IMG/VR virus record: IMGVR_UViG_3300049734_000332
Location: 1 to 44,747 of that record
Reading direction: 5' to 3' (one strand)
DNA: 44,747 nt
DNA from: a virus
In this document: piece after piece, positions 1 to 44,747 of the stretch
How the letters are laid out: each line of letters opens with the position of its first letter
How positions within the stretch are numbered: the first letter of the stretch is position 1
Made by a program: the position numbers and the translations under genes
The notes under the pieces: model-generated
Database searches by the model: none
The model's input: the letters and a program-made list of their open reading frames with translations, nothing else
Told to the model about the DNA's origin: nothing

Positions 1-26
1 CCGGGACGGCCCGCACCTGCGAGTAG
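1..26 (+). CDS. 3' tail of major capsid protein gene (partial, end-overlap copy)
   Basis: The first 26 bases encode the final residues GTARTCE and a TAG stop. They are identical to the end of the major capsid gene at 44566-44591. The complete gene is described at 42804. Confidence 0.9.
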
Positions 27-182
27 ACAACTGATGGCGACTGAAAGGGAAGGGGGCCGAGAGTGAGCATCACCGCGGTAGGGCCAGCGGTTGACCTGGA
101 CGGTCCCCTTCCTGTCGCCCCGGAACGCTCGCTGCTCAACACCCTGTTGCGTGACCGCGAAGGCGACCTGGTCAGCGTGGTC
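1..182. repeat. Left copy of the 182-bp end overlap
   Basis: Positions 1-182 match 44566-44747 base for base except position 127 (G here, A at 44692). The repeat spans the last codons of the major capsid gene and the start of the next head gene, so it is the same locus met twice. The simplest reading is an assembly of a circular or circularly permuted (headful-packaged) genome with unit length 44,565 bp. A true short terminal repeat cannot be excluded from sequence alone, but an end falling inside the capsid gene would be unusual. Confidence 0.93.
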
Positions 183-938
183 AAGGACCGGGACGCAACA
201 CGGGTGTTGAACGGCGTGAACGTGTGGGGCTACCCGGAAGGCTGCTCCGAACTGTGGGAACCATGTTCGGACGGAACCTTTCGCACGAAAAGCGAGGACT
301 CCACACAAACGACCAGCAGGTTCGACAGCTACGCGGTGTACAAGCCGATCACGTGTAGCGCGATCGGTCTTGACAACGACGGCACCCAGGAACTCAACAC
401 GAGGATCAGCGCGGTGCTGGAAGCCACCGAGTCAGCCGGCATCGAGCTGGCGCTGGCGGCAGGGGTGGACGGAAGCTCGAACCCGTTTGTCGGTGACGGC
501 GACGTGCAGGACCTGACGCCCACTCCGGGCACAGCGGTGTCACCGGGGGTGGCTTTGTCGATCCTGGAGAACGCGATCGGGGAGACGTGCCGGACAGGGA
601 TGATCGGTGCGACACCAGCCACGGTCGCGGCGTTGCAGGCGTTCCCGATCGGTGACCTGTTGGACCGCAGGCTGGTCACCGCGAACGGAACCGCTGTCTA
701 TTCAGCCGACGGCCTGATCGGCCTCACAACCGCTGACCTGGCCGCACCCGACCCGGGTGAGGACTGGATGATCGCCCACGGACCCGTCGAGATTTACCTC
801 GGGCCGATCGTCACGTTCGACACCCGTTCGTCCCTCGACCGCTCGGACAACAGCCTTGTGTTCCGGGCAGAGCGATACGTCCTTTCCATCTGGGACACCG
901 CCCTCCAGGCGGCTGTGCTTGTGGACTGGTCAACGTGA
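63..938 (+). CDS. Head structural protein downstream of the major capsid protein
   Basis: GTG start, 291 residues, 36 bp after the capsid stop and 21 bp before the major tail gene. The protein has no signal peptide or membrane segment. It is conserved-looking in its centre and C-terminus (residues about 90-290), with blocks such as ENAIGETCRTGMIGATP, GEDWMIAHGPVEIYLGP and FRAERY. The last two resemble strands of HK97-fold capsid proteins, so it may be a second capsid-fold or capsid-decorating protein; that is inference. The position between capsid and tail tube fits a virion protein. The partial copy at the right end differs by one residue (R22 here, H22 there). The exact role is not recognised. 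Confidence 0.75.
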   Translation: MSITAVGPAVDLDGPLPVAPERSLLNTLLRDREGDLVSVVKDRDATRVLNGVNVWGYPEGCSELWEPCSDGTFRTKSEDSTQTTSRFDSYAVYKPITCSAIGLDNDGTQELNTRISAVLEATESAGIELALAAGVDGSSNPFVGDGDVQDLTPTPGTAVSPGVALSILENAIGETCRTGMIGATPATVAALQAFPIGDLLDRRLVTANGTAVYSADGLIGLTTADLAAPDPGEDWMIAHGPVEIYLGPIVTFDTRSSLDRSDNSLVFRAERYVLSIWDTALQAAVLVDWST

Positions 939-959
939 TCCGGAAGGAGGTTCACTAGC

Positions 960-1616
960 ATGGCTTTCAACTGTGGAGTGTCGTTCGGCGCGTGCCTCGT
1001 TCGGATCACGCGGGTGGACGACAACGGCAACGTCATCGCAGGCGAGAACAGCTATGTGACGGACAAGCCGATCAGCATTTCCGTGAACCCGAACATCGAG
1101 GCCGGCAACAGCTTCAGCGTTCGGAACGGATGCGGCTGCTCCATCTCACGGCGCAAGTTCCCCGACACGTTCAACTGGTGGGAACTCTCGTTGCAGACGG
1201 CGACGCTGGAGCCCGAGATGATCGCGTTCATGCTTGGCGCGAACACGATCACCGACGGAGCCGACGTGGTGGGTGTCGCTTTCCCGTCCGCGCTGGCGTG
1301 CGACGAGGCGTCCCCCGCGGTGGCGTTCGAGTTCTGGAGCGAGCATGTTGTCGGCTCCGGTTTGGACGCGACATACCCGTACTTCCATTGGGTGTTCCCG
1401 TCGAGCGTGTGGCAGATCGGGGACAACACGTTCGAGGAGGGCCCCGCGGAACCGACGCTCAACGGGTTCACGCAGACGAACGGAAACTGGGGTGACGGCC
1501 CGTACGGAGACGGACCCCCGGACGGCGAGGACATCAGCGAGGGCGGGTTCTGGGCCACCAACGACACGTTGCCGACCGCTGAGTGCGCGGCGCAGCCGGT
1601 GACCTCGACCAGTTAA
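960..1616 (+). CDS. Major tail protein (tail tube subunit)
   Basis: ATG start behind a strong AGGAGG site about 10 bases upstream; 218 residues. It has a beta-rich sequence without membrane segments. Features include the run FEFWSEHVVGSG, the aromatic stretch YPYFHWVFPSSVW and a Gly/Asp/Pro-rich C-terminus (residues about 170-200), a pattern familiar from actinophage tail-tube proteins. The best ribosome-binding site in this area suits an abundant protein. Its place right after the head genes supports the assignment. Several cysteines (C5, C11 and a CGC near residue 60) are notable. The minor alternative is another tail-tube-like protein. Confidence 0.75.
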   Translation: MAFNCGVSFGACLVRITRVDDNGNVIAGENSYVTDKPISISVNPNIEAGNSFSVRNGCGCSISRRKFPDTFNWWELSLQTATLEPEMIAFMLGANTITDGADVVGVAFPSALACDEASPAVAFEFWSEHVVGSGLDATYPYFHWVFPSSVWQIGDNTFEEGPAEPTLNGFTQTNGNWGDGPYGDGPPDGEDISEGGFWATNDTLPTAECAAQPVTSTS

Positions 1617-1621
1617 CGCTG

Positions 1622-2242
1622 ATGGCGATCGTTCTCAGCAGAAGGCCAGGAGGGGCCGGGGGCGGCGGAGCCCCCTCCGGCCCCGCCGGCGGCATCCTTG
1701 GCGGCACCTACCCCAACCCGACGTTCGCCACCGATGTCGCGGCACCGTTCGTGCTGGCCGAAACCACTGTTCCCGCTGGTGGCGCAGCCAACATCGACTT
1801 TCAGAACATCAACCAGACGTACCGGCATTTGCGGATCATGCTGCTCGGCCGCGCCGAAGCTGCGACAGCGAACATGCAAATGACGTTCAACAACGACACC
1901 GGCAACAACTACGACTGGGAACTCGTCGCGATGAGCACCGCTGTCGGAGCAGCCGAAGGCGTCGGTGTCGCGTTCGTCCGTGTCGGTTCCCTGCCAGGCT
2001 CGAGCGCCCCAGCCAGCGTGTTCGGAAGCACCGTGATGAACATCCCGTTCTACCGGGCCGCGACCCACAAGACATGCAGCTATCTGCAAGAACTGAAGCT
2101 CGCGAGCTCCACCACCAACATTTTCACGGTGCCGGGTTCGGGGTTGTGGAGGAACACGGCCGCGATCACCAGGATCACGCTGGCGCCGTCCACAGGGGAT
2201 TTCAACGAGGGAACGCTCGCGGTCCTGTACGGGTCAGCCTAA
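1622..2242 (+). CDS. Tail fibre-associated / minor tail protein with GTYPNPT motif
   Basis: The ATG at 1622 lies 5 bases after the previous stop; 206 residues. The N-terminus is a flexible Gly/Pro-rich segment (GGAGGGGAPSGPAGG) leading into GILGGTYPNPTFA at about residues 25-37. This G-x-L-x-GTYPNPT signature is common in phage tail fibres and collagen-like virion proteins. The rest (residues 45-206) looks like a beta-sandwich (HLRIMLLGRAEAA, YDWELVAM), a type often seen in virion surface proteins. It precedes the long repeat fibre by 9 bp, so the two are probably made and assembled together. The receptor or ligand is unknown. Confidence 0.6.
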   Translation: MAIVLSRRPGGAGGGGAPSGPAGGILGGTYPNPTFATDVAAPFVLAETTVPAGGAANIDFQNINQTYRHLRIMLLGRAEAATANMQMTFNNDTGNNYDWELVAMSTAVGAAEGVGVAFVRVGSLPGSSAPASVFGSTVMNIPFYRAATHKTCSYLQELKLASSTTNIFTVPGSGLWRNTAAITRITLAPSTGDFNEGTLAVLYGSA

Positions 2243-2251
2243 AAGTGACCG

Positions 2252-5200
2252 GTGGCCGCTCTACGCATATACCGTAGGCTCCAGGATCTCCAGGACGTAG
2301 ACCCCAACGGGCTGCCGAACAGCGGCGTCCCCGTCTACCAGACCGCGGTCTCCAGTTTCGTTGTCCAGACGATCGCGGGGGGCGCAGGCGGCAGTTTCTC
2401 TCTAGGCGCGTCGAACCTCGGTAACACGCTGGGTGACACCGGCGTGACCGGCACCCGTGTGGTGCTGGCCGGGATCGGGAACATCACCCTGAGCCAGCTG
2501 ACGGACGCGAACGGCGGCACCATCTCGATCAGCGGCGCCGGGGGCGCGCAGTCAGTTCAGACGCAGGACAGGTTCAACCTGACCCTGTCCGGCAACACCG
2601 CCGGGGTCTTGCAGCAGGTCTCGAGCGGCACGCTGACGTTGGCGGGCGGCAACAACGTCACGTTGTCGCAGAACGGTAACGCGGTCACGATCAGCGGGGC
2701 CGCACAATCCGTTCAGCCCGAGACCCAAACGTTTCTGGGGGGCGTCAGCGCGTCGGACACGGTGTACACGTCGGGGACCGTCAACATCGTCGGTTCCGGC
2801 GACATCACCGTTTTGTCCGGCACGGGGCAGCGCGTGATCATCAGCGGCTCCCAAAGCGTTCAGCCTGAAACACAAACGTTCGTTGCCGGGATCGCTGGCA
2901 GCAACACCACATACACGTCGGGAACGGTTCGTATCACCGGTGTCGGTGGCGGCGTGACGGTCAGCAGCAACACGGGGCAGCGGATCGACATTTCGGTAGC
3001 GGCGCCCGTGGCACAGACAGGCACCCAGTTCAGCGCCGGACTGTCGAACCTCGGGAACACCGGCGGGGACACCGGCACTGTGGCGGGCCGACTGGTGCTC
3101 GTAGGCAGCAACAACATCACCCTTTCGGGATCCACGAACGGGGTCAGCGAAACCATCTCGATTTTCGGTCAGTCAGGCGGTGGCGCAGGGTTCTCCGCTG
3201 GCGTGTCCGGCGGCAACACATCCGGGGACACCGGCGCGACAGGCACCAGAGTGGTGTTCGCCGGCGGCAACAACATCACCCTGTCTCAGTCAACGAACGC
3301 GAACGGCGGATCGATCACGGTGTCTGCTCCGCAAACATCGGTGCTTTCCGCTGTCGCGCCGCTGTCGACGTCCACGAACGGCCAGACAATCTCGATTCTC
3401 GGGCCACCGTCGTTCAGCGCAGGCGTGTCAACTGTCGGGAACACCCTTGGTGACACCGGCATCACCGGCTCCCGGCTGGTGATAGCGGGCATCAACAACA
3501 TCACGGTGTCGCAGTCCACGAACGCTTCCGGGGGAACAGTCACGATCAGCGGCGCCAACGTCGGGGGCGCCCAAACAGGCATCAGCGGGATCGCGAACAG
3601 CCAGACCACCTACACGTCCGGCACCGTCAGCCTCAGCGAGCTCGGGGCGATCACGATCCGTTCCACCACCGGCAACCAGTTCCAGTTCAGCGTGAACGCG
3701 CAGTCCGCGGAATCTCAGTCGTTCGGCATGAGCAATATCGGGAACACGTCGGGGACAACGGGGATCGCGTCTGGCGCCCAGGTCAGGTTCCTACTCGCAG
3801 GAGGCAACAACGTCACGCTGTCGCAGTCGTTGAACGGCGCGAGCGGCACCATCACGATCAGCGCGTTCAACCAGAGCGTCCAGTCGCTGGGCATGTACGC
3901 GCTCGGCAACACGACCGGCCAGTCGTCCTCGACAACGATGGACGCACGCACGTTGAGCATCCGCGGCGACGGGATCGTCTCCGTCGGGTATTCCAACGGA
4001 TCCCTTCGCATCAGCGCGTCCCAGAGCGTTCAACCAGAAACGCAGACGTTCCTGGGTGGTATCGCGGCGTCCGACAAGACATACACGTCCGGCACCGTGG
4101 TTCTGACCGGCGCAGGAGGCGGCATCACCGTCCAGAGCAACGCGGGCCAGACGATCACGCTCAGCGTGGCAGCGCCGGTGGCCCAGACGAACCAGACGCT
4201 CGGGATGTACGCCGTCCAGAACACCACCGGCCAGTCGTCGAGCACGACGATGGACGCACGCACGATCAGCGTTGCCGGCGACGGAGCCGCCAGCGTCGGT
4301 TACAGCGCCGGTTCTCTCCGCATCAGCGTTCCGTTGCAAACGGTGGAGTCACAGTCGATCGGCATGTCGAACGTCGGGAACACCAGCGGCACCACCGGCA
4401 TGGCGTCCGGCGGGCAGGTGCGCTTCGTGTTCGCAGGCGGAAACAACATCACCCTGTCTCAGTCCTTGAACGGAGCTTCGGGGACGATCACGATTTCGGC
4501 TCCGAACCTGGGTGCCGGGGCGATGTCCGCGGGCGCGTCCAACCTGGGAAACACCGCGGGCGCGACAGGCATCACCGGCACCCAGCTTGTCCTGGTAGGC
4601 ACCAACGCGATCAGCCTGTCCCAGACGACGGGGGCGAACGGCGGCACCCTCTCCATCGACGCCCCAGTGACGAGCTCGCTTGTCGGCACGTCCGGCATCT
4701 CAATCTCGACGAACGGGTCGACGATCAGCGTGATGCAAACGACCGGCTCGAGCATCCTGTCTTCGTGGCAGGCGTTCGAGGGTCCGATGGCGAACGGTTT
4801 CCAGGGGCAGGGATCGGTTCATTTCGCCCCGTATCGTGTGCCTGACCTTCAGCATGACCGTGCGCTGGTGGGCCTCCAGATCAGCAACGCCACGAACTCG
4901 TCGAACTCGATCACCCTGTCCGCCCACGTCGGGATTTACAGCCGCAACGGTTCCAGCATCAGCCTGATCTCGTCCACGTCTGGGTCGACGAACTTCTCGG
5001 GTTCCGGCACCGTCGGCTCCTACTCCCTGTACGGAGGGATGCGGTACATGTCGATCCCGTGGACGAACACGCTGACCGAGGGTGACTACTGGATCGGGAT
5101 GCTTGTCCGCACCACGACCGGTGGTGGCGCAGGACACACCATCAACCAGCTTGTCCGTTCCGAGTTCACCGCAGCAACCATCACAGGCTGGTCAGGGCTG

Positions 5201-5365
5201 ATGGGTGCCGCGGCAACGGCGACGGCGCAGCTGCGTCTCGGGCTGGGTGTGTGGTCCGTGACCTCTTCGAGCGTTCCCGGCAGCGCAGCGTTCTCGCACA
5301 TCACCGGTTCCGGGAGCATGGGAATCCGGGAGCCTTATCTGCAACTCAGGAGCGGAACGGTATGA
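2252..5365 (+). CDS. Long repeat-rich tail fibre
   Basis: GTG start, 1037 residues. Residues about 45-830 consist of roughly fourteen imperfect repeats of 40-48 residues. They fall into at least three families: one with GNT-GDTG-GTR-LAGGNNITLSQ, one with TYTSGTV followed by TISG or ISV, and one with MYALGNTTGQSSSTTMDAR. Each ends in a beta strand such as TITISA and many are joined by QSVQPETQTF-type linkers. This suggests a long beta-structured, probably trimeric shaft. The C-terminal 190 residues (from SSWQAFEGP) are non-repetitive and are the likely receptor-binding head. Asn/Ser/Thr/Gly content is very high. It overlaps the next glycosyltransferase gene by ATGA, so the fibre is a plausible substrate for that enzyme (inference). 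Confidence 0.8.
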   Translation: MAALRIYRRLQDLQDVDPNGLPNSGVPVYQTAVSSFVVQTIAGGAGGSFSLGASNLGNTLGDTGVTGTRVVLAGIGNITLSQLTDANGGTISISGAGGAQSVQTQDRFNLTLSGNTAGVLQQVSSGTLTLAGGNNVTLSQNGNAVTISGAAQSVQPETQTFLGGVSASDTVYTSGTVNIVGSGDITVLSGTGQRVIISGSQSVQPETQTFVAGIAGSNTTYTSGTVRITGVGGGVTVSSNTGQRIDISVAAPVAQTGTQFSAGLSNLGNTGGDTGTVAGRLVLVGSNNITLSGSTNGVSETISIFGQSGGGAGFSAGVSGGNTSGDTGATGTRVVFAGGNNITLSQSTNANGGSITVSAPQTSVLSAVAPLSTSTNGQTISILGPPSFSAGVSTVGNTLGDTGITGSRLVIAGINNITVSQSTNASGGTVTISGANVGGAQTGISGIANSQTTYTSGTVSLSELGAITIRSTTGNQFQFSVNAQSAESQSFGMSNIGNTSGTTGIASGAQVRFLLAGGNNVTLSQSLNGASGTITISAFNQSVQSLGMYALGNTTGQSSSTTMDARTLSIRGDGIVSVGYSNGSLRISASQSVQPETQTFLGGIAASDKTYTSGTVVLTGAGGGITVQSNAGQTITLSVAAPVAQTNQTLGMYAVQNTTGQSSSTTMDARTISVAGDGAASVGYSAGSLRISVPLQTVESQSIGMSNVGNTSGTTGMASGGQVRFVFAGGNNITLSQSLNGASGTITISAPNLGAGAMSAGASNLGNTAGATGITGTQLVLVGTNAISLSQTTGANGGTLSIDAPVTSSLVGTSGISISTNGSTISVMQTTGSSILSSWQAFEGPMANGFQGQGSVHFAPYRVPDLQHDRALVGLQISNATNSSNSITLSAHVGIYSRNGSSISLISSTSGSTNFSGSGTVGSYSLYGGMRYMSIPWTNTLTEGDYWIGMLVRTTTGGGAGHTINQLVRSEFTAATITGWSGLMGAAATATAQLRLGLGVWSVTSSSVPGSAAFSHITGSGSMGIREPYLQLRSGTV

Positions 5366-6087
5366 GCGACGAACCCACCATCATCATCGGCGGCGACATC
5401 GGCGTCCACCACAAGAAGCCCGCGAACACGCGGAAACGGATCAAGGACGGGAAGGGCTACCGCGACCTGTCCACCGTCATGGTCGTCCCCACAAGGGGCG
5501 TGATCCCGGCGAGGGTGGTGCAGTCGTGGTTCGACATGGTGCCGATGATGAACCAGCCGTTCGTCCGCATGTTCATCGAACGAATGGAAGTCGCCGCCGC
5601 CTACAACGCCGCCGTCGAGGTGATCCTGAACCACCCCGCCTTGAGCAACTTCAAGTACATGCTGACCGTGGAGGAAGACAACATGCCTCCCCCCGACGGG
5701 CTGCACAGGCTGTTCGAAAGCATCGACGAGTACGCGATCGTCGCGGGCCTCTACTACACCAAGGGCGACGGCGGACAGCCGATGATCTACGGTGACCCGA
5801 AGGGCGTGATGACGTTCCAGCCGCAGGTTCCGAAAGTGAACCAGGTGCAGGAATGCAACGGCACCGGGATGGGGTTCACGCTGTTCGACCTGAACCTGTT
5901 CCGCGACGAGAACATCCCGCGCCCGTGGTTCCAGACTCTGAACGAGTGGACGCCCGAGGGGGGAGCCCGCGTGGGAACCCAGGATCTGTTTTTGATGGGG
6001 AACGCGAGGAGGGCCGGGTACAGGATCGCGTCCGACAACCGCGTCAAGGTCGGGCACTACGATCCCCAGAACCGGATTGTCTGGTGA
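5362..6087 (+). CDS. Glycosyltransferase-like protein (GT-A fold) in the fibre operon
   Basis: ATG start overlapping the fibre stop (ATGA), 241 residues, cytoplasmic. After a basic N-terminus (HHKKPANTRKR) comes STVMVVPTRGVIPARVV at about residue 36. The acidic metal/nucleotide-sugar motif TVEEDNMPPPDGL follows near residue 105, then GLYY and NGTGMGFTLFDLNLF, and a late Asp/His-containing region (TQDLFLMGNARRAGY, KVGHYD) as in family-2-like glycosyltransferases. It probably transfers a sugar to a virion protein such as the fibre just upstream. Donor and acceptor cannot be told from sequence. It is separate from the larger glycosylation cassette at 34.4-38.8 kb. Confidence 0.62.
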   Translation: MSDEPTIIIGGDIGVHHKKPANTRKRIKDGKGYRDLSTVMVVPTRGVIPARVVQSWFDMVPMMNQPFVRMFIERMEVAAAYNAAVEVILNHPALSNFKYMLTVEEDNMPPPDGLHRLFESIDEYAIVAGLYYTKGDGGQPMIYGDPKGVMTFQPQVPKVNQVQECNGTGMGFTLFDLNLFRDENIPRPWFQTLNEWTPEGGARVGTQDLFLMGNARRAGYRIASDNRVKVGHYDPQNRIVW

Positions 6088-6917
6088 GCGAAGCGATCGT
6101 CTGGGGGATCGGCACAGAAGACCCGAACCAGTTCCCCAACTCGGCCACCACAGGCACCCCGGCAGGCTGGGTGCCTGACAGCACCTCCTCGGCGGATATC
6201 ACCCTTGACGACGACGAGGTGCTCGAGGATGTGCGTCTGACGGACAGCGCGAACATCAACGTTGTCGGGACGAACGTGACGGTCAGGCGTTGCGAGCTGT
6301 GGGGCGGCAGGATCATCAACGACTTCGGTCCGTGCGGCAGCGGCCTGCTGGTCGAAGACGTTTCGATCCTGCCTGAGGATCCTCCCGACGGTCCTGTGGA
6401 CGACAGCGAAGGGGTGCTGTCAGGCGGCAGCTTCACCGCCCGCCGCGTCGAGATCAACGGCCGCTCGGAAGGAATCCGGGTTGGCAGCAACGACATTTGC
6501 GGCGCGGTGGTGATCGAAGACACCTATGTGAGGTTGGTGCCCCCGACACCATGCACCGACTGGCACGGCGACGGCATCCAGGGGTTCAACGGGGGCGGCA
6601 TCACGATCAACAACATGACGATCGACATGCGCGAAGGGATGGGAGTGTGCCCTGGCACCGCCCCGTTCTGGTGGCCCTCGGGACAGGGCAACACAGGAGA
6701 CGTTGTGGTCGACCGGTTCCTGGTGATGGGCCAGGGATTCAGCTTCAGGCTGCACATGCCCGGAACTGTCAGCAACCTCAAAGTCGTGGACGACTCCTGG
6801 GAGTTCGGCCCCATCGACGTGACTTGCGCGGGAATCACCTCATGGGAAGCAAAGATCGTAACGATCGACTCTGACTACCGGATCACGTCGGTGGTCGAGG
6901 ACCAACCATGCGAATAA
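6084..6917 (+). CDS. Beta-helix (pectate-lyase-like) virion protein, first paralogue
   Basis: The GTG start overlaps the previous stop (GTGA); 277 residues, no signal peptide. From residue about 12 (QFPNSATTGTPAGWVP) the protein is a right-handed beta-helix-like sequence with rungs such as NINVVGTNVTVRRCELWGG, FTARRVEINGRSEGIRVG and GGITINNMTIDM. It also has CTDWHGDGIQGFNG and FWWPSGQGNTGDVVVDRFLVMGQG. The WHGDGIQ block may hold catalytic or metal-binding residues as in polysaccharide-degrading enzymes. The next gene carries a near-copy of this domain, so the two arose by duplication. It is likely a tail-associated depolymerase or receptor-binding protein. Confidence 0.6.
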   Translation: MSEAIVWGIGTEDPNQFPNSATTGTPAGWVPDSTSSADITLDDDEVLEDVRLTDSANINVVGTNVTVRRCELWGGRIINDFGPCGSGLLVEDVSILPEDPPDGPVDDSEGVLSGGSFTARRVEINGRSEGIRVGSNDICGAVVIEDTYVRLVPPTPCTDWHGDGIQGFNGGGITINNMTIDMREGMGVCPGTAPFWWPSGQGNTGDVVVDRFLVMGQGFSFRLHMPGTVSNLKVVDDSWEFGPIDVTCAGITSWEAKIVTIDSDYRITSVVEDQPCE

Positions 6918-6928
6918 AGGCGGGGAAC

Positions 6929-8101
6929 ATGACACGCAGAACACTCGCGCTGGCCGCGCTCACGCTGATCGTGCTCACCATCCCCGCCGCCGCCGGCACC
7001 TTCGAGCTCCGGCTGATCTCCCAGACCAGCACAACGATCACGCTTGGCTGGGACACCCAACAGGGGATTGTCGGCTACGTGTTCTACGCGAACGGGCAGC
7101 GGATATCGAACACCTGGAACGTGTCACGGACGTCGGTGACGTTCGCGAAAGTCCCTGGTTGTGCGTCCAACTGCTACGAGGTCGAGGACCTGTTGAGCGA
7201 CGGCCGCGCCGCATACCCACACGCCACACCGCCCCCTCCCCCGCCTCCACCGCCTCCTCCCCCTCCTCCCCCTCCGCCGCCTCCGCCGCCTTCTCCTCCG
7301 ACGGGTGATCAGTTCCCGAACCCGGCGACGACCGGGGTGCCCGCCGGGTGGGTGCCGACAGCCACACGGTCAACCGACATCACGTTGGGCACGACCGGGC
7401 AGGTTCTTCAGGACATGAGGCTCACGAACGGAGCCAAAATATTTGTGCGGGCCCAGAACGTCACGATCCGCCGCGTGGAGTTGTTGGGAGGCTCGATCAA
7501 CAACGACGTCACGGCCTGCGGGAACGGGCTGGTGATCGAGGACACGTCGATCCTGCCAACTTCGCCTGGGGCAGCCACCAACGACGGTGAGGGCGTGATC
7601 TCATATGGCGGCTACACCGCCCGCCGCGTCGAGATCAACGGCCGCAACGAGGGGTTCAGAGTCAGCAGCGTCGACCGTGGCTGCGGACCGGTGGTGATCG
7701 AAAACAGCTTCGCGAAGATCGTGCCGCCAACGGGATGCGGCGACTGGCACGGCGACGGCATCCAGGGTTACAACGGCGCCGGGGTAACCGTCCGGAACGT
7801 CACGATCGACATGACCATCGTTGCCGGTTGCGGAGGAACGTCGCCGTTCTGGTGGCCGTCCGGGCAGGGCAACACAGGAACAGTGACCGTTGACCGGTTC
7901 CTGGTGATGGGGCAGGGATACGCGTTCCGTTTGGGGATGCCCGCCACCGTGGCCGGGTTACGGATCGTGAACAACTCATGGGAGTTCGGCCCAACCGACG
8001 TGTGGTCATGCACCCAGATCCCGATCTGGGAAGCGAAGATCGTGACGATCGACCAGAACTACGCGGTCACTTCCATCGTGCGTGACCAGCCATGCAGATG
8101 A
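6929..8101 (+). CDS. Secreted-type protein: Ig/FN3-like domain, polyproline linker, beta-helix domain
   Basis: 390 residues from the ATG at 6929, which has an AAAGG site 8 bases upstream. An in-frame ATG at 6908 would add MRIKAGN and overlap the preceding gene. Residues 1-22 look like a signal peptide (TRRTLALAALTLIVLTIPAAAG). Residues 23-95 form a small FN3-like beta-sandwich (TTITLGWDTQQGIVGYVFYANG). A run of more than 20 prolines follows, then about 265 residues closely related to the preceding protein, including GDWHGDGIQGYNG and PFWWPSGQGNTG. A signal peptide on a phage adhesin-like protein is odd: it may be exported, anchored, or a leftover of host gene capture. The FN3-like part resembles the one at 19755. 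Confidence 0.6.
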   Translation: MTRRTLALAALTLIVLTIPAAAGTFELRLISQTSTTITLGWDTQQGIVGYVFYANGQRISNTWNVSRTSVTFAKVPGCASNCYEVEDLLSDGRAAYPHATPPPPPPPPPPPPPPPPPPPPPSPPTGDQFPNPATTGVPAGWVPTATRSTDITLGTTGQVLQDMRLTNGAKIFVRAQNVTIRRVELLGGSINNDVTACGNGLVIEDTSILPTSPGAATNDGEGVISYGGYTARRVEINGRNEGFRVSSVDRGCGPVVIENSFAKIVPPTGCGDWHGDGIQGYNGAGVTVRNVTIDMTIVAGCGGTSPFWWPSGQGNTGTVTVDRFLVMGQGYAFRLGMPATVAGLRIVNNSWEFGPTDVWSCTQIPIWEAKIVTIDQNYAVTSIVRDQPCR

Positions 8102-8106
8102 CGTAG

Positions 8107-8784
8107 ATGGCAGCCCCGACACGCACCGGCACAGCGTCACAGGTTGACGGCAGCGCCGGCAACGGCTCGACCAGCGTCACGGTTCCCGCGGACGCGGAAT
8201 GCGCGGTCGCGTTCTGGACGCATTTCTCGGCGAACGGGGCGACGCTCGCGACCCTCACCCTGGGCGGCAACTCGTTCTTCGACAGCGTCTATGACTTCCA
8301 GTTGCCGGTCATCGACGCTGCCACCGCGGAACCCGGCGGCGGCGTCGCGTTCCTCGACGACATTCCCGGCACCGGCACCCAGACGCTTGCGTGGACATGG
8401 AGCAACGGCGGCGCCCGCGCCGAGGGCGGCGGCATCTGGATTGTGTGGGTCAAAGGGCAGGACGCGACAACCCCGGTGCGTGACCTGGATGCCGACCAGG
8501 GGCAAAGCACCACCAATGTTGAGGCCACGGTTGATTCGCAAACCACGGACCTTGTGCTGGCGATGGCCCAATCAACTGGCGTTACACCGGGGGTGAACGG
8601 CACCAAGTTCGTCAGTGATGTGTCGATCAACTCGGAGTCTTACGACCTGTCGGAGATAACCGCGGGCGCGTCGTCCACGGTGGCCACGATGACCGGCGAG
8701 AACTACTCGGTGATCGCCGCGATCTCTCTGATGGAACCGCAGGCACCTGCAGCTGGCATTTCCCTGGCGTGGATACGGGCATGA
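8107..8784 (+). CDS. Virion-associated beta-sandwich protein
   Basis: ATG start 5 bases after the preceding stop, 225 residues, no membrane segment. It is rich in Ala, Thr, Gly and Ser with regular short beta strands (STSVTVPADAECAVAFW, LATLTLGGNSFF, LAWTWSN, IWIVWVKGQD, YSVIAAISLME). This pattern is common in jelly-roll-type phage surface or minor tail proteins. There are no catalytic motifs that I recognise. It closes the fibre/beta-helix block and precedes a methyltransferase gene. The precise role is unknown. Confidence 0.5.
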   Translation: MAAPTRTGTASQVDGSAGNGSTSVTVPADAECAVAFWTHFSANGATLATLTLGGNSFFDSVYDFQLPVIDAATAEPGGGVAFLDDIPGTGTQTLAWTWSNGGARAEGGGIWIVWVKGQDATTPVRDLDADQGQSTTNVEATVDSQTTDLVLAMAQSTGVTPGVNGTKFVSDVSINSESYDLSEITAGASSTVATMTGENYSVIAAISLMEPQAPAAGISLAWIRA

Positions 8785-8798
8785 GCCGACCAGGGTTG

Positions 8799-8822
8799 TA
8801 CGCTAGACGGGTTGCCAACCCG
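8799..8822 (+). promoter_or_regulatory. Hairpin and possible -10 box upstream of the methyltransferase gene
   Basis: CGGGTT (8808-8813), a GCC loop and AACCCG (8817-8822) form a perfect 6-bp stem. It ends two bases before the AGGAGA ribosome-binding site of the gene at 8833. TACGCT at 8799-8804 resembles the -10 hexamer seen at other putative promoters here, but I find no good -35 box. The stem could modulate translation initiation. Confidence 0.35.
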
Positions 8823-8832
8823 AGGAGACAAA

Positions 8833-9420
8833 ATGGCAGTCGCTGAACAGGCCGCGCCGAAACGGAAACGCAGCACCGGCCTGAAACTCGACCTCGGCTG
8901 CGGACAGCGGCCCACCGACGGATTCCAAGGAGTCGACATCGTCGCAGGAGAAGGCGTCGACCATGTTGTCGACCTGTTCCAGTTCCCGTGGCCGTTCCAG
9001 ACCAGCACAGTGAAGGAGGTCGTGTCCAGCCATCTGATCGAGCACATCCCGCACTACCGACCCGAATACGAGGGCGTGGACGGGTTCTGGATGTTCTTCA
9101 ACGAGCTCCACCGGATCTGCAAGAAAAACGCGAAGGTCATCCTTTCGACGCCGTACTGCAAGGCAGACCGCGGGTTCTGGGACCCTTCGCACACCCGGTA
9201 CATCCATGAGGTCAACTTCTACTACCTGAGCCCGGAGTGGCTGGCCGCGCAGAGCCTGACGCACTATCCGATCACCGCGAACTTCGAGGTGGTCACGATC
9301 GACGGGCTGGGGGTGCCCGACGAGATCATGAACCGCAACATGGAGTTGCAGGCTCAGGCCAGGTCTTGGTACTGGAACACGGTGACTGACCTGCAAATCC
9401 AGTTGAAGGCGATCAAGTGA
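8833..9420 (+). CDS. SAM-dependent methyltransferase (class I)
   Basis: ATG start after CGAGGAGACAAA, 195 residues. Motif I of class I methyltransferases, LDLGCGQRP, is at residues 19-27. GVDI supplies the acidic ribose-binding residue (Asp near 37). Later come SSHLIEHIPHY and ELHRICKKNAKVILSTPY, typical of the Methyltransf_11 type found beside glycosyltransferases. A basic N-terminus (KRKRS) precedes the fold. Its place between fibre proteins and connector genes, plus six glycosyltransferase-like genes in the genome, suggests modification of a sugar or virion protein rather than DNA. The substrate is inferred only. Confidence 0.72.
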   Translation: MAVAEQAAPKRKRSTGLKLDLGCGQRPTDGFQGVDIVAGEGVDHVVDLFQFPWPFQTSTVKEVVSSHLIEHIPHYRPEYEGVDGFWMFFNELHRICKKNAKVILSTPYCKADRGFWDPSHTRYIHEVNFYYLSPEWLAAQSLTHYPITANFEVVTIDGLGVPDEIMNRNMELQAQARSWYWNTVTDLQIQLKAIK

Positions 9421-9451
9421 TGGCCGCGCCGTGTGAGAGAATCCGGGCCTG

Positions 9452-10558
9452 ATGTACGTCGGTTCAGGCCAACCGTTCGAAGCCGTTTTTGAGTCCGGCA
9501 CCACCGGACTGGCTGGTGTTGTGACCGTCAAGATCGTTGACAACGACGGCGTGATCGTCACGGGCCCGACGACCGCGAACATCACCGAGGACGGCGTCAG
9601 CGGTGTGTACATGTGGAACAACCCGGCTGCCCCCGCCACATTGGGGCAGTACACGATCATGTGGAGCCGCGACGGCTCCTACGACCCCGAAGAAACCTCC
9701 ATCGAAGACCTCGTCATCGTCGCCGCCGCCGCGGGGCCGCTCCCGCCGATCCCACCCCCCGACGACGGTGGCATCCAAACGGGGCCGTGCACGGCGTGGG
9801 CGACGGGAGATGACGTGGCCGCCTGCTGCAACGTCGAGACGAGCACGGGTTCCATTTTCGATGACGTGGCAGACCAGGCGTCCCAGTTGCTGTACGAGCT
9901 GTCCGGCCGACAGTTCTCCGGGCTGTGCGCAGCCACCAGCTACCGGCCCCCGTGTGACGCGTGCTGGTGCGGCTACCAGATCCTCTCGCGCGGCTACGTG
10001 ATCGGCCCCTGGGACTACGGCTACCCGCTGTACCTGTGCGACTCCTGCATGATCGCGTGTGCCCCCAGCCGCGTGAAGCTCGCGGGATATCCCGTACGCG
10101 AAATCACGTCCGTGAAGATCGACGGAGACACCCTCGACCCGTCCGAATACGTCATCTGGAACCACCGGTACCTCACACGGCTCGACAACGCCCGGTGGCC
10201 GATGATGCAAGACCTCACCCTCCCCGACACCGAAGAAGGCACCTTCTCGATTTCGTACACGTATGGCGCGTCCCCTCCCTTGATGGGCCAGGCTGCCGCC
10301 GCCGAGCTCGCGTGCGAGCTGTACAAGATGTGCGCCGGCGCCACCTGTGCTTTGCCGAACGGCACCACACGGGTTACCAGACAGGGGATCGTGATCGAGA
10401 AGCTGGCGTTCACGTCCTGGGCGTTCCGGGAGCGATCGTGGCGAACAGGGCTGCCGCAGGTAGACGCGTTCTTGTCTGCGTACAACCCGGGCGGCATTCG
10501 GCGGCGCCCGGTGTTTTGGGCGCCTGGGAAGCGCCAGTATGCGCAGCCGACGGGATGA
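9452..10558 (+). CDS. Head-tail connector (adaptor) with N-terminal Ig-like domain
   Basis: ATG start, 368 residues. Residues 1-90 are a beta-sandwich-like domain (FEAVFESGTTGLAGVVTVKIVDNDGVI, SGVYMWNNPAAP, GQYTIMWSRDG), a pattern used in phage Ig-like decorations. A Pro-rich linker (PLPPIPPPDDGG) follows. The remainder fits a head-completion adaptor, with an N-terminal helix bundle (DDVADQASQLLYELSGRQF) and a strand core (REITSVKIDGDTLDPSEYVIW). It ends in helices (AAAELACELYKMCAG) and a GIRRRPVFW tail. It is unusually Cys-rich (CDACWCGYQ, LCDSCMIAC). It overlaps the HK97 gp10-like gene by ATGA. The Ig-like head may be displayed on the virion. Confidence 0.62.
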   Translation: MYVGSGQPFEAVFESGTTGLAGVVTVKIVDNDGVIVTGPTTANITEDGVSGVYMWNNPAAPATLGQYTIMWSRDGSYDPEETSIEDLVIVAAAAGPLPPIPPPDDGGIQTGPCTAWATGDDVAACCNVETSTGSIFDDVADQASQLLYELSGRQFSGLCAATSYRPPCDACWCGYQILSRGYVIGPWDYGYPLYLCDSCMIACAPSRVKLAGYPVREITSVKIDGDTLDPSEYVIWNHRYLTRLDNARWPMMQDLTLPDTEEGTFSISYTYGASPPLMGQAAAAELACELYKMCAGATCALPNGTTRVTRQGIVIEKLAFTSWAFRERSWRTGLPQVDAFLSAYNPGGIRRRPVFWAPGKRQYAQPTG

Positions 10559-10992
10559 CCGTCACGCTGATAGAGGCGGGGCTGCATACGCTGCTGGATC
10601 TCCCCACAAGCCCGGTTGGCCGTAACGTAACGGAACGCGCGGAACGGGTTGCTGAGCAGGCACGCGAAAACGTTCGCGCCAACTTCCGATCCCGCACCGG
10701 GGATTTGGAAAGGTCAATCGGGACGTTCCCGTCCCTAGAAGCTGAGGGTCTAGCTGTTGAAGTAGGAACAAATTTGCGCCCTTTGATCGATCCTGACCGG
10801 CAACCGTACGGGCTTGTCTTGGAACTGGGGGATTCCGAGCATCCGATCACCCGCAGGATAGCCCCGATCCTGCGGAGCCCGATCGGGCACCCTGACCCTC
10901 TCGACCGTCCGCGGATAAAGGTCACATCACCCACAAAAGCGCCGCGCCCGTGGCTGAAACCGGCGCTAGAGACGGTGTTCCTCGGTGGCTGA
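10555..10992 (+). CDS. Head-tail joining protein (HK97 gp10-like)
   Basis: ATG start (ATGA overlap), 145 residues. An N-terminal helical region (VTERAERVAEQARENVRANF) is followed by RTGDLERSIG, the usual RTG-L-SI motif of HK97 gp10-type neck proteins. Then come a strand (AVEVGTNLRP), YGLVLELGDSEHP, and a C-terminal APRPWLKPALE segment, also typical of that family. It acts at the head-tail interface during completion of the head. A copy of the genome's dispersed 14-bp palindrome lies inside the gene at 10620-10633, encoding GRNVTE. Confidence 0.72.
   Translation: MTVTLIEAGLHTLLDLPTSPVGRNVTERAERVAEQARENVRANFRSRTGDLERSIGTFPSLEAEGLAVEVGTNLRPLIDPDRQPYGLVLELGDSEHPITRRIAPILRSPIGHPDPLDRPRIKVTSPTKAPRPWLKPALETVFLGG
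10620..10633. repeat. Dispersed palindrome copy (CCGTAACGTAACGG)
   Basis: Matches CCGTTACGTAACGG at 13 of 14 bases. It is inside the gp10-like gene. Confidence 0.6.
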
Positions 10993-11218
10993 GACTGATG
11001 GATACCCGCATCTGTGGATGCGTCACCGTCCCGTGGCCTTCTTCCCCGTGTGGGACTCGAACAGGTCACAAGAAAGAGAGGACGACATCTGGCTGCGTCG
11101 GCAAAGAGGGGAGACATTCGCTTCGATCGGACGCGTGTGGGATATCTCTACCGAACGAGTGCGGCAGATTTACAAGAAACGATACTCGGACGAGAACTAC
11201 AAAATGACGCATGGCTGA
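10985..11218 (+). CDS. Small HTH protein resembling sigma-70 region 4
   Basis: GTG start overlapping the previous gene by 8 bp; it also overlaps the next gene's ATG. 77 residues. Residues about 35-66 read as a helix-turn-helix of the sigma-70 region 4 type: LRRQRGETFASIGRVWDIS, then TERVRQIYKKR. The S-x-ERVRQI recognition-helix pattern is characteristic. The N-terminal half (HLWMRHRPVAFFPVWDS) is not recognised. A DNA-binding protein in the neck/tail operon is unexpected. It could adjust late transcription or be a moonlighting small subunit. Translation is supported by tight coupling on both sides. Confidence 0.55.
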   Translation: MAETDGYPHLWMRHRPVAFFPVWDSNRSQEREDDIWLRRQRGETFASIGRVWDISTERVRQIYKKRYSDENYKMTHG

Positions 11219-11729
11219 CGCCACAGACCTCAACACCCTGCTCCAGGCCGTGCTGACGGGCGCTGAGGCGGCACTCGATGAGATTCCAGGGTTCGCTCCG
11301 GGGCTCTCGGGTGCCCCGGAGCGGACGTTCGTGAGCGCAGGCCAGCCGTCACTTGACTGTTGCGACCAGCTGTCGGTGAACGCCGCCACGATCAGGGAGG
11401 GCGCAACCGAACCCGGTGGGCTTGGCGCGGGCACACGCCACCGGCAGAACTTCCGGATCAACCACGTTGGCGCACAGGTGTGGATCACCCGATGCCTCGA
11501 CAGCAACGACCCGATCCCGCAAATCAGCGCGATCGAAGCGCTGGCGGAGCAGGTGAACGCGGACGGCTGGGCGCTGTGGAACTACCTGTTTCGGTCCGCC
11601 GACCTCGTTAGTGTTTGCGACGGTTTGTTCATGGACGCGCTCACCCCTCTTCAGCCCTCAGGTGGGTGCAGCGGCTGGCTGCTCAGCATGCGGTTGCAAC
11701 TGGCGGGCTACGAGAACGGAGCCTCCTAA
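11211..11729 (+). CDS. Tail terminator / tail completion protein
   Basis: ATG start overlapping the preceding gene, 172 residues. It lies directly before the tail assembly chaperones, where the tail terminator normally sits. The sequence begins with a helix (DLNTLLQAVLTGAEAALDEI). It has strand-like cores around HRQNFRINHVGAQVWITRCLDSND, a helix SAIEALAEQVNADGWALWNYLF, and ends SGWLLSMRLQLAGYENG. This alternation fits the alpha/beta terminator fold. The assignment is by size and gene order plus weak pattern similarity. Confidence 0.6.
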   Translation: MADATDLNTLLQAVLTGAEAALDEIPGFAPGLSGAPERTFVSAGQPSLDCCDQLSVNAATIREGATEPGGLGAGTRHRQNFRINHVGAQVWITRCLDSNDPIPQISAIEALAEQVNADGWALWNYLFRSADLVSVCDGLFMDALTPLQPSGGCSGWLLSMRLQLAGYENGAS

Positions 11730-11744
11730 CCCGAGAGGAGCATT

Positions 11745-12164
11745 ATGCGTAGGTTCAGCGACGAGCTTGTGGAGGACCGCGAGTTCGAGATCGGCGGCGA
11801 ACTGTTCTCCTGGCGGTACCCGCACTGGGAAGACGGCGCCGCGATCTTCGACCAGACACTGGTGCCGGAAACGAACGGTGACACGTCGGCGTTCTCGTTC
11901 AAGGCGGATACCGAACTTGCGATCAGCAGGATCCCGCCGCTGCTTGACCCGAAAAACGATGCTGTGAAGCGGTTCAAGGCTTTGGTGGCCCGGAAGACGG
12001 ATCCGGTGCCGCGCCACCAGTTGGTGGAGTTGTACCGGTGGCTGGTGCAGGTGAGCAGCGGGCTCCCTACGAGTCCGCCCTCAGAGCAGGCTTCTGGGGG
12101 TGGCGAAACCGGCACCACATCCTCGGCAGGATCGTCCTCGAAGGCGGCGACATCGACAACATGA
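11745..12164 (+). CDS. Tail assembly chaperone (G-like, upstream frame)
   Basis: ATG start after CCGAGAGGAGCATT, 139 residues. The protein has an N-terminal strand region (REFEIGGELFSWRYPHWEDGAAI). A helical part follows (DAVKRFKALVARKTDPVPRHQLVELYRWLVQVSSGLPTSPPS) that matches the usual actinophage chaperone ending in G-P-T-x-PPS. The last 25 residues after SEQASGG are Ser/Thr/Gly-rich and look like read-through of the non-productive frame. The protein helps the tape measure protein assemble with tail tube subunits. A -1 frameshift extends it (next entry). Confidence 0.75.
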   Translation: MRRFSDELVEDREFEIGGELFSWRYPHWEDGAAIFDQTLVPETNGDTSAFSFKADTELAISRIPPLLDPKNDAVKRFKALVARKTDPVPRHQLVELYRWLVQVSSGLPTSPPSEQASGGGETGTTSSAGSSSKAATSTT

Positions 12165-12373
12165 GCTTGCGTGCGTTCCTGTATGCCAGTGATGTGCTGC
12201 GGTTGCAGACGGAGGATCGTTTCCACGTGGAAACGCCTGCGGAACGGCCTGCTGCCGCACCTGGTGATATCGCGGCACGCAACACACAGGCGATGGACGC
12301 GCTGATGGGCATGACAAGCGGGGTGCAGGGCGCTCCTGGCGCACGGCGGCAGCCGCGGAGGGCTAGGCGTTGA
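11745..12373 (+). CDS. Tail assembly chaperone, -1 frameshift product (GT-like)
   Basis: The -1 frame continues from inside the upstream gene to the TGA at 12371-12373 and encodes WRNRHHILGRIVLEGG, DNMSLRAFLYASDVLRL and an Ala/Arg-rich tail. This helical, gene-like sequence has no convincing start of its own. The proposed slip is at TGGGGGT (12095-12101): GGG-GGT slips to TGG-GGG and the next codon is TGG (W). The fused product then reads SEQASGG-WRNRHHIL. Such G/GT pairs immediately before the tape measure gene are standard in siphoviruses. An isolated GTG/ATG start for the downstream part is the alternative. Confidence 0.7.
12095..12101 (+). other. Putative -1 ribosomal slippery heptamer TGGGGGT
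   Basis: In the upstream frame the codons are GGG GGT; after slipping back one base they are TGG GGG, retaining good pairing. It sits exactly where sense passes from one frame to the other (after SEQASGG, before WRNRHH). A second candidate, GAAAAAC at 11951-11957, is rejected because it would replace the well-formed helical region with poor sequence. Confidence 0.55.
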
Positions 12374-15342
12374 GCGAACTTATCGCCGAAGCACGTGTTC
12401 TGGTCAGGCCGGACACGACGGCGTTCCGGGCAGAACTCGTCCGTGAGCTGGCTGTTGCTACGCGAGGGATCACGGCGCCGGTGCAGGTGGTGCCGGTGGC
12501 TGGTGCTGGCACCGCCGCTGCCGCTGCGACGACGTTGGCGGGTGCGCAGCGCAGAGTGGCTGATGAGACGCGCGGAGCTGCTGACGCGGCGAAGAACGAG
12601 GCCGCTGAGCGTCGTGCTGCGGCTGCTGCGACGGCGGAGCACACACGTCAGTTGAACCAGTTGCAGCGTGGCGCCGCGGCGTCGGCTTTGGCTTTGACCG
12701 GTGTGCGCGGCGCAACGTTGGCTGCGACGGGCCCGTTCTTGGCGGGCGCGGCGGCGGTCACGGTGTTCGCGAAGTCGATCCAGAGCAGCGCCAACCTCGA
12801 GGCGAGCCTCAACGTGTTCGCCGTCACCGCCGAAGCGACCGCCGACCAGATGGAACGGATCCGCGACGTGGCGATCGAGCTTGGCGCCGACCTGTCATTG
12901 CCGGGTGTGACCGCCCAGTCCGCCGCGGACGCGTTGGCGCAACTGTCGCGTGCCGGACTGGACGTGGAGGATTCCGTGGCGGGTGTGCGGGGCACCCTGC
13001 AACTTGCGACCGCCGCCGCGATCGACAACGAATCCGCCGTGACCTTGGTGGCGAACGCGTTGAACGCGTTCTCACTCGCGGGGGCGGACGCAACCCGTGT
13101 GGCGGATCTGTTGGCCGCAGCCTCGAAAGAGTCGCAAGGTTCGATCGTGGACGTCGGGCTTGCGTTCCAGCAGTCCGCCGCCGCGGCAGCTCAGGCGGGA
13201 CTCACGGTGGAGGACACGATCGCGCTCCTCACAGAGCTTGGGCGCGCAGGGTTGCGCGGCTCCGACGCCGGCACATCTTTGAGGACCGCGCTGATCCGGC
13301 TGATCGCCCCGTCGAAGCAGGCGAAGGAAGCGCTGGAAGGCCTCGGGGTCGCGGTCCGTGACCAGGCAGGGAACGTGCGGCCAGAGGTGTTCGCGGAGAT
13401 CACCGACCAGTTGAACAGGATGACGAAGGCGCAGGAAGACGCGACCCTCGCTCTGATCTTCGGCCAGGACGCGTTCCGTGCAGCCAGCATCCTTGGGCGT
13501 GCCGGGGCGCAGGGGCTGAACGAGATGCGCGAGGCCACACAGGAGGCCGGTGCCGCCGCCGAACTCGCCGCCGCCCGCACACAGGGCTTGGCGGGCGCGT
13601 TCGAGAACCTGAAAAACCAGGGCGCCACCCTTGGGCTCGCGATCGGTGATGCCGTCAAGGGGCCACTCACCGACTTCCTGAACTTCACAGCGGAGGGCAT
13701 CCAGAACATCAACACGTTCGTCGGGTTCCTTGGACGGATCGCCGGCACCTCGGACGAAGCCGCAGAGTCGATCGGGGATCTCACCTCAAGGGTGAACAGC
13801 CTCTCTGTGTCGGCGGACAACTCCGTTGCGGGCCAGCAGCGGCTGCAGGAAGCGATCAAGGCGGTCCAAGAGGAGTTCGTGAGCCTGATCCAGGAGGCAG
13901 GCAACGTCAACCTCGCGGTCGCGAACCGCGGCGCCGAAGCGGGGCAGGGGCTGCTTGACAGACAGAAGGAAGTCAACGCGGCGCTCGAGGCGACACAGCC
14001 TGCCGCGCTGACCGCCCGCGACGGCATCGAGTCGTATCGCGGGGAGGTAGCCCTTGCAGCAGATGCCGTTGAGGGACTCATCAACAGGATCGACGAAGGC
14101 CGCGACAGGTTCGCGAAGCCGCTGCCGACTCCGCAGGAGCCTGAGCAGCGTCGTCCTCCCACGATCGGCCCGACCGCAAAACTGGACGCCAGAGCACAAT
14201 TGGCTGCTGCACGCGAGGATCTTCAGGCACTGGAACGGGTTCAGGAGGTGCAGCTGGAGAACGCGAAACGGGCGTTCGAGAACAGCAAGGGGAACATCGA
14301 GCAGCGCACCCGGCTGTTCAACGAGGTTGCCGCCGCCGACTCAAGGTTGATTTCCACCAGACGCCAGATCGACGCGAAACAGGACGCCGAGCGGAAGGCA
14401 GCTGCCGCCGAACGGGAACGGCTCGCCCGCGAACGGGAACAGGACGCACGGCAGGAGCAACAGGACCTTGTGGCTTCGCTGGAGCGGGTCAGAGAGGCGC
14501 AGCAGGTCAGGATCACAGACGTTGGCCTGACGGAGTCGCTGCGTGACGATATTCGCGAAACGCAGGATCTGCGGAGACTGATCCAAGACCAGATCAAACT
14601 GGTGCGTTCACAGGTGACGGACGAGCGGACCCGAACCGCCGCGATCGACTCGCTGACTTCAGCGAGGAACGCGACGAACACGGCTTTGAAGCGGTTGGCG
14701 CAAGAGGAACGGGAAGCGCGTGAGGAACGGGCGCAGCAGGCGAAAGACCAGATCGCGGAGAACCTGTCGCTCAGAACCCAGATCGCCCAGGCGAGAGGCG
14801 ACGAGGACGCCGTGGTGGCCGCGTTGGACGCCGAGATCGCGAACCAGCGTAAGCGTGTGGCGGCGGCGAAAAAAGCCGGGGAAGGAGTGCTCGAGGAGAC
14901 ACTGGCGTTGGAGAGGCTGCGGGCCCAGCGGCGCGACCTGCTGGAAGAGGCGAAGGAGGCCGTGACGGGTGGCACCACGCTTGCCGACCTGTTCAATAGG
15001 GCACGCGAGATCGCGGGTGGCGCAGGGAACGTGGGGCAGACAGCGTCGGGCCTGCGTGGGCTGTCCGCGACTCCGCGGATTCAGTCGGAGGTGCAGCAGC
15101 GTCTCGACATTGTCAGCGACCCAGCGAAGGCGGCTGCCGCTAGACAGACGCAGGCGACGAACAACCTGATCACGGCGATCAACCAACTGACGCAGGCGAT
15201 CACCGGGCAGAACGCCCCGGCGAACGGCACCGGCCGCATCACCCGGAGGGACCAGAACGCGTTCCGAAACCTGTCCGAGGAGCAGCGGTTCTTCTACCAG
15301 AAACAAGCAAAAATGATGGTTGAACAGGGACTCGTCGGCTGA
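12370..15342 (+). CDS. Tape measure protein
   Basis: TTG start (TTGA overlap with the chaperone stop), 990 residues, the second-longest protein in the window after the fibre. The N-terminal 120 residues are Ala-rich helix. Residues about 120-400 carry a TP901-type tape measure core (LEASLNVFAVTAEATADQM, LGADLSLPGVTAQSAADALAQL, LTELGRAGLRGSDAGTSLRTALIRL). Weakly hydrophobic segments occur near residues 110-135. From residue about 610 there are long charged coiled coils (AARER, EQDARQEQQDL, EERAQQAKDQIAENL). It sets tail length; at the usual 1.5 angstrom per residue the tail would be near 150 nm. No peptidase or lysozyme motif was seen. Confidence 0.9.
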   Translation: MSELIAEARVLVRPDTTAFRAELVRELAVATRGITAPVQVVPVAGAGTAAAAATTLAGAQRRVADETRGAADAAKNEAAERRAAAAATAEHTRQLNQLQRGAAASALALTGVRGATLAATGPFLAGAAAVTVFAKSIQSSANLEASLNVFAVTAEATADQMERIRDVAIELGADLSLPGVTAQSAADALAQLSRAGLDVEDSVAGVRGTLQLATAAAIDNESAVTLVANALNAFSLAGADATRVADLLAAASKESQGSIVDVGLAFQQSAAAAAQAGLTVEDTIALLTELGRAGLRGSDAGTSLRTALIRLIAPSKQAKEALEGLGVAVRDQAGNVRPEVFAEITDQLNRMTKAQEDATLALIFGQDAFRAASILGRAGAQGLNEMREATQEAGAAAELAAARTQGLAGAFENLKNQGATLGLAIGDAVKGPLTDFLNFTAEGIQNINTFVGFLGRIAGTSDEAAESIGDLTSRVNSLSVSADNSVAGQQRLQEAIKAVQEEFVSLIQEAGNVNLAVANRGAEAGQGLLDRQKEVNAALEATQPAALTARDGIESYRGEVALAADAVEGLINRIDEGRDRFAKPLPTPQEPEQRRPPTIGPTAKLDARAQLAAAREDLQALERVQEVQLENAKRAFENSKGNIEQRTRLFNEVAAADSRLISTRRQIDAKQDAERKAAAAERERLAREREQDARQEQQDLVASLERVREAQQVRITDVGLTESLRDDIRETQDLRRLIQDQIKLVRSQVTDERTRTAAIDSLTSARNATNTALKRLAQEEREAREERAQQAKDQIAENLSLRTQIAQARGDEDAVVAALDAEIANQRKRVAAAKKAGEGVLEETLALERLRAQRRDLLEEAKEAVTGGTTLADLFNRAREIAGGAGNVGQTASGLRGLSATPRIQSEVQQRLDIVSDPAKAAAARQTQATNNLITAINQLTQAITGQNAPANGTGRITRRDQNAFRNLSEEQRFFYQKQAKMMVEQGLVG

Positions 15343-15830
15343 TGGCAACCGACCTGTGCGTGCAGTATAACGTCGGCGCTTCGCTGAAGATGAACGAGGG
15401 CGGCATCGGCGGCACCACCACCACCATTCGCCCCACGTCGATTCTGGGGTTGGACGGCAGACCCATCAGGGCCACGATCCTTCCGAACGGCGCCACCGGC
15501 GGCGGCGACAAGCTCACGGCACAGTTCGGTCCACGGCTGATCCGTGTCGAAGGCGAAGTGATCGCATACAGCGGCGGCGAGCTGTTGGCCCCATCTCCTA
15601 GCCTGACCACGTATCTGTCGGCCGTGAACGCTCTGGTCGACGCATGGATCGCCGGCCTGGAAGCGGCGCTGAACAGCACGTTCACGTTGTCATGGACAGC
15701 CACCGGGCAGGGAGCGTCGAGCCTGACGGTCAGCTACGGGTTTGAGGGCGGAGAATTCCAGACCACACCGTCACCGGATTTGTCGGAACCGACGAAGGTG
15801 TCGTTCGGGCTTGTTGCCGAAACAGGCTGA
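15342..15830 (+). CDS. Distal tail-like minor tail protein
   Basis: ATG start overlapping the tape measure stop by one base (TGATGG), 162 residues, mostly beta strands (DKLTAQFGPRLIRVEGEVIAY, STFTLSWTATGQGASSLTVSYGFEGGEF). It is directly downstream of the tape measure gene, where the distal tail (Dit) protein normally lies. The small size would correspond to the tube-like core without a galectin domain. The assignment is by position and composition. Confidence 0.6.
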   Translation: MATDLCVQYNVGASLKMNEGGIGGTTTTIRPTSILGLDGRPIRATILPNGATGGGDKLTAQFGPRLIRVEGEVIAYSGGELLAPSPSLTTYLSAVNALVDAWIAGLEAALNSTFTLSWTATGQGASSLTVSYGFEGGEFQTTPSPDLSEPTKVSFGLVAETG

Positions 15831-16969
15831 TGCGCGCGTTCCTGGACGCATCGGAGGTGACGGTGTACTGCCAGCGGATGGCGTACACCCCTGACCTGAA
15901 CGGACTCTGGTCAGCCGAGATCAGGTTGGCGTCCCAGTACGTGGGCGGCATCACCGAGGGCGGCACCGAGCTGGTCATCACCACCAACGGCGGCTCCACG
16001 TTGTTCGCGGGGCCGTGCTGGTACGGCGAAGACGACGGCGACGCGAACGACCAGTTCACCACCCTGACAGGGTTCGACCACCGCGTGAAGTGGCCGTTCC
16101 GCCAGGTGATGGACCCCGACTGCGACTACAGCGACCCCGACATTTTCCTCACCAACGAGAACGCGGTCGACATCATGGCCGCGGCGATCGACAACAACGT
16201 CTCCTGCGACGGCAGCTACGGCATCACGTTGGGGTCGGTGAGCTCCTCGAGCTTCCCGTTGATCGGGTTCAAGCCGACGGACTGGCCGTGGACGATGCAG
16301 CAGCTCTGGGACTTTTTGGTCAACACCGGCACCCTCGACGTGATGCTCAACCCCGGCGTCGGAGGCTCCACCGTTGACCTGTACCCGGGGGACGCAGGCA
16401 GCGACCTGTCCGGGTCAGTGTCGTTCGACTACAACACGGGATCGTTCAACTGCATCGGCGCGAAATACACGTTCGATCTGAAAAACACGATCTCGAGGAT
16501 CCGGTATTTCCTTGGTCCGAAACGGCCGCAGTACCGCGGGGACATTCAGCACTGGGCGGGGGACGTGCAGATCGATGACCCCGATTTGGATTTGTATGAC
16601 CCGGTGAAACAGGCGCAGATCGACAGCCAGTCCGGAGCCATCCAGGGCGTCACGGGGCTGATGCGCGAAATCCAAATCTATGACGCGATCCCGAAAGAGG
16701 CCGGCGGCGAGATCACGCTGAAGGACCTGTATTTGGCGTTGTGGCAGTCGGAGATGCTGGTGCGGACGGTGCCACGCCGGCTGCTGTCGATGACGCCGGA
16801 GCCGGGGATCAGCCCGTCGTTTGGTGTGGGTGACATCATCACCGCCAACGCCGTGCTCCGCGGGTCCGTGGGTGGGGCACAAAGGGTTTACAGGTTCACG
16901 GTGGAGCAGGACACTGAGGGCAACGAGATGATCACGAACCTTGTGACAAGCGCGGACGGTGAGGTGTGA
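15830..16969 (+). CDS. Minor tail protein, tail-tip hub (Tal-like)
   Basis: ATG start sharing one base with the preceding stop, 379 residues. Order and size suit the baseplate-hub protein that follows Dit. It contains aromatic, beta-rich stretches (YTPDLNGLWSAEIRLASQYVGG, FTTLTGFDHRVKWPFRQV, TMQQLWDFLVNTGTLDVMLNPG). A later segment (ISRIRYFLGPKRPQYRG, GVGDIITANAVLRGSVGG, YRFTVEQDTEGNEMITNLV) resembles the end of gp27/hub-like domains. No protease or lysozyme domain was seen. Confidence 0.6.
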   Translation: MRAFLDASEVTVYCQRMAYTPDLNGLWSAEIRLASQYVGGITEGGTELVITTNGGSTLFAGPCWYGEDDGDANDQFTTLTGFDHRVKWPFRQVMDPDCDYSDPDIFLTNENAVDIMAAAIDNNVSCDGSYGITLGSVSSSSFPLIGFKPTDWPWTMQQLWDFLVNTGTLDVMLNPGVGGSTVDLYPGDAGSDLSGSVSFDYNTGSFNCIGAKYTFDLKNTISRIRYFLGPKRPQYRGDIQHWAGDVQIDDPDLDLYDPVKQAQIDSQSGAIQGVTGLMREIQIYDAIPKEAGGEITLKDLYLALWQSEMLVRTVPRRLLSMTPEPGISPSFGVGDIITANAVLRGSVGGAQRVYRFTVEQDTEGNEMITNLVTSADGEV

Positions 16970-17448
16970 CCCGCAACCTCGACAGGGACACGCCGGTACG
17001 GAGGATCGCGAACAACCAGACGGCGATCCGCAACGAGGAACGCAAACCCGTCCTTGGCGGCTCCCTGATCTACGTGGGGGATTTCGTGGGTCCCGACGAT
17101 CCCGCGAACGACCCGCCGGACGCGAGTCCGGACTCGCCGCCTTGGGAGAACGGGTTCACGTATCTCGCCGGCAGCCCGGTGTGGTTCGCGCACGGAGTCG
17201 ACGGCGAAACGGACATGGGTGGAATGTATGACCTGATCACCGGCAGCCCGGTGTCGGGGACGGTGGCGTTCACGATGCCGCTCGAGTGGGCCACGGAGGC
17301 GCCGCCGCTGCATGTGTTCGCGGTGCTGATCGAGGAGGGCGCGTCCGACGACCTGGATATTTTCGCTGTTGCGTTGCAACGGATCGACTCTTCGACCGGC
17401 GAGGTCAGGATCTACTGGCCGATCTGCGCGGACCTGTGCGTGACCTGA
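16966..17448 (+). CDS. Minor tail protein
   Basis: GTG start (GTGA overlap), 160 residues. A charged N-terminus (TRNLDRDTPVRRIANNQTAIRNEERKP) resembles the attachment helix that starts many tail-tip proteins. It is followed by LGGSLIYVGDFVGPDDPAND, a Pro/Asp-rich loop, and a beta-rich domain (SGTVAFTMPLEWATEAP, LHVFAVLIEEGA, FAVALQRIDSSTGEVRIYWP). It is placed between the hub and the propeller protein. Function beyond being a tail-tip component is unknown. Confidence 0.5.
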   Translation: MTRNLDRDTPVRRIANNQTAIRNEERKPVLGGSLIYVGDFVGPDDPANDPPDASPDSPPWENGFTYLAGSPVWFAHGVDGETDMGGMYDLITGSPVSGTVAFTMPLEWATEAPPLHVFAVLIEEGASDDLDIFAVALQRIDSSTGEVRIYWPICADLCVT

Positions 17449-18452
17449 TGGCCGGCATCCGGATAGGAGGCACAGCGATCCTCGCGCAGCAGTACATCCC
17501 GTTTTGCAACACGGACGGGCAGCAGTGGATCAGCGTCGTCACCCCTGACCCGGGCCAAGACGAAGTGCAGATCAGCGCCACGACGGCGAACGCGATCGCC
17601 GCGCCGGTGTTGGCGCCGAACAGCAGCCTGGTCGCGTGGAAACAACAGGGCGGCATCCGTGTCGTCGAGCCGTCCGGCGCGAACGAAACCGAGATTGTCA
17701 ACTCGGCAGCAGGTGCGTGCTGGACACCACAGTGGCACCCGGACAGCAGCCACCTGATCTATGTCCAGAACGTGGGTGGCACAGGAACCGACGACGAGAT
17801 CCGCCGCGTCGACGCGGACGGGTCAAACGACACGCTGGTCTACACGGAACCGTCGAACCTGCCTATCGGCGGCTGCCAGTACACGTATGACGGCTCCAAG
17901 ATCGTGTTCAGCGTGCTGGTGAACAGCACCACGATCGGGGTGTGGGTGATGGACCCCGACGGCAGCAACGCGACGCAGCTTGACACGCACCCGACGTCAG
18001 GGGGGATCATCCGGCAGGAGGTGCCGCTGTTTCCGCTGGGGAAGGCGAACAACTGGGTGACCTGGAACGACAACACGGTGGCGTCCCCGACGTGGAAAAG
18101 GATGGACACGGACGGCACGAACGTGGTGACGTTGTGGACGTTCTCGGCGGGGTTCAGCAACCCTGTGTACGCAGGCTGGGCACCCGACGACAGCGTGATC
18201 TACCACCACAGGGACTCGAGCCGCGAGATATGGAGCGTTCCCGCGGACGGGTCCGCCGGCAGCCTGGTGTTCGACAACGCTTCGCAGGCTTATACGTCGG
18301 GGCCGTGGGTGTGGGCTCAGGCGCCGCTCAGGATCTATGACGTGGAGAACCAGGCGATCATCAACGACAACCTGACCAGCATTTTGGCGAACGGCACCGA
18401 CAACCGCGACGAGACGGACGGCACCAACACGGTGAGTTTCGTGACGGTATGA
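17448..18452 (+). CDS. TolB-like beta-propeller tail protein
   Basis: ATG start, 334 residues. At least four blades can be read, each ending in a DxDGSN-type turn: WTPQWHPDSSHLIYV with IRRVDADGSND, YTYDGSKIVFSVL with VWVMDPDGSNA, NWVTWNDN with WKRMDTDGTNV, and YAGWAPDDSVIYHH with IWSVPADGSAG. The HPDSS-LIYV and DADGSN pattern is characteristic of TolB/WD40-like (PD40) propellers. In bacteria these bind partner proteins or sugars. In a tail-tip operon a host-surface adhesin is the likely role (inference). There is no signal peptide. Confidence 0.65.
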   Translation: MAGIRIGGTAILAQQYIPFCNTDGQQWISVVTPDPGQDEVQISATTANAIAAPVLAPNSSLVAWKQQGGIRVVEPSGANETEIVNSAAGACWTPQWHPDSSHLIYVQNVGGTGTDDEIRRVDADGSNDTLVYTEPSNLPIGGCQYTYDGSKIVFSVLVNSTTIGVWVMDPDGSNATQLDTHPTSGGIIRQEVPLFPLGKANNWVTWNDNTVASPTWKRMDTDGTNVVTLWTFSAGFSNPVYAGWAPDDSVIYHHRDSSREIWSVPADGSAGSLVFDNASQAYTSGPWVWAQAPLRIYDVENQAIINDNLTSILANGTDNRDETDGTNTVSFVTV

Positions 18453-18465
18453 CCGCCGCTCGTTT

Positions 18466-18471
18466 TAGACT
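18466..18471 (+). promoter_or_regulatory. Possible leaderless promoter, -10 TAGACT six bases before ATG
   Basis: The gene at 18478 has no ribosome-binding site. TAGACT at 18466-18471 is followed by exactly six bases and the ATG. The same -10-N6-ATG geometry occurs at 28493 and 28383. The -35 region is weak (GTGACG at 18441-18446, 19-bp spacer). Confidence 0.35.
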
Positions 18472-18477
18472 TTCGGT

Positions 18478-18639
18478 ATGAGCGCAGGCAGGCCAGCGGA
18501 CCCTGTGTCGACGAACACGACGGCGGCGTTGATCGCTGTGCCTGTCGGCGCGGGCTCGGTGACGGTGGTGGGCCGTCCTGTGTGCCGTGTGATCACCCCG
18601 ACCGCGGCCACCCAGACCGCCGTGCCGACAGGAGCGTAG
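18478..18639 (+). CDS. Small tail-operon protein, unknown function
   Basis: ATG start, 53 residues, ending one base before the next gene's ATG. The sequence is short beta strands rich in Ala, Val and Thr (STNTTAALIAVPVGAGSVTV, VCRVITP) and ends TQTAVPTGA. It resembles a small virion decoration or linker peptide. No ribosome-binding site precedes it; a -10-like box lies six bases upstream of the ATG. Function not recognised. Confidence 0.45.
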   Translation: MSAGRPADPVSTNTTAALIAVPVGAGSVTVVGRPVCRVITPTAATQTAVPTGA

Positions 18640-19125
18640 ATGGCGAGCGTGCAGTTCAACATCTCGAAGGGCCGCGAGGTCGAGCTGTACGAGCGGGTCA
18701 ACACGAACGACCCCACGAACAGCGCGCTGATCCTGATGGTGCTGGAGTCAGGGTCAGCGTCGGGACTGTCGGGACTACCGGACTTCGACACGTTCGCGGC
18801 GATCCTGGCGGGCGGGTACACCGAGGTGGGGAACGCCAACTACGCGCGGAAAACGCTGACGGACGCTGACCTTGCCGCGTGGGCCCCGGACGACACGAAC
18901 AACTGGATCAGGCTGGTGCTTCCGTTGCAGTCGTGGGCGAACATCGGTTCAGGCGACACCTGGGATCTGGGGGTTGTCGGGTATGACCCAGACACGACAG
19001 GGGGAACGGACAGCGCGATCGTGCCGATCACGGGCAGCGAGCTCCGCGAGAACGGCACCGCTTTGGTGCCGAACAGCAGCACAATGGTGGTCGACTTCTC
19101 GAGCGCCTGGATCACCGCCACCTAG
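18640..19125 (+). CDS. Minor tail protein, unknown function
   Basis: ATG immediately after the preceding TAG, 161 residues. It begins with MASVQFNISKGREVELYERVNTNDPTN, a start seen in small structural proteins of tail operons. It continues with LILMVLESGSASGLS, an Asp/Thr-rich middle and two clear strands (WIRLVLPLQSW, TMVVDFSSAW). There are no catalytic motifs, signal peptide or membrane segment. It is followed by a strong GAGGGAGGAACC site for the next gene. It is probably a virion component by context. Confidence 0.5.
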   Translation: MASVQFNISKGREVELYERVNTNDPTNSALILMVLESGSASGLSGLPDFDTFAAILAGGYTEVGNANYARKTLTDADLAAWAPDDTNNWIRLVLPLQSWANIGSGDTWDLGVVGYDPDTTGGTDSAIVPITGSELRENGTALVPNSSTMVVDFSSAWITAT

Positions 19126-19136
19126 AGGGAGGAACC

Positions 19137-19277
19137 ATGGACGAAGAGGTGTTGGAGGAGACGCCCGGGAAAGAGGGCGACGATCAGAAGGCGTCGAAGG
19201 GCGCGCCGGTCGAACCTGTGCGCGGCAAGGACCTGGAGGACGCGCCTGATCTGAAGGACTCGGACGATGACGTCTGA
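19137..19277 (+). CDS. Acidic 46-residue protein
   Basis: ATG start with GGGAGGAACC directly upstream, one of the better ribosome-binding sites here. 46 residues, very acidic (DEEVLEETPGKEGDD, KDLEDAPDLKDSDDDV), predicted disordered, overlapping the lysin gene by 11 bp. Function unknown. The good site and the coupling to the lysin suggest it is translated and may time or chaperone lysin expression (inference). Confidence 0.55.
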   Translation: MDEEVLEETPGKEGDDQKASKGAPVEPVRGKDLEDAPDLKDSDDDV

Positions 19278-19758
19278 GCAGCGAACAGCGATCAGAGGCA
19301 TTCTGAAGCGGTATCTCGAACGGAGCGAGGCGAACAAGGCCGCGATCCACTACAGCCAGTTCCGTCCCCTCACAAGCCTCGGGGACAGCCCGTCAACGGG
19401 GTTCACCACCGACTGCTCCGGGCTCGTGATCAGCGCGTTCTACTGGGCCGACCTGTGGTTGCCGTACACCGTGAAGGACCCTGGTGGGTTCGGGTACACC
19501 GGGTGGGGCTGGACAGGCTCGATCCTGGAGACCAACAAGAAACGCAGGGTGCCGTTGGACCGCAAGTTTTTCGTGGGTGACATGGGGTTGTACGGAACCT
19601 CGTTGGCGCGCACAACACATGTGGTTGTTTGTCGCCGCAACGGTGACGCGATGAGCAGCGTGTGGACAAGCCACGGGAACGAGAAGGGCCCGTACGCGGT
19701 CCGGTTGAACTACCGGCGTGACCTGTTGTGTGTGGTGCGATCGGAGGCTCTGGCATGA
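19267..19758 (+). CDS. Endolysin, NlpC/P60-like cysteine peptidase
   Basis: ATG start, 163 residues. The catalytic Cys lies in FTTDCSGLVISAFYWA (C50), followed by GYTGWGWTGSILETN. The likely catalytic His is in TTHVVVCRR (H118), preceded by the FFVGDMGLYG strand. SHGNEKGPYAVRLNYR (135-150) completes the fold. This arrangement is that of NlpC/P60 peptidase modules in actinophage lysins, which cut peptide stems of peptidoglycan. It has no signal peptide, so release would depend on a holin; several membrane proteins follow. It lacks a cell-wall binding domain, which may be supplied by the next protein. Confidence 0.75.
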   Translation: MTSEQRTAIRGILKRYLERSEANKAAIHYSQFRPLTSLGDSPSTGFTTDCSGLVISAFYWADLWLPYTVKDPGGFGYTGWGWTGSILETNKKRRVPLDRKFFVGDMGLYGTSLARTTHVVVCRRNGDAMSSVWTSHGNEKGPYAVRLNYRRDLLCVVRSEALA

Positions 19759-20291
19759 ACCTACGCAAGACCGCGGAAACAACCGTGTCGATCACCCTTG
19801 GCTGGGACCCTGTGCCGTGCGAGGGCTACCTGTTTTTCAAGGACGGCGTGCGGGTGTCCCGCACGTTCGATCCGGCACGGAACTCGGTGAAGTTCTCGAA
19901 GCCGTACCAGTCGCTGGGTGTGCAGGCGATCGTGTTCACCGTCGTGAACGAAGGCACGTACCCGGGGTCGACGCCGCCGCCGGTCACGTACAAGAAGGTG
20001 GCGCCACGGGTTGCGTACCAGGCCGACGCGAGCGACGCGCGGTACTGCCTGTTCGAGCCGAACGGCCAGCTCCGCCCCGGGCTCGCGTGGATCGACGCGG
20101 CCAACCACGCGGCGGGTGTGCGCGACGAGGTTGCCCAATATGATCTGAACGGGTTGTGTTTGGGTGCGGAACGCACGGGGGGTTCCGCGGCGGACGGGAT
20201 CGTGTCAGCGAAAGAGATCGACGGGAGACCGTTGTGCGAGCTTCCGATGACAGGGGACCCGACACAGAACACGGGAAGTTGGAAGGTGTGA
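19755..20291 (+). CDS. FN3-like module protein next to the endolysin
   Basis: ATG start (ATGA overlap with the lysin), 178 residues. Residues 8-60 (TTVSITLGWDPVPCEGYLFFKDG, then RVSRTFDPARNSVKFSK) are clearly related to the N-terminal domain of the beta-helix protein at 6929 (TTITLGWDTQQGIVGYVFYANG). A TPPPVTYKK linker leads to a second region (YCLFEPNGQLRPGLAWIDAANHAAG, AADGIVSAKEIDGRPLC). There is no signal peptide. Position suggests a cell-wall-binding partner of the lysin or a virion component with a shared surface module. The second half is not recognised. Confidence 0.5.
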   Translation: MNLRKTAETTVSITLGWDPVPCEGYLFFKDGVRVSRTFDPARNSVKFSKPYQSLGVQAIVFTVVNEGTYPGSTPPPVTYKKVAPRVAYQADASDARYCLFEPNGQLRPGLAWIDAANHAAGVRDEVAQYDLNGLCLGAERTGGSAADGIVSAKEIDGRPLCELPMTGDPTQNTGSWKV

Positions 20292-20337
20292 GTGGCGTGA
20301 CTGCGGCAGTCGTCAGGCATCCATCGGGAGGGGCCAG

Positions 20338-20547
20338 TTGCCCGGTCGGCAAGAGTCGCGCGAAAAGGTACTGCGGGGGATAGCAGTCACCGTGACCGTC
20401 GTGTGGGTGGTCGCGACATTGGTACAAGTCATTGACCCTTCGCGGACGGTGCCGGCGACGGTGAACGTGATCATGGGGATGGTGGTGTCCGCGTTGTTCG
20501 GGGCGGCGGCGGTGGCGGGCACACGCAGGAACGGGAACGGGAAGTGA
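20338..20547 (+). CDS. Small membrane protein, holin candidate
   Basis: TTG start with GGGAGG about 9 bases upstream, 69 residues. A basic N-terminus (PGRQESREKVLRG) is followed by two hydrophobic segments (IAVTVTVVWVVATLVQVI and VNVIMGMVVSALFGAAAVAG) and a basic tail (TRRNGNGK). Two transmembrane helices with a short loop and a charged C-terminus fit a class II-type holin. A longer product beginning upstream in another frame (GTG at 20288) is less likely. Other holin candidates lie just downstream. Confidence 0.55.
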   Translation: MPGRQESREKVLRGIAVTVTVVWVVATLVQVIDPSRTVPATVNVIMGMVVSALFGAAAVAGTRRNGNGK

Positions 20548-20550
20548 CTG

Positions 20551-20988
20551 ATGCCTGACCGTGTTGTCCGCAAAACGCTCGAGCTGATCGGGAAGCACAC
20601 CAGCCTGGTGGTGTTCGTTCTGACGGTGACGATGTTGATCGCCGCGATCTTCGCCGCCCTCGGGTGGAACGAGGCGCGCGAGGCTCAACGCCGCCTCACA
20701 TCGGTGGAGCAGCAGCAACGAGACGAAGCGACAGGCAAAGACATCGCGGACGTCACGACGTGTTTCAACCAGTCATACACCACTCCCACCCTGATCGTGA
20801 TTTTGCGGGGGATCGCGGTGAAACTCGACTCTGACCCGAGGGACGCGACGCTCGCGTTGATCGACCAGATGGATAACGACATTCCCACCCTTCAGGATTG
20901 CAGGATGCTCGCCCGGAGGCTCGGGATCGACCCGAGTCCCTACATACGGAACCCGTCGGCACGCGCGGGAGAAAGAGGCACACCATGA
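20551..20988 (+). CDS. Single-pass membrane protein of the lysis region
   Basis: ATG start three bases after the preceding stop, 145 residues. One transmembrane helix lies at about residues 17-37 (SLVVFVLTVTMLIAAIFAALG). A heptad-like region (NEAREAQRRLTSVEQQQRDEA) and a C-terminal soluble domain with two cysteines (C67, C117) follow. The layout (short inside N-terminus, one helix, coiled coil outside) resembles spanin-like or anti-holin proteins, but no family is recognised. The C-terminus overlaps the next gene (ATGA). Confidence 0.45.
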   Translation: MPDRVVRKTLELIGKHTSLVVFVLTVTMLIAAIFAALGWNEAREAQRRLTSVEQQQRDEATGKDIADVTTCFNQSYTTPTLIVILRGIAVKLDSDPRDATLALIDQMDNDIPTLQDCRMLARRLGIDPSPYIRNPSARAGERGTP

Positions 20989-21074
20989 ACCTGTCAGCAA
21001 GCGACGTGGCGTTGATCACGATCGCTGTCGCGCTCGTCGTGGCAGTGCTGTTCGGCTTCAACATCACCGAATAG
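20985..21074 (+). CDS. 29-residue membrane peptide
   Basis: ATG start with GAAAGAGG 7-8 bases upstream, overlapping the previous stop (ATGA). After MNLSASD the peptide is one hydrophobic helix (VALITIAVALVVAVLFGF) ending NITE. Good coupling and a ribosome-binding site support expression. It may be a small holin or antiholin component. It is too short for family assignment. Confidence 0.5.
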   Translation: MNLSASDVALITIAVALVVAVLFGFNITE

Positions 21075-21090
21075 GAAGGAACAGGCCCAC

Positions 21091-21285
21091 ATGGATTTCG
21101 TGAGACAGGCAGCCAAAGCAATCTACGCGGCGGTCGTCGGGTTCCTCGGCTCCCTCGTAGTGGTTATGGTGGGGGACGTGGGGTTCGGTGACATCACCGA
21201 CGGCCAGTGGGTCGCGGCCGTGTTGCTGGGTTTGACCGCCGGTGGCGGCGTGTACGGCATCAGAAACAAGGCGGGCGAGGGATAG
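21091..21285 (+). CDS. Holin-like membrane protein
   Basis: ATG start after GGAAGGAACAGGCCCAC, 64 residues. Two hydrophobic helices (AAKAIYAAVVGFLGSLVVVMVG and GQWVAAVLLGLTAGGGVYGI) are joined by GDVGFGDITD and followed by a short charged tail (RNKAGEG). This two-helix layout ending in a GGGVY-x-(V/I)-x-N motif is typical of small actinophage holins. Of the membrane proteins in this block it is the best match to a known pattern. It would form the membrane lesion that releases the lysin. Confidence 0.6.
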   Translation: MDFVRQAAKAIYAAVVGFLGSLVVVMVGDVGFGDITDGQWVAAVLLGLTAGGGVYGIRNKAGEG

Positions 21286-21522
21286 GTGCTCGTTGACGAG
21301 CTGATGGTGCGACTGAGGTTCACCGACATGGGGTTGACCAACAGCGAACTGGTGGTGTTGCAGGCGGCGGCGGACGGGCTGACCGCGAAGCAGACGGGAG
21401 AGAAGATCAGGCGTTCACCGGAAACGGTGAAACACCATTTCAAGGGGATCTATTCGAAGCTGAACGCGAACAACAAAACACACGCGGTCGCGATCGGGTT
21501 CCGTCAGGGTCTGATCAAGTAA
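21286..21522 (+). CDS. LuxR/GerE-type HTH protein
   Basis: GTG start directly after the holin stop (TAGGTG), 78 residues. Residues about 17-77 form a complete LuxR-type DNA-binding domain: LTNSELVVLQAAADGLTAK, the turn QTGEKIRRSPETVKHHFKGIYSKL, and NNKTHAVAIGFRQGLI. The SPETVKHH recognition helix and the KL-A-x-N-x-THAV ending are diagnostic. There is no receiver or ligand domain, so it acts as a stand-alone DNA binder. As the last rightward gene before the convergent early block it could control late or lysis transcription. Its stop overlaps the opposing HNH gene. Confidence 0.75.
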   Translation: MLVDELMVRLRFTDMGLTNSELVVLQAAADGLTAKQTGEKIRRSPETVKHHFKGIYSKLNANNKTHAVAIGFRQGLIK

Positions 21523-21808
21523 CGCGGTTGAGGCGCCGTTCGCACGCTTCGCGGCCGGCGATGGTGGGGTGACGGTGACGGCATGTTTTGTGCCGCGTCC
21601 CGCCCAGTCCCCGCAGCACCCCGTGCACCTGCGAGTGATGGGCGGCGCAAACCTGGACGGTCCGTGAGTCGGGGTCTGTGGGGTCTACGTGGTGGTGGTG
21701 GATCAGCCCGCGGCACGGTCCGACGGCGTCACCCAGCAGGTGGTCAACGACGCAGTAGTCGCGCGGCAGGCTCCGCCACGCCTGCTTGTCGTACACAGTT
21801 TTGTTCAC
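21515..21808 (-). CDS. HNH-type nuclease-like protein
   Basis: GTG start, 97 residues. The centre holds an HNH-like sequence: CRGLIHHHHVDPTDP, then VQVCAAHHSQVHGVLRGL with the metal-binding His residues. CVVDHLLGD precedes it, and a Cys/His tail (CRHRHPTIAGREACERR) may bind zinc. It ends convergently with the LuxR-type gene (8-bp overlap) and is the last gene of the leftward block. Phage HNH proteins often assist packaging, but those usually sit beside the terminase. Here it may be part of DNA metabolism or a homing-type element. There is another HNH gene 17 bp upstream. Confidence 0.6.
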   Translation of the reverse strand: MNKTVYDKQAWRSLPRDYCVVDHLLGDAVGPCRGLIHHHHVDPTDPDSRTVQVCAAHHSQVHGVLRGLGGTRHKTCRHRHPTIAGREACERRLNRVT

Positions 21809-21825
21809 CGCAGTCCACGCCTTGT

Positions 21826-22074
21826 CTACCCGATACCGTAACGGTCCAGTCGGCCGTTATGGACGCTGTCGTGGCAGAGTCGGCACAGCCACAAAAGGTT
21901 CTTTTCCGAGTCGTCACCGCCCTGTGACCTGAACAGCGTGTGGTGCGGGTCGGTGCCGGGTCTGCGCTCACAGATTTCGCAGGGCTCACCGAGGTGCTCG
22001 AGCCGGAACTGGCGCAGCGCCTCCGGGTCCTTGATACGCCCGGGAGGGCGCGGGTCGAAACTAGCGGCTGGCAA
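21826..22074 (-). CDS. HNH endonuclease (small)
   Basis: TTG start overlapping the upstream gene by 14 bp, 82 residues. It has two CxxC-like knuckles: GEPCEICERR near residue 32 and LLWLCRLCHDSVHNG near residue 62. Between them DPHHTLFRSQGGDDSEKN provides the first catalytic His and the Asn. This is the compact zinc-bound HNH architecture of phage endonucleases. It acts on DNA, possibly nicking or processing during packaging or recombination. Tandem placement with another HNH gene suggests duplication or two specificities. Confidence 0.75.
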   Translation of the reverse strand: MPAASFDPRPPGRIKDPEALRQFRLEHLGEPCEICERRPGTDPHHTLFRSQGGDDSEKNLLWLCRLCHDSVHNGRLDRYGIG

Positions 22075-22546
22075 GCGCCGCGTCCTTCACGCGGAGAATC
22101 TCCTCGCGGCGATCGTCCGGGCGCAGAAAGAACACCCACCGGTCCTTCACAGACTGAGGCTCACCGTTCTTCCACGAACCGTTTCCCGTGGGAGGGGGGC
22201 GTAGGCGGTGCCACGTTGGTGCCCACGTCCAGTTACATGCCTTGTACAAGCTGCCGGTGTGACCGACAGACGGGTCAGAGTAGGACACCACTGTGGTGAC
22301 CTGCGGCTCCTCGCGGCGCAGACATTTCGCGACCGCGCTCCATTGCCGTGACCCACCGTTTGGGATTCCTTCCAAACACCAGCGGACCAGCTCGAGCCAC
22401 GTTCCATCCTGTGGCAGACGCCGGGACGTGGGCTTGGCGAGCACTAGCACCCCGTATTCGTCTGACCAGGCGAAGCCGCGTCCTGTATGCCCAAGGTAGT
22501 GGAGTTCATCGAGGTAGTGAGCGACAGTGAGGACGGGGACTCTCAT
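22061..22546 (-). CDS. Mom-like (GNAT-type) putative DNA-modification protein
   Basis: ATG start overlapping the upstream stop (ATGA on the - strand), 161 residues. It contains DEYGVLVLAKPTSRRLP, LELVRWCLEGIPNGGSRQWSAV, AKCLRREEPQVTTVVSYSDP and SVGHTGSLYKACNWTWAPTW. The block 'SYSDP-x-GH-x-G-x-YKA-x-NW' and the preceding substrate-loop pattern recall the Mom family, GNAT-fold enzymes that hypermodify adenine in phage DNA. The C-terminus (NGEPQSVKDRWVFFLRPDDRR) is also conserved-looking. Adjacent C5-methyltransferase and DNA-binding genes support a role in DNA protection. The family call is from memory of motifs and needs a profile search. Confidence 0.5.
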   Translation of the reverse strand: MRVPVLTVAHYLDELHYLGHTGRGFAWSDEYGVLVLAKPTSRRLPQDGTWLELVRWCLEGIPNGGSRQWSAVAKCLRREEPQVTTVVSYSDPSVGHTGSLYKACNWTWAPTWHRLRPPPTGNGSWKNGEPQSVKDRWVFFLRPDDRREEILRVKDAALASR

Positions 22547-23061
22547 AGCGGCCTGTGGCAGCACCGGCAAGTCCGCGGATCGGTTGGCTCGTCGGTGCGG
22601 AGCGCGTCCCTCAACTGGTGGTGGGACAGTCGCTCCGTCTCGGCCCGCTCGAGCCACTCCACCTGCGCGGAGTGATCCACGTTCACCTCCCCCGTGCTCG
22701 TGTCCACCACCTCGAGCGCCGCGACGGCCCGGTGGTGGGACCACGACAGGTTCTCCCGGCGGATCGAGCGTGGCACCTTCTGGGACACGCGGAGGTATTC
22801 GAGCATGCCGGCCTCGCTGATCTGAAGGACCTCAGCGGCCTGCGCTGCTTTGTCCGGGAACTGTGTTTCCCCTAGCAGCAGCCAGTCGCCGATCGCGAAC
22901 CGCAGCGACTGGTGCATCCGGCCCAGCAGGCCGCCGACGGCTTCGTATTCGCTGTAGGTGAGGTCTGGTTTGTGGAGGTACAGGCCGGTGGCTTTGAGAG
23001 CTCCGTTGGCGGCGAGCTCGTCCAGGAGCTTGGTGTGGCGGACAGGCAGCGTCTCGGTCAC
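22543..23061 (-). CDS. ParB-HTH-like DNA-binding protein
   Basis: GTG start (GTGA overlap with the methyltransferase stop), 172 residues. After an unrecognised N-terminus (residues 1-45) comes FAIGDWLLLGETQFPDKAAQ, then AAEVLQISEAGMLEYLRVSQ, KVPRSIRRENLSWSHHRAVAAL and ERLSHHQLRDALR. This resembles the ParB/KorB HTH domain (A-x-L-G-S-V-x-x-VP-R plus an L-x-x-x-H-x-x-A segment). The ParB N-terminal CTPase/nuclease box is absent. The C-terminus ends in a Cys cluster (CRCCHRPL) that may bind metal. It could bind specific sites such as the dispersed palindrome (speculative), or regulate early genes. Confidence 0.5.
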   Translation of the reverse strand: MTETLPVRHTKLLDELAANGALKATGLYLHKPDLTYSEYEAVGGLLGRMHQSLRFAIGDWLLLGETQFPDKAAQAAEVLQISEAGMLEYLRVSQKVPRSIRRENLSWSHHRAVAALEVVDTSTGEVNVDHSAQVEWLERAETERLSHHQLRDALRTDEPTDPRTCRCCHRPL

Positions 23062-23741
23062 GCGGCCACCTTGATGCGATGAAACAACTGTCGTCCGATG
23101 AACTCCGTGTACGCAGGAGGAATGCTCTCGGATAGCTCCTCGAGCGTCATCCAGTCGATCCCCATCGCTTCCCGCTGCTTCGCGAGCGGGATGTCCCAGG
23201 AGCCGATCTCGATCGTGGCGCGAACGAGGCCGGTGCTCTTTCCGGTGCGCGCGACGGAGCGTCCGCCGGGGTAGCGGTCGGGGCCGTTGAGCAGGTGGCG
23301 GCACGGCCAGGTGGGTGGCTCGAGCGGCCAGTTCGTCTCGAACAGCCGGTGCCGTTGCACCTCGAGGGGCGGGTCGAGCATCGTCCCGCACAACTGCACC
23401 GGGTCACGCAAGGGGGCGCCGACGACGTTCTCGATCATGTATGGCAGCCCGGTCGCCTCGACAAGCACGCGGGTGGCGTCGATCAGATCCGGGTACTCGC
23501 CCACGTTGCCGGTGCGCTGATAGGCGGTGAACGCCTGACACGGCGGACTCGCGTGGATCGCGTCGAACAACCTCGCCACCGGCCGCTCCTCAAGAAACAT
23601 GAGGGCGCTGTCCTGGATGAACTCGAACGGGTAGTTCGGCTGGGGCGCAATGTCCACGCCGACGACGTCGAATCCGGCGCGGTGGTATCCCATGGACGCT
23701 CCACCGGCCCCGCAGAACAGATCCAAGAGGCGTGGTTTCAT
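23058..23741 (-). CDS. DNA (cytosine-5) methyltransferase
   Basis: ATG start overlapping the next gene upstream, 227 residues. Motif I DLFCGAGG is at residues 7-14, the catalytic motif IV SPPCQ at 65-69 (C68), and motif VI IENV at 103-106. QRHRLFETNW corresponds to motif VIII. The target-recognition region is short, and the C-terminal half is compact compared with 300-400-residue bacterial enzymes, as in small phage methylases. It would methylate cytosine in phage DNA, most likely against host restriction. Specificity cannot be read from sequence. No cognate restriction enzyme is seen, so it is an orphan methylase. Confidence 0.88.
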   Translation of the reverse strand: MKPRLLDLFCGAGGASMGYHRAGFDVVGVDIAPQPNYPFEFIQDSALMFLEERPVARLFDAIHASPPCQAFTAYQRTGNVGEYPDLIDATRVLVEATGLPYMIENVVGAPLRDPVQLCGTMLDPPLEVQRHRLFETNWPLEPPTWPCRHLLNGPDRYPGGRSVARTGKSTGLVRATIEIGSWDIPLAKQREAMGIDWMTLEELSESIPPAYTEFIGRQLFHRIKVAA

Positions 23742-24121
23742 GGCCGGGGTGGGATGGCGAGGATCTGTTCAACGATCCGGTTGTGGCTGGCCCACAGCTG
23801 GGCGTGACGTCCGCACATCGGTTTGTTGTTCACGTGGGTGAACACGGGGGCGCCGCACACGCCTCCGCCGATGGGGGCTTGGCAGACGCGGCCGTCTCGG
23901 CTCCGTTCTCGCCACATGTCCCGTGACTGTTCCAGCCTCGCCACCTTTCGTTTGAGGGCCGACAGCTCGCGTTCACGTGACCGGTGTTTTTCTTTCCACG
24001 ACTGCCGCGAGCTGCGTACCCGTCGGTTGTCGTCGTTCAACCGTTTGCGCTGCTGCTCAAGTTTGATCACGCGGACGGACAGCCGGTTGATACGAAGCGT
24101 GATCGCTTCCGCCGCGGTCAT
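23738..24121 (-). CDS. Coiled-coil protein with zinc-ribbon-like C-terminus
   Basis: ATG start (ATGA overlap), 127 residues. Residues 1-80 are a highly charged coiled coil (RLSVRVIKLEQQRKRLNDDN, RSRERELSALKRKVARLEQS). Residues about 87-115 contain CQAPIGGGVCGAPVFTHVNN, then KPMCGRHAQLW, with three Cys and nearby His able to coordinate zinc. The end is helical (HNRIVEQILAI). It sits between the methylase and a Cys-containing small protein in the early block. Nucleic-acid binding is plausible but the family is not recognised. Confidence 0.5.
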   Translation of the reverse strand: MTAAEAITLRINRLSVRVIKLEQQRKRLNDDNRRVRSSRQSWKEKHRSRERELSALKRKVARLEQSRDMWRERSRDGRVCQAPIGGGVCGAPVFTHVNNKPMCGRHAQLWASHNRIVEQILAIPPRP

Positions 24122-24405
24122 GGCTCGAGCGCCTGCCTGGTGGCGGCACGGTCGAGCGACCGGAACGGGCCCATCACCGTCCAGTATTCGATCTCGACGG
24201 GGTTGCAGTCCGGGCACGGAGCGACCTCTTCGATGAACTCTTTCGGGTTCGCCCTGATTTGGTGTTCGGTCATCCAGATTGTTTGTTGCGGGGAACGGAG
24301 CCGAACCGTCACGAACCTGTCGCCTCGGCAGGTGGCGCAGTCTGTGAGTTTGGCGTGACGGTTGGTGCCGGGGCGGGCGGGCGTGTCGAAAGCGAAGTCG
24401 TTCAT
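24118..24405 (-). CDS. Small early protein with two Cys pairs
   Basis: ATG start behind AGGAGAGCCTGACC, 95 residues. KLTDCATCRGDRFVTVR near residue 20 and EVAPCPDCNPVEIEYW near residue 63 give two CxxC pairs, separated by TIWMTEHQIRANPKEF. This suits a small zinc-binding protein. It overlaps the downstream gene by ATGA and lies 2 bp from the winged-helix gene. No known family is assigned. Confidence 0.5.
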   Translation of the reverse strand: MNDFAFDTPARPGTNRHAKLTDCATCRGDRFVTVRLRSPQQTIWMTEHQIRANPKEFIEEVAPCPDCNPVEIEYWTVMGPFRSLDRAATRQALEP

Positions 24406-24407
24406 GG

Positions 24408-25046
24408 TCAGGCTCTCCTGAGTGGTTTCCGTGCCAGGGTGTCCCAGTGCTTCTCCAGCGCCGGCGCGGTGAGGGTGGCGCTGTCGAAGTGGAGGGGCCA
24501 GCGTTTCGCGCGGCGGATGATCTCGTCTGGTGTGGCCCCGGCCTGGCGGAGGCTGAAGCAGACTTTGCCGCGCAGCGTTTGGGCGCTGCGGGTGGTGGGT
24601 TCTCCGAACAGGGTGTTGAGGGTGTCCCACACGTCGTTCCTTGGCCGTTGGCTTTTGCCGTTCTGCGGCGCAGCCGCAAGAGGTTTTGGTTCAAGGTCTA
24701 CTTCTGGTTCATGTGCGGCACCTCGTGCCGCTGGACTACCGGCATCTGGTGCCGCTGGTTCTGCATGAACTGCCACTGGTGGAAACACGTAGTCATACCC
24801 CCGGAGCGTGCCGTCCTCGGACCTGCGGCGCCTACGCTGAATCAGCCGCGCTTCGTCGCAGAGATAGTCGATCGCCATTCGCACAGCACGTTCAGAGAGG
24901 TTGCAATCCTGCGCCACGGTCTTGATGTACGGGCGGCAGCACAGCGTGTCTTTGTTGCACCGGTCAGCGAGCGCCACGAGAACGAGCTTGCGGGTGCCGG
25001 TGCCGACGTTCTGCGCGAACGCCCACGTCACATGCGCGACGCTCAT
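24408..25046 (-). CDS. Winged-helix replication-initiator-like protein
   Basis: The ATG at 25046 with GGAGAG upstream gives 212 residues. Residues 1-75 are a helix-turn-helix/winged-helix domain of the type that begins phage replisome organisers: SVAHVTWAFAQNVGTGTRKL, ALADRCNKDTLCCRPYIKTV, AQDCNLSERAVRMAIDYLCD, ARLIQRRRRRSEDGTLRGYD. A Pro/Ala linker (residues 80-120) leads to a C-terminal helical part (DVWDTLNTLFGEPTTRSAQT, AGATPDEIIRRAKRWPLHFD). It probably binds the origin or recruits host replication proteins, as no phage polymerase or helicase is encoded. It has its own putative promoter just upstream. Confidence 0.6.
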   Translation of the reverse strand: MSVAHVTWAFAQNVGTGTRKLVLVALADRCNKDTLCCRPYIKTVAQDCNLSERAVRMAIDYLCDEARLIQRRRRRSEDGTLRGYDYVFPPVAVHAEPAAPDAGSPAARGAAHEPEVDLEPKPLAAAPQNGKSQRPRNDVWDTLNTLFGEPTTRSAQTLRGKVCFSLRQAGATPDEIIRRAKRWPLHFDSATLTAPALEKHWDTLARKPLRRA

Positions 25047-25082
25047 CGTGTTATGCTCTCTCCAGCGCTCATCTCTGTGCGT

Positions 25083-25112
25083 AGCGTACCGCGACATGCG
25101 GGACGCCTTCAA
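25083..25112 (-). promoter_or_regulatory. Putative leftward promoter for the winged-helix gene
   Basis: On the - strand TTGAAG (25112-25107) and TACGCT (25088-25083) are separated by 18 bp, with the start codon 37 bp further on. TACGCT resembles the TACNCT -10 boxes seen at 39359 and 42710. It lies in the 175-bp gap between two early genes, one of the few sizeable gaps in the block. Confidence 0.45.
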
Positions 25113-25140
25113 GACCCACCCTCTCCCTCGGTGGGTCTTG
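25110..25140. terminator. Strong 11-bp hairpin (intergenic)
   Basis: CAAGACCCACC (25110-25120) and GGTGGGTCTTG (25130-25140) form a perfect 11-bp stem with a 9-base loop. On the + strand it is followed by TTGTTAG, fitting a terminator for antisense rightward transcription. On the - strand there is no T-run, so it may instead act as a processing or attenuation element between the genes at 25222 and 24408. The remaining gap 25141-25221 shows nothing I recognise. Confidence 0.55.
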
Positions 25141-25221
25141 TTGTTAGCGGGGCGCACGGGATCACCACGACATGAAAGTGGCAGCGCCCGTTATGACCGG
25201 ATCGTCCACGCCCCGCCAACC

Positions 25222-26115
25222 CTATGACGCGTCCGTGTCGAGCCGCTGCTGAAGCTGCGCGTCAAGCTCGTCCTGCACGTCCTGCGGAACAGCCAACTCT
25301 TGGCCGTCCAGCACTTTCGCGAACGCGGCGCGAATGTCATTGGTTGACGGTGGCGGCAGGTCCGACGGCTCGAACGTGTCGCGCAGATGGACGGCTGCGC
25401 CGGCGACAACCTGGAACAGCGCGTCCCTGTCCGCTTTCGCCAGTGACTTGGTGTCCGTGGACTCCGGGAACAACAGCCTGCGTGCCGAGTCAGCGAACGC
25501 CATGAACAGATCATGGGTGCCTTGGTCGTAGGCTGAGACGGCCTCTGTGATCTTCGCCCATGACCGGGGCACAGGGAACCCCTTCGGCCCCTCGACGCGC
25601 TTCTGGGGCTGCTCAGCGGCCTCTCGGGGCATTTCCTCGGCGGGGGTGGGATCGAACCCCGCCAACGTGACCACGAAGCCGAGTGGTTGGCGTAGCGCCT
25701 TCGATGTGGCACGGGTTTGTGCCATCGAGCGCAACGCGTAGTCGTCGCGGCTCGCCCACGTCCGTTCGGTGCGGAGGCACTCGGCCTCAGCCGCACCCAC
25801 GACCTGGCCCGCGAGGGTGCGTGCCTCCACCCTGGCTTCCCATCCGTCCGCGACCTGGCGTGTCCACTCGCACACCGGGAACACCCCGAGCATGGTGCCC
25901 AATAGCGTCCACCCCTCGACGCGCACATGCTCCCGGCCCTGAATGCTGACCGTCAGCTTCCGGTCAACCAGCACGTTTTTGAGTGTGTCCGCGAGGTCGG
26001 TGGCCCTGCGGATGATCTCCGCAGGGTCCTCCGTCCGAAACAGGTTGCCGGCGCTGACAGGCTCGAGTTCCTGCCCGACGGATTCCATGTCGATGATCTC
26101 CAGGTCCTCGGTCAT
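25222..26115 (-). CDS. Putative phage recombination protein (single-strand annealing type)
   Basis: ATG start (ATGA overlap), 297 residues. The central part (residues 70-165) has HVRVEGWTLLGTMLGVFPVC, then DGWEARVEARTLAGQVVGAA, ERTWASRDDYALRSMAQTRA, SKALRQPLGFVVTLAGFDPTP and AEEMP. A beta-rich core followed by an 'ALRSMAQTRA-x-SKALR' helix resembles the pattern of Erf/Rad52-like annealing proteins in actinophage early operons. The C-terminal third is charged and helical (TKSLAKADRDALFQVVAGAA, VQDELDAQLQQRLD). It probably acts in phage DNA recombination or replication. Family membership is uncertain; a structural role in nucleoprotein complexes is the alternative. Confidence 0.5.
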   Translation of the reverse strand: MTEDLEIIDMESVGQELEPVSAGNLFRTEDPAEIIRRATDLADTLKNVLVDRKLTVSIQGREHVRVEGWTLLGTMLGVFPVCEWTRQVADGWEARVEARTLAGQVVGAAEAECLRTERTWASRDDYALRSMAQTRATSKALRQPLGFVVTLAGFDPTPAEEMPREAAEQPQKRVEGPKGFPVPRSWAKITEAVSAYDQGTHDLFMAFADSARRLLFPESTDTKSLAKADRDALFQVVAGAAVHLRDTFEPSDLPPPSTNDIRAAFAKVLDGQELAVPQDVQDELDAQLQQRLDTDAS

Positions 26116-26777
26116 GCTGCCCTGCCGTGCGCGTACTTCAAGAGATGGGTTGTCTGCCAACCTCGTTCCGCAGACCAAGCCGCATCCCCAGCCTCAGCCC
26201 AAGCCGCATCCCTAGCCGCAGCCCTAGCCGCAGCCCAAGCCGCATCCCTAGCCGCATCCCTAGCCGCAGCCCAAGACGCAGCCCAAGCCGCATCCCTAGC
26301 CGCAGCCCAAGACGCATCCCTAGCCGCATCCCCAGCCGCAGCCCTAGCCGCAGCCCAAGCCGCAGCCCAAGCCGCAGTCGAAATCTGTCCGTTGGCGGAC
26401 AGGCGGCACGCCTCGATTGCCCTTCTCGGTCTGTCGTCGTCCGGTCTAGCCTTCTCGAACAACGGAAGCACCCGTTCCGCACAGTCCGCCGCGAACAACC
26501 GGGCAAGCCGGTCATCCCACGCCAGTTGCTCCACGATGCGTGCGCGTCGTACTACGATCTTGTTCTCTTCCGCAATCAGTTCCTCGCCATCGACCTCGGC
26601 CACCCACAACGTCGGCCCGATCCATTCGAGGAGGTCTTGTCTGCGGCACAGATGCAAGCCGTTCTGGCACGGCACGAGTTCGCCCGTCACGGTTTTCCAT
26701 GCCCCCTTGCGCCACGCGGCATCGCCGCCGTGACAGGACTTCCTGCCGTTCAGCCACTTGTAATACGTAGCGGTCAC
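26112..26777 (-). CDS. DUF7666-like protein with Ala/Trp-rich repeat tail
   Basis: GTG start (GTGA overlap), 221 residues. Residues 1-130 are a compact domain (YYKWLNGRKSCHGGDAAWRK, CQNGLHLCRRQDLLEWIGPT, LWVAEVDGEELIAEENKIVV) seen in phage and bacterial proteins of unknown function. Residues 134-201 are low-complexity helix built from units such as AAWAAARDA and AARDAAWAA. They are encoded by about seventeen 12-bp DNA repeats. Periodic Trp/Arg on an Ala helix suggests a solenoid or extended helix able to vary in length by slippage. It lies between a recombination-type gene and tiny early genes. Role unknown. Confidence 0.6.
   Translation of the reverse strand: MTATYYKWLNGRKSCHGGDAAWRKGAWKTVTGELVPCQNGLHLCRRQDLLEWIGPTLWVAEVDGEELIAEENKIVVRRARIVEQLAWDDRLARLFAADCAERVLPLFEKARPDDDRPRRAIEACRLSANGQISTAAWAAAWAAARAAAGDAARDASWAAARDAAWAASWAAARDAARDAAWAAARAAARDAAWAEAGDAAWSAERGWQTTHLLKYAHGRAA
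26175..26376. repeat. 12-bp tandem repeat tract (about 17 units)
   Basis: Two interchangeable 12-mers, GCATCCCTAGCC and GCAGCCCAAGCC (with hybrids), repeat in register for about 200 bp. The unit is four codons, so gain or loss keeps the - strand gene in frame. On the - strand the units read as Ala/Trp/Arg/Asp helix. Confidence 0.9.
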
Positions 26778-26959
26778 GCCTTCACCGCCAACGCCTGCCG
26801 CACCAGGTCCCCGAGCTCGTCGCCCTCGGGCCGCTCCGACAGGAACTCCTTGATCGTTGACTTGAGCAGGTTCTGCGGGCGGTCGCGTTTCGACGCGAGC
26901 GCGATCGTCATCGCCAATGAGCCGAGCCAGTAGCTGTCGGTGTTCGGTGTGTTCGTCAT
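26774..26959 (-). CDS. Small early protein
   Basis: ATG start behind AGGGAGACGAC, 61 residues, overlapping neighbours on both sides. It is helical and charged: TDSYWLGSLAMTIALASKRD, then LKSTIKEFLSERPEGDELGD and LVRQALAVKA. No motif is recognised. The ribosome-binding site and coupling support expression. Confidence 0.5.
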   Translation of the reverse strand: MTNTPNTDSYWLGSLAMTIALASKRDRPQNLLKSTIKEFLSERPEGDELGDLVRQALAVKA

Positions 26960-27147
26960 GTCGTCTCCCTCTTGTTGAGTTCGTGTGGGCCGTCGATCTT
27001 GCAGTAATAGCCGTCCGGCAGCGCGTCGTTCACCGCGTCCGCGGCGTCGTTCGTGGAGTCGTCCAGGATGTTCTGCTCGTCCTCGGTGAGAGGAGCGGCG
27101 GTCCCATCCCATTCGACGCGCAGGGTGTAGGTGCGGTATCTAGGCAT
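26956..27147 (-). CDS. Small early protein
   Basis: ATG start (ATGA overlap downstream), 63 residues. It starts PRYRTYTLRVEWDGTAAPLT, a beta hairpin-like stretch, and continues with acidic helix (EDEQNILDDSTNDAADAVND) and YYCKIDGPHELNKRE. Unknown family; typical of the short accessory proteins in actinophage early regions. Confidence 0.5.
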   Translation of the reverse strand: MPRYRTYTLRVEWDGTAAPLTEDEQNILDDSTNDAADAVNDALPDGYYCKIDGPHELNKRETT

Positions 27148-27409
27148 CCCCCACCATCCGCTCGTAGTACGTCGGGTGCTTCGGGTCATCGAGCGCGTAC
27201 GCGTCGGCGCTGTCGTACGACGGCGGCATCGTGGCACGCGCCATTTCGGCTTCGTGCGCCCACGGGCCGATCTCGCGCCGAACCTCCGCGTAGAAGTCCA
27301 GCGCGACCGCGTGGATGTCGAACCGGAGCACGGCCCCGTCGTCGGTGGTCACAATCATGACGATGCGGCCCTCGTCCTCATCGAACGTGATTGAGTCTGC
27401 GGTGATCAT
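27140..27409 (-). CDS. Small early protein, unknown
   Basis: ATG start with AGGGAGAC directly upstream, 89 residues. The N-terminal half is acidic beta strands (DSITFDEDEGRIVMIVTTDD, GAVLRFDIHAVALDFYAEV). The second half has EIGPWAHEAEMARATMPPSY and a KHPTYYERM ending. No catalytic motif recognised. It overlaps both neighbours, in line with one leftward operon. Confidence 0.5.
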   Translation of the reverse strand: MITADSITFDEDEGRIVMIVTTDDGAVLRFDIHAVALDFYAEVRREIGPWAHEAEMARATMPPSYDSADAYALDDPKHPTYYERMVGDA

Positions 27410-27783
27410 GTCTCCCTCTTGGCTTTCGCGAGTGTTCGGCCTGCGTCTGAGACGTTGCGTGCGGACGGCAGCCATGGCTTGAGAATCCACTTCTGTCCGG
27501 TCTCACCTTCGGTGTCCAATACACCTACGGGGCACTCGGTCCATTCTCCTTCCCGGCCGAGCGTGACTAGCGCTACGCCGACGGCTTCTGGTGTGGCGCA
27601 CGTGGCGATCAGGTCTCGTGTTCGTCCCTCGCCACGGCAGTCCTGGCAGCGCAAATTCGTTTGGATGTGCAGCTCCACGTGAGTGACTTTCCCTGTGCCG
27701 CCGCACGCGGTACAATCGCAGAGGCGGTAGATGTGGAACCGCTCGCGCTCATGGTGCGGCTCTGCCGTTACGTTACGGATCAT
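27406..27783 (-). CDS. DnaJ-type zinc-finger protein
   Basis: ATG start (ATGA overlap), 125 residues. CDCTACGGTGKV near residue 22 and CQDCRGEGRTRD near residue 46 are CxxCxGxG repeats as in the DnaJ central zinc domain. The J domain itself is absent. Helical and strand segments follow (PEAVGVALVTLGREG, GQKWILKPWLPSA). It may chaperone or bind nucleic acid, but the role is inferred only from the finger. A copy of the dispersed 14-bp palindrome covers codons 2-7 (IRNVTA), right at the start of the gene. Confidence 0.55.
   Translation of the reverse strand: MIRNVTAEPHHERERFHIYRLCDCTACGGTGKVTHVELHIQTNLRCQDCRGEGRTRDLIATCATPEAVGVALVTLGREGEWTECPVGVLDTEGETGQKWILKPWLPSARNVSDAGRTLAKAKRET
27765..27778. 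repeat. Dispersed palindrome copy (CCGTTACGTTACGG)
   Basis: Matches CCGTTACGTAACGG at 13 of 14 bases and is the exact reverse complement of the copy at 10620. It covers codons 2-7 of the DnaJ-type zinc-finger gene. Confidence 0.6.
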
Positions 27784-27998
27784 AGGGTGTCGTCCTCCCT
27801 CTGTTTCGACCGCACCCACACCCATCGGGTGACGTTGCCTTTTTCGGCGCGGATCGTGTCTCCGAACCTCTGAACGTCCCAGCCGGCGGCTGTGTGTCCC
27901 CATTCTTCGACGCCGATCGCGTCTGCGATTTCTTCGTCTGCCAGGAGCACGCTGCTTACGTGCCGCTCGGTTGTTTCTATAACCAGATGGTTTCTCAT
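27780..27998 (-). CDS. Small early protein, unknown
   Basis: ATG start (ATGA overlap with both neighbours), 72 residues. It begins MRNHLVIETTERHVSSVLLA, followed by DEEIADAIGVEEWGHTAAGW and a beta-rich end (TIRAEKGNVTRWVWVRSKQR). No family recognised. Confidence 0.5.
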   Translation of the reverse strand: MRNHLVIETTERHVSSVLLADEEIADAIGVEEWGHTAAGWDVQRFGDTIRAEKGNVTRWVWVRSKQREDDTL

Positions 27999-28204
27999 TC
28001 GTCGGTGTCCTCGGGCTGGTCCTGGACCCAGTCGCCGCCGCACCCGCACTCTTCGGGTTCGAGCCATCCTTGCCCGTACTCCGACTGAAACAGCACAGTG
28101 ACTCCCTGTGTGTGGTTTGTGCATGCGGGGTTGTCGCACCACACGGTTGTTGTGTGCCGCTCGTACCGTGCGAGCCAGTTGTCGTATCCGGGGAGCTCGG
28201 TCAT
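27995..28204 (-). CDS. Small Cys-rich early protein
   Basis: The ATG at 28204 couples to the HTH gene stop (ATGA); an in-frame ATG at 28231 is possible. 69 residues. TTVWCDNPACTNHTQGVTV near residue 22 and EPEECGCGGDWVQDQ near residue 52 give four to five cysteines positioned to bind zinc. Possibly a small zinc-ribbon protein binding nucleic acid or host factors. Unknown family. Confidence 0.5.
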   Translation of the reverse strand: MTELPGYDNWLARYERHTTTVWCDNPACTNHTQGVTVLFQSEYGQGWLEPEECGCGGDWVQDQPEDTDE

Positions 28205-28383
28205 GGCTTGCGGCTGTTCGTGAGTAGCCATTGCACGGCTTGTTTGGTGATGCCGGCGGCTTTGCCGATTTCGGGCATGGTGTGTCCTGCGTCGCGGGCT
28301 GCTTGGATTGCGTCTCGGTAGGCGTGGTCGGCTGTTTGCCGTCGACTGGCCGCTCGTGCGACCGCTGAAAGTAGTCTGCTCAT
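28201..28383 (-). CDS. Small HTH regulator
   Basis: ATG start with no ribosome-binding site, 60 residues. After a basic N-terminus (SRLLSAVARAASRRQTADHA) the sequence AARDAGHTMPEIGKAAGITK followed by QAVQWLL is a clear helix-turn-helix (Mpe-IGkaaGIT-kqAVqwLL). It has a consensus-like promoter whose -10 box ends six bases before the ATG, predicting leaderless mRNA. It is divergent from the DUF5681-type gene at 28493, with a 24-bp direct repeat in between. This gene order fits an autoregulating repressor or activator of the divergent pair (inference). Confidence 0.65.
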   Translation of the reverse strand: MSRLLSAVARAASRRQTADHAYRDAIQAARDAGHTMPEIGKAAGITKQAVQWLLTNSRKP

Positions 28384-28389
28384 AAGGTG

Positions 28390-28418
28390 AGTAAAGCACA
28401 CTGGACGGCTTGTGTCAA
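28390..28418 (-). promoter_or_regulatory. Leftward promoter of the HTH gene
   Basis: On the - strand TTGACA (28418-28413) and TTTACT (28395-28390) are 17 bp apart. The -35 is a perfect consensus and the ATG follows the -10 by six bases, so transcription would start at or near the start codon. The -35 sits within the palindrome CTTGTGTCAAG (28409-28419), a possible operator. Confidence 0.65.
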
Positions 28419-28428
28419 GTGGGTTTGT

Positions 28429-28478
28429 CTGTTTGTTTGTGTGGGCGGACGGGCCTGTTTGTTTGTCCGGGCGGACGG
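28429..28478. repeat. Two 24-bp direct repeats in the divergent control region
   Basis: Copies at 28429-28452 and 28455-28478 match at 22 of 24 bases. Each reads CTGTTTGTTTGT, two variable bases (GT or CC), then GGGCGGACGG. Their starts are 26 bp apart, about two and a half helical turns. They overlap the -35 box of the rightward promoter and lie just upstream of the leftward one. This is what operator pairs for a cooperative regulator look like. Confidence 0.75.
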
Positions 28479-28486
28479 TGTACCCT
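28459..28486 (+). promoter_or_regulatory. Rightward leaderless promoter of the DUF5681-type gene
   Basis: TTGTTT (28459-28464), a 16-bp spacer and TACCCT (28481-28486), then six bases and the ATG at 28493. No ribosome-binding site precedes that ATG. The -35 box lies inside the second 24-bp direct repeat, so a bound regulator would block it. Confidence 0.5.
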
Positions 28487-28492
28487 GACGCT

Positions 28493-28918
28493 ATGAGCGG
28501 CAACAGGAAGTCAGCTGCGGAACGCCGTGCGGAACGTGCCTCTCAGAACAGAGGCGGAACAGTGGGGAACCTGCGGCCATTTCAGCCGGGCCAGTCTGGG
28601 AATCCTGGGGGCAGGCCGAAGGGCATCGCGAGCGCGGTGAAGGGGAAGGTGTCGGCCGACGAGCTCGCGGATATCTTCCTTTCGGTTGCGCTGGATTCGC
28701 GCGCGAAACCGATGGAACGGATCGCGGCAGCGCGGGAGCTCGCGGATCGTGGGTGGGGTAAGGCGCCGGCGTTCGCTGCGATTGAGGGGCACGATCCGCT
28801 CGAGCTTGATGCGACATTGGAGGCGTTGCAGGGTTTGACGGATGAGCTTAGGGCGCGGCGGGATGCGCGAGAGGCGCCCACCGGGAGCGCCTCTCTACCG
28901 GATGCCGCATCGGGCTAG
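28493..28918 (+). CDS. DUF5681-type protein, small terminase candidate
   Basis: ATG start, 141 residues. The signature PFQPGQSGNPGGRPKG is at about residues 25-40, typical of the DUF5681 N-terminus found in small-terminase-like phage proteins. KGKVSADELADIFLSVALDS, then AKPMERIAAARELADRGWGK and APAFAAIEGHDP follow. The C-terminus is helical and acidic (LDATLEALQGLTDELRARRD). It is the only rightward gene within a 9-kb leftward block and lies 4 kb from the large terminase. If it is the packaging recogniser it would be expressed separately from the packaging operon; a DNA-binding regulator is the alternative. Confidence 0.6.
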   Translation: MSGNRKSAAERRAERASQNRGGTVGNLRPFQPGQSGNPGGRPKGIASAVKGKVSADELADIFLSVALDSRAKPMERIAAARELADRGWGKAPAFAAIEGHDPLELDATLEALQGLTDELRARRDAREAPTGSASLPDAASG

Positions 28919-29136
28919 CGTCCGATTCTGTCTAGTAGCGCGAGGATTGTCGGAGGGTCGAACGTCGCGATGTACTCGGCAAACCGCGACGGCCGGTCAG
29001 GGTCCTCGAAACACTCTGCAACGAGTACCACGTCGCCGACTCTGGTGACGCGTTGCGGGTAGGCGTGTTCCCACTCCCACGCGCTGCCGTTGTCGGCTGC
29101 TTCGGCGACCTTCCGTAGTTCGGATAGGTCAGGCAT
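28915..29136 (-). CDS. Small early protein (ead/Ea22-like type)
   Basis: ATG start, 73 residues, ending in overlap with the convergent DUF5681-type gene. It has the common phage accessory layout: ELRKVAEAADNGSAWEWEHA, a short variable beta part (RVGDVVLVAECFE), then FAEYIATFDPPTILALLDRI. The A-x-YIA-x-x-DP-x-x-x-LALLD ending is typical of this type, for which no firm biochemical function is known. A gene of the same style occurs at 31778 on the other strand. Confidence 0.6.
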   Translation of the reverse strand: MPDLSELRKVAEAADNGSAWEWEHAYPQRVTRVGDVVLVAECFEDPDRPSRFAEYIATFDPPTILALLDRIGR

Positions 29137-29383
29137 CGGTCTCGTCGTCTAGCACGATGGGGTGAAAGTCAACCCATTCGGTGACTGCGGCGCCGGAGAT
29201 CCCGATCTGCCTGTATCCGATCATCCGGTATCCGGTGCGGCCTTCCCTGCGCAGCTGCCGCATAATGTCGACCATCGCGAGCCGCGGCGTCATAGCGTCC
29301 CTGAACGGCGCGCGATACTCTCCGTCTCCGAGCAGCACACCGATCTGCCACCTGAACACTCTCTGTCCCAGTGAATCCCTCAT
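29129..29383 (-). CDS. Small early protein, unknown
   Basis: ATG start behind AGGGAAAGAC, 84 residues. DSLGQRVFRWQIGVLLGDGE, then APFRDAMTPRLAMVDIMRQL, GRTGYRMIGYRQIGISGAAV and EWVDFHPIVLDDETDA. The protein is alternately helical and beta. Unknown family. It overlaps the following gene by 8 bp. Confidence 0.5.
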   Translation of the reverse strand: MRDSLGQRVFRWQIGVLLGDGEYRAPFRDAMTPRLAMVDIMRQLRREGRTGYRMIGYRQIGISGAAVTEWVDFHPIVLDDETDA

Positions 29384-29397
29384 GTCTTTCCCTTCCC

Positions 29398-29616
29398 TTA
29401 GAGCGTGGTTTCGACGCCGTTGTAGCCGTCCCAGAAGCGCCGTTCGACCTTGCATCCGTGCGTTGACTGTTCGGCGCAGATTCGTTCGAACGCGCGCGTG
29501 GCGTCCGTCTGGGATGTGGTCTCGCGAATGGCGGGCATGCCGGCAACGTTCACCTGCCAGTAGGGTTCGTCCCTGTCCGGTAGCGGGAACGTGGCGAGGG
29601 TAACCGTGCGTGCCAT
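29398..29616 (-). CDS. Small early protein, unknown
   Basis: ATG start with AGGGGAAGACGAC upstream, 72 residues. ARTVTLATFPLPDRDEPYWQ, a strand (VNVAGMP), then a helix (DATRAFERICAEQSTHG) and KVERRFWDGYNGVETTL. The mixed beta-helix-beta layout fits a small soluble accessory protein. No family recognised. Confidence 0.5.
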   Translation of the reverse strand: MARTVTLATFPLPDRDEPYWQVNVAGMPAIRETTSQTDATRAFERICAEQSTHGCKVERRFWDGYNGVETTL

Positions 29617-29652
29617 GTCGTCTTCCCCTTCCTATGTCTTGTCGATCATGCG

Positions 29653-29874
29653 CTAGTCAACGATCTCTTGCAGAACGGTTGAATCGTCCCGCACGTTCCA
29701 GCGGCCGACGTTCTGACCGTCCAGGAACGTTGTATCGAACCTGACGTATCCCAGATAGGTGAACGGCTCAGACGCCACGATTCGCGTCCCTGCGCCTCCG
29801 AGGAACAGAACCTGTCCCTTACGGATGGACCGCGCAGGGATCTCAACTGTCCGCGGGATTGTGTTGTACGGCAT
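29653..29874 (-). CDS. Small early protein, beta-rich
   Basis: ATG start, 73 residues; upstream bases are CTAGCT with no clear ribosome-binding site. The sequence is nearly all beta: NTIPRTVEIPARSIRKGQVL, LGGAGTRIVASEPFTYLGYV, RFDTTFLDGQNVGRWNVRDD. It may be a small SH3-like or OB-like barrel. Unknown family. Confidence 0.45.
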   Translation of the reverse strand: MPYNTIPRTVEIPARSIRKGQVLFLGGAGTRIVASEPFTYLGYVRFDTTFLDGQNVGRWNVRDDSTVLQEIVD

Positions 29875-29893
29875 AGCTAGCCTCCGATCGGAC

Positions 29894-29992
29894 CTAGGGT
29901 CGAATGTCGAGTAGTTCGCACACGGCGATCGTGGCGAGCCCTAGCAGCGTGGTCGCGAATCCTGCGATGGCGACAATGTGAATGGTGGTCAT
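29894..29992 (-). CDS. 32-residue membrane peptide
   Basis: ATG start overlapping the upstream stop (ATGA). The sequence is one hydrophobic helix (TTIHIVAIAGFATTLLGLAT, IAV) ending CELLDIRP. Translational coupling supports it. It could insert in the host membrane, as many early phage peptides do. Function unknown. Confidence 0.45.
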   Translation of the reverse strand: MTTIHIVAIAGFATTLLGLATIAVCELLDIRP

Positions 29993-30177
29993 GACGCCAC
30001 CCGTTCCTGACCAGGGGCTATACGCGCGTCCATGAAGTACTGGAACGATCGCGCCAACCCCCACGACTGTCGACGCACCAGCACACGCAAACCATCCTCA
30101 CAAGTAGCGATGATCTTGTGCTCCGCGCTATCGCCGTCCCGCACAAAGACATCACCAACAACCCAGTTCGTGCTCAT
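29989..30177 (-). CDS. Small early protein, beta-rich
   Basis: ATG start behind GGGAGGAAGAC, 62 residues. STNWVVGDVFVRDGDSAEHK, IIATCEDGLRVLVRRQSWGL, then ARSFQYFMDARIAPGQE. The first half resembles a small beta barrel. Unknown function; strong ribosome-binding site. Confidence 0.5.
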   Translation of the reverse strand: MSTNWVVGDVFVRDGDSAEHKIIATCEDGLRVLVRRQSWGLARSFQYFMDARIAPGQERVAS

Positions 30178-30263
30178 GTCTTCCTCCCTGTCGGTGTAAC
30201 CAGAATCCCCCTGATCGCGTAGCCAAGCAACCACGCCCGCTCACTCTGAGAAGGCCACGTCAT
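30174..30263 (-). CDS. 29-residue early peptide
   Basis: ATG start overlapping the upstream stop and stop overlapping the next ATG. The sequence is TWPSQSERAWLLGYAIRGIL, then VTPTGRKT: a short amphipathic helix. It is supported only by tight coupling in a chain of such genes. Confidence 0.4.
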   Translation of the reverse strand: MTWPSQSERAWLLGYAIRGILVTPTGRKT

Positions 30264-30388
30264 GACGCCACCCGCCGCTCCCACAGCCACCACCGGCCCT
30301 CCCAGTTAGCCCACGAATGAACACACTTCCACCCCTCGCCACCAGGAACCACACCGGCAGCAGTAACGCAAGTTTCCAGCCGCGTCAT
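30260..30388 (-). CDS. 42-residue Trp-rich early peptide
   Basis: ATG start with ATGA overlaps at both ends. TRLETCVTAAGVVPGGEGWK, CVHSWANWEGRWWLWERRVA. Five Trp in 42 residues and two Cys are unusual. The sequence looks like a short beta-sheet protein. Unknown function. Confidence 0.45.
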   Translation of the reverse strand: MTRLETCVTAAGVVPGGEGWKCVHSWANWEGRWWLWERRVAS

Positions 30389-30594
30389 GACTGCCCCCTC
30401 ATGGCGCGCCGGAACCCGAGCCAAAACGCACGCGTAGGGCTACCAGCCGCCACATACTCCGTCCCCCGCACATACCGATCGAAGTCTCTACGTCGCTCAG
30501 ACGACATGGACTGACCGACCTTCCGCCCATACTCCACACCCTCCACATAACCCTGCACCTTCCCCTTCACCCTCCCCTTCACCTTCGCGCTCAT
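30385..30594 (-). CDS. First gene of the leftward early block, basic small protein
   Basis: ATG start with GGGAGG about 5-8 bases upstream, 69 residues. The N-terminus is a striking run of alternating Lys/Gly/Val: SAKVKGRVKGKVQGYVEGVE, then RKVGQSMSSERRRDFDRYVR and AFWLGFRRAMRGQS. The pI must be very high, suggesting nucleic acid binding or interaction with a host complex. As the promoter-proximal gene it should be expressed first and strongly. Confidence 0.55.
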   Translation of the reverse strand: MSAKVKGRVKGKVQGYVEGVEYGRKVGQSMSSERRRDFDRYVRGTEYVAAGSPTRAFWLGFRRAMRGQS

Positions 30595-30624
30595 GTCTTG
30601 CCTCCCTCTGGTTGACATGCCCAC

Positions 30625-30653
30625 AAGGTACAGGGCGCTTGACTGGCTGTCAA
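30625..30653 (-). promoter_or_regulatory. Main leftward early promoter
   Basis: On the - strand TTGACA (30653-30648) and TACCTT (30630-30625) are exactly 17 bp apart. The first gene starts 30 bp downstream with a good ribosome-binding site, so this transcript has a short leader. The perfect -35 and the position at the head of about 25 co-directional genes make it the likely early promoter. Confidence 0.65.
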
Positions 30654-30654
30654 G
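30638..30654. promoter_or_regulatory. Inverted repeat over the -35 box (operator candidate)
   Basis: CTTGAC (30638-30643), five bases, GTCAAG (30649-30654). The right arm contains the -35 hexamer of the leftward promoter. The smaller palindrome CTTGTGTCAAG overlaps the -35 of the HTH gene at 28409, so the two promoters may share a regulator. Confidence 0.5.
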
Positions 30655-30810
30655 GGGAACGTGAGCATCCAAGCCATAAACTAGCCAAAGGTCTAGGCCA
30701 GGGCAGCCGCGAGCCCACCCCACCAAACCCCACTGCTACCGCCGAGCCCGGGGTGCTGCGGCGGGGCGCGAAGGTGTTGGGTGCATACTTCAAGTTGTAT
30801 TGCATGTCTG

Positions 30811-30834
30811 CTTGTGGTCTTGTAGTCTTGTGGT
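30811..30834 (+). repeat. Three tandem 8-bp repeats before the RHH gene
   Basis: CTTGTGGT, CTTGTAGT, CTTGTGGT run head to tail and end one base before the ATG of the RHH gene. Ribbon-helix-helix repressors commonly bind such short tandem sites in their own promoters. The array replaces any ribosome-binding site here, so it may also be read as 5' leader. Confidence 0.65.
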
Positions 30835-30835
30835 C

Positions 30836-30991
30836 ATGTCTGAGGTTCGGATGTTGAGTGCGCGGGTTCCGGATGAGTTGTTGCGGCGGTTGCGGGTTGT
30901 GGCGGCGAAGAACGGGATGTCTGTGCAGGAGATCGTGGTGGGGTTGGTGGCGGCGTATGTGGCGAAGAAGGAGGCGGAGCAGGGTGGGTGA
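30836..30991 (+). CDS. Ribbon-helix-helix (Arc/CopG-type) regulator
   Basis: ATG start, 51 residues. EVRMLSARVPDELLRRLRVV, AAKNGMSVQEIVVGLVAAYV and AKKEAEQGG give the full fold: a strand with alternating residues (MLSARVP), helix A (DELLRRLRVVAAKNG) and helix B (SVQEIVVGLVAAYVAKKE). It would bind DNA as a dimer through the strand. It is the first rightward gene opposite the early promoter, with an 8-bp triple repeat in front of it, so it is probably autoregulated and may also affect the early promoter. Confidence 0.8.
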   Translation: MSEVRMLSARVPDELLRRLRVVAAKNGMSVQEIVVGLVAAYVAKKEAEQGG

Positions 30992-31322
30992 GTTTGATGT
31001 GACTCCGGCCGATTCGGTGAAGTTGGAGAGGATGGCGTCTGCTGCGGAGCGGACGCGGGTGGGGGCGTTGCGCCGGTCTGTGTCTCGTGAGCAGATGGTG
31101 TTTCGGGCGGGTCAGGCTGCGGCCGAGGTTTCGGTCAGGCGGGGCGAGTCGCGCTTGGATCGTGAGGGTCGTGTCGCGCGGGCTCGGGCTTACGCGGCGT
31201 GGGAGTGGGACGGGAAGCCTGAGGGGGACGCGCATCTGGAGGAGTTCGGTGTGAAGCGGCTGGACGTGACGGACATGGACCCGACGAAGGGACCGATGTT
31301 CAAGCGCGGCAAGGACAGCTAG
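30984..31322 (+). CDS. Hypothetical charged protein after the RHH gene
   Basis: GTG start overlapping the RHH gene by 8 bp, 112 residues. It is very rich in Arg, Glu and Ala, helical in the middle (VKLERMASAAERTRVGALRR, EQMVFRAGQAAAEVSVRRGE, RVARARAYAAWEWDGKPEGD). It ends EFGVKRLDVTDMDPTKGPMF KRGKDS. Highly basic and charged, so nucleic-acid contact is possible. Unknown family. Coupling to the RHH gene suggests a joint function. Confidence 0.5.
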   Translation: MGEFDVTPADSVKLERMASAAERTRVGALRRSVSREQMVFRAGQAAAEVSVRRGESRLDREGRVARARAYAAWEWDGKPEGDAHLEEFGVKRLDVTDMDPTKGPMFKRGKDS

Positions 31323-31377
31323 TGCCAGACGGCACGCAGTGCAAGCTTTGTGGTCAGGTTCACAAGTGAGGGAGAAC

Positions 31378-31485
31378 ATGATGCGCGACTGGTTGAACGG
31401 TTTGTTGGGGAGGCCGTCACGTAACGGACGACGGTTGCTTGAGTGGCTCGAGCACGCCGGGAGGGTGGAACGGAGGCCGTGGTGA
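31378..31485 (+). CDS. 35-residue basic peptide
   Basis: ATGATG start behind GAGGGAGAAC, an excellent ribosome-binding site. MRDWLNGLLGRPSRNGRRLL, then EWLEHAGRVERRPW: an amphipathic, basic helix. Its stop overlaps the next GTG. A copy of the dispersed 14-bp palindrome lies inside (31414-31427, encoding PSRNGR). Unknown function. Confidence 0.5.
   Translation: MMRDWLNGLLGRPSRNGRRLLEWLEHAGRVERRPW
31414..31427. repeat. Dispersed palindrome copy (CCGTCACGTAACGG)
   Basis: Matches CCGTTACGTAACGG at 13 of 14 bases. It lies inside the 35-residue peptide gene. Confidence 0.6.
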
Positions 31486-31781
31486 CCGGCGATGACCCCC
31501 TCGACGTGCTGGCGGACTACGAGGGCGCGGTCATCGACGCGGCTGCGGGAGACCGGGTGTATGTCGATGCGTTCCGTGCCGCCCTCGCTGCTGTTCGGGC
31601 CGACCGGGACAGGCTGCGGGAGGCGCTGCGAGAGGGATGGACTCTGGTAGAGAACTACCCCCTATCGGGGCAACGTGGCCCACACGAACAATGGGATGCG
31701 TTCGCGAAGGAAGCGATGCGTCTGCTCAGCCCAGAACTCTCAACTGCTCTCGCCCAATGCTCGCAGGGAGAACCCCGGTGA
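31482..31781 (+). CDS. Small accessory protein, helical
   Basis: GTG start overlapping the previous stop (GTGA), 99 residues. DDPLDVLADYEGAVIDAAAG, then DAFRAALAAVRADRDRLREA and LREGWTLVENYPLSGQRGPH. A helix with coiled-coil character precedes a short WxxFAKEAMRLLS helix. Unknown family; typical short actinophage accessory protein. Confidence 0.5.
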   Translation: MTGDDPLDVLADYEGAVIDAAAGDRVYVDAFRAALAAVRADRDRLREALREGWTLVENYPLSGQRGPHEQWDAFAKEAMRLLSPELSTALAQCSQGEPR

Positions 31782-32098
31782 GCGCGGCAGACCGGTACCG
31801 CCAACTCGCGGCAGACGCAACACCGGGGCCGTGGGACTGGAGAGGCGGATATCCGCAGACGATCACGAACCCCGGCGCGATCCTCGTCGCGAACACGTAC
31901 ATCGACCCCGACACCCGCGCGTATGACGCCGAGTTGATCGCGGCGGCTCCCGGCATGGCGTTGCTGCTGGCCGACTGCCTCGACACGCTCGCGAAGCATG
32001 GGTCCGCATACCAGGAAGGGCACGGCAGCTACATCAACTGGGCCGAGGCCGACGCCCTCCTCGCGCGTGCTGCTGAACACACGGGAGAAACAACGTGA
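31778..32098 (+). CDS. Small accessory protein (ead/Ea22-like type)
   Basis: GTG start (GTGA overlap), 106 residues. SAADRYRQLAADATPGPWDW, then beta strands with IDPDTRAYDAELIAAAPGMA and LLLADCLDTLAKHGSAYQEG. The 'ATPGPW ... DAELIAAAP-x-x-x-LLAD' order is common in phage accessory proteins and parallels the gene at 28915. Function not known for the family. Confidence 0.6.
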   Translation: MSAADRYRQLAADATPGPWDWRGGYPQTITNPGAILVANTYIDPDTRAYDAELIAAAPGMALLLADCLDTLAKHGSAYQEGHGSYINWAEADALLARAAEHTGETT

Positions 32099-32135
32099 GC
32101 GCGGTGAACGAGATCCCCCTCGACATGCCGCGGGC

Positions 32136-32225
32136 GTGACCGCCGCCCTCAACCTCCTCGAGTACGCCCTCGTGATCGGCTGGCTCGCCGTTATTTGCGG
32201 GATCGGCTGGTGGTTCCTCGGATGA
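32136..32225 (+). CDS. 29-residue membrane peptide
   Basis: GTG start overlapping a preceding TGA. The whole peptide is hydrophobic: TAALNLLEYALVIGWLAVIC, GIGWWFLG. One membrane-spanning helix with three Trp. A micro-frame of 14 codons (32095-32139) bridges it to the previous gene by two GTGA overlaps. Expression is plausible but unproven. Confidence 0.4.
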   Translation: MTAALNLLEYALVIGWLAVICGIGWWFLG

Positions 32226-32312
32226 AAGAAGCAGCCCTGTCCGTCCTGTCCCTCTGGCTTGCTTACAGACTGCACCGCAACACGGCCGTGTCCCCCAGCA
32301 GGAGGTTTCCGT

Positions 32313-32903
32313 GTGAAGCTGCTACTCGTCACCCTCGCCGCGCTCGCCCTGACAACGGCGGCGCACGCAGGAGAAACGAGAACACAGCAACAACAGAAAC
32401 TCACGCACAGCACCCATGTCATCAGGTTCTTCCAAAACCACCACTGGATGCTCGCCACCCAACACACCCACTGCACCGATGTTCCGTGGACACAAACCTG
32501 CCGGATCGCCCGCGGGCTCCACGCCAAACACCAAGCACGAGCCGCCACGTTACGTAACAGCCTGTGGCGCACGCTGCCGCACACCAACGACTGGCGCACC
32601 AGCGTGACCCTCACCCAACGCATCTACCCCGGCACCAGCCAATGGCTCCTGTTCATCAGCGCCAGAGAAGGCGGCTACGGCCGGTTCGTGATGAACCACC
32701 AAGGCTCCGGCGCAGGCGGCTGGATGCAATTCATGAGATCCACGTTTTACGCGTACATGGACGACGCCCGACAATCCGTGAACGCGAGAGGGTTCACCGT
32801 CCCCGCAAACATATGGACATGGACGCACCCGCTCGGCCAGGCCCTCACGGCCGGGTACATGCGGTACACCGGCAGAGACGGGTGCCACTGGTGTCTGACG
32901 TGA
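32313..32903 (+). CDS. Secreted lysozyme/transglycosylase-like protein
   Basis: GTG start behind GGAGGTTTCC, 196 residues. Residues 1-19 are a clear signal peptide (KLLLVTLAALALTTAAHA, cleaved before GETR). The mature part ends with a soluble lytic transglycosylase-like core: QWLLFISAREGGYGRFVMNH with candidate catalytic E119, then GSGAGGWMQFMRSTFYAYMD and WTHPLGQALTAGYMRY. Two Cys near residues 54 and 63 and two at the end (CHWCLT) may form disulphides. It would cut peptidoglycan outside the membrane without a holin. It lies before the terminase, far from the lysis block, so it is a second, exported muralytic enzyme. Confidence 0.65.
   Translation: MKLLLVTLAALALTTAAHAGETRTQQQQKLTHSTHVIRFFQNHHWMLATQHTHCTDVPWTQTCRIARGLHAKHQARAATLRNSLWRTLPHTNDWRTSVTLTQRIYPGTSQWLLFISAREGGYGRFVMNHQGSGAGGWMQFMRSTFYAYMDDARQSVNARGFTVPANIWTWTHPLGQALTAGYMRYTGRDGCHWCLT
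32547..32560. repeat. Dispersed palindrome copy (ACGTTACGTAACAG)
   Basis: Matches CCGTTACGTAACGG at 12 of 14 bases with the core GTTACGTAAC intact. It is inside the secreted lysozyme-like gene. Confidence 0.6.
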
Positions 32904-32928
32904 ACGACTGCCTGCTGGTGCCTGTGAC

Positions 32929-34365
32929 ATGACCACCACCGAGCACCAGCCCGACCAGCTGCAACAAGCGCTCGACCACGCAGGCGGGCTGGTGCGCCGC
33001 TACCCCACCCACGACATGATCACCCGGTACGCCAACCTGCAATGGCAGGTGTGGCGCAACCGAGCCCGGCCCGAACAACTCCCCCCCGACGGCGCGTGGC
33101 GCACCTGGTACCTGATGGGCGGACGCGGATCCGGCAAAACCCGTGCCGGCGCCGAAATGCTGTCCCGCTGGGAAGCCACCAACCCTCCCGGACAGTACGC
33201 CGTGATCGCCCCCACGTTCGGGGACGCAGTCACCGTGTGCGCCGAAGACCCCGGCTCCGGCCTCCTCACCGTGCTGGGCGACCGCATCGAACCCGGCCCC
33301 TCCGGGTGGACACGATCCCTCGGCCAAATCAACCTCCGCTCCGGCTCCAGGATTTTCTTCGACGGCGCCGACGACGGCGCGCTCCGCATCCAAGGCAAAA
33401 ACCTGAGCGCCGCCTGGTGCGACGAAGTCGGACTGTGGGCATCCCGGTGGGAACGGTCATGGAAAGAATCCATTCGCCCCGCCGTCCGCCACGGCACCGC
33501 ACGAATAGTCGCGACCGGCACCCCCAAAATGGGACACCCACTCGTCGCGCTGCTGGTCAGCGACGAACGGATTCCTGTGTCCCGCATGAAAACGATCGAC
33601 AACATCGACAACCTCGGCGTCGGCTTCTACGAAGACCTCGCCGCCGAAATGGGCGGCACCCGACTTGGCGCACAGGAGCTCGACGGCGAATGGGTACTCG
33701 CCCTCGAAGGCGACCTCCTCAAACGAGCATGGTGGCGCTACTACCCGCCGCGCACCCAGCGCGAGACAGACGCGCAGTTCGTGAAAAGGCTCCCGAACTT
33801 CCAAATGGTCATCGTGTCCGTCGACACCCCCCTCAAGGACAAAGAGTCATCGGACTTCGTCGCGATCCAAGTGTGGGGAGTCGACAAAGCCAACCGGTAC
33901 CTGCTCGACGCCCGCACCGACCGGATGGGCTACGACGCCGCCAAACGATCCGTCACCGAACTGTCACGGTGGGCACGCCGCATGTGGACATGCCAGCACC
34001 GCACCCTGATCGAAAACGCAGGGTTCGGAGCCGAACTGATCGTCGACCTGAAACGCGACATCGGCCTCGTCGAGAAAGTCAGCCCCGGCGCGGAAGGCAA
34101 CAAAGGCCAGCGCGCCATGAGCGCCAGCGGCGACCTCGAAACCGGCAACGTGTTCCTGCCAGGACGCATCAAAGACGACCTGTCCGGCCCGGACGAAACC
34201 TGTCCCGCCATCACCCACAGCCTGGTGGAGGAAGCCGCGCTGTTCCAGATGGACGGCACCCACCAATCCCATGACGACCAGGTCGACGCGTGGAGCCAGT
34301 GCATGAACTGGCTGCGCTCCCGGCAGTCTCGGCGCTCGCGGACATGGAGCAGCTTCAAGCAATGA
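32929..34365 (+). CDS. terL: Terminase large subunit
   Basis: ATG start, 478 residues. The ATPase has Walker A GGRGSGKTRAG (64-74), Walker B WCDE (163-166) and the coupling motif ATGTPK (195-200). The nuclease has an acidic first strand (IVSVDTPLKDKESSDF, D299), ENAGFGAELIVDLKRD and the final SHDDQVDAW (447-455). It cuts and pumps DNA into the prohead through the portal. There is no adjacent small terminase; the candidate is at 28493. It overlaps the GNAT gene by ATGA, so the cassette that follows is transcribed and translated with it. Confidence 0.95.
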   Translation: MTTTEHQPDQLQQALDHAGGLVRRYPTHDMITRYANLQWQVWRNRARPEQLPPDGAWRTWYLMGGRGSGKTRAGAEMLSRWEATNPPGQYAVIAPTFGDAVTVCAEDPGSGLLTVLGDRIEPGPSGWTRSLGQINLRSGSRIFFDGADDGALRIQGKNLSAAWCDEVGLWASRWERSWKESIRPAVRHGTARIVATGTPKMGHPLVALLVSDERIPVSRMKTIDNIDNLGVGFYEDLAAEMGGTRLGAQELDGEWVLALEGDLLKRAWWRYYPPRTQRETDAQFVKRLPNFQMVIVSVDTPLKDKESSDFVAIQVWGVDKANRYLLDARTDRMGYDAAKRSVTELSRWARRMWTCQHRTLIENAGFGAELIVDLKRDIGLVEKVSPGAEGNKGQRAMSASGDLETGNVFLPGRIKDDLSGPDETCPAITHSLVEEAALFQMDGTHQSHDDQVDAWSQCMNWLRSRQSRRSRTWSSFKQ

Positions 34366-34952
34366 TCGAACCAGTAGCAGTCTCCATCGCGCACACCGAA
34401 GACCTCACCTACGTGGTGTCCTTGATGCGAGCCAACAGAGAATCTGTTGGTGGACTTCCAGTTCCCGCCGTGAAGGAGCGTGTGGAGCGAGGGACGGTTC
34501 TCCTTGCCAAGATCAACGGCGACCCCGTCGGGTATCTGCTGTTCGACAACCGTGCCGGAGTGATCCGCATTCCGCAGGCGTGCATCCAGTACGACGCACG
34601 CAGACGACACTACGGAGTAGCACTCGTCACCGCGCTGCTAGAGCAATACCCAAACACCGACGAGGTGTCCCTGCGATGTGCAGCCGACCTCGAGGCGAAC
34701 ATCTTTTGGCGCGACATGGGCTTCGTGTGCGTAGGAACCCGCCCCGGAGGAAAGCGGAGAGGCCGGACGATCAACTCTTGGACACTGTGGCTCACCCCGC
34801 GTCTGTTCACGGCACAGGACATCGCCCAGCCCCCCGCGGCGCAGATCAGGCAGGACGCGATGTACGACAACACCGACTACCTCACGTCAGCGCCAGAGGG
34901 ATTCCAGGACGCGGTCCTGCTGCCTAAGCTGGCGTGGTCAAACCGGACATGA
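34362..34952 (+). CDS. GNAT-type acetyltransferase
   Basis: ATG start (ATGA overlap), 196 residues. After an N-terminal helix pair (HTEDLTYVVSLMRANRESVG, AVKERVERGTVLLAKI) come NGDPVGYLLFDNRAGVIRIP and CIQYDARRRHYGVALVTALL, the last giving the acetyl-CoA pyrophosphate loop (R-R-x-x-Y-G-x-A). NIFWRDMGFVCVGTRPGG matches the conserved end of GNAT folds. The last 40 residues (AQDIAQPPAAQIRQDAMYDN) are an extension. It probably acetylates an amino-sugar or a protein in the glycosylation cassette that follows; substrate is inferred. Confidence 0.65.
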   Translation: MIEPVAVSIAHTEDLTYVVSLMRANRESVGGLPVPAVKERVERGTVLLAKINGDPVGYLLFDNRAGVIRIPQACIQYDARRRHYGVALVTALLEQYPNTDEVSLRCAADLEANIFWRDMGFVCVGTRPGGKRRGRTINSWTLWLTPRLFTAQDIAQPPAAQIRQDAMYDNTDYLTSAPEGFQDAVLLPKLAWSNRT

Positions 34953-35650
34953 TCGACATCCTGATCCCGGTGCTCGGCCGTCCGCACAACGTCGGCCCGT
35001 TGGTGGAGAACATCCAGGCGACCACCGCCCTTGAGCACACCATCCTGTTTTTGTGCTCCCGCCACGACCCCGCCCAAACCGAAGCGTGCCAAGACACCGA
35101 CGCCACCACCCTGATCATGGACTTCACCGCTGGCGCAGGTGACTACGCCAAAAAGATCAACCATGGGTTCGCGGCCACCCAGTCGGAGTGGGTGTTCATG
35201 TGCGCCGACGACGTGCGGTTCGAGCCGAACTGGGACACCAACGCCCTCAAAACCGCGCGCCACCACCTTGACGTTGTCGCCACCAACGACCTCGCTAACG
35301 CGCAGGTGCAACGCGGCCTGTTCGGCACCCACTGCCTGATCCGCCGCCGTTACATAACAGAACAAGGCGGCACCGCCGACCAAGGGCCAGGGTCAGTGCT
35401 GTTCGAGGGGTACGACCACAACTTCGTCGACCGCGAGCTCTGCCACACCGCCCAGCACCGCGGCACGTTCGCGTTCGCGCGCCACAGCCGGGTCCGCCAC
35501 TACCACCCACTGTGGAAAACAGCCACGACCGACCGCACCTACCAGAAGGCGCTCCGCAGGTTCCGCGACGACCAACGACTGTTCCTCTCCAGGGCACATA
35601 TGTGGGGGCATGTTGGTCTGTCCGCCCACGAAAGGAAACTAGCCGCATGA
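34949..35650 (+). CDS. Glycosyltransferase-like protein 1 of the head cassette
   Basis: ATG start (ATGA overlap), 233 residues. It opens with MIDILIPVLGRPHNVGPLVENI, the first strand of GT-A enzymes. The metal motif CADDVRFEPNW is near residue 88 (WVFMCADDVRFEPNWDTNAL). A later block (GTHCLIRRRYITEQGG, FEGYDHNFVDRELCH) with E-x-YDHN-F-D resembles the acceptor-site ED motif of GT2 enzymes. The C-terminus is Arg-rich (ALRRFRDDQRLFLSRAHMWG). A dispersed-palindrome copy (35347-35360) encodes RRYITE. Confidence 0.65.
   Translation: MIDILIPVLGRPHNVGPLVENIQATTALEHTILFLCSRHDPAQTEACQDTDATTLIMDFTAGAGDYAKKINHGFAATQSEWVFMCADDVRFEPNWDTNALKTARHHLDVVATNDLANAQVQRGLFGTHCLIRRRYITEQGGTADQGPGSVLFEGYDHNFVDRELCHTAQHRGTFAFARHSRVRHYHPLWKTATTDRTYQKALRRFRDDQRLFLSRAHMWGHVGLSAHERKLAA
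35347..35360. repeat. Dispersed palindrome copy (CCGTTACATAACAG)
   Basis: Matches CCGTTACGTAACGG at 12 of 14 bases. Together with upstream CG it shares a 15-base stretch with the copy at 39091 although the two genes are unrelated. Confidence 0.6.
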
Positions 35651-35904
35651 TCCGCAATCTCCTCCGTCCCCTACGGCTCCTCGAGCAGCAAGCCGTGCTG
35701 ATCGAACGGCAAAACGCGTTCATCCAACTGCAAAACCGGCAGATTCAGCAGCAGCAGTTGGAACACGCACGGGATCTGCGGGGCATCGTGGCGGCGTGGC
35801 TGATCAACCTGGAACAACCCGAGATCGATGTTCGCCAAGACCTGGCCGAGTTCGACACCGTCCTCGGCCACAGGATCGCGAGCATCGAAGAGCACATCCT
35901 GTGA
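35647..35904 (+). CDS. Small coiled-coil protein within the glycosylation cassette
   Basis: ATG start (ATGA overlap), 85 residues. It is almost entirely helical and Gln-rich: RNLLRPLRLLEQQAVLIERQ, NAFIQLQNRQIQQQQLEHAR, then DLRGIVAAWLINLEQPEIDV and a final EFDTVLGHRIASIEEHIL. It fits an oligomerising scaffold or specificity partner for the neighbouring transferases. There is no membrane segment. Unknown family. Confidence 0.5.
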   Translation: MIRNLLRPLRLLEQQAVLIERQNAFIQLQNRQIQQQQLEHARDLRGIVAAWLINLEQPEIDVRQDLAEFDTVLGHRIASIEEHIL

Positions 35905-36515
35905 CCATCAGCGTAGTGATCGCCACCTACGGAGATCCCGAATGGCGAGAGACAGCTTGGAATCGGGCCGTCCCTTCCGTCATGGCTCAAGAAGCGTACG
36001 CAGCGAAGAACATGATCGTCCGGCACGGAGGAGAGACGATCGCGGAATCCCGCAACGGAGCAGCCGGAAGCGCCCAGTGCGACTGGCTGTGTTTCCTCGA
36101 CGCGGACGACGAACTCGCCCCCGGCTTTCTCGGGGCGATGCAGCGGGCGTTAGAGCAGAACCCCAGCGACGGCAAGGTTCTGCTCACGCCCGCCGTCCAA
36201 CAGATCCGCAAAGGACGACCCGGCAAACCATTCTTCTTCCCCGAATGCACTTTCGACACCGGCAACTGGCTGGTCATCGGAACCCTCATCTCACGCGACC
36301 TGTTCCACCAGATCGGAGGGTTCCGTGAACACCCCCACGGCCTCGAAGACTGGAACCTCTGGGCACGCGCCGTCCGTGCCGGCGCCCGAGTGGTGAAGGT
36401 GCCGGACGCGGTGTACCGCGCGCACATCAACCCGAAGTCGAAACACCACATGCTTTCACGGCGCCGTGACGAGTACATGATCGCGTATCACGCAGCACAG
36501 GCGGACGTGCTGTGA
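35901..36515 (+). CDS. Glycosyltransferase family 2-like protein 2
   Basis: GTG start (GTGA overlap), 204 residues. TISVVIATYGDPEWRETAWN at the start is the classic GT2 opening strand. It is followed by MIVRHGGETIAESRNGAAGS and the DxD-type motif CFLDADDELAPGFL near residue 60. The acceptor-side motif is PHGLEDWNLWARAVRAGARV near residue 153 (ED in the GT2 sense). It ends with VPDAVYRAHINPKSKH, also usual for GT2. It is short but complete in catalytic motifs. Probably modifies a virion protein or makes the glycan for it. Confidence 0.75.
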   Translation: MTISVVIATYGDPEWRETAWNRAVPSVMAQEAYAAKNMIVRHGGETIAESRNGAAGSAQCDWLCFLDADDELAPGFLGAMQRALEQNPSDGKVLLTPAVQQIRKGRPGKPFFFPECTFDTGNWLVIGTLISRDLFHQIGGFREHPHGLEDWNLWARAVRAGARVVKVPDAVYRAHINPKSKHHMLSRRRDEYMIAYHAAQADVL

Positions 36516-36685
36516 ACCTGACCGCCGCAGAGATACAACTCGGACGGGCGCGGATCCGCGACTGGCCGAAAGAAGAGCGCGAGTTCCTGACGCGCCTGAC
36601 AGAACCAGAGGCCGAAGCCATCGTGCTGCTCGTCGCGCTGCTGGACATCCGTCCCGCTGAGATCCCACCGGAGGAAACACCGTGA
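36512..36685 (+). CDS. 57-residue protein between glycosyltransferase genes
   Basis: GTG start, with GTGA overlaps on both sides. NLTAAEIQLGRARIRDWPKE, EREFLTRLTEPEAEAIVLLV, ALLDIRPAEIPPEETP: two helices and an acidic Pro-rich tail. Its coupling suggests expression. It may be an adaptor for the adjacent enzymes. Unknown family. Confidence 0.5.
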   Translation: MNLTAAEIQLGRARIRDWPKEEREFLTRLTEPEAEAIVLLVALLDIRPAEIPPEETP

Positions 36686-37332
36686 ACCTCCACACCGTGA
36701 TGGTCACCCACAACCGGCTCGACCTGACCAAACAGGCTGTCGCGTCCTACCTGGAAACCGTGCACGGACCATGGTCACTGGAGATCGTGGACAACGCGTC
36801 CACCGACGGCACCCAGGAATGGCTGCTCGAACTGGTCAGCCAACCAGACCTTGTCGAGAACACCAGCGTCACCCTCCTCCGCGAAAACCGTTATCCCGGG
36901 TTCGCAACGAACCGTGGCTGGGAAACCGCGCCTGACCGGACAGTGCTGCTGCACCGCGCCGACAACGACTTCGTGTTCCTCCCCGGCTGGGAACTCCACG
37001 TCCGGCTGATGTTCTCGACGAGCGACACGCTCGGGCAGCTCGGGTTGCGCACCAACGACGAAGAACTTCACAACCCCCGCAACGTCGGCGGCAACTGCGT
37101 GATCCGCAAAGAGCTCTGGGACCAAGGGTTGCGGTATGACGAACGGACCTGGCCGGAGATCAGCGCGAAGGTCCCGGGGTACACAGAGGACTCGTTCATG
37201 AGCCCCAAGGTTGTGCAGATGGGCTGGACATGGGGACGCGTCACCCAGCCGTGCATCCGGCCGATCAGCCAGGAGTCAGCGGACGACCCGTACTACCGGC
37301 AGACGTGGGCTGACCGCGGCATCCACCATTGA
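36682..37332 (+). CDS. Glycosyltransferase family 2-like protein 3
   Basis: GTG start (GTGA overlap), 216 residues. NLHTVMVTHNRLDLTKQAVA is the GT2 opening. EIVDNASTDGTQEWLLEL gives the D-N-x-S-x-DGT nucleotide-binding loop, the clearest of the cassette. HRADNDFVFLPGWELHVRLM near residue 92 carries the DxD-like metal site. PGYTEDSFMSPKVVQMGWTW near residue 164 is the acceptor ED motif. It is a confident GT2 member; sugar and acceptor are unknown. Confidence 0.82.
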   Translation: MNLHTVMVTHNRLDLTKQAVASYLETVHGPWSLEIVDNASTDGTQEWLLELVSQPDLVENTSVTLLRENRYPGFATNRGWETAPDRTVLLHRADNDFVFLPGWELHVRLMFSTSDTLGQLGLRTNDEELHNPRNVGGNCVIRKELWDQGLRYDERTWPEISAKVPGYTEDSFMSPKVVQMGWTWGRVTQPCIRPISQESADDPYYRQTWADRGIHH

Positions 37333-37901
37333 TCAGCATTGTCATCCCGACACTCACCAGCCGCATCCAGGCCGGCTGGCTTGCCCGCTGCACCAACGCG
37401 TACACGCAGACGCTGGGGCGGGTCCCACACGAGTTCATCGTGGTCGCAGACAGATCCGCGTGCGGCATCGCATGGAACGAAGGGATCGCGCGGGCAAAGG
37501 GAAACTACATTCACCTTACAGCCGACGACATCGAACCCCTGCACGGGTGGCATCTCCCGGGGATGGTCAGCGCCGACCGCGGCGAACTAGCCGCCGCCCG
37601 GATCCTCAACACCGACGGCACCCTCCAATCCTGCGGCACCGATCACCTCGAGCACGACGAAGGCGAGGAAGCGTTCGTCGCCAGGATCCCGTTCGCCACT
37701 AGAGAACAGTTCCAGTTGATCGGCCCGATGATGAACGAGCAGTACATGGGCGACTACTGGTTCAGCCACCGCGGCCGACAGGTCGGGTTGAAAAGCGTGG
37801 TGCGCCGCCGATACTGCTTCGTTCACCATTACGCGCAGGAAGGAAGGATCGACACGTTGGCAGCAGACGTACGCGCCTACAAGAAACTGGGGGGACAGTG
37901 A
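37329..37901 (+). CDS. Glycosyltransferase family 2-like protein 4
   Basis: TTG start (TTGA overlap), 190 residues. ISIVIPTLTSRIQAGWLARC is the opening strand, HEFIVVADRSACGIAWNEGI follows. The metal motif is HLTADDIEPLHGWHLPGM near residue 60. MGDYWFSHRGRQVGLKSVVR near residue 138 is the acceptor-side block, then CFVHHYAQEGR. It is slightly shorter than its neighbours but has all expected parts. Confidence 0.72.
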   Translation: MISIVIPTLTSRIQAGWLARCTNAYTQTLGRVPHEFIVVADRSACGIAWNEGIARAKGNYIHLTADDIEPLHGWHLPGMVSADRGELAAARILNTDGTLQSCGTDHLEHDEGEEAFVARIPFATREQFQLIGPMMNEQYMGDYWFSHRGRQVGLKSVVRRRYCFVHHYAQEGRIDTLAADVRAYKKLGGQ

Positions 37902-38815
37902 GGATCCTGGTCACCGGACACAAAGGCTTCATCGGCAGCCACCTCGCCGCCGAGCTCCGCAACAACAACCACGACGTGCACGGCATCGACCAGATCCTCA
38001 GCCCCGCCGACAACCTGTTGATCCCCGGTGTGGCCGACCGGGCTGTGCGCCAAGCAGACGCAGAAATAGTCGTCCATCTGGCGGCACGCGTCGGGCGGCT
38101 GTTCGGAGAAGACCACCCGGCAGACACGATCGCGGACAACGCCGGCATGACCGCGCTCGTCGCGAAAGCCGCCGCCGCCCACGGCGCCCGGTTTGTGTAC
38201 GCGTCCACCAGCGAGGTGTACGGAGACCAAGGCAACCAAACCTGCCACGAATACGACGGGCCGTTCGAGCTCCCGCACAACATTTACGGCCTGTCGAAAC
38301 GATGGGGCGAAGACGTTGCCTGCCTATACGCCCCCGACGGGCTGGTGGTGCTGCGGTTCTCGATGCCTTACGGCCCCGGGCTGCCCGCGGGCAGAGGACG
38401 CGCAGCGATCATCAACATGCTGTGGCAAGCGCTCCACCGGCGCCCGATCCCGGTTCACGCCGGCGCCGAACGGTCCTGGTGTTTCATCGAGGACACCGTT
38501 CGTGCCGCCCGGTTGGCGATCGAACACGGAGACGGCGCTTACAACGTCGGGCGCGACGACGACCCCGTCACCATGCACAGCGTGGCAAGGCTCGCTTGCG
38601 CGTTGACAGGCGCAGCCGACGACCTCGACCTGATCCAGCTCACCGAAGCACCGGCGAACCAGACGGTGGTGAAGCGGTTGTCAACCGAACGGATCCGCAC
38701 CCTTGGTTGGCACCCGGAAGTGGAGCTACCCGAGGGAATGGAGAAAACGCTGGAATGGGTACGTCTGTTGGACGAGGACGGGATGCCAACCCCGCAAGCG
38801 ATGGAACTGGTGTGA
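37898..38815 (+). CDS. NAD-dependent nucleotide-sugar epimerase/dehydratase (extended SDR)
   Basis: GTG start (GTGA overlap), 305 residues. Rossmann motif TGHKGFIG is at residues 6-13, HLAARVG near 60-66, the catalytic Ser/Thr region YASTSEVYG at 101-109 and YGLSK at 130-134 (Y130, K134). RFSMPYGPG, then WCFIEDTVRAARLAIEHG and YNVGRDDDPVTMHSVARLAC complete the extended SDR fold. Such enzymes epimerise or dehydrate UDP-, GDP- or dTDP-sugars. It probably supplies the activated sugar for the four upstream transferases. Confidence 0.85.
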   Translation: MRILVTGHKGFIGSHLAAELRNNNHDVHGIDQILSPADNLLIPGVADRAVRQADAEIVVHLAARVGRLFGEDHPADTIADNAGMTALVAKAAAAHGARFVYASTSEVYGDQGNQTCHEYDGPFELPHNIYGLSKRWGEDVACLYAPDGLVVLRFSMPYGPGLPAGRGRAAIINMLWQALHRRPIPVHAGAERSWCFIEDTVRAARLAIEHGDGAYNVGRDDDPVTMHSVARLACALTGAADDLDLIQLTEAPANQTVVKRLSTERIRTLGWHPEVELPEGMEKTLEWVRLLDEDGMPTPQAMELV

Positions 38816-38828
38816 AGGGAGAAAGGCG

Positions 38829-38996
38829 ATGGCACGGAAACGCAACACCCCCGCGAAGAAGAGCACGAAAGCGGAGGCCACCCTCGAGTTCGAGGATGGC
38901 TACTGGTGGATCAAGGACGGCCGCAAGAAAATCAACGCGGGCCGGTCTGAGCGGTACGCACAGTCGATGCTTGCCGAACACAACGAAGACAAGTGA
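38829..38996 (+). CDS. Small basic protein
   Basis: ATG start behind AGGGAGAAAGGCG, 55 residues. ARKRNTPAKKSTKAEATLEF, EDGYWWIKDGRKKINAGRSE, RYAQSMLAEHNEDK: a basic tail followed by a beta-hairpin-like YWWIKDGRKK and a helix. It overlaps the next gene by GTGA. Unknown family; the good ribosome-binding site supports it. Confidence 0.55.
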   Translation: MARKRNTPAKKSTKAEATLEFEDGYWWIKDGRKKINAGRSERYAQSMLAEHNEDK

Positions 38997-39325
38997 CGGT
39001 CACGCTTGTTGTTGTCGCGCTCGCCGCTTGGCGCACCTGGTACCTGATCGGCCAAGACGACGGCCCCTTCAACATCCTCGACCGCGCCCGCCGTTACATA
39101 ACGGGCCTGCCGCGCGACTGGAAAGAACGCGACCAGATCCCCGACAGCTATCGGGAAGGCATGAAGGACTTCCTCGAATGCCCCTTCTGCCTGGGGTTCT
39201 GGATCGCACTCGCGTGGGCGGGCCTGTACGCCCTGGACGACGAGTGGGCGTTCTGGGTCGGGCTGCCGTTCGCCGTCAACGCCGTGACCGTGGCGGTCAA
39301 CCACTGGCTGACCGCTGACGAGTAG
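38993..39325 (+). CDS. DUF1360-like membrane protein
   Basis: GTG start (GTGA overlap), 110 residues. Hydrophobic segments lie at the N-terminus (TLVVVALAAWRTWYLI), in the middle (FCLGFWIALAWAGLYAL) and at the end (VGLPFAVNAVTVAVNHWL). The motif ECPFCLGFWIA near residue 61 is the hallmark of DUF1360 proteins, common in actinobacterial phages and sporulation-related genes. It lies just before the portal. Its function is not known. A dispersed-palindrome copy (39091-39104) encodes RRYITG. Confidence 0.7.
   Translation: MTVTLVVVALAAWRTWYLIGQDDGPFNILDRARRYITGLPRDWKERDQIPDSYREGMKDFLECPFCLGFWIALAWAGLYALDDEWAFWVGLPFAVNAVTVAVNHWLTADE
39091..39104. repeat. Dispersed palindrome copy (CCGTTACATAACGG)
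   Basis: Matches CCGTTACGTAACGG at 13 of 14 bases. It lies inside the DUF1360-like gene. Confidence 0.65.
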
Positions 39326-39336
39326 CATCCGTCCGA

Positions 39337-39364
39337 TTGTGCTATCCGCTCAACTGACTACACT
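39337..39364 (+). promoter_or_regulatory. Putative late promoter before the portal operon
   Basis: TTGTGC (39337-39342), a 16-bp spacer and TACACT (39359-39364) in the 70-bp gap after the DUF1360-like gene. The same -10 hexamer and a near-identical -35 (TTGTGT) occur before the capsid gene at 42687. A strong ribosome-binding site (AGGAGG) follows 16 bases later. Confidence 0.55.
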
Positions 39365-39395
39365 CTCCGGCATCTTCGAGAGGAGGAAGTTCACC

Positions 39396-39440
39396 GTGTG
39401 CGGATGCAAGAAGAAGCAGCGCGAGCCGAAGCCGAAGTAG
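39396..39440 (+). CDS. 14-residue micro-protein before the portal (MCGCKKKQREPKPK)
   Basis: GTG start behind AGAGGAGGAAGTTCACC, one of the strongest ribosome-binding sites in the genome. The peptide has a CGC pair and a Lys/Arg-rich tail. The portal's GTG starts three bases after its stop, so it may serve translational coupling. Alternatively it is a real micro-protein; similar Cys/Lys peptides are often seen near actinophage portal genes. Confidence 0.5.
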   Translation: MCGCKKKQREPKPK

Positions 39441-39443
39441 ACC

Positions 39444-41198
39444 GTGCCGCTCCCGTCTAGGCAACAGAAGCCTCGGGCGCGGGCACTCACCGCCTCAGCA
39501 ACGAAGCTCACCGCAAGGGACTCCGCCTACGCGAAGCGGCTGTCGCAGCCGTGGCAACTACGGTCCCTCGGCTACTACGACACGATCGGTGAGATCAACT
39601 TCACGTCGAAGTTCCTCGCCCGCCAAATCTCCCGTGTCCGGTTCTTTCCCGCGCGCCGCCTTCCGGACGGCACCACGGAACCGATCACCGAGGGTTCCCC
39701 CGTCGAGGTTCTGAACCAGATACAGGACCCCGGCGGAGGACAAACACAACTTCTGTACGACTACGGCCGGCTGATGTTCGTAACCGGCGAAGGCGTGCTG
39801 TTCGCCTACGACCAGGGGCGACGGTGGCGGTTCCTGTGGAAAGACGAGGTGCGCAAGGAACCGGACGGCACCTGGGTGCGTCTCAACGCGGAGAGCCAGC
39901 CGACAGGCGATGTCGGTTCCGCCTACCGGATCTGGGCTCCGCACCCGCGGTACTCCGACTGGGCGGACGGTCCGATGCGAGCCGTGCAGGACATCTGCGA
40001 AGAGCTGCTGCTGCTCACGATGGCTGTCCGGTCGACGGCGCTGACACGGATGACGAACGGGATCCTGTGGATCCCACAGGAAATGGATTTCGGTCCGCTC
40101 ACCACCGGCATGGACGAGGACCCGGAACAAAGCCCGTTCATGTCCGACTACATGGAGCACACCCAGAACCAAATCGATGACCCCGGCTCTGCGGCTGCGC
40201 GCGTCCCGTTCGCCGCTGTTGTTCCCGGCGACTGGATCAACGCCGCGACATGGATGAAAACCCATGACCCCGCAACGGACTACATGGAACGCGACCTTCG
40301 CGAGGAAGCCATCAAACGCTTGGCGCTCTCCCTCGACATGAGCCCCGAAGACCTGTTGGGCTACACGGACGCGAACCACTGGACCGGACGACAGGTCCAG
40401 CTCGACCGGTGGCGCATGTTCGGCTACAACAAAGCCGAGCTCTGGGCGTCCTCCGTCAGCGACGCGTATTTGCGTCCCACGCTCGAGCAGGAACGCTACT
40501 CCGGCTGGGAGGACGTGGTCATCGGTTTCGACGACAGCCAAGTCGTGATCTCACCAGACAGGACCGAGGACGCGCTGAAAGCGCACAACCAGGGGCTGAT
40601 CAACGGGAAGGCCGCACGCGAAGCCCTTGGGTGGCGCGAGGTCGACCAGCTCGAAGGCGAAGAGAAAGACGAGTGGTTCGCGCTGAAACTCAGGGAACCG
40701 GCGTTGCTGGGCGACGAGTTCATGCCACCCGCGAGAGGACCGATGCCGAATGGAAACGGACAGAACGGAAACGCCGCCGACGGGCCACCCGCCCCCGGAA
40801 CCAACAGCGGAGTCTCGCGGCAGGAAAACGTCAGGGCTTCCGCCCGGATTCTGGGTGCCGCCGAACTCGCTCTCCACCGGTGCCGCGAGCTCGCCGGGGT
40901 CAGGGTCCGACAAAAGTGCCCTGATTGTGCCGACGGTCAGCCTCTCTCGATCGTCGCTGCTGCGATCGGGGAAGCAGTCACCGAGGACCCGTTGAAGCTG
41001 GTGAAGGGCGCCACCGACGGGTTCCGTGACCTGCTGACCGAGCAGGGGATGGATGCGTTGCAGGCGTCCGCGTTGTGTCAGCAGCTCGAGGTGTTCGCTG
41101 CCCGCACGCTGTTCGAGCCGCGCTGCCCGGAACTGCCGTCCGGGTTTGTGGCTGCGGTGAACAAGGCGCGGGAGGTGAGCCTTGCCGTGGCACATTGA
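39444..41198 (+). CDS. Portal protein
   Basis: GTG start, 584 residues. The core has LGYYDTIGEINFTSKFLARQ, a wing region (RRWRFLWKDEVRKEPDGTWV, YRIWAPHPRYSDWADGPMRA), then VQDICEELLLLTMAVRSTAL, the tunnel-lining stem helix and clip. LREEAIKRLALSLDMSPEDL, LGYTDANHWTGRQVQLDRWR and LWASSVSDAYLRPTLEQERY are standard portal elements. The C-terminus after residue 430 is Pro/Gly/Asn-rich, then helical (RASARILGAAELALHRCREL) and CPDCADGQPLS. The dodecamer forms the DNA port at one capsid vertex. It overlaps the protease gene by 17 bp. Confidence 0.9.
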   Translation: MPLPSRQQKPRARALTASATKLTARDSAYAKRLSQPWQLRSLGYYDTIGEINFTSKFLARQISRVRFFPARRLPDGTTEPITEGSPVEVLNQIQDPGGGQTQLLYDYGRLMFVTGEGVLFAYDQGRRWRFLWKDEVRKEPDGTWVRLNAESQPTGDVGSAYRIWAPHPRYSDWADGPMRAVQDICEELLLLTMAVRSTALTRMTNGILWIPQEMDFGPLTTGMDEDPEQSPFMSDYMEHTQNQIDDPGSAAARVPFAAVVPGDWINAATWMKTHDPATDYMERDLREEAIKRLALSLDMSPEDLLGYTDANHWTGRQVQLDRWRMFGYNKAELWASSVSDAYLRPTLEQERYSGWEDVVIGFDDSQVVISPDRTEDALKAHNQGLINGKAAREALGWREVDQLEGEEKDEWFALKLREPALLGDEFMPPARGPMPNGNGQNGNAADGPPAPGTNSGVSRQENVRASARILGAAELALHRCRELAGVRVRQKCPDCADGQPLSIVAAAIGEAVTEDPLKLVKGATDGFRDLLTEQGMDALQASALCQQLEVFAARTLFEPRCPELPSGFVAAVNKAREVSLAVAH

Positions 41199-41982
41199 GC
41201 AGCGCGACGGGAAGCACTGCGTGATCAAGGACTCGGATGGGTTCAACCAGGGCTGCCACGACTCGCGCGCCGACGCCGTGAAACAACTGCGCGCTCTGTA
41301 CGCGAAGGAGGACACCATGACCGCAGCAATCGCTCCGCTCCGTCCGGCGCGGGACTGGTTCTTCCGCGCCGAAGCCGACGGCCCCACCCCACCCACGTTC
41401 ACAGCCGCCGGCGAAGCGTACGGCCACCTGGCGCTGTGGGAAACCTGCCACGCCGGTTTCCTGTCGGGAGAGTTCGGGGAGTGCGTGAAAGCACCCAGGT
41501 CCCCGTCGAACTACCAGTTCTTCCACCTCGGTGCCGTCGAAACCTCCGAAGGCGAAATGGTGGCCGTCGGGAAACTCACGTACGGCACCGGCCACGCCCC
41601 ACTCGGGGTTGGTTTGCAGGCAGCGTCGGCGCACTACGACGACACCGGTTCCGTCGGCGCGTTCGTGCGCGCCACAGACGGCAAGTACGGCGTCTGGTTC
41701 TCCGGCGCCGTCAAGTCCGACCTGTCACCCGAAGGGCTGCGTGACATGCGCGCGAACCCGCAGTCGGGTGACTGGCGATCGTTCAACGGCCAACTCGAGC
41801 TGGTCGCGAGCCTCGCGGTGGTGGTGCCGGGGTTCCCGATCCCACGTTCGCAGCTTGCGCTCGCCGCGTCCGGGGTGGCGTCCCTGATCCTGCCGGGATG
41901 GACGCAGGAGGATCTGGTCGAACCCCGGTCGAAGGAATATCTGCGGCGCCGCGAGTCGCTTTCGTCCGCCGTTCGCGGTTGA
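41182..41982 (+). CDS. Capsid maturation protease
   Basis: TTG start, 266 residues; an in-frame ATG at 41317 would remove the first 45. Those 45 (PWHIEQRDGKHCVIKDSDGF, HDSRADAVKQLRALYAKED) form a small strand-helix module often found at the end of neighbouring head proteins. The protease part starts RPARDWFFRAEADGPTPPTF. It has AYGHLALWETCHAGFLSGEF, LTYGTGHAPLGVG with the likely catalytic His, QAASAHYDDTGSVGAFVRAT and NPQSGDWRSFNGQLELVASL (SGDWR and LELVA). PGFPIPRSQLALAASG is the typical end. It trims the capsid protein delta domain during prohead maturation. Confidence 0.88.
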   Translation: MPWHIEQRDGKHCVIKDSDGFNQGCHDSRADAVKQLRALYAKEDTMTAAIAPLRPARDWFFRAEADGPTPPTFTAAGEAYGHLALWETCHAGFLSGEFGECVKAPRSPSNYQFFHLGAVETSEGEMVAVGKLTYGTGHAPLGVGLQAASAHYDDTGSVGAFVRATDGKYGVWFSGAVKSDLSPEGLRDMRANPQSGDWRSFNGQLELVASLAVVVPGFPIPRSQLALAASGVASLILPGWTQEDLVEPRSKEYLRRRESLSSAVRG

Positions 41983-42608
41983 CCGTCCGGGTCAGGGTTC
42001 AGGCTCACCCCAGCAGAGAACATCTGCGCGGGAGGCTGCTCCACCACATGGTCCCCCTCCTAGCGGACGTGGTGGAGCACTCCTCCCACCCACCCGACCC
42101 ATGGGCAGGCTACAAACAATGCCTCGCCGACCTCCCCGACGAAGGCCATGTCCTGATCGTCCAGGACGACGCGCAACCAGTACCAGGGTTCGCGGACGCG
42201 GTGCAAAAGATCGCTGAGCGGCACCCGGACAAGCCGGTGTGCCTGTGGATGAGCGCGATCCCCGCGAACGCCGCCGCCCGAGCCCGACGCGCCTACGGAC
42301 ACCAGCTGTATGTGCCGCTCGGGCCGGCGCCGTTCGTTCCGTTAGTGTGCGTGTTGTGGCCTGCCAGGGCCGGACGTGCGTTCGCGCGGTGGGCTGAGAC
42401 AGCGTCTCGGCTCACCCGCGCGGACGATGGGAACGTCGCCCGGTTCATGCGACAGACCGGCCAGGAGTTCCTCGTCACGGTGCCCAGCATTTGCGAGCAC
42501 GACGATTTCACGCCGACGGTGAAAGGCGGGAGGGGAGAGTCGCAGGGCCGTGACCGCTCCCGTGTCGCGGCCCTGCTAGCGGATGATGCCAGCCGCTACG
42601 ACTGGTAG
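41979..42608 (+). CDS. Glycosyltransferase-like protein between protease and capsid genes
   Basis: TTG start (TTGA overlap), 209 residues. The protein begins TVRVRVQAHPSREHLRGRLL. HVLIVQDDAQPVPGFADAVQ near residue 62 is a GT-A-like acidic motif (QDD), as in GT25/GT2-type enzymes. CLWMSAIPANAAARARRAYG, then PLVCVLWPARAGRAFARWAE and a C-terminal CEHDDFTPTVKGGRGESQGR follow, the last resembling GT25-like endings. It is the fifth enzyme of this kind in the packaging/head half of the genome, so capsid proteins are plausible acceptors. Confidence 0.55.
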   Translation: MTVRVRVQAHPSREHLRGRLLHHMVPLLADVVEHSSHPPDPWAGYKQCLADLPDEGHVLIVQDDAQPVPGFADAVQKIAERHPDKPVCLWMSAIPANAAARARRAYGHQLYVPLGPAPFVPLVCVLWPARAGRAFARWAETASRLTRADDGNVARFMRQTGQEFLVTVPSICEHDDFTPTVKGGRGESQGRDRSRVAALLADDASRYDW

Positions 42609-42662
42609 TGTCTGTTCCGGTAGCGACAACATAAAGTCGTCGTTCCCTATTCATCGTCGGCG

Positions 42663-42680
42663 ACGCCCCTCCGGGGGCGT
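42663..42680 (+). terminator. Intrinsic terminator-like hairpin before the capsid promoter
   Basis: ACGCCCC (42663-42669), loop TCCG, GGGGCGT (42674-42680) make a perfect 7-bp GC-rich stem followed by TCGTCGTTGTGTCGT, moderately T-rich. It ends the upstream head cassette seven bases before the next -35 box. Confidence 0.6.
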
Positions 42681-42686
42681 TCGTCG

Positions 42687-42715
42687 TTGTGTCGTCCGGA
42701 AGCGGGATGTACACT
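42687..42715 (+). promoter_or_regulatory. Putative capsid promoter
   Basis: TTGTGT (42687-42692), a 17-bp spacer and TACACT (42710-42715), directly after the hairpin terminator. It matches the promoter before the portal in both boxes. The -10 is enclosed in the GCGGGA-TGTACAC-TCCCGC inverted repeat, a possible operator. It would give the capsid and tail genes high independent expression. Confidence 0.6.
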
Positions 42716-42769
42716 CCCGCGTAACGCACCGGCCGCGGGGCGGCGGTGCCACGGGACCAGGGGTTCCGG

Positions 42770-42783
42770 CTGTTACGTAACGG
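42770..42783. repeat. Dispersed palindrome copy (CTGTTACGTAACGG), intergenic
   Basis: Matches CCGTTACGTAACGG at 13 of 14 bases. It lies between the capsid promoter and its start codon, the only copy outside a gene. Confidence 0.7.
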
Positions 42784-42803
42784 CAACTTGAAAGGAACCC
42801 CTG

Positions 42804-44591
42804 ATGCCACCCGAACGGAAGGACGACGGACTGTTCCCCGTCCTGCCCGACGACCTCAAGGCGCTCACGAACGACGAGCGGCAGAAGCTGCTGGACGACC
42901 ATGTGTCCGCCGCCGCGTTGATCGACGCGAACGACGAGGAGTTCCTCGCCGGTCTCTCGGGCGACGAGATCATCGAGCAGTACACGCAGGGTGTCGCGCA
43001 GATCAAGCAGATCCGTGAGGTGATCGCGGAACAGCAGGCCGAGTTCGAGGCTTTCGAGGCGAAGAAGGCGGAGCTGAAGGCCGAGCTGGAGCCGGAGCCG
43101 GACGCCCCGGAGGACGAGGGCGACGAGGACGAGGTCACGGCGGACGAAACAACGGAGGTTGTCGCGGAAGCAGAGCCCGAGGCAGAGGCCGTGACGGCGG
43201 ACGCGGAGGAGAAGGTGCCGGTGCTCGCGGCAGCCCCCCGGTATGCGCGCCGCCCGCCCGCCCCGGCACCCGCACGCGAGCCAGAGCCGACAACTGCCCC
43301 CAACGGGGCCGCGCTGCTCGCGACCGGCGAGATGAGCCTGAAGTACAAGGAGCCGCTCGACCGGCGCTCCCTCGAGGGATTGGTCGGTGACGTGATGGCG
43401 CACCACGGGCCGATGCCGAAGATCCACCAGCCGGGAGAGGCCGGCAGGTTCGGTGGCCCGGAGCACAAGATCGCGAAGGCCGAGTATCCGTTCCCCGAGG
43501 AGCGGACGCTGACCGGGGACGTGGACCGGGACGCGGAGAAGGTGCTGGCACAGATCCCGGCGCTGTCGATGCCGGGGTTCGGGCAGTTCACCGGGATTCC
43601 CGGCCATGAGAACGCGCTGGTCGCGTCCGGCGGCATCTGCGCCCCCGCGACACCGTTCTACGGGATGGTGAACTTCGCGACCGAGGAAGAGCCGGTCTGG
43701 GATTCGCTTCCGGTGTTCCGCGCCGCACGTGGCGGCGTCAACGTCCCGACCAGCACCTACATCGCGGACATCACCACGGCCATCTCGAACATCTCGGCGG
43801 ACGAGGACGCGCAGGGCGGAACGTTCGCGACGAAGAGCTGCCAGGCGCTCGACTGTCCCCCGTACACCGAGACGCAGGTGCAGATTTTGGCGCACTGCCG
43901 TGAGTACGGGAACCTGAACGCCCGGACGTGGCCGGAGAAGATCGCGCATGAGAACGCCCTCACCATGGCCGCGCTCGCGCGGACCTCCGAGGACTTCATG
44001 CTCGAGCAGATCAAGGCGCTGTCGATCAACGTCACCAACGGCGTCGAGACCCTCGGCGCGCTGATCTACCTCGTCGACGCGATCGTGAAGAGCAAGTTCG
44101 GGATCGCAGGCCGGTTCCGGATGCCACGCAACGCGAGGTTCACGGCGCTGCTTCCCAGCTACACGCTGGATCTGCTGTTGCTCGACACGATCCAGACGCA
44201 GTTCGACCGGTTCAAGACCCGCGGCGAGATCGACGCGTATCTACGGTCCACGGGGATCGACCCGGTCTACTACATCGACGGCAACTTCGCTGCCGGTGAC
44301 GACCAGCTCCCCGACGCGGCGCAGACCGCGGCGGCGATCGACGGGTTCCCGAACACGGTGCAGTGGGCGCTGTTCCCGCAGGGCGCGTTCCTCGGGATCG
44401 ACAGCGGTGTGCTGGAGCTCGGGATCGTCCGTGACAGCGTGCTGAACTCCACGAACGATTTCCAGGTGTTCGGGGAGCGTTTCCGCAACGTCGTGCGTCT
44501 TGCGCCCGCCCAGGCGGCGTACTGGATCACGACCGACTGGTGCCCGAGCGGACAGTTCCCGCCCGCCGGGACGGCCCGCACCTGCGAGTAG
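42804..44591 (+). CDS. Major capsid protein with N-terminal scaffold-like domain
   Basis: ATG start, 595 residues. Residues 1-165 are acidic and helical (RQKLLDDHVSAAALIDANDE, IREVIAEQQAEFEAFEAKKA, then a Glu/Pro/Ala-rich tract), like the scaffolding delta domain removed by the protease. The capsid fold runs from about residue 170: SLKYKEPLDRRSLEGLVGDV, ALVASGGICAPATPFYGMVN, DSLPVFRAARGGVNVPTSTY, then the P-domain and A-domain (FRMPRNARFTALLPSYTLDL, TQFDRFKTRGEIDAYL). It ends VVRLAPAQAAYWITTDWCPS. The gene has its own promoter. The last 26 bases recur at the window start. Confidence 0.9.
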   Translation: MPPERKDDGLFPVLPDDLKALTNDERQKLLDDHVSAAALIDANDEEFLAGLSGDEIIEQYTQGVAQIKQIREVIAEQQAEFEAFEAKKAELKAELEPEPDAPEDEGDEDEVTADETTEVVAEAEPEAEAVTADAEEKVPVLAAAPRYARRPPAPAPAREPEPTTAPNGAALLATGEMSLKYKEPLDRRSLEGLVGDVMAHHGPMPKIHQPGEAGRFGGPEHKIAKAEYPFPEERTLTGDVDRDAEKVLAQIPALSMPGFGQFTGIPGHENALVASGGICAPATPFYGMVNFATEEEPVWDSLPVFRAARGGVNVPTSTYIADITTAISNISADEDAQGGTFATKSCQALDCPPYTETQVQILAHCREYGNLNARTWPEKIAHENALTMAALARTSEDFMLEQIKALSINVTNGVETLGALIYLVDAIVKSKFGIAGRFRMPRNARFTALLPSYTLDLLLLDTIQTQFDRFKTRGEIDAYLRSTGIDPVYYIDGNFAAGDDQLPDAAQTAAAIDGFPNTVQWALFPQGAFLGIDSGVLELGIVRDSVLNSTNDFQVFGERFRNVVRLAPAQAAYWITTDWCPSGQFPPAGTARTCE

Positions 44592-44747
44592 ACAACTGAT
44601 GGCGACTGAAAGGGAAGGGGGCCGAGAGTGAGCATCACCGCGGTAGGGCCAGCGGTTGACCTGGACGGTCCCCTTCCTGTCGCCCCGGAACACTCGCTGC
44701 TCAACACCCTGTTGCGTGACCGCGAAGGCGACCTGGTCAGCGTGGTC
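44566..44747. repeat. Right copy of the 182-bp end overlap
   Basis: Identical to 1-182 except A at 44692 where the left copy has G at 127. The change turns Arg22 into His in the head protein that starts here, so it is either a population variant or a read error. Confidence 0.93.
44628..44747 (+). CDS. 5' part of the head structural protein gene (partial copy)
   Basis: GTG start at 44628, equivalent to position 63; 40 codons run to the window end. This is the same gene as at 63-938, cut by the end of the contig, with H22 instead of R22. Confidence 0.88.
   Translation, partial: MSITAVGPAVDLDGPLPVAPEHSLLNTLLRDREGDLVSVV

Follow-up and report, generated by a model that had tools for sequence, protein, structure and literature searches.

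Why would a phage place two neighboring beta-helix genes among its structural genes and equip only one of the products with a likely export signal? The question is raised by a virus record of 44,747 bases (IMGVR_UViG_3300049734_000332), analyzed here over its whole length and referred to as the window. Genes for the terminase, portal, protease, major capsid protein, major tail protein, and tape measure can be recognized, and the beta-helix pair, termed P0001 and P0002, is located between the last two of these (960-1616 and 12370-15342, respectively; Table 1). The capsid and tail proteins match chiefly phages of actinobacteria (Mycobacterium, Gordonia, and Microbacterium), thus the host of this phage is likely an actinobacterium. 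We propose, with a probability of about 0.58, that P0002 is an exported, modular enzyme from the structural gene block of a phage that degrades or modifies exopolysaccharide (EPS); we infer its export from the sequence, and its activity from the fold and the genomic context.

Table 1. Coordinates of the beta-helix pair, its domains, and other features of the window.
Feature	Position	Strand	Remarks
Glycosyltransferase-like gene bordering the pair	5362..6087	+	phrog_12406 E 1.3e-4, phrog_1574 E 2.3e-8
P0001, beta-helix protein (277 aa) lacking a signal peptide	6084..6917	+	GTG start
Beta-helix domain of P0001	6126..6914	+
DWHGDGIQ core motif of P0001	6558..6581	+
P0002, beta-helix protein (390 aa) with predicted signal peptide	6929..8101	+	ATG 6929 preferred
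Predicted signal peptide MTRRTLALAALTLIVLTIPAAAG, putative cleavage site of the AxA type	6929..6997	+	home-made heuristic, not SignalP
FN3 domain of P0002 (modelled stretch)	6992..7219	+	AF2 pLDDT 91.8; Foldseek probability 1.00
Polyproline linker, 21 consecutive Pro, then SPP	7229..7291	+
Beta-helix domain of P0002	7310..8098	+	AF2 pLDDT 89.6
DWHGDGIQ core motif of P0002, putative active site	7742..7765	+	from conservation
Next gene after P0002	8107..8784	+
Methyltransferase-like gene	8833..9420	+	PF13489 E 6.5e-4, short of the Pfam threshold
Further FN3 copy, on a different phage protein lacking a signal peptide	19755..20291	+

Paralogous beta-helix genes

A preliminary description of this DNA had claimed tandem beta-helix paralogs at 6084-8101 sharing the blocks WHGDGIQG, FWWPSGQGNTG, and DRFLVMGQG. 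Both open reading frames (ORFs) and all three blocks are indeed present, and the two proteins are identical at 166 of 266 positions (62%, BLASTP E 5e-116), thus the common blocks reflect homology and not chance. Chance ORFs were rejected on the basis of the same match and of dN values well under dS: the pair has a dN of 0.31 and a dS of 1.02 (NG86), that is, a dN/dS of about 0.3, and the comparison of P0002 with its viral relative L020 gives 0.18, both ratios being rough since dS is near 1. The genes are spaced like a translationally coupled operon, in which the start of P0001 overlaps the stop of the upstream glycosyltransferase-like gene by 4 bases and 11 bases separate the stop of P0001 from ATG 6929. 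The P0002 ORF opens at 6908, and its better start is this ATG, which is preceded by AAAGGCGGGGAAC; P0001 has about 14 residues ahead of the stretch common to the pair.

A fresh local duplication was rejected as the origin of the pair, since in the aligned helix domains P0002 is nearer to L020 (74% identical) than to P0001 (64%). In a tree of 12 sequences, P0001, P0002, L019, and L020 form a clade (support 100/99), inside which P0001 is placed with weak support (an open fork, or 80/83) on a branch of 0.48, as compared to 0.14 for P0002; the branch leading to this clade is not resolved when the long-branched Nonomuraea sequence is added.

Predicted export signal and modular front of P0002

The P0002 protein starts with a charged and hydrophobic segment that ends in AxA and is followed by an FN3 domain, the proline run, and the helix. 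Signal peptides were assessed by a heuristic that asks for a net positive n-region, an 11-residue stretch that lacks charged and amide side chains and has a high mean hydropathy, and a subsequent small-x-small pattern; the same start rule was applied to the helix proteins and to the background, from which the helix proteins were excluded. At a threshold of 2.0, all 11 helix proteins of phages for which a signal peptide is proposed pass, P0002 included (9 are independent), versus 10 of 307 background phage ORFs; L019-L021 and L058 pass at this laxer setting only and fail at 2.5. In a variant of the test, with helix starts chosen by eye and the first ATG or GTG taken for a background that included the helix proteins, 9 of 303 ORFs pass at 2.0. 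Under the common start rule, P0001 and the protein at 19755 fail, and since P0001 has no signal peptide, export would cover only one member of the pair.

The AlphaFold2 model of the FN3 domain has seven strands and matches FN3 folds, including that of chitinase A1, with a best Foldseek E-value of 2.8e-3. All the elements that the preliminary description had ascribed to the second protein, namely a signal peptide, a small FN3-like sandwich, and more than 20 prolines, are thus recovered, and its suggestion of export gains support from the signal-peptide character kept in divergent phage relatives.

Beta-helix fold and conserved residues

The helix of P0002, the only one of the pair that was modelled, was predicted by AlphaFold2 from eight aligned relatives with a pTM of 0.90 (pLDDT in Table 1). 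In VIA-align it has many tied matches among beta-helix structures (Z 16.8-18.7), headed by the PL31 alginate lyase 6kfn (Z 18.7, rmsd 3.2, 217 aligned) and including the Sf6 tailspike (Z 17.9), AlgG (Z 17.4), PL6 alginate lyases, GH87 glucanases, lacto-N-biosidases, a rhamnogalacturonan lyase, AlgE, and several tailspikes. Polysaccharide lyases, hydrolases, epimerases, and tailspikes make up most of these ties, with some adhesins besides; PfbA, an adhesin (Z 17.4-17.5), NosD (17.8), and Vag8 also belong to this group. Foldseek matches are weak (best E 0.015), the top ten including PL6 alginate lyases, a capsule depolymerase from a Klebsiella phage, a PL3 pectate lyase, SufBCD, and pentapeptide-repeat proteins; against predicted viral proteins, one match, to an unnamed protein, passes 0.001. 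Structure prediction, which had been suggested as a check for catalytic clefts, thus yields a model in which the beta-helix class is clear and the fold leaves the enzyme class undecided.

Searches of the helix against NCBIfam and PHROGs assigned no family, and the one Pfam match, of P0001 to Beta_helix, fell below the threshold (E 0.11). The profile of the helix family (A4) retrieved from the PDB sequences one chance-level match, 4peu (E 0.89), and hence no solved structure. In all 13 aligned helix domains, P0001 included, the residues D145, H147, D149, Q152, R54, R117, and W224 and two cysteines are invariant, some of them within the WHGDGIQG block; the putative active site, DWHGDGIQ, thus appears to be retained in P0001. 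The D-x-H of this motif presumably resembles an epimerase motif.

Cellular relatives in exopolysaccharide loci

A first genome scan, with a pattern too specific to P0001 and P0002, found no helix relative; a second scan yielded six loci out of 90 pattern matches, and a plasmid search added two clear relatives, from Aureimonas (55%) and Nonomuraea (31%; the best of three places found was read). All eight clear cellular relatives (L004, L005, and L007-L012) are located among EPS genes, as judged from annotation, Pfam, and partly by eye. Their neighbors encode Wzy_C and Wzz proteins, glycosyltransferases, a bacterial sugar transferase, a rhamnosyltransferase, and exosortase-A-associated proteins. 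In each of the six genomes checked, the helix gene has a Wzy_C match at a distance of 1.1-4.8 kb, the one in G002 being just below Pfam's cut-off (30.9 vs 31.7 bits). These genomes of 2.3-7.7 Mb contain 2-5 Wzy_C matches each; by our own arithmetic, a random place would fall within 5 kb of one with a probability of about 0.3-1.3% per genome. Export-type starts are present in all eight relatives, seven of which pass the signal test, and L011 passes with another start; DUF4082 precedes the helix in three of the seven relatives scanned.

Several weak matches were left out of this count: a plasmid match in Deinococcus (E 0.4), one in Sinorhizobium sojae (E 1e-4), two in Pararhizobium (E 4e-3 and 8e-2), and a second place in Microvirga (E 0.07). 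A Microvirga plasmid locus (L006, E 1) was dropped as well; it has an RTX-type beta-helix and transposase-like genes nearby, and showed no EPS genes by eye. At E ≤1e-20, with at most 6-8 candidates scored in the genomes listed, the gene occurs in 1 of 396 genomes of the phylum and in 1 of 299 and 1 of 297 genomes of two families, each time in the genome at the center of the sample. The helix gene is thus rare, and the cellular context rests on eight loci. Together with the beta-helix fold, their setting supports the polysaccharide-directed role that had been suggested for the phage protein. Given a predicted export signal on P0002 and bacterial relatives in slime-making clusters, the virus probably causes the cells it infects to secrete an enzyme for cutting or remodeling the slime around bacteria.

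Viral relatives and exchange of C-terminal domains

No helix relative was found in the phages collection or in the first two viral scans, the patterns of which were too specific to the pair. Four viral loci with the helix were then identified from 26 pattern matches. Three of them, the near-identical L019-L021, are 74% identical to P0002 and have the same signal peptide and FN3 domain with 10-13 prolines; their gene lies two genes behind one that resembles the major capsid gene by eye. The fourth, L022 on a 147-kb record, combines a helix of 57% identity with a signal peptide and a Thr/Pro-rich linker, and is encoded a few genes ahead of a tape-measure-like gene. Six neighbor proteins from the window had no match in the compared stretches of L019-L022, thus these phages look otherwise unlike the window.

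The front composed of signal peptide, FN3 domain, and linker was found in the window, L019-L021, L023, L033, L040/L041, and L048, that is, in five viral lineages besides the window, each time among the structural genes; judged by the major tail protein, four of the five are sister phages (loci on the same contig were merged, L044 and L057 into L023 and L060 into L033). Among 33 major-tail-protein loci surveyed, six encode proteins with a signal peptide and FN3 (the window, L033, L040, L041, L044, and L048). When the survey is limited to the 20 loci with at least 8 kb downstream, four have such proteins, and none was seen in the other 16. Among these 16, L035 and L043 have small unrelated signal-peptide proteins and L053 has FN3 with no signal peptide; weak flags, as in L030 and L049, looked false by eye.

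Behind this front, the C-terminus varies: it is the window helix, a second helix family (L023 and L033), or a third domain that follows a bacterial Ig domain (the near-identical L040 and L041, and L048). The second helix family is related to the first by both hmmsearch (E 1e-14 to 3e-4) and hhalign (probability 97%). The third domain gave no link to the helix profiles (probability 11% and 1%) and is helix-like by eye only; the motif H-x-D-x-[IVL]-[QF] recurs, also by eye, in all three C-terminal types. The second family occurs twice in tandem in L023, where FN3 is on the first copy only, and is joined in L058 to a signal peptide and a Thr/Pro-rich linker. Related FN3 domains without signal peptide are encoded by the window (19755-20291), L024, and L053, in the last case behind a Pfam polysaccharide lyase.

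L033 has the gene order of the window: a long repetitive tail gene, the glycosyltransferase, a cassette, a small gene, the methyltransferase, and the next conserved gene. Its cassette is a single protein with signal peptide, FN3, 14 prolines, and the second helix family, in the place of which the window has P0001 and P0002. The small gene of L033 and the gene downstream of P0002 occupy the same place and have comparable sizes and comparable last residues; phmmer found no match between the two products. Homologs of the glycosyltransferase-like gene are present in L033, L049, and L032, and those of the methyltransferase-like gene in L033 and L032. In L032 the two genes adjoin each other with no cassette, and L049 has a different protein behind the glycosyltransferase. 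Since these three loci differ from the window at this point, the compared sequences indicate a site that takes varying cargo, where one helix family replaces another behind a similar front.

We tentatively extend these observations to a mobile modular export cassette of phages, in which a constant front (signal peptide, FN3, and proline or Ig linker) would deliver exchangeable beta-helix domains outside the infected cell. Such a cassette may have moved between phages with unlike genes, and the matrix-degrading specificity would be swapped in a secreted enzyme as other phages swap tailspikes, with at least one helix family also present in bacterial EPS loci. The generalization is conceivable, with the odds somewhat against it.

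Proposed function and alternative explanations

In the proposed mechanism, the infected cell would export P0002 by the host Sec or Tat route via its signal peptide, and the FN3 domain and stiff proline linker would keep the catalytic beta-helix domain off the wall or matrix. The helix would then cut exopolysaccharide, as a lyase or hydrolase, or remodel it, as an epimerase. The phage may benefit from a loosened matrix through which its progeny spread, or from a change in sugars that would otherwise bind virions to no purpose. P0001, with the same helix and conserved residues and no export signal, would come into play only once the cell lyses, or would travel with the virion. This reading is favored by the EPS setting of 8/8 cellular relatives, the recurrence of the front, the signal-peptide character of the phage starts, the different helix family at the same site in L033, the fold, the invariant residues, and the lyase fusion in L053; the weak Foldseek E-values, the missing family assignment of the helix, a fold common also to adhesins and NosD, and a position where virion parts are expected count against it, and the FN3 domains in phage proteins without a signal peptide count against export.

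The chief rival is a role of both proteins in the virion, as tail decorations or tail fibers for receptor binding or depolymerization, with the hydrophobic start of P0002 unused for export. The position between the major tail protein and tape-measure genes fits this explanation, as do L059 and L061, in which the second helix family is part of proteins that lack a signal peptide and are tail-fiber-like by eye, and the FN3 domain elsewhere in the same phage on a protein with no signal peptide. However, the signal-peptide character is kept in 11 of 11 starts despite their differing sequences, and the cellular relatives have export-type starts as well. Moreover, tails assemble in the cytoplasm, which a cleaved, exported chain would exit. 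We regard the virion role as unlikely, at odds of about one in five.

A still less probable explanation is that the exported helix alters the infected cell's own polymer, as an epimerase or a lectin-like coat, and thereby hides the receptor and blocks superinfection together with its glycosyltransferase and methyltransferase neighbors. These adjoining genes are in line with such a function, and so are the fold matches to the epimerases AlgG and AlgE (Z 16.9-17.4); however, L032 has both neighbor genes side by side with no helix, the two may equally serve virion glycosylation, and no tie to immunity was found in this analysis. Least probable, and quite improbable, is an auxiliary nutrient gene by which cells would gain energy from plant or microbial polysaccharide in the environment, an idea in keeping with the fold common to pectate lyases and with a soil-virus chitosanase reported as active (PMC9485262), but at variance with cellular relatives in EPS synthesis loci and with phage genes in the structural block.

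If exported depolymerases with exchangeable catalytic domains indeed recur among phages, infected cells would take apart or change the matrix around them on behalf of their phage, which would constitute a public good in biofilm or soil. The family would also provide a set of small EPS enzymes with bacterial relatives encoded next to the polymerases for the likely substrate.

Comparison with known systems

Phage depolymerases have been studied mostly as tailspikes of the virion. Those of Sf6, Dettilon, CBA120 (TSP2), and Kp32 (Kp32gp38) have a beta-helix fold like that of P0002 (Z 17.3-18.1) and are encoded, as P0001 and P0002 are, in the structural block; in contrast, P0002 begins with a predicted signal peptide and FN3 in the place expected for a virion-binding domain, and its helix comprises only about 263 residues. 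The PL6 and PL31 alginate lyases and the AlgG and AlgE C5-epimerases resemble P0002 in fold (Z 16.8-18.7), with 8-16% identity in those alignments.

Exported phage enzymes are represented by endolysins: as described in PMC6116005, Lys44 has its own signal peptide, and LysA of Ms6 is exported with the chaperone-like Gp1. They are like P0002 in being phage enzymes that use, or in the case of P0002 would use, the host Sec route; however, they act on peptidoglycan for lysis, whereas P0002 is a beta-helix protein with relatives in EPS loci. A term search of the soil-virus chitosanase paper (PMC9485262) found neither signal peptide nor secretion. No description of an exported modular phage beta-helix protein was found in the full-text literature searched, subscription papers being mostly outside it. 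The preliminary description had called such a protein unusual; this holds for the literature covered and less so for the genomes, where the front occurs in the window and five other lineages, five of these six sharing the major tail protein. Overall, its observations were confirmed, and its interpretation was partly supported.

The closest known picture is that of WceF from Pantoea stewartii, which PMC7949094 describes as a right-handed parallel beta-helix protein with a Tat export signal that is encoded in an EPS synthesis cluster and hydrolyzes EPS, and as an 80-kDa trimer with a tailspike-like fold. This combination of export, EPS locus, and beta-helix fits the cellular relatives of P0001 and P0002. 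WceF and all eight relatives belong to EPS synthesis loci, whereas the phage genes are in a structural block; an export signal as in WceF is predicted for P0002 and not for P0001; and WceF is cellular, whereas our pair is found in phages, with FN3 and polyproline on P0002.

Linker length and related features

The phages represented by loci L019 (3566-4723) and L020 (4017-5165) are near-identical, and the helix DNA of the two genes is 99.1% identical; however, the proline run comprises 13 residues in the former and 10 in the latter. The unequal runs probably point to repeat slippage in the linker.

A second FN3 copy in the window belongs to a protein that lacks a signal peptide and has a homologue in phage locus L024; the ORF directly ahead of its gene has no PHROG match. 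The same type of FN3 domain forms the C-terminus of a polysaccharide lyase-domain protein in phage locus L053, in which no signal peptide was seen either. The sister phages L035 and L043 encode small, unrelated signal-peptide proteins downstream of the major tail protein; this interval may be a collecting place for exported proteins. By eye, the product of a further signal-peptide ORF in the window, 32313-32903, resembles an exported muralytic enzyme.

The degenerate repeats of the 1037-aa window protein appear Gly/Ser/Thr-rich by eye, and homologues are present in phage loci L033 and L049. The structural block of the window phage includes two transferase-like genes, 5362-6087 and the glucosyltransferase-like gene, the latter immediately followed by the major capsid gene; both are perhaps involved in virion glycosylation.

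Features of the window and of related phage loci
Locus	Position	Strand	Feature	Match
Window	2252-5365		Degenerate-repeat protein, 1037 aa	
Window	19267-19758		ORF directly ahead of FN3 protein; resembles cell-wall peptidase by eye	
Window	19728-20291		FN3-domain protein, second FN3 copy	
Window	23058-23741	minus	DNA methyltransferase	phrog_363, E 6e-42
Window	32313-32903		ORF with signal peptide, 196 aa	
Window	41898-42608		Glucosyltransferase-like gene	phrog_854, E 4.5e-11
L035	16187-16579		Small signal-peptide protein, 3' of major tail protein gene	
L043	16389-16817		Small signal-peptide protein, 3' of major tail protein gene	
L053	13920-14921		Polysaccharide lyase-domain protein	Pfam PF14099, E 3e-11
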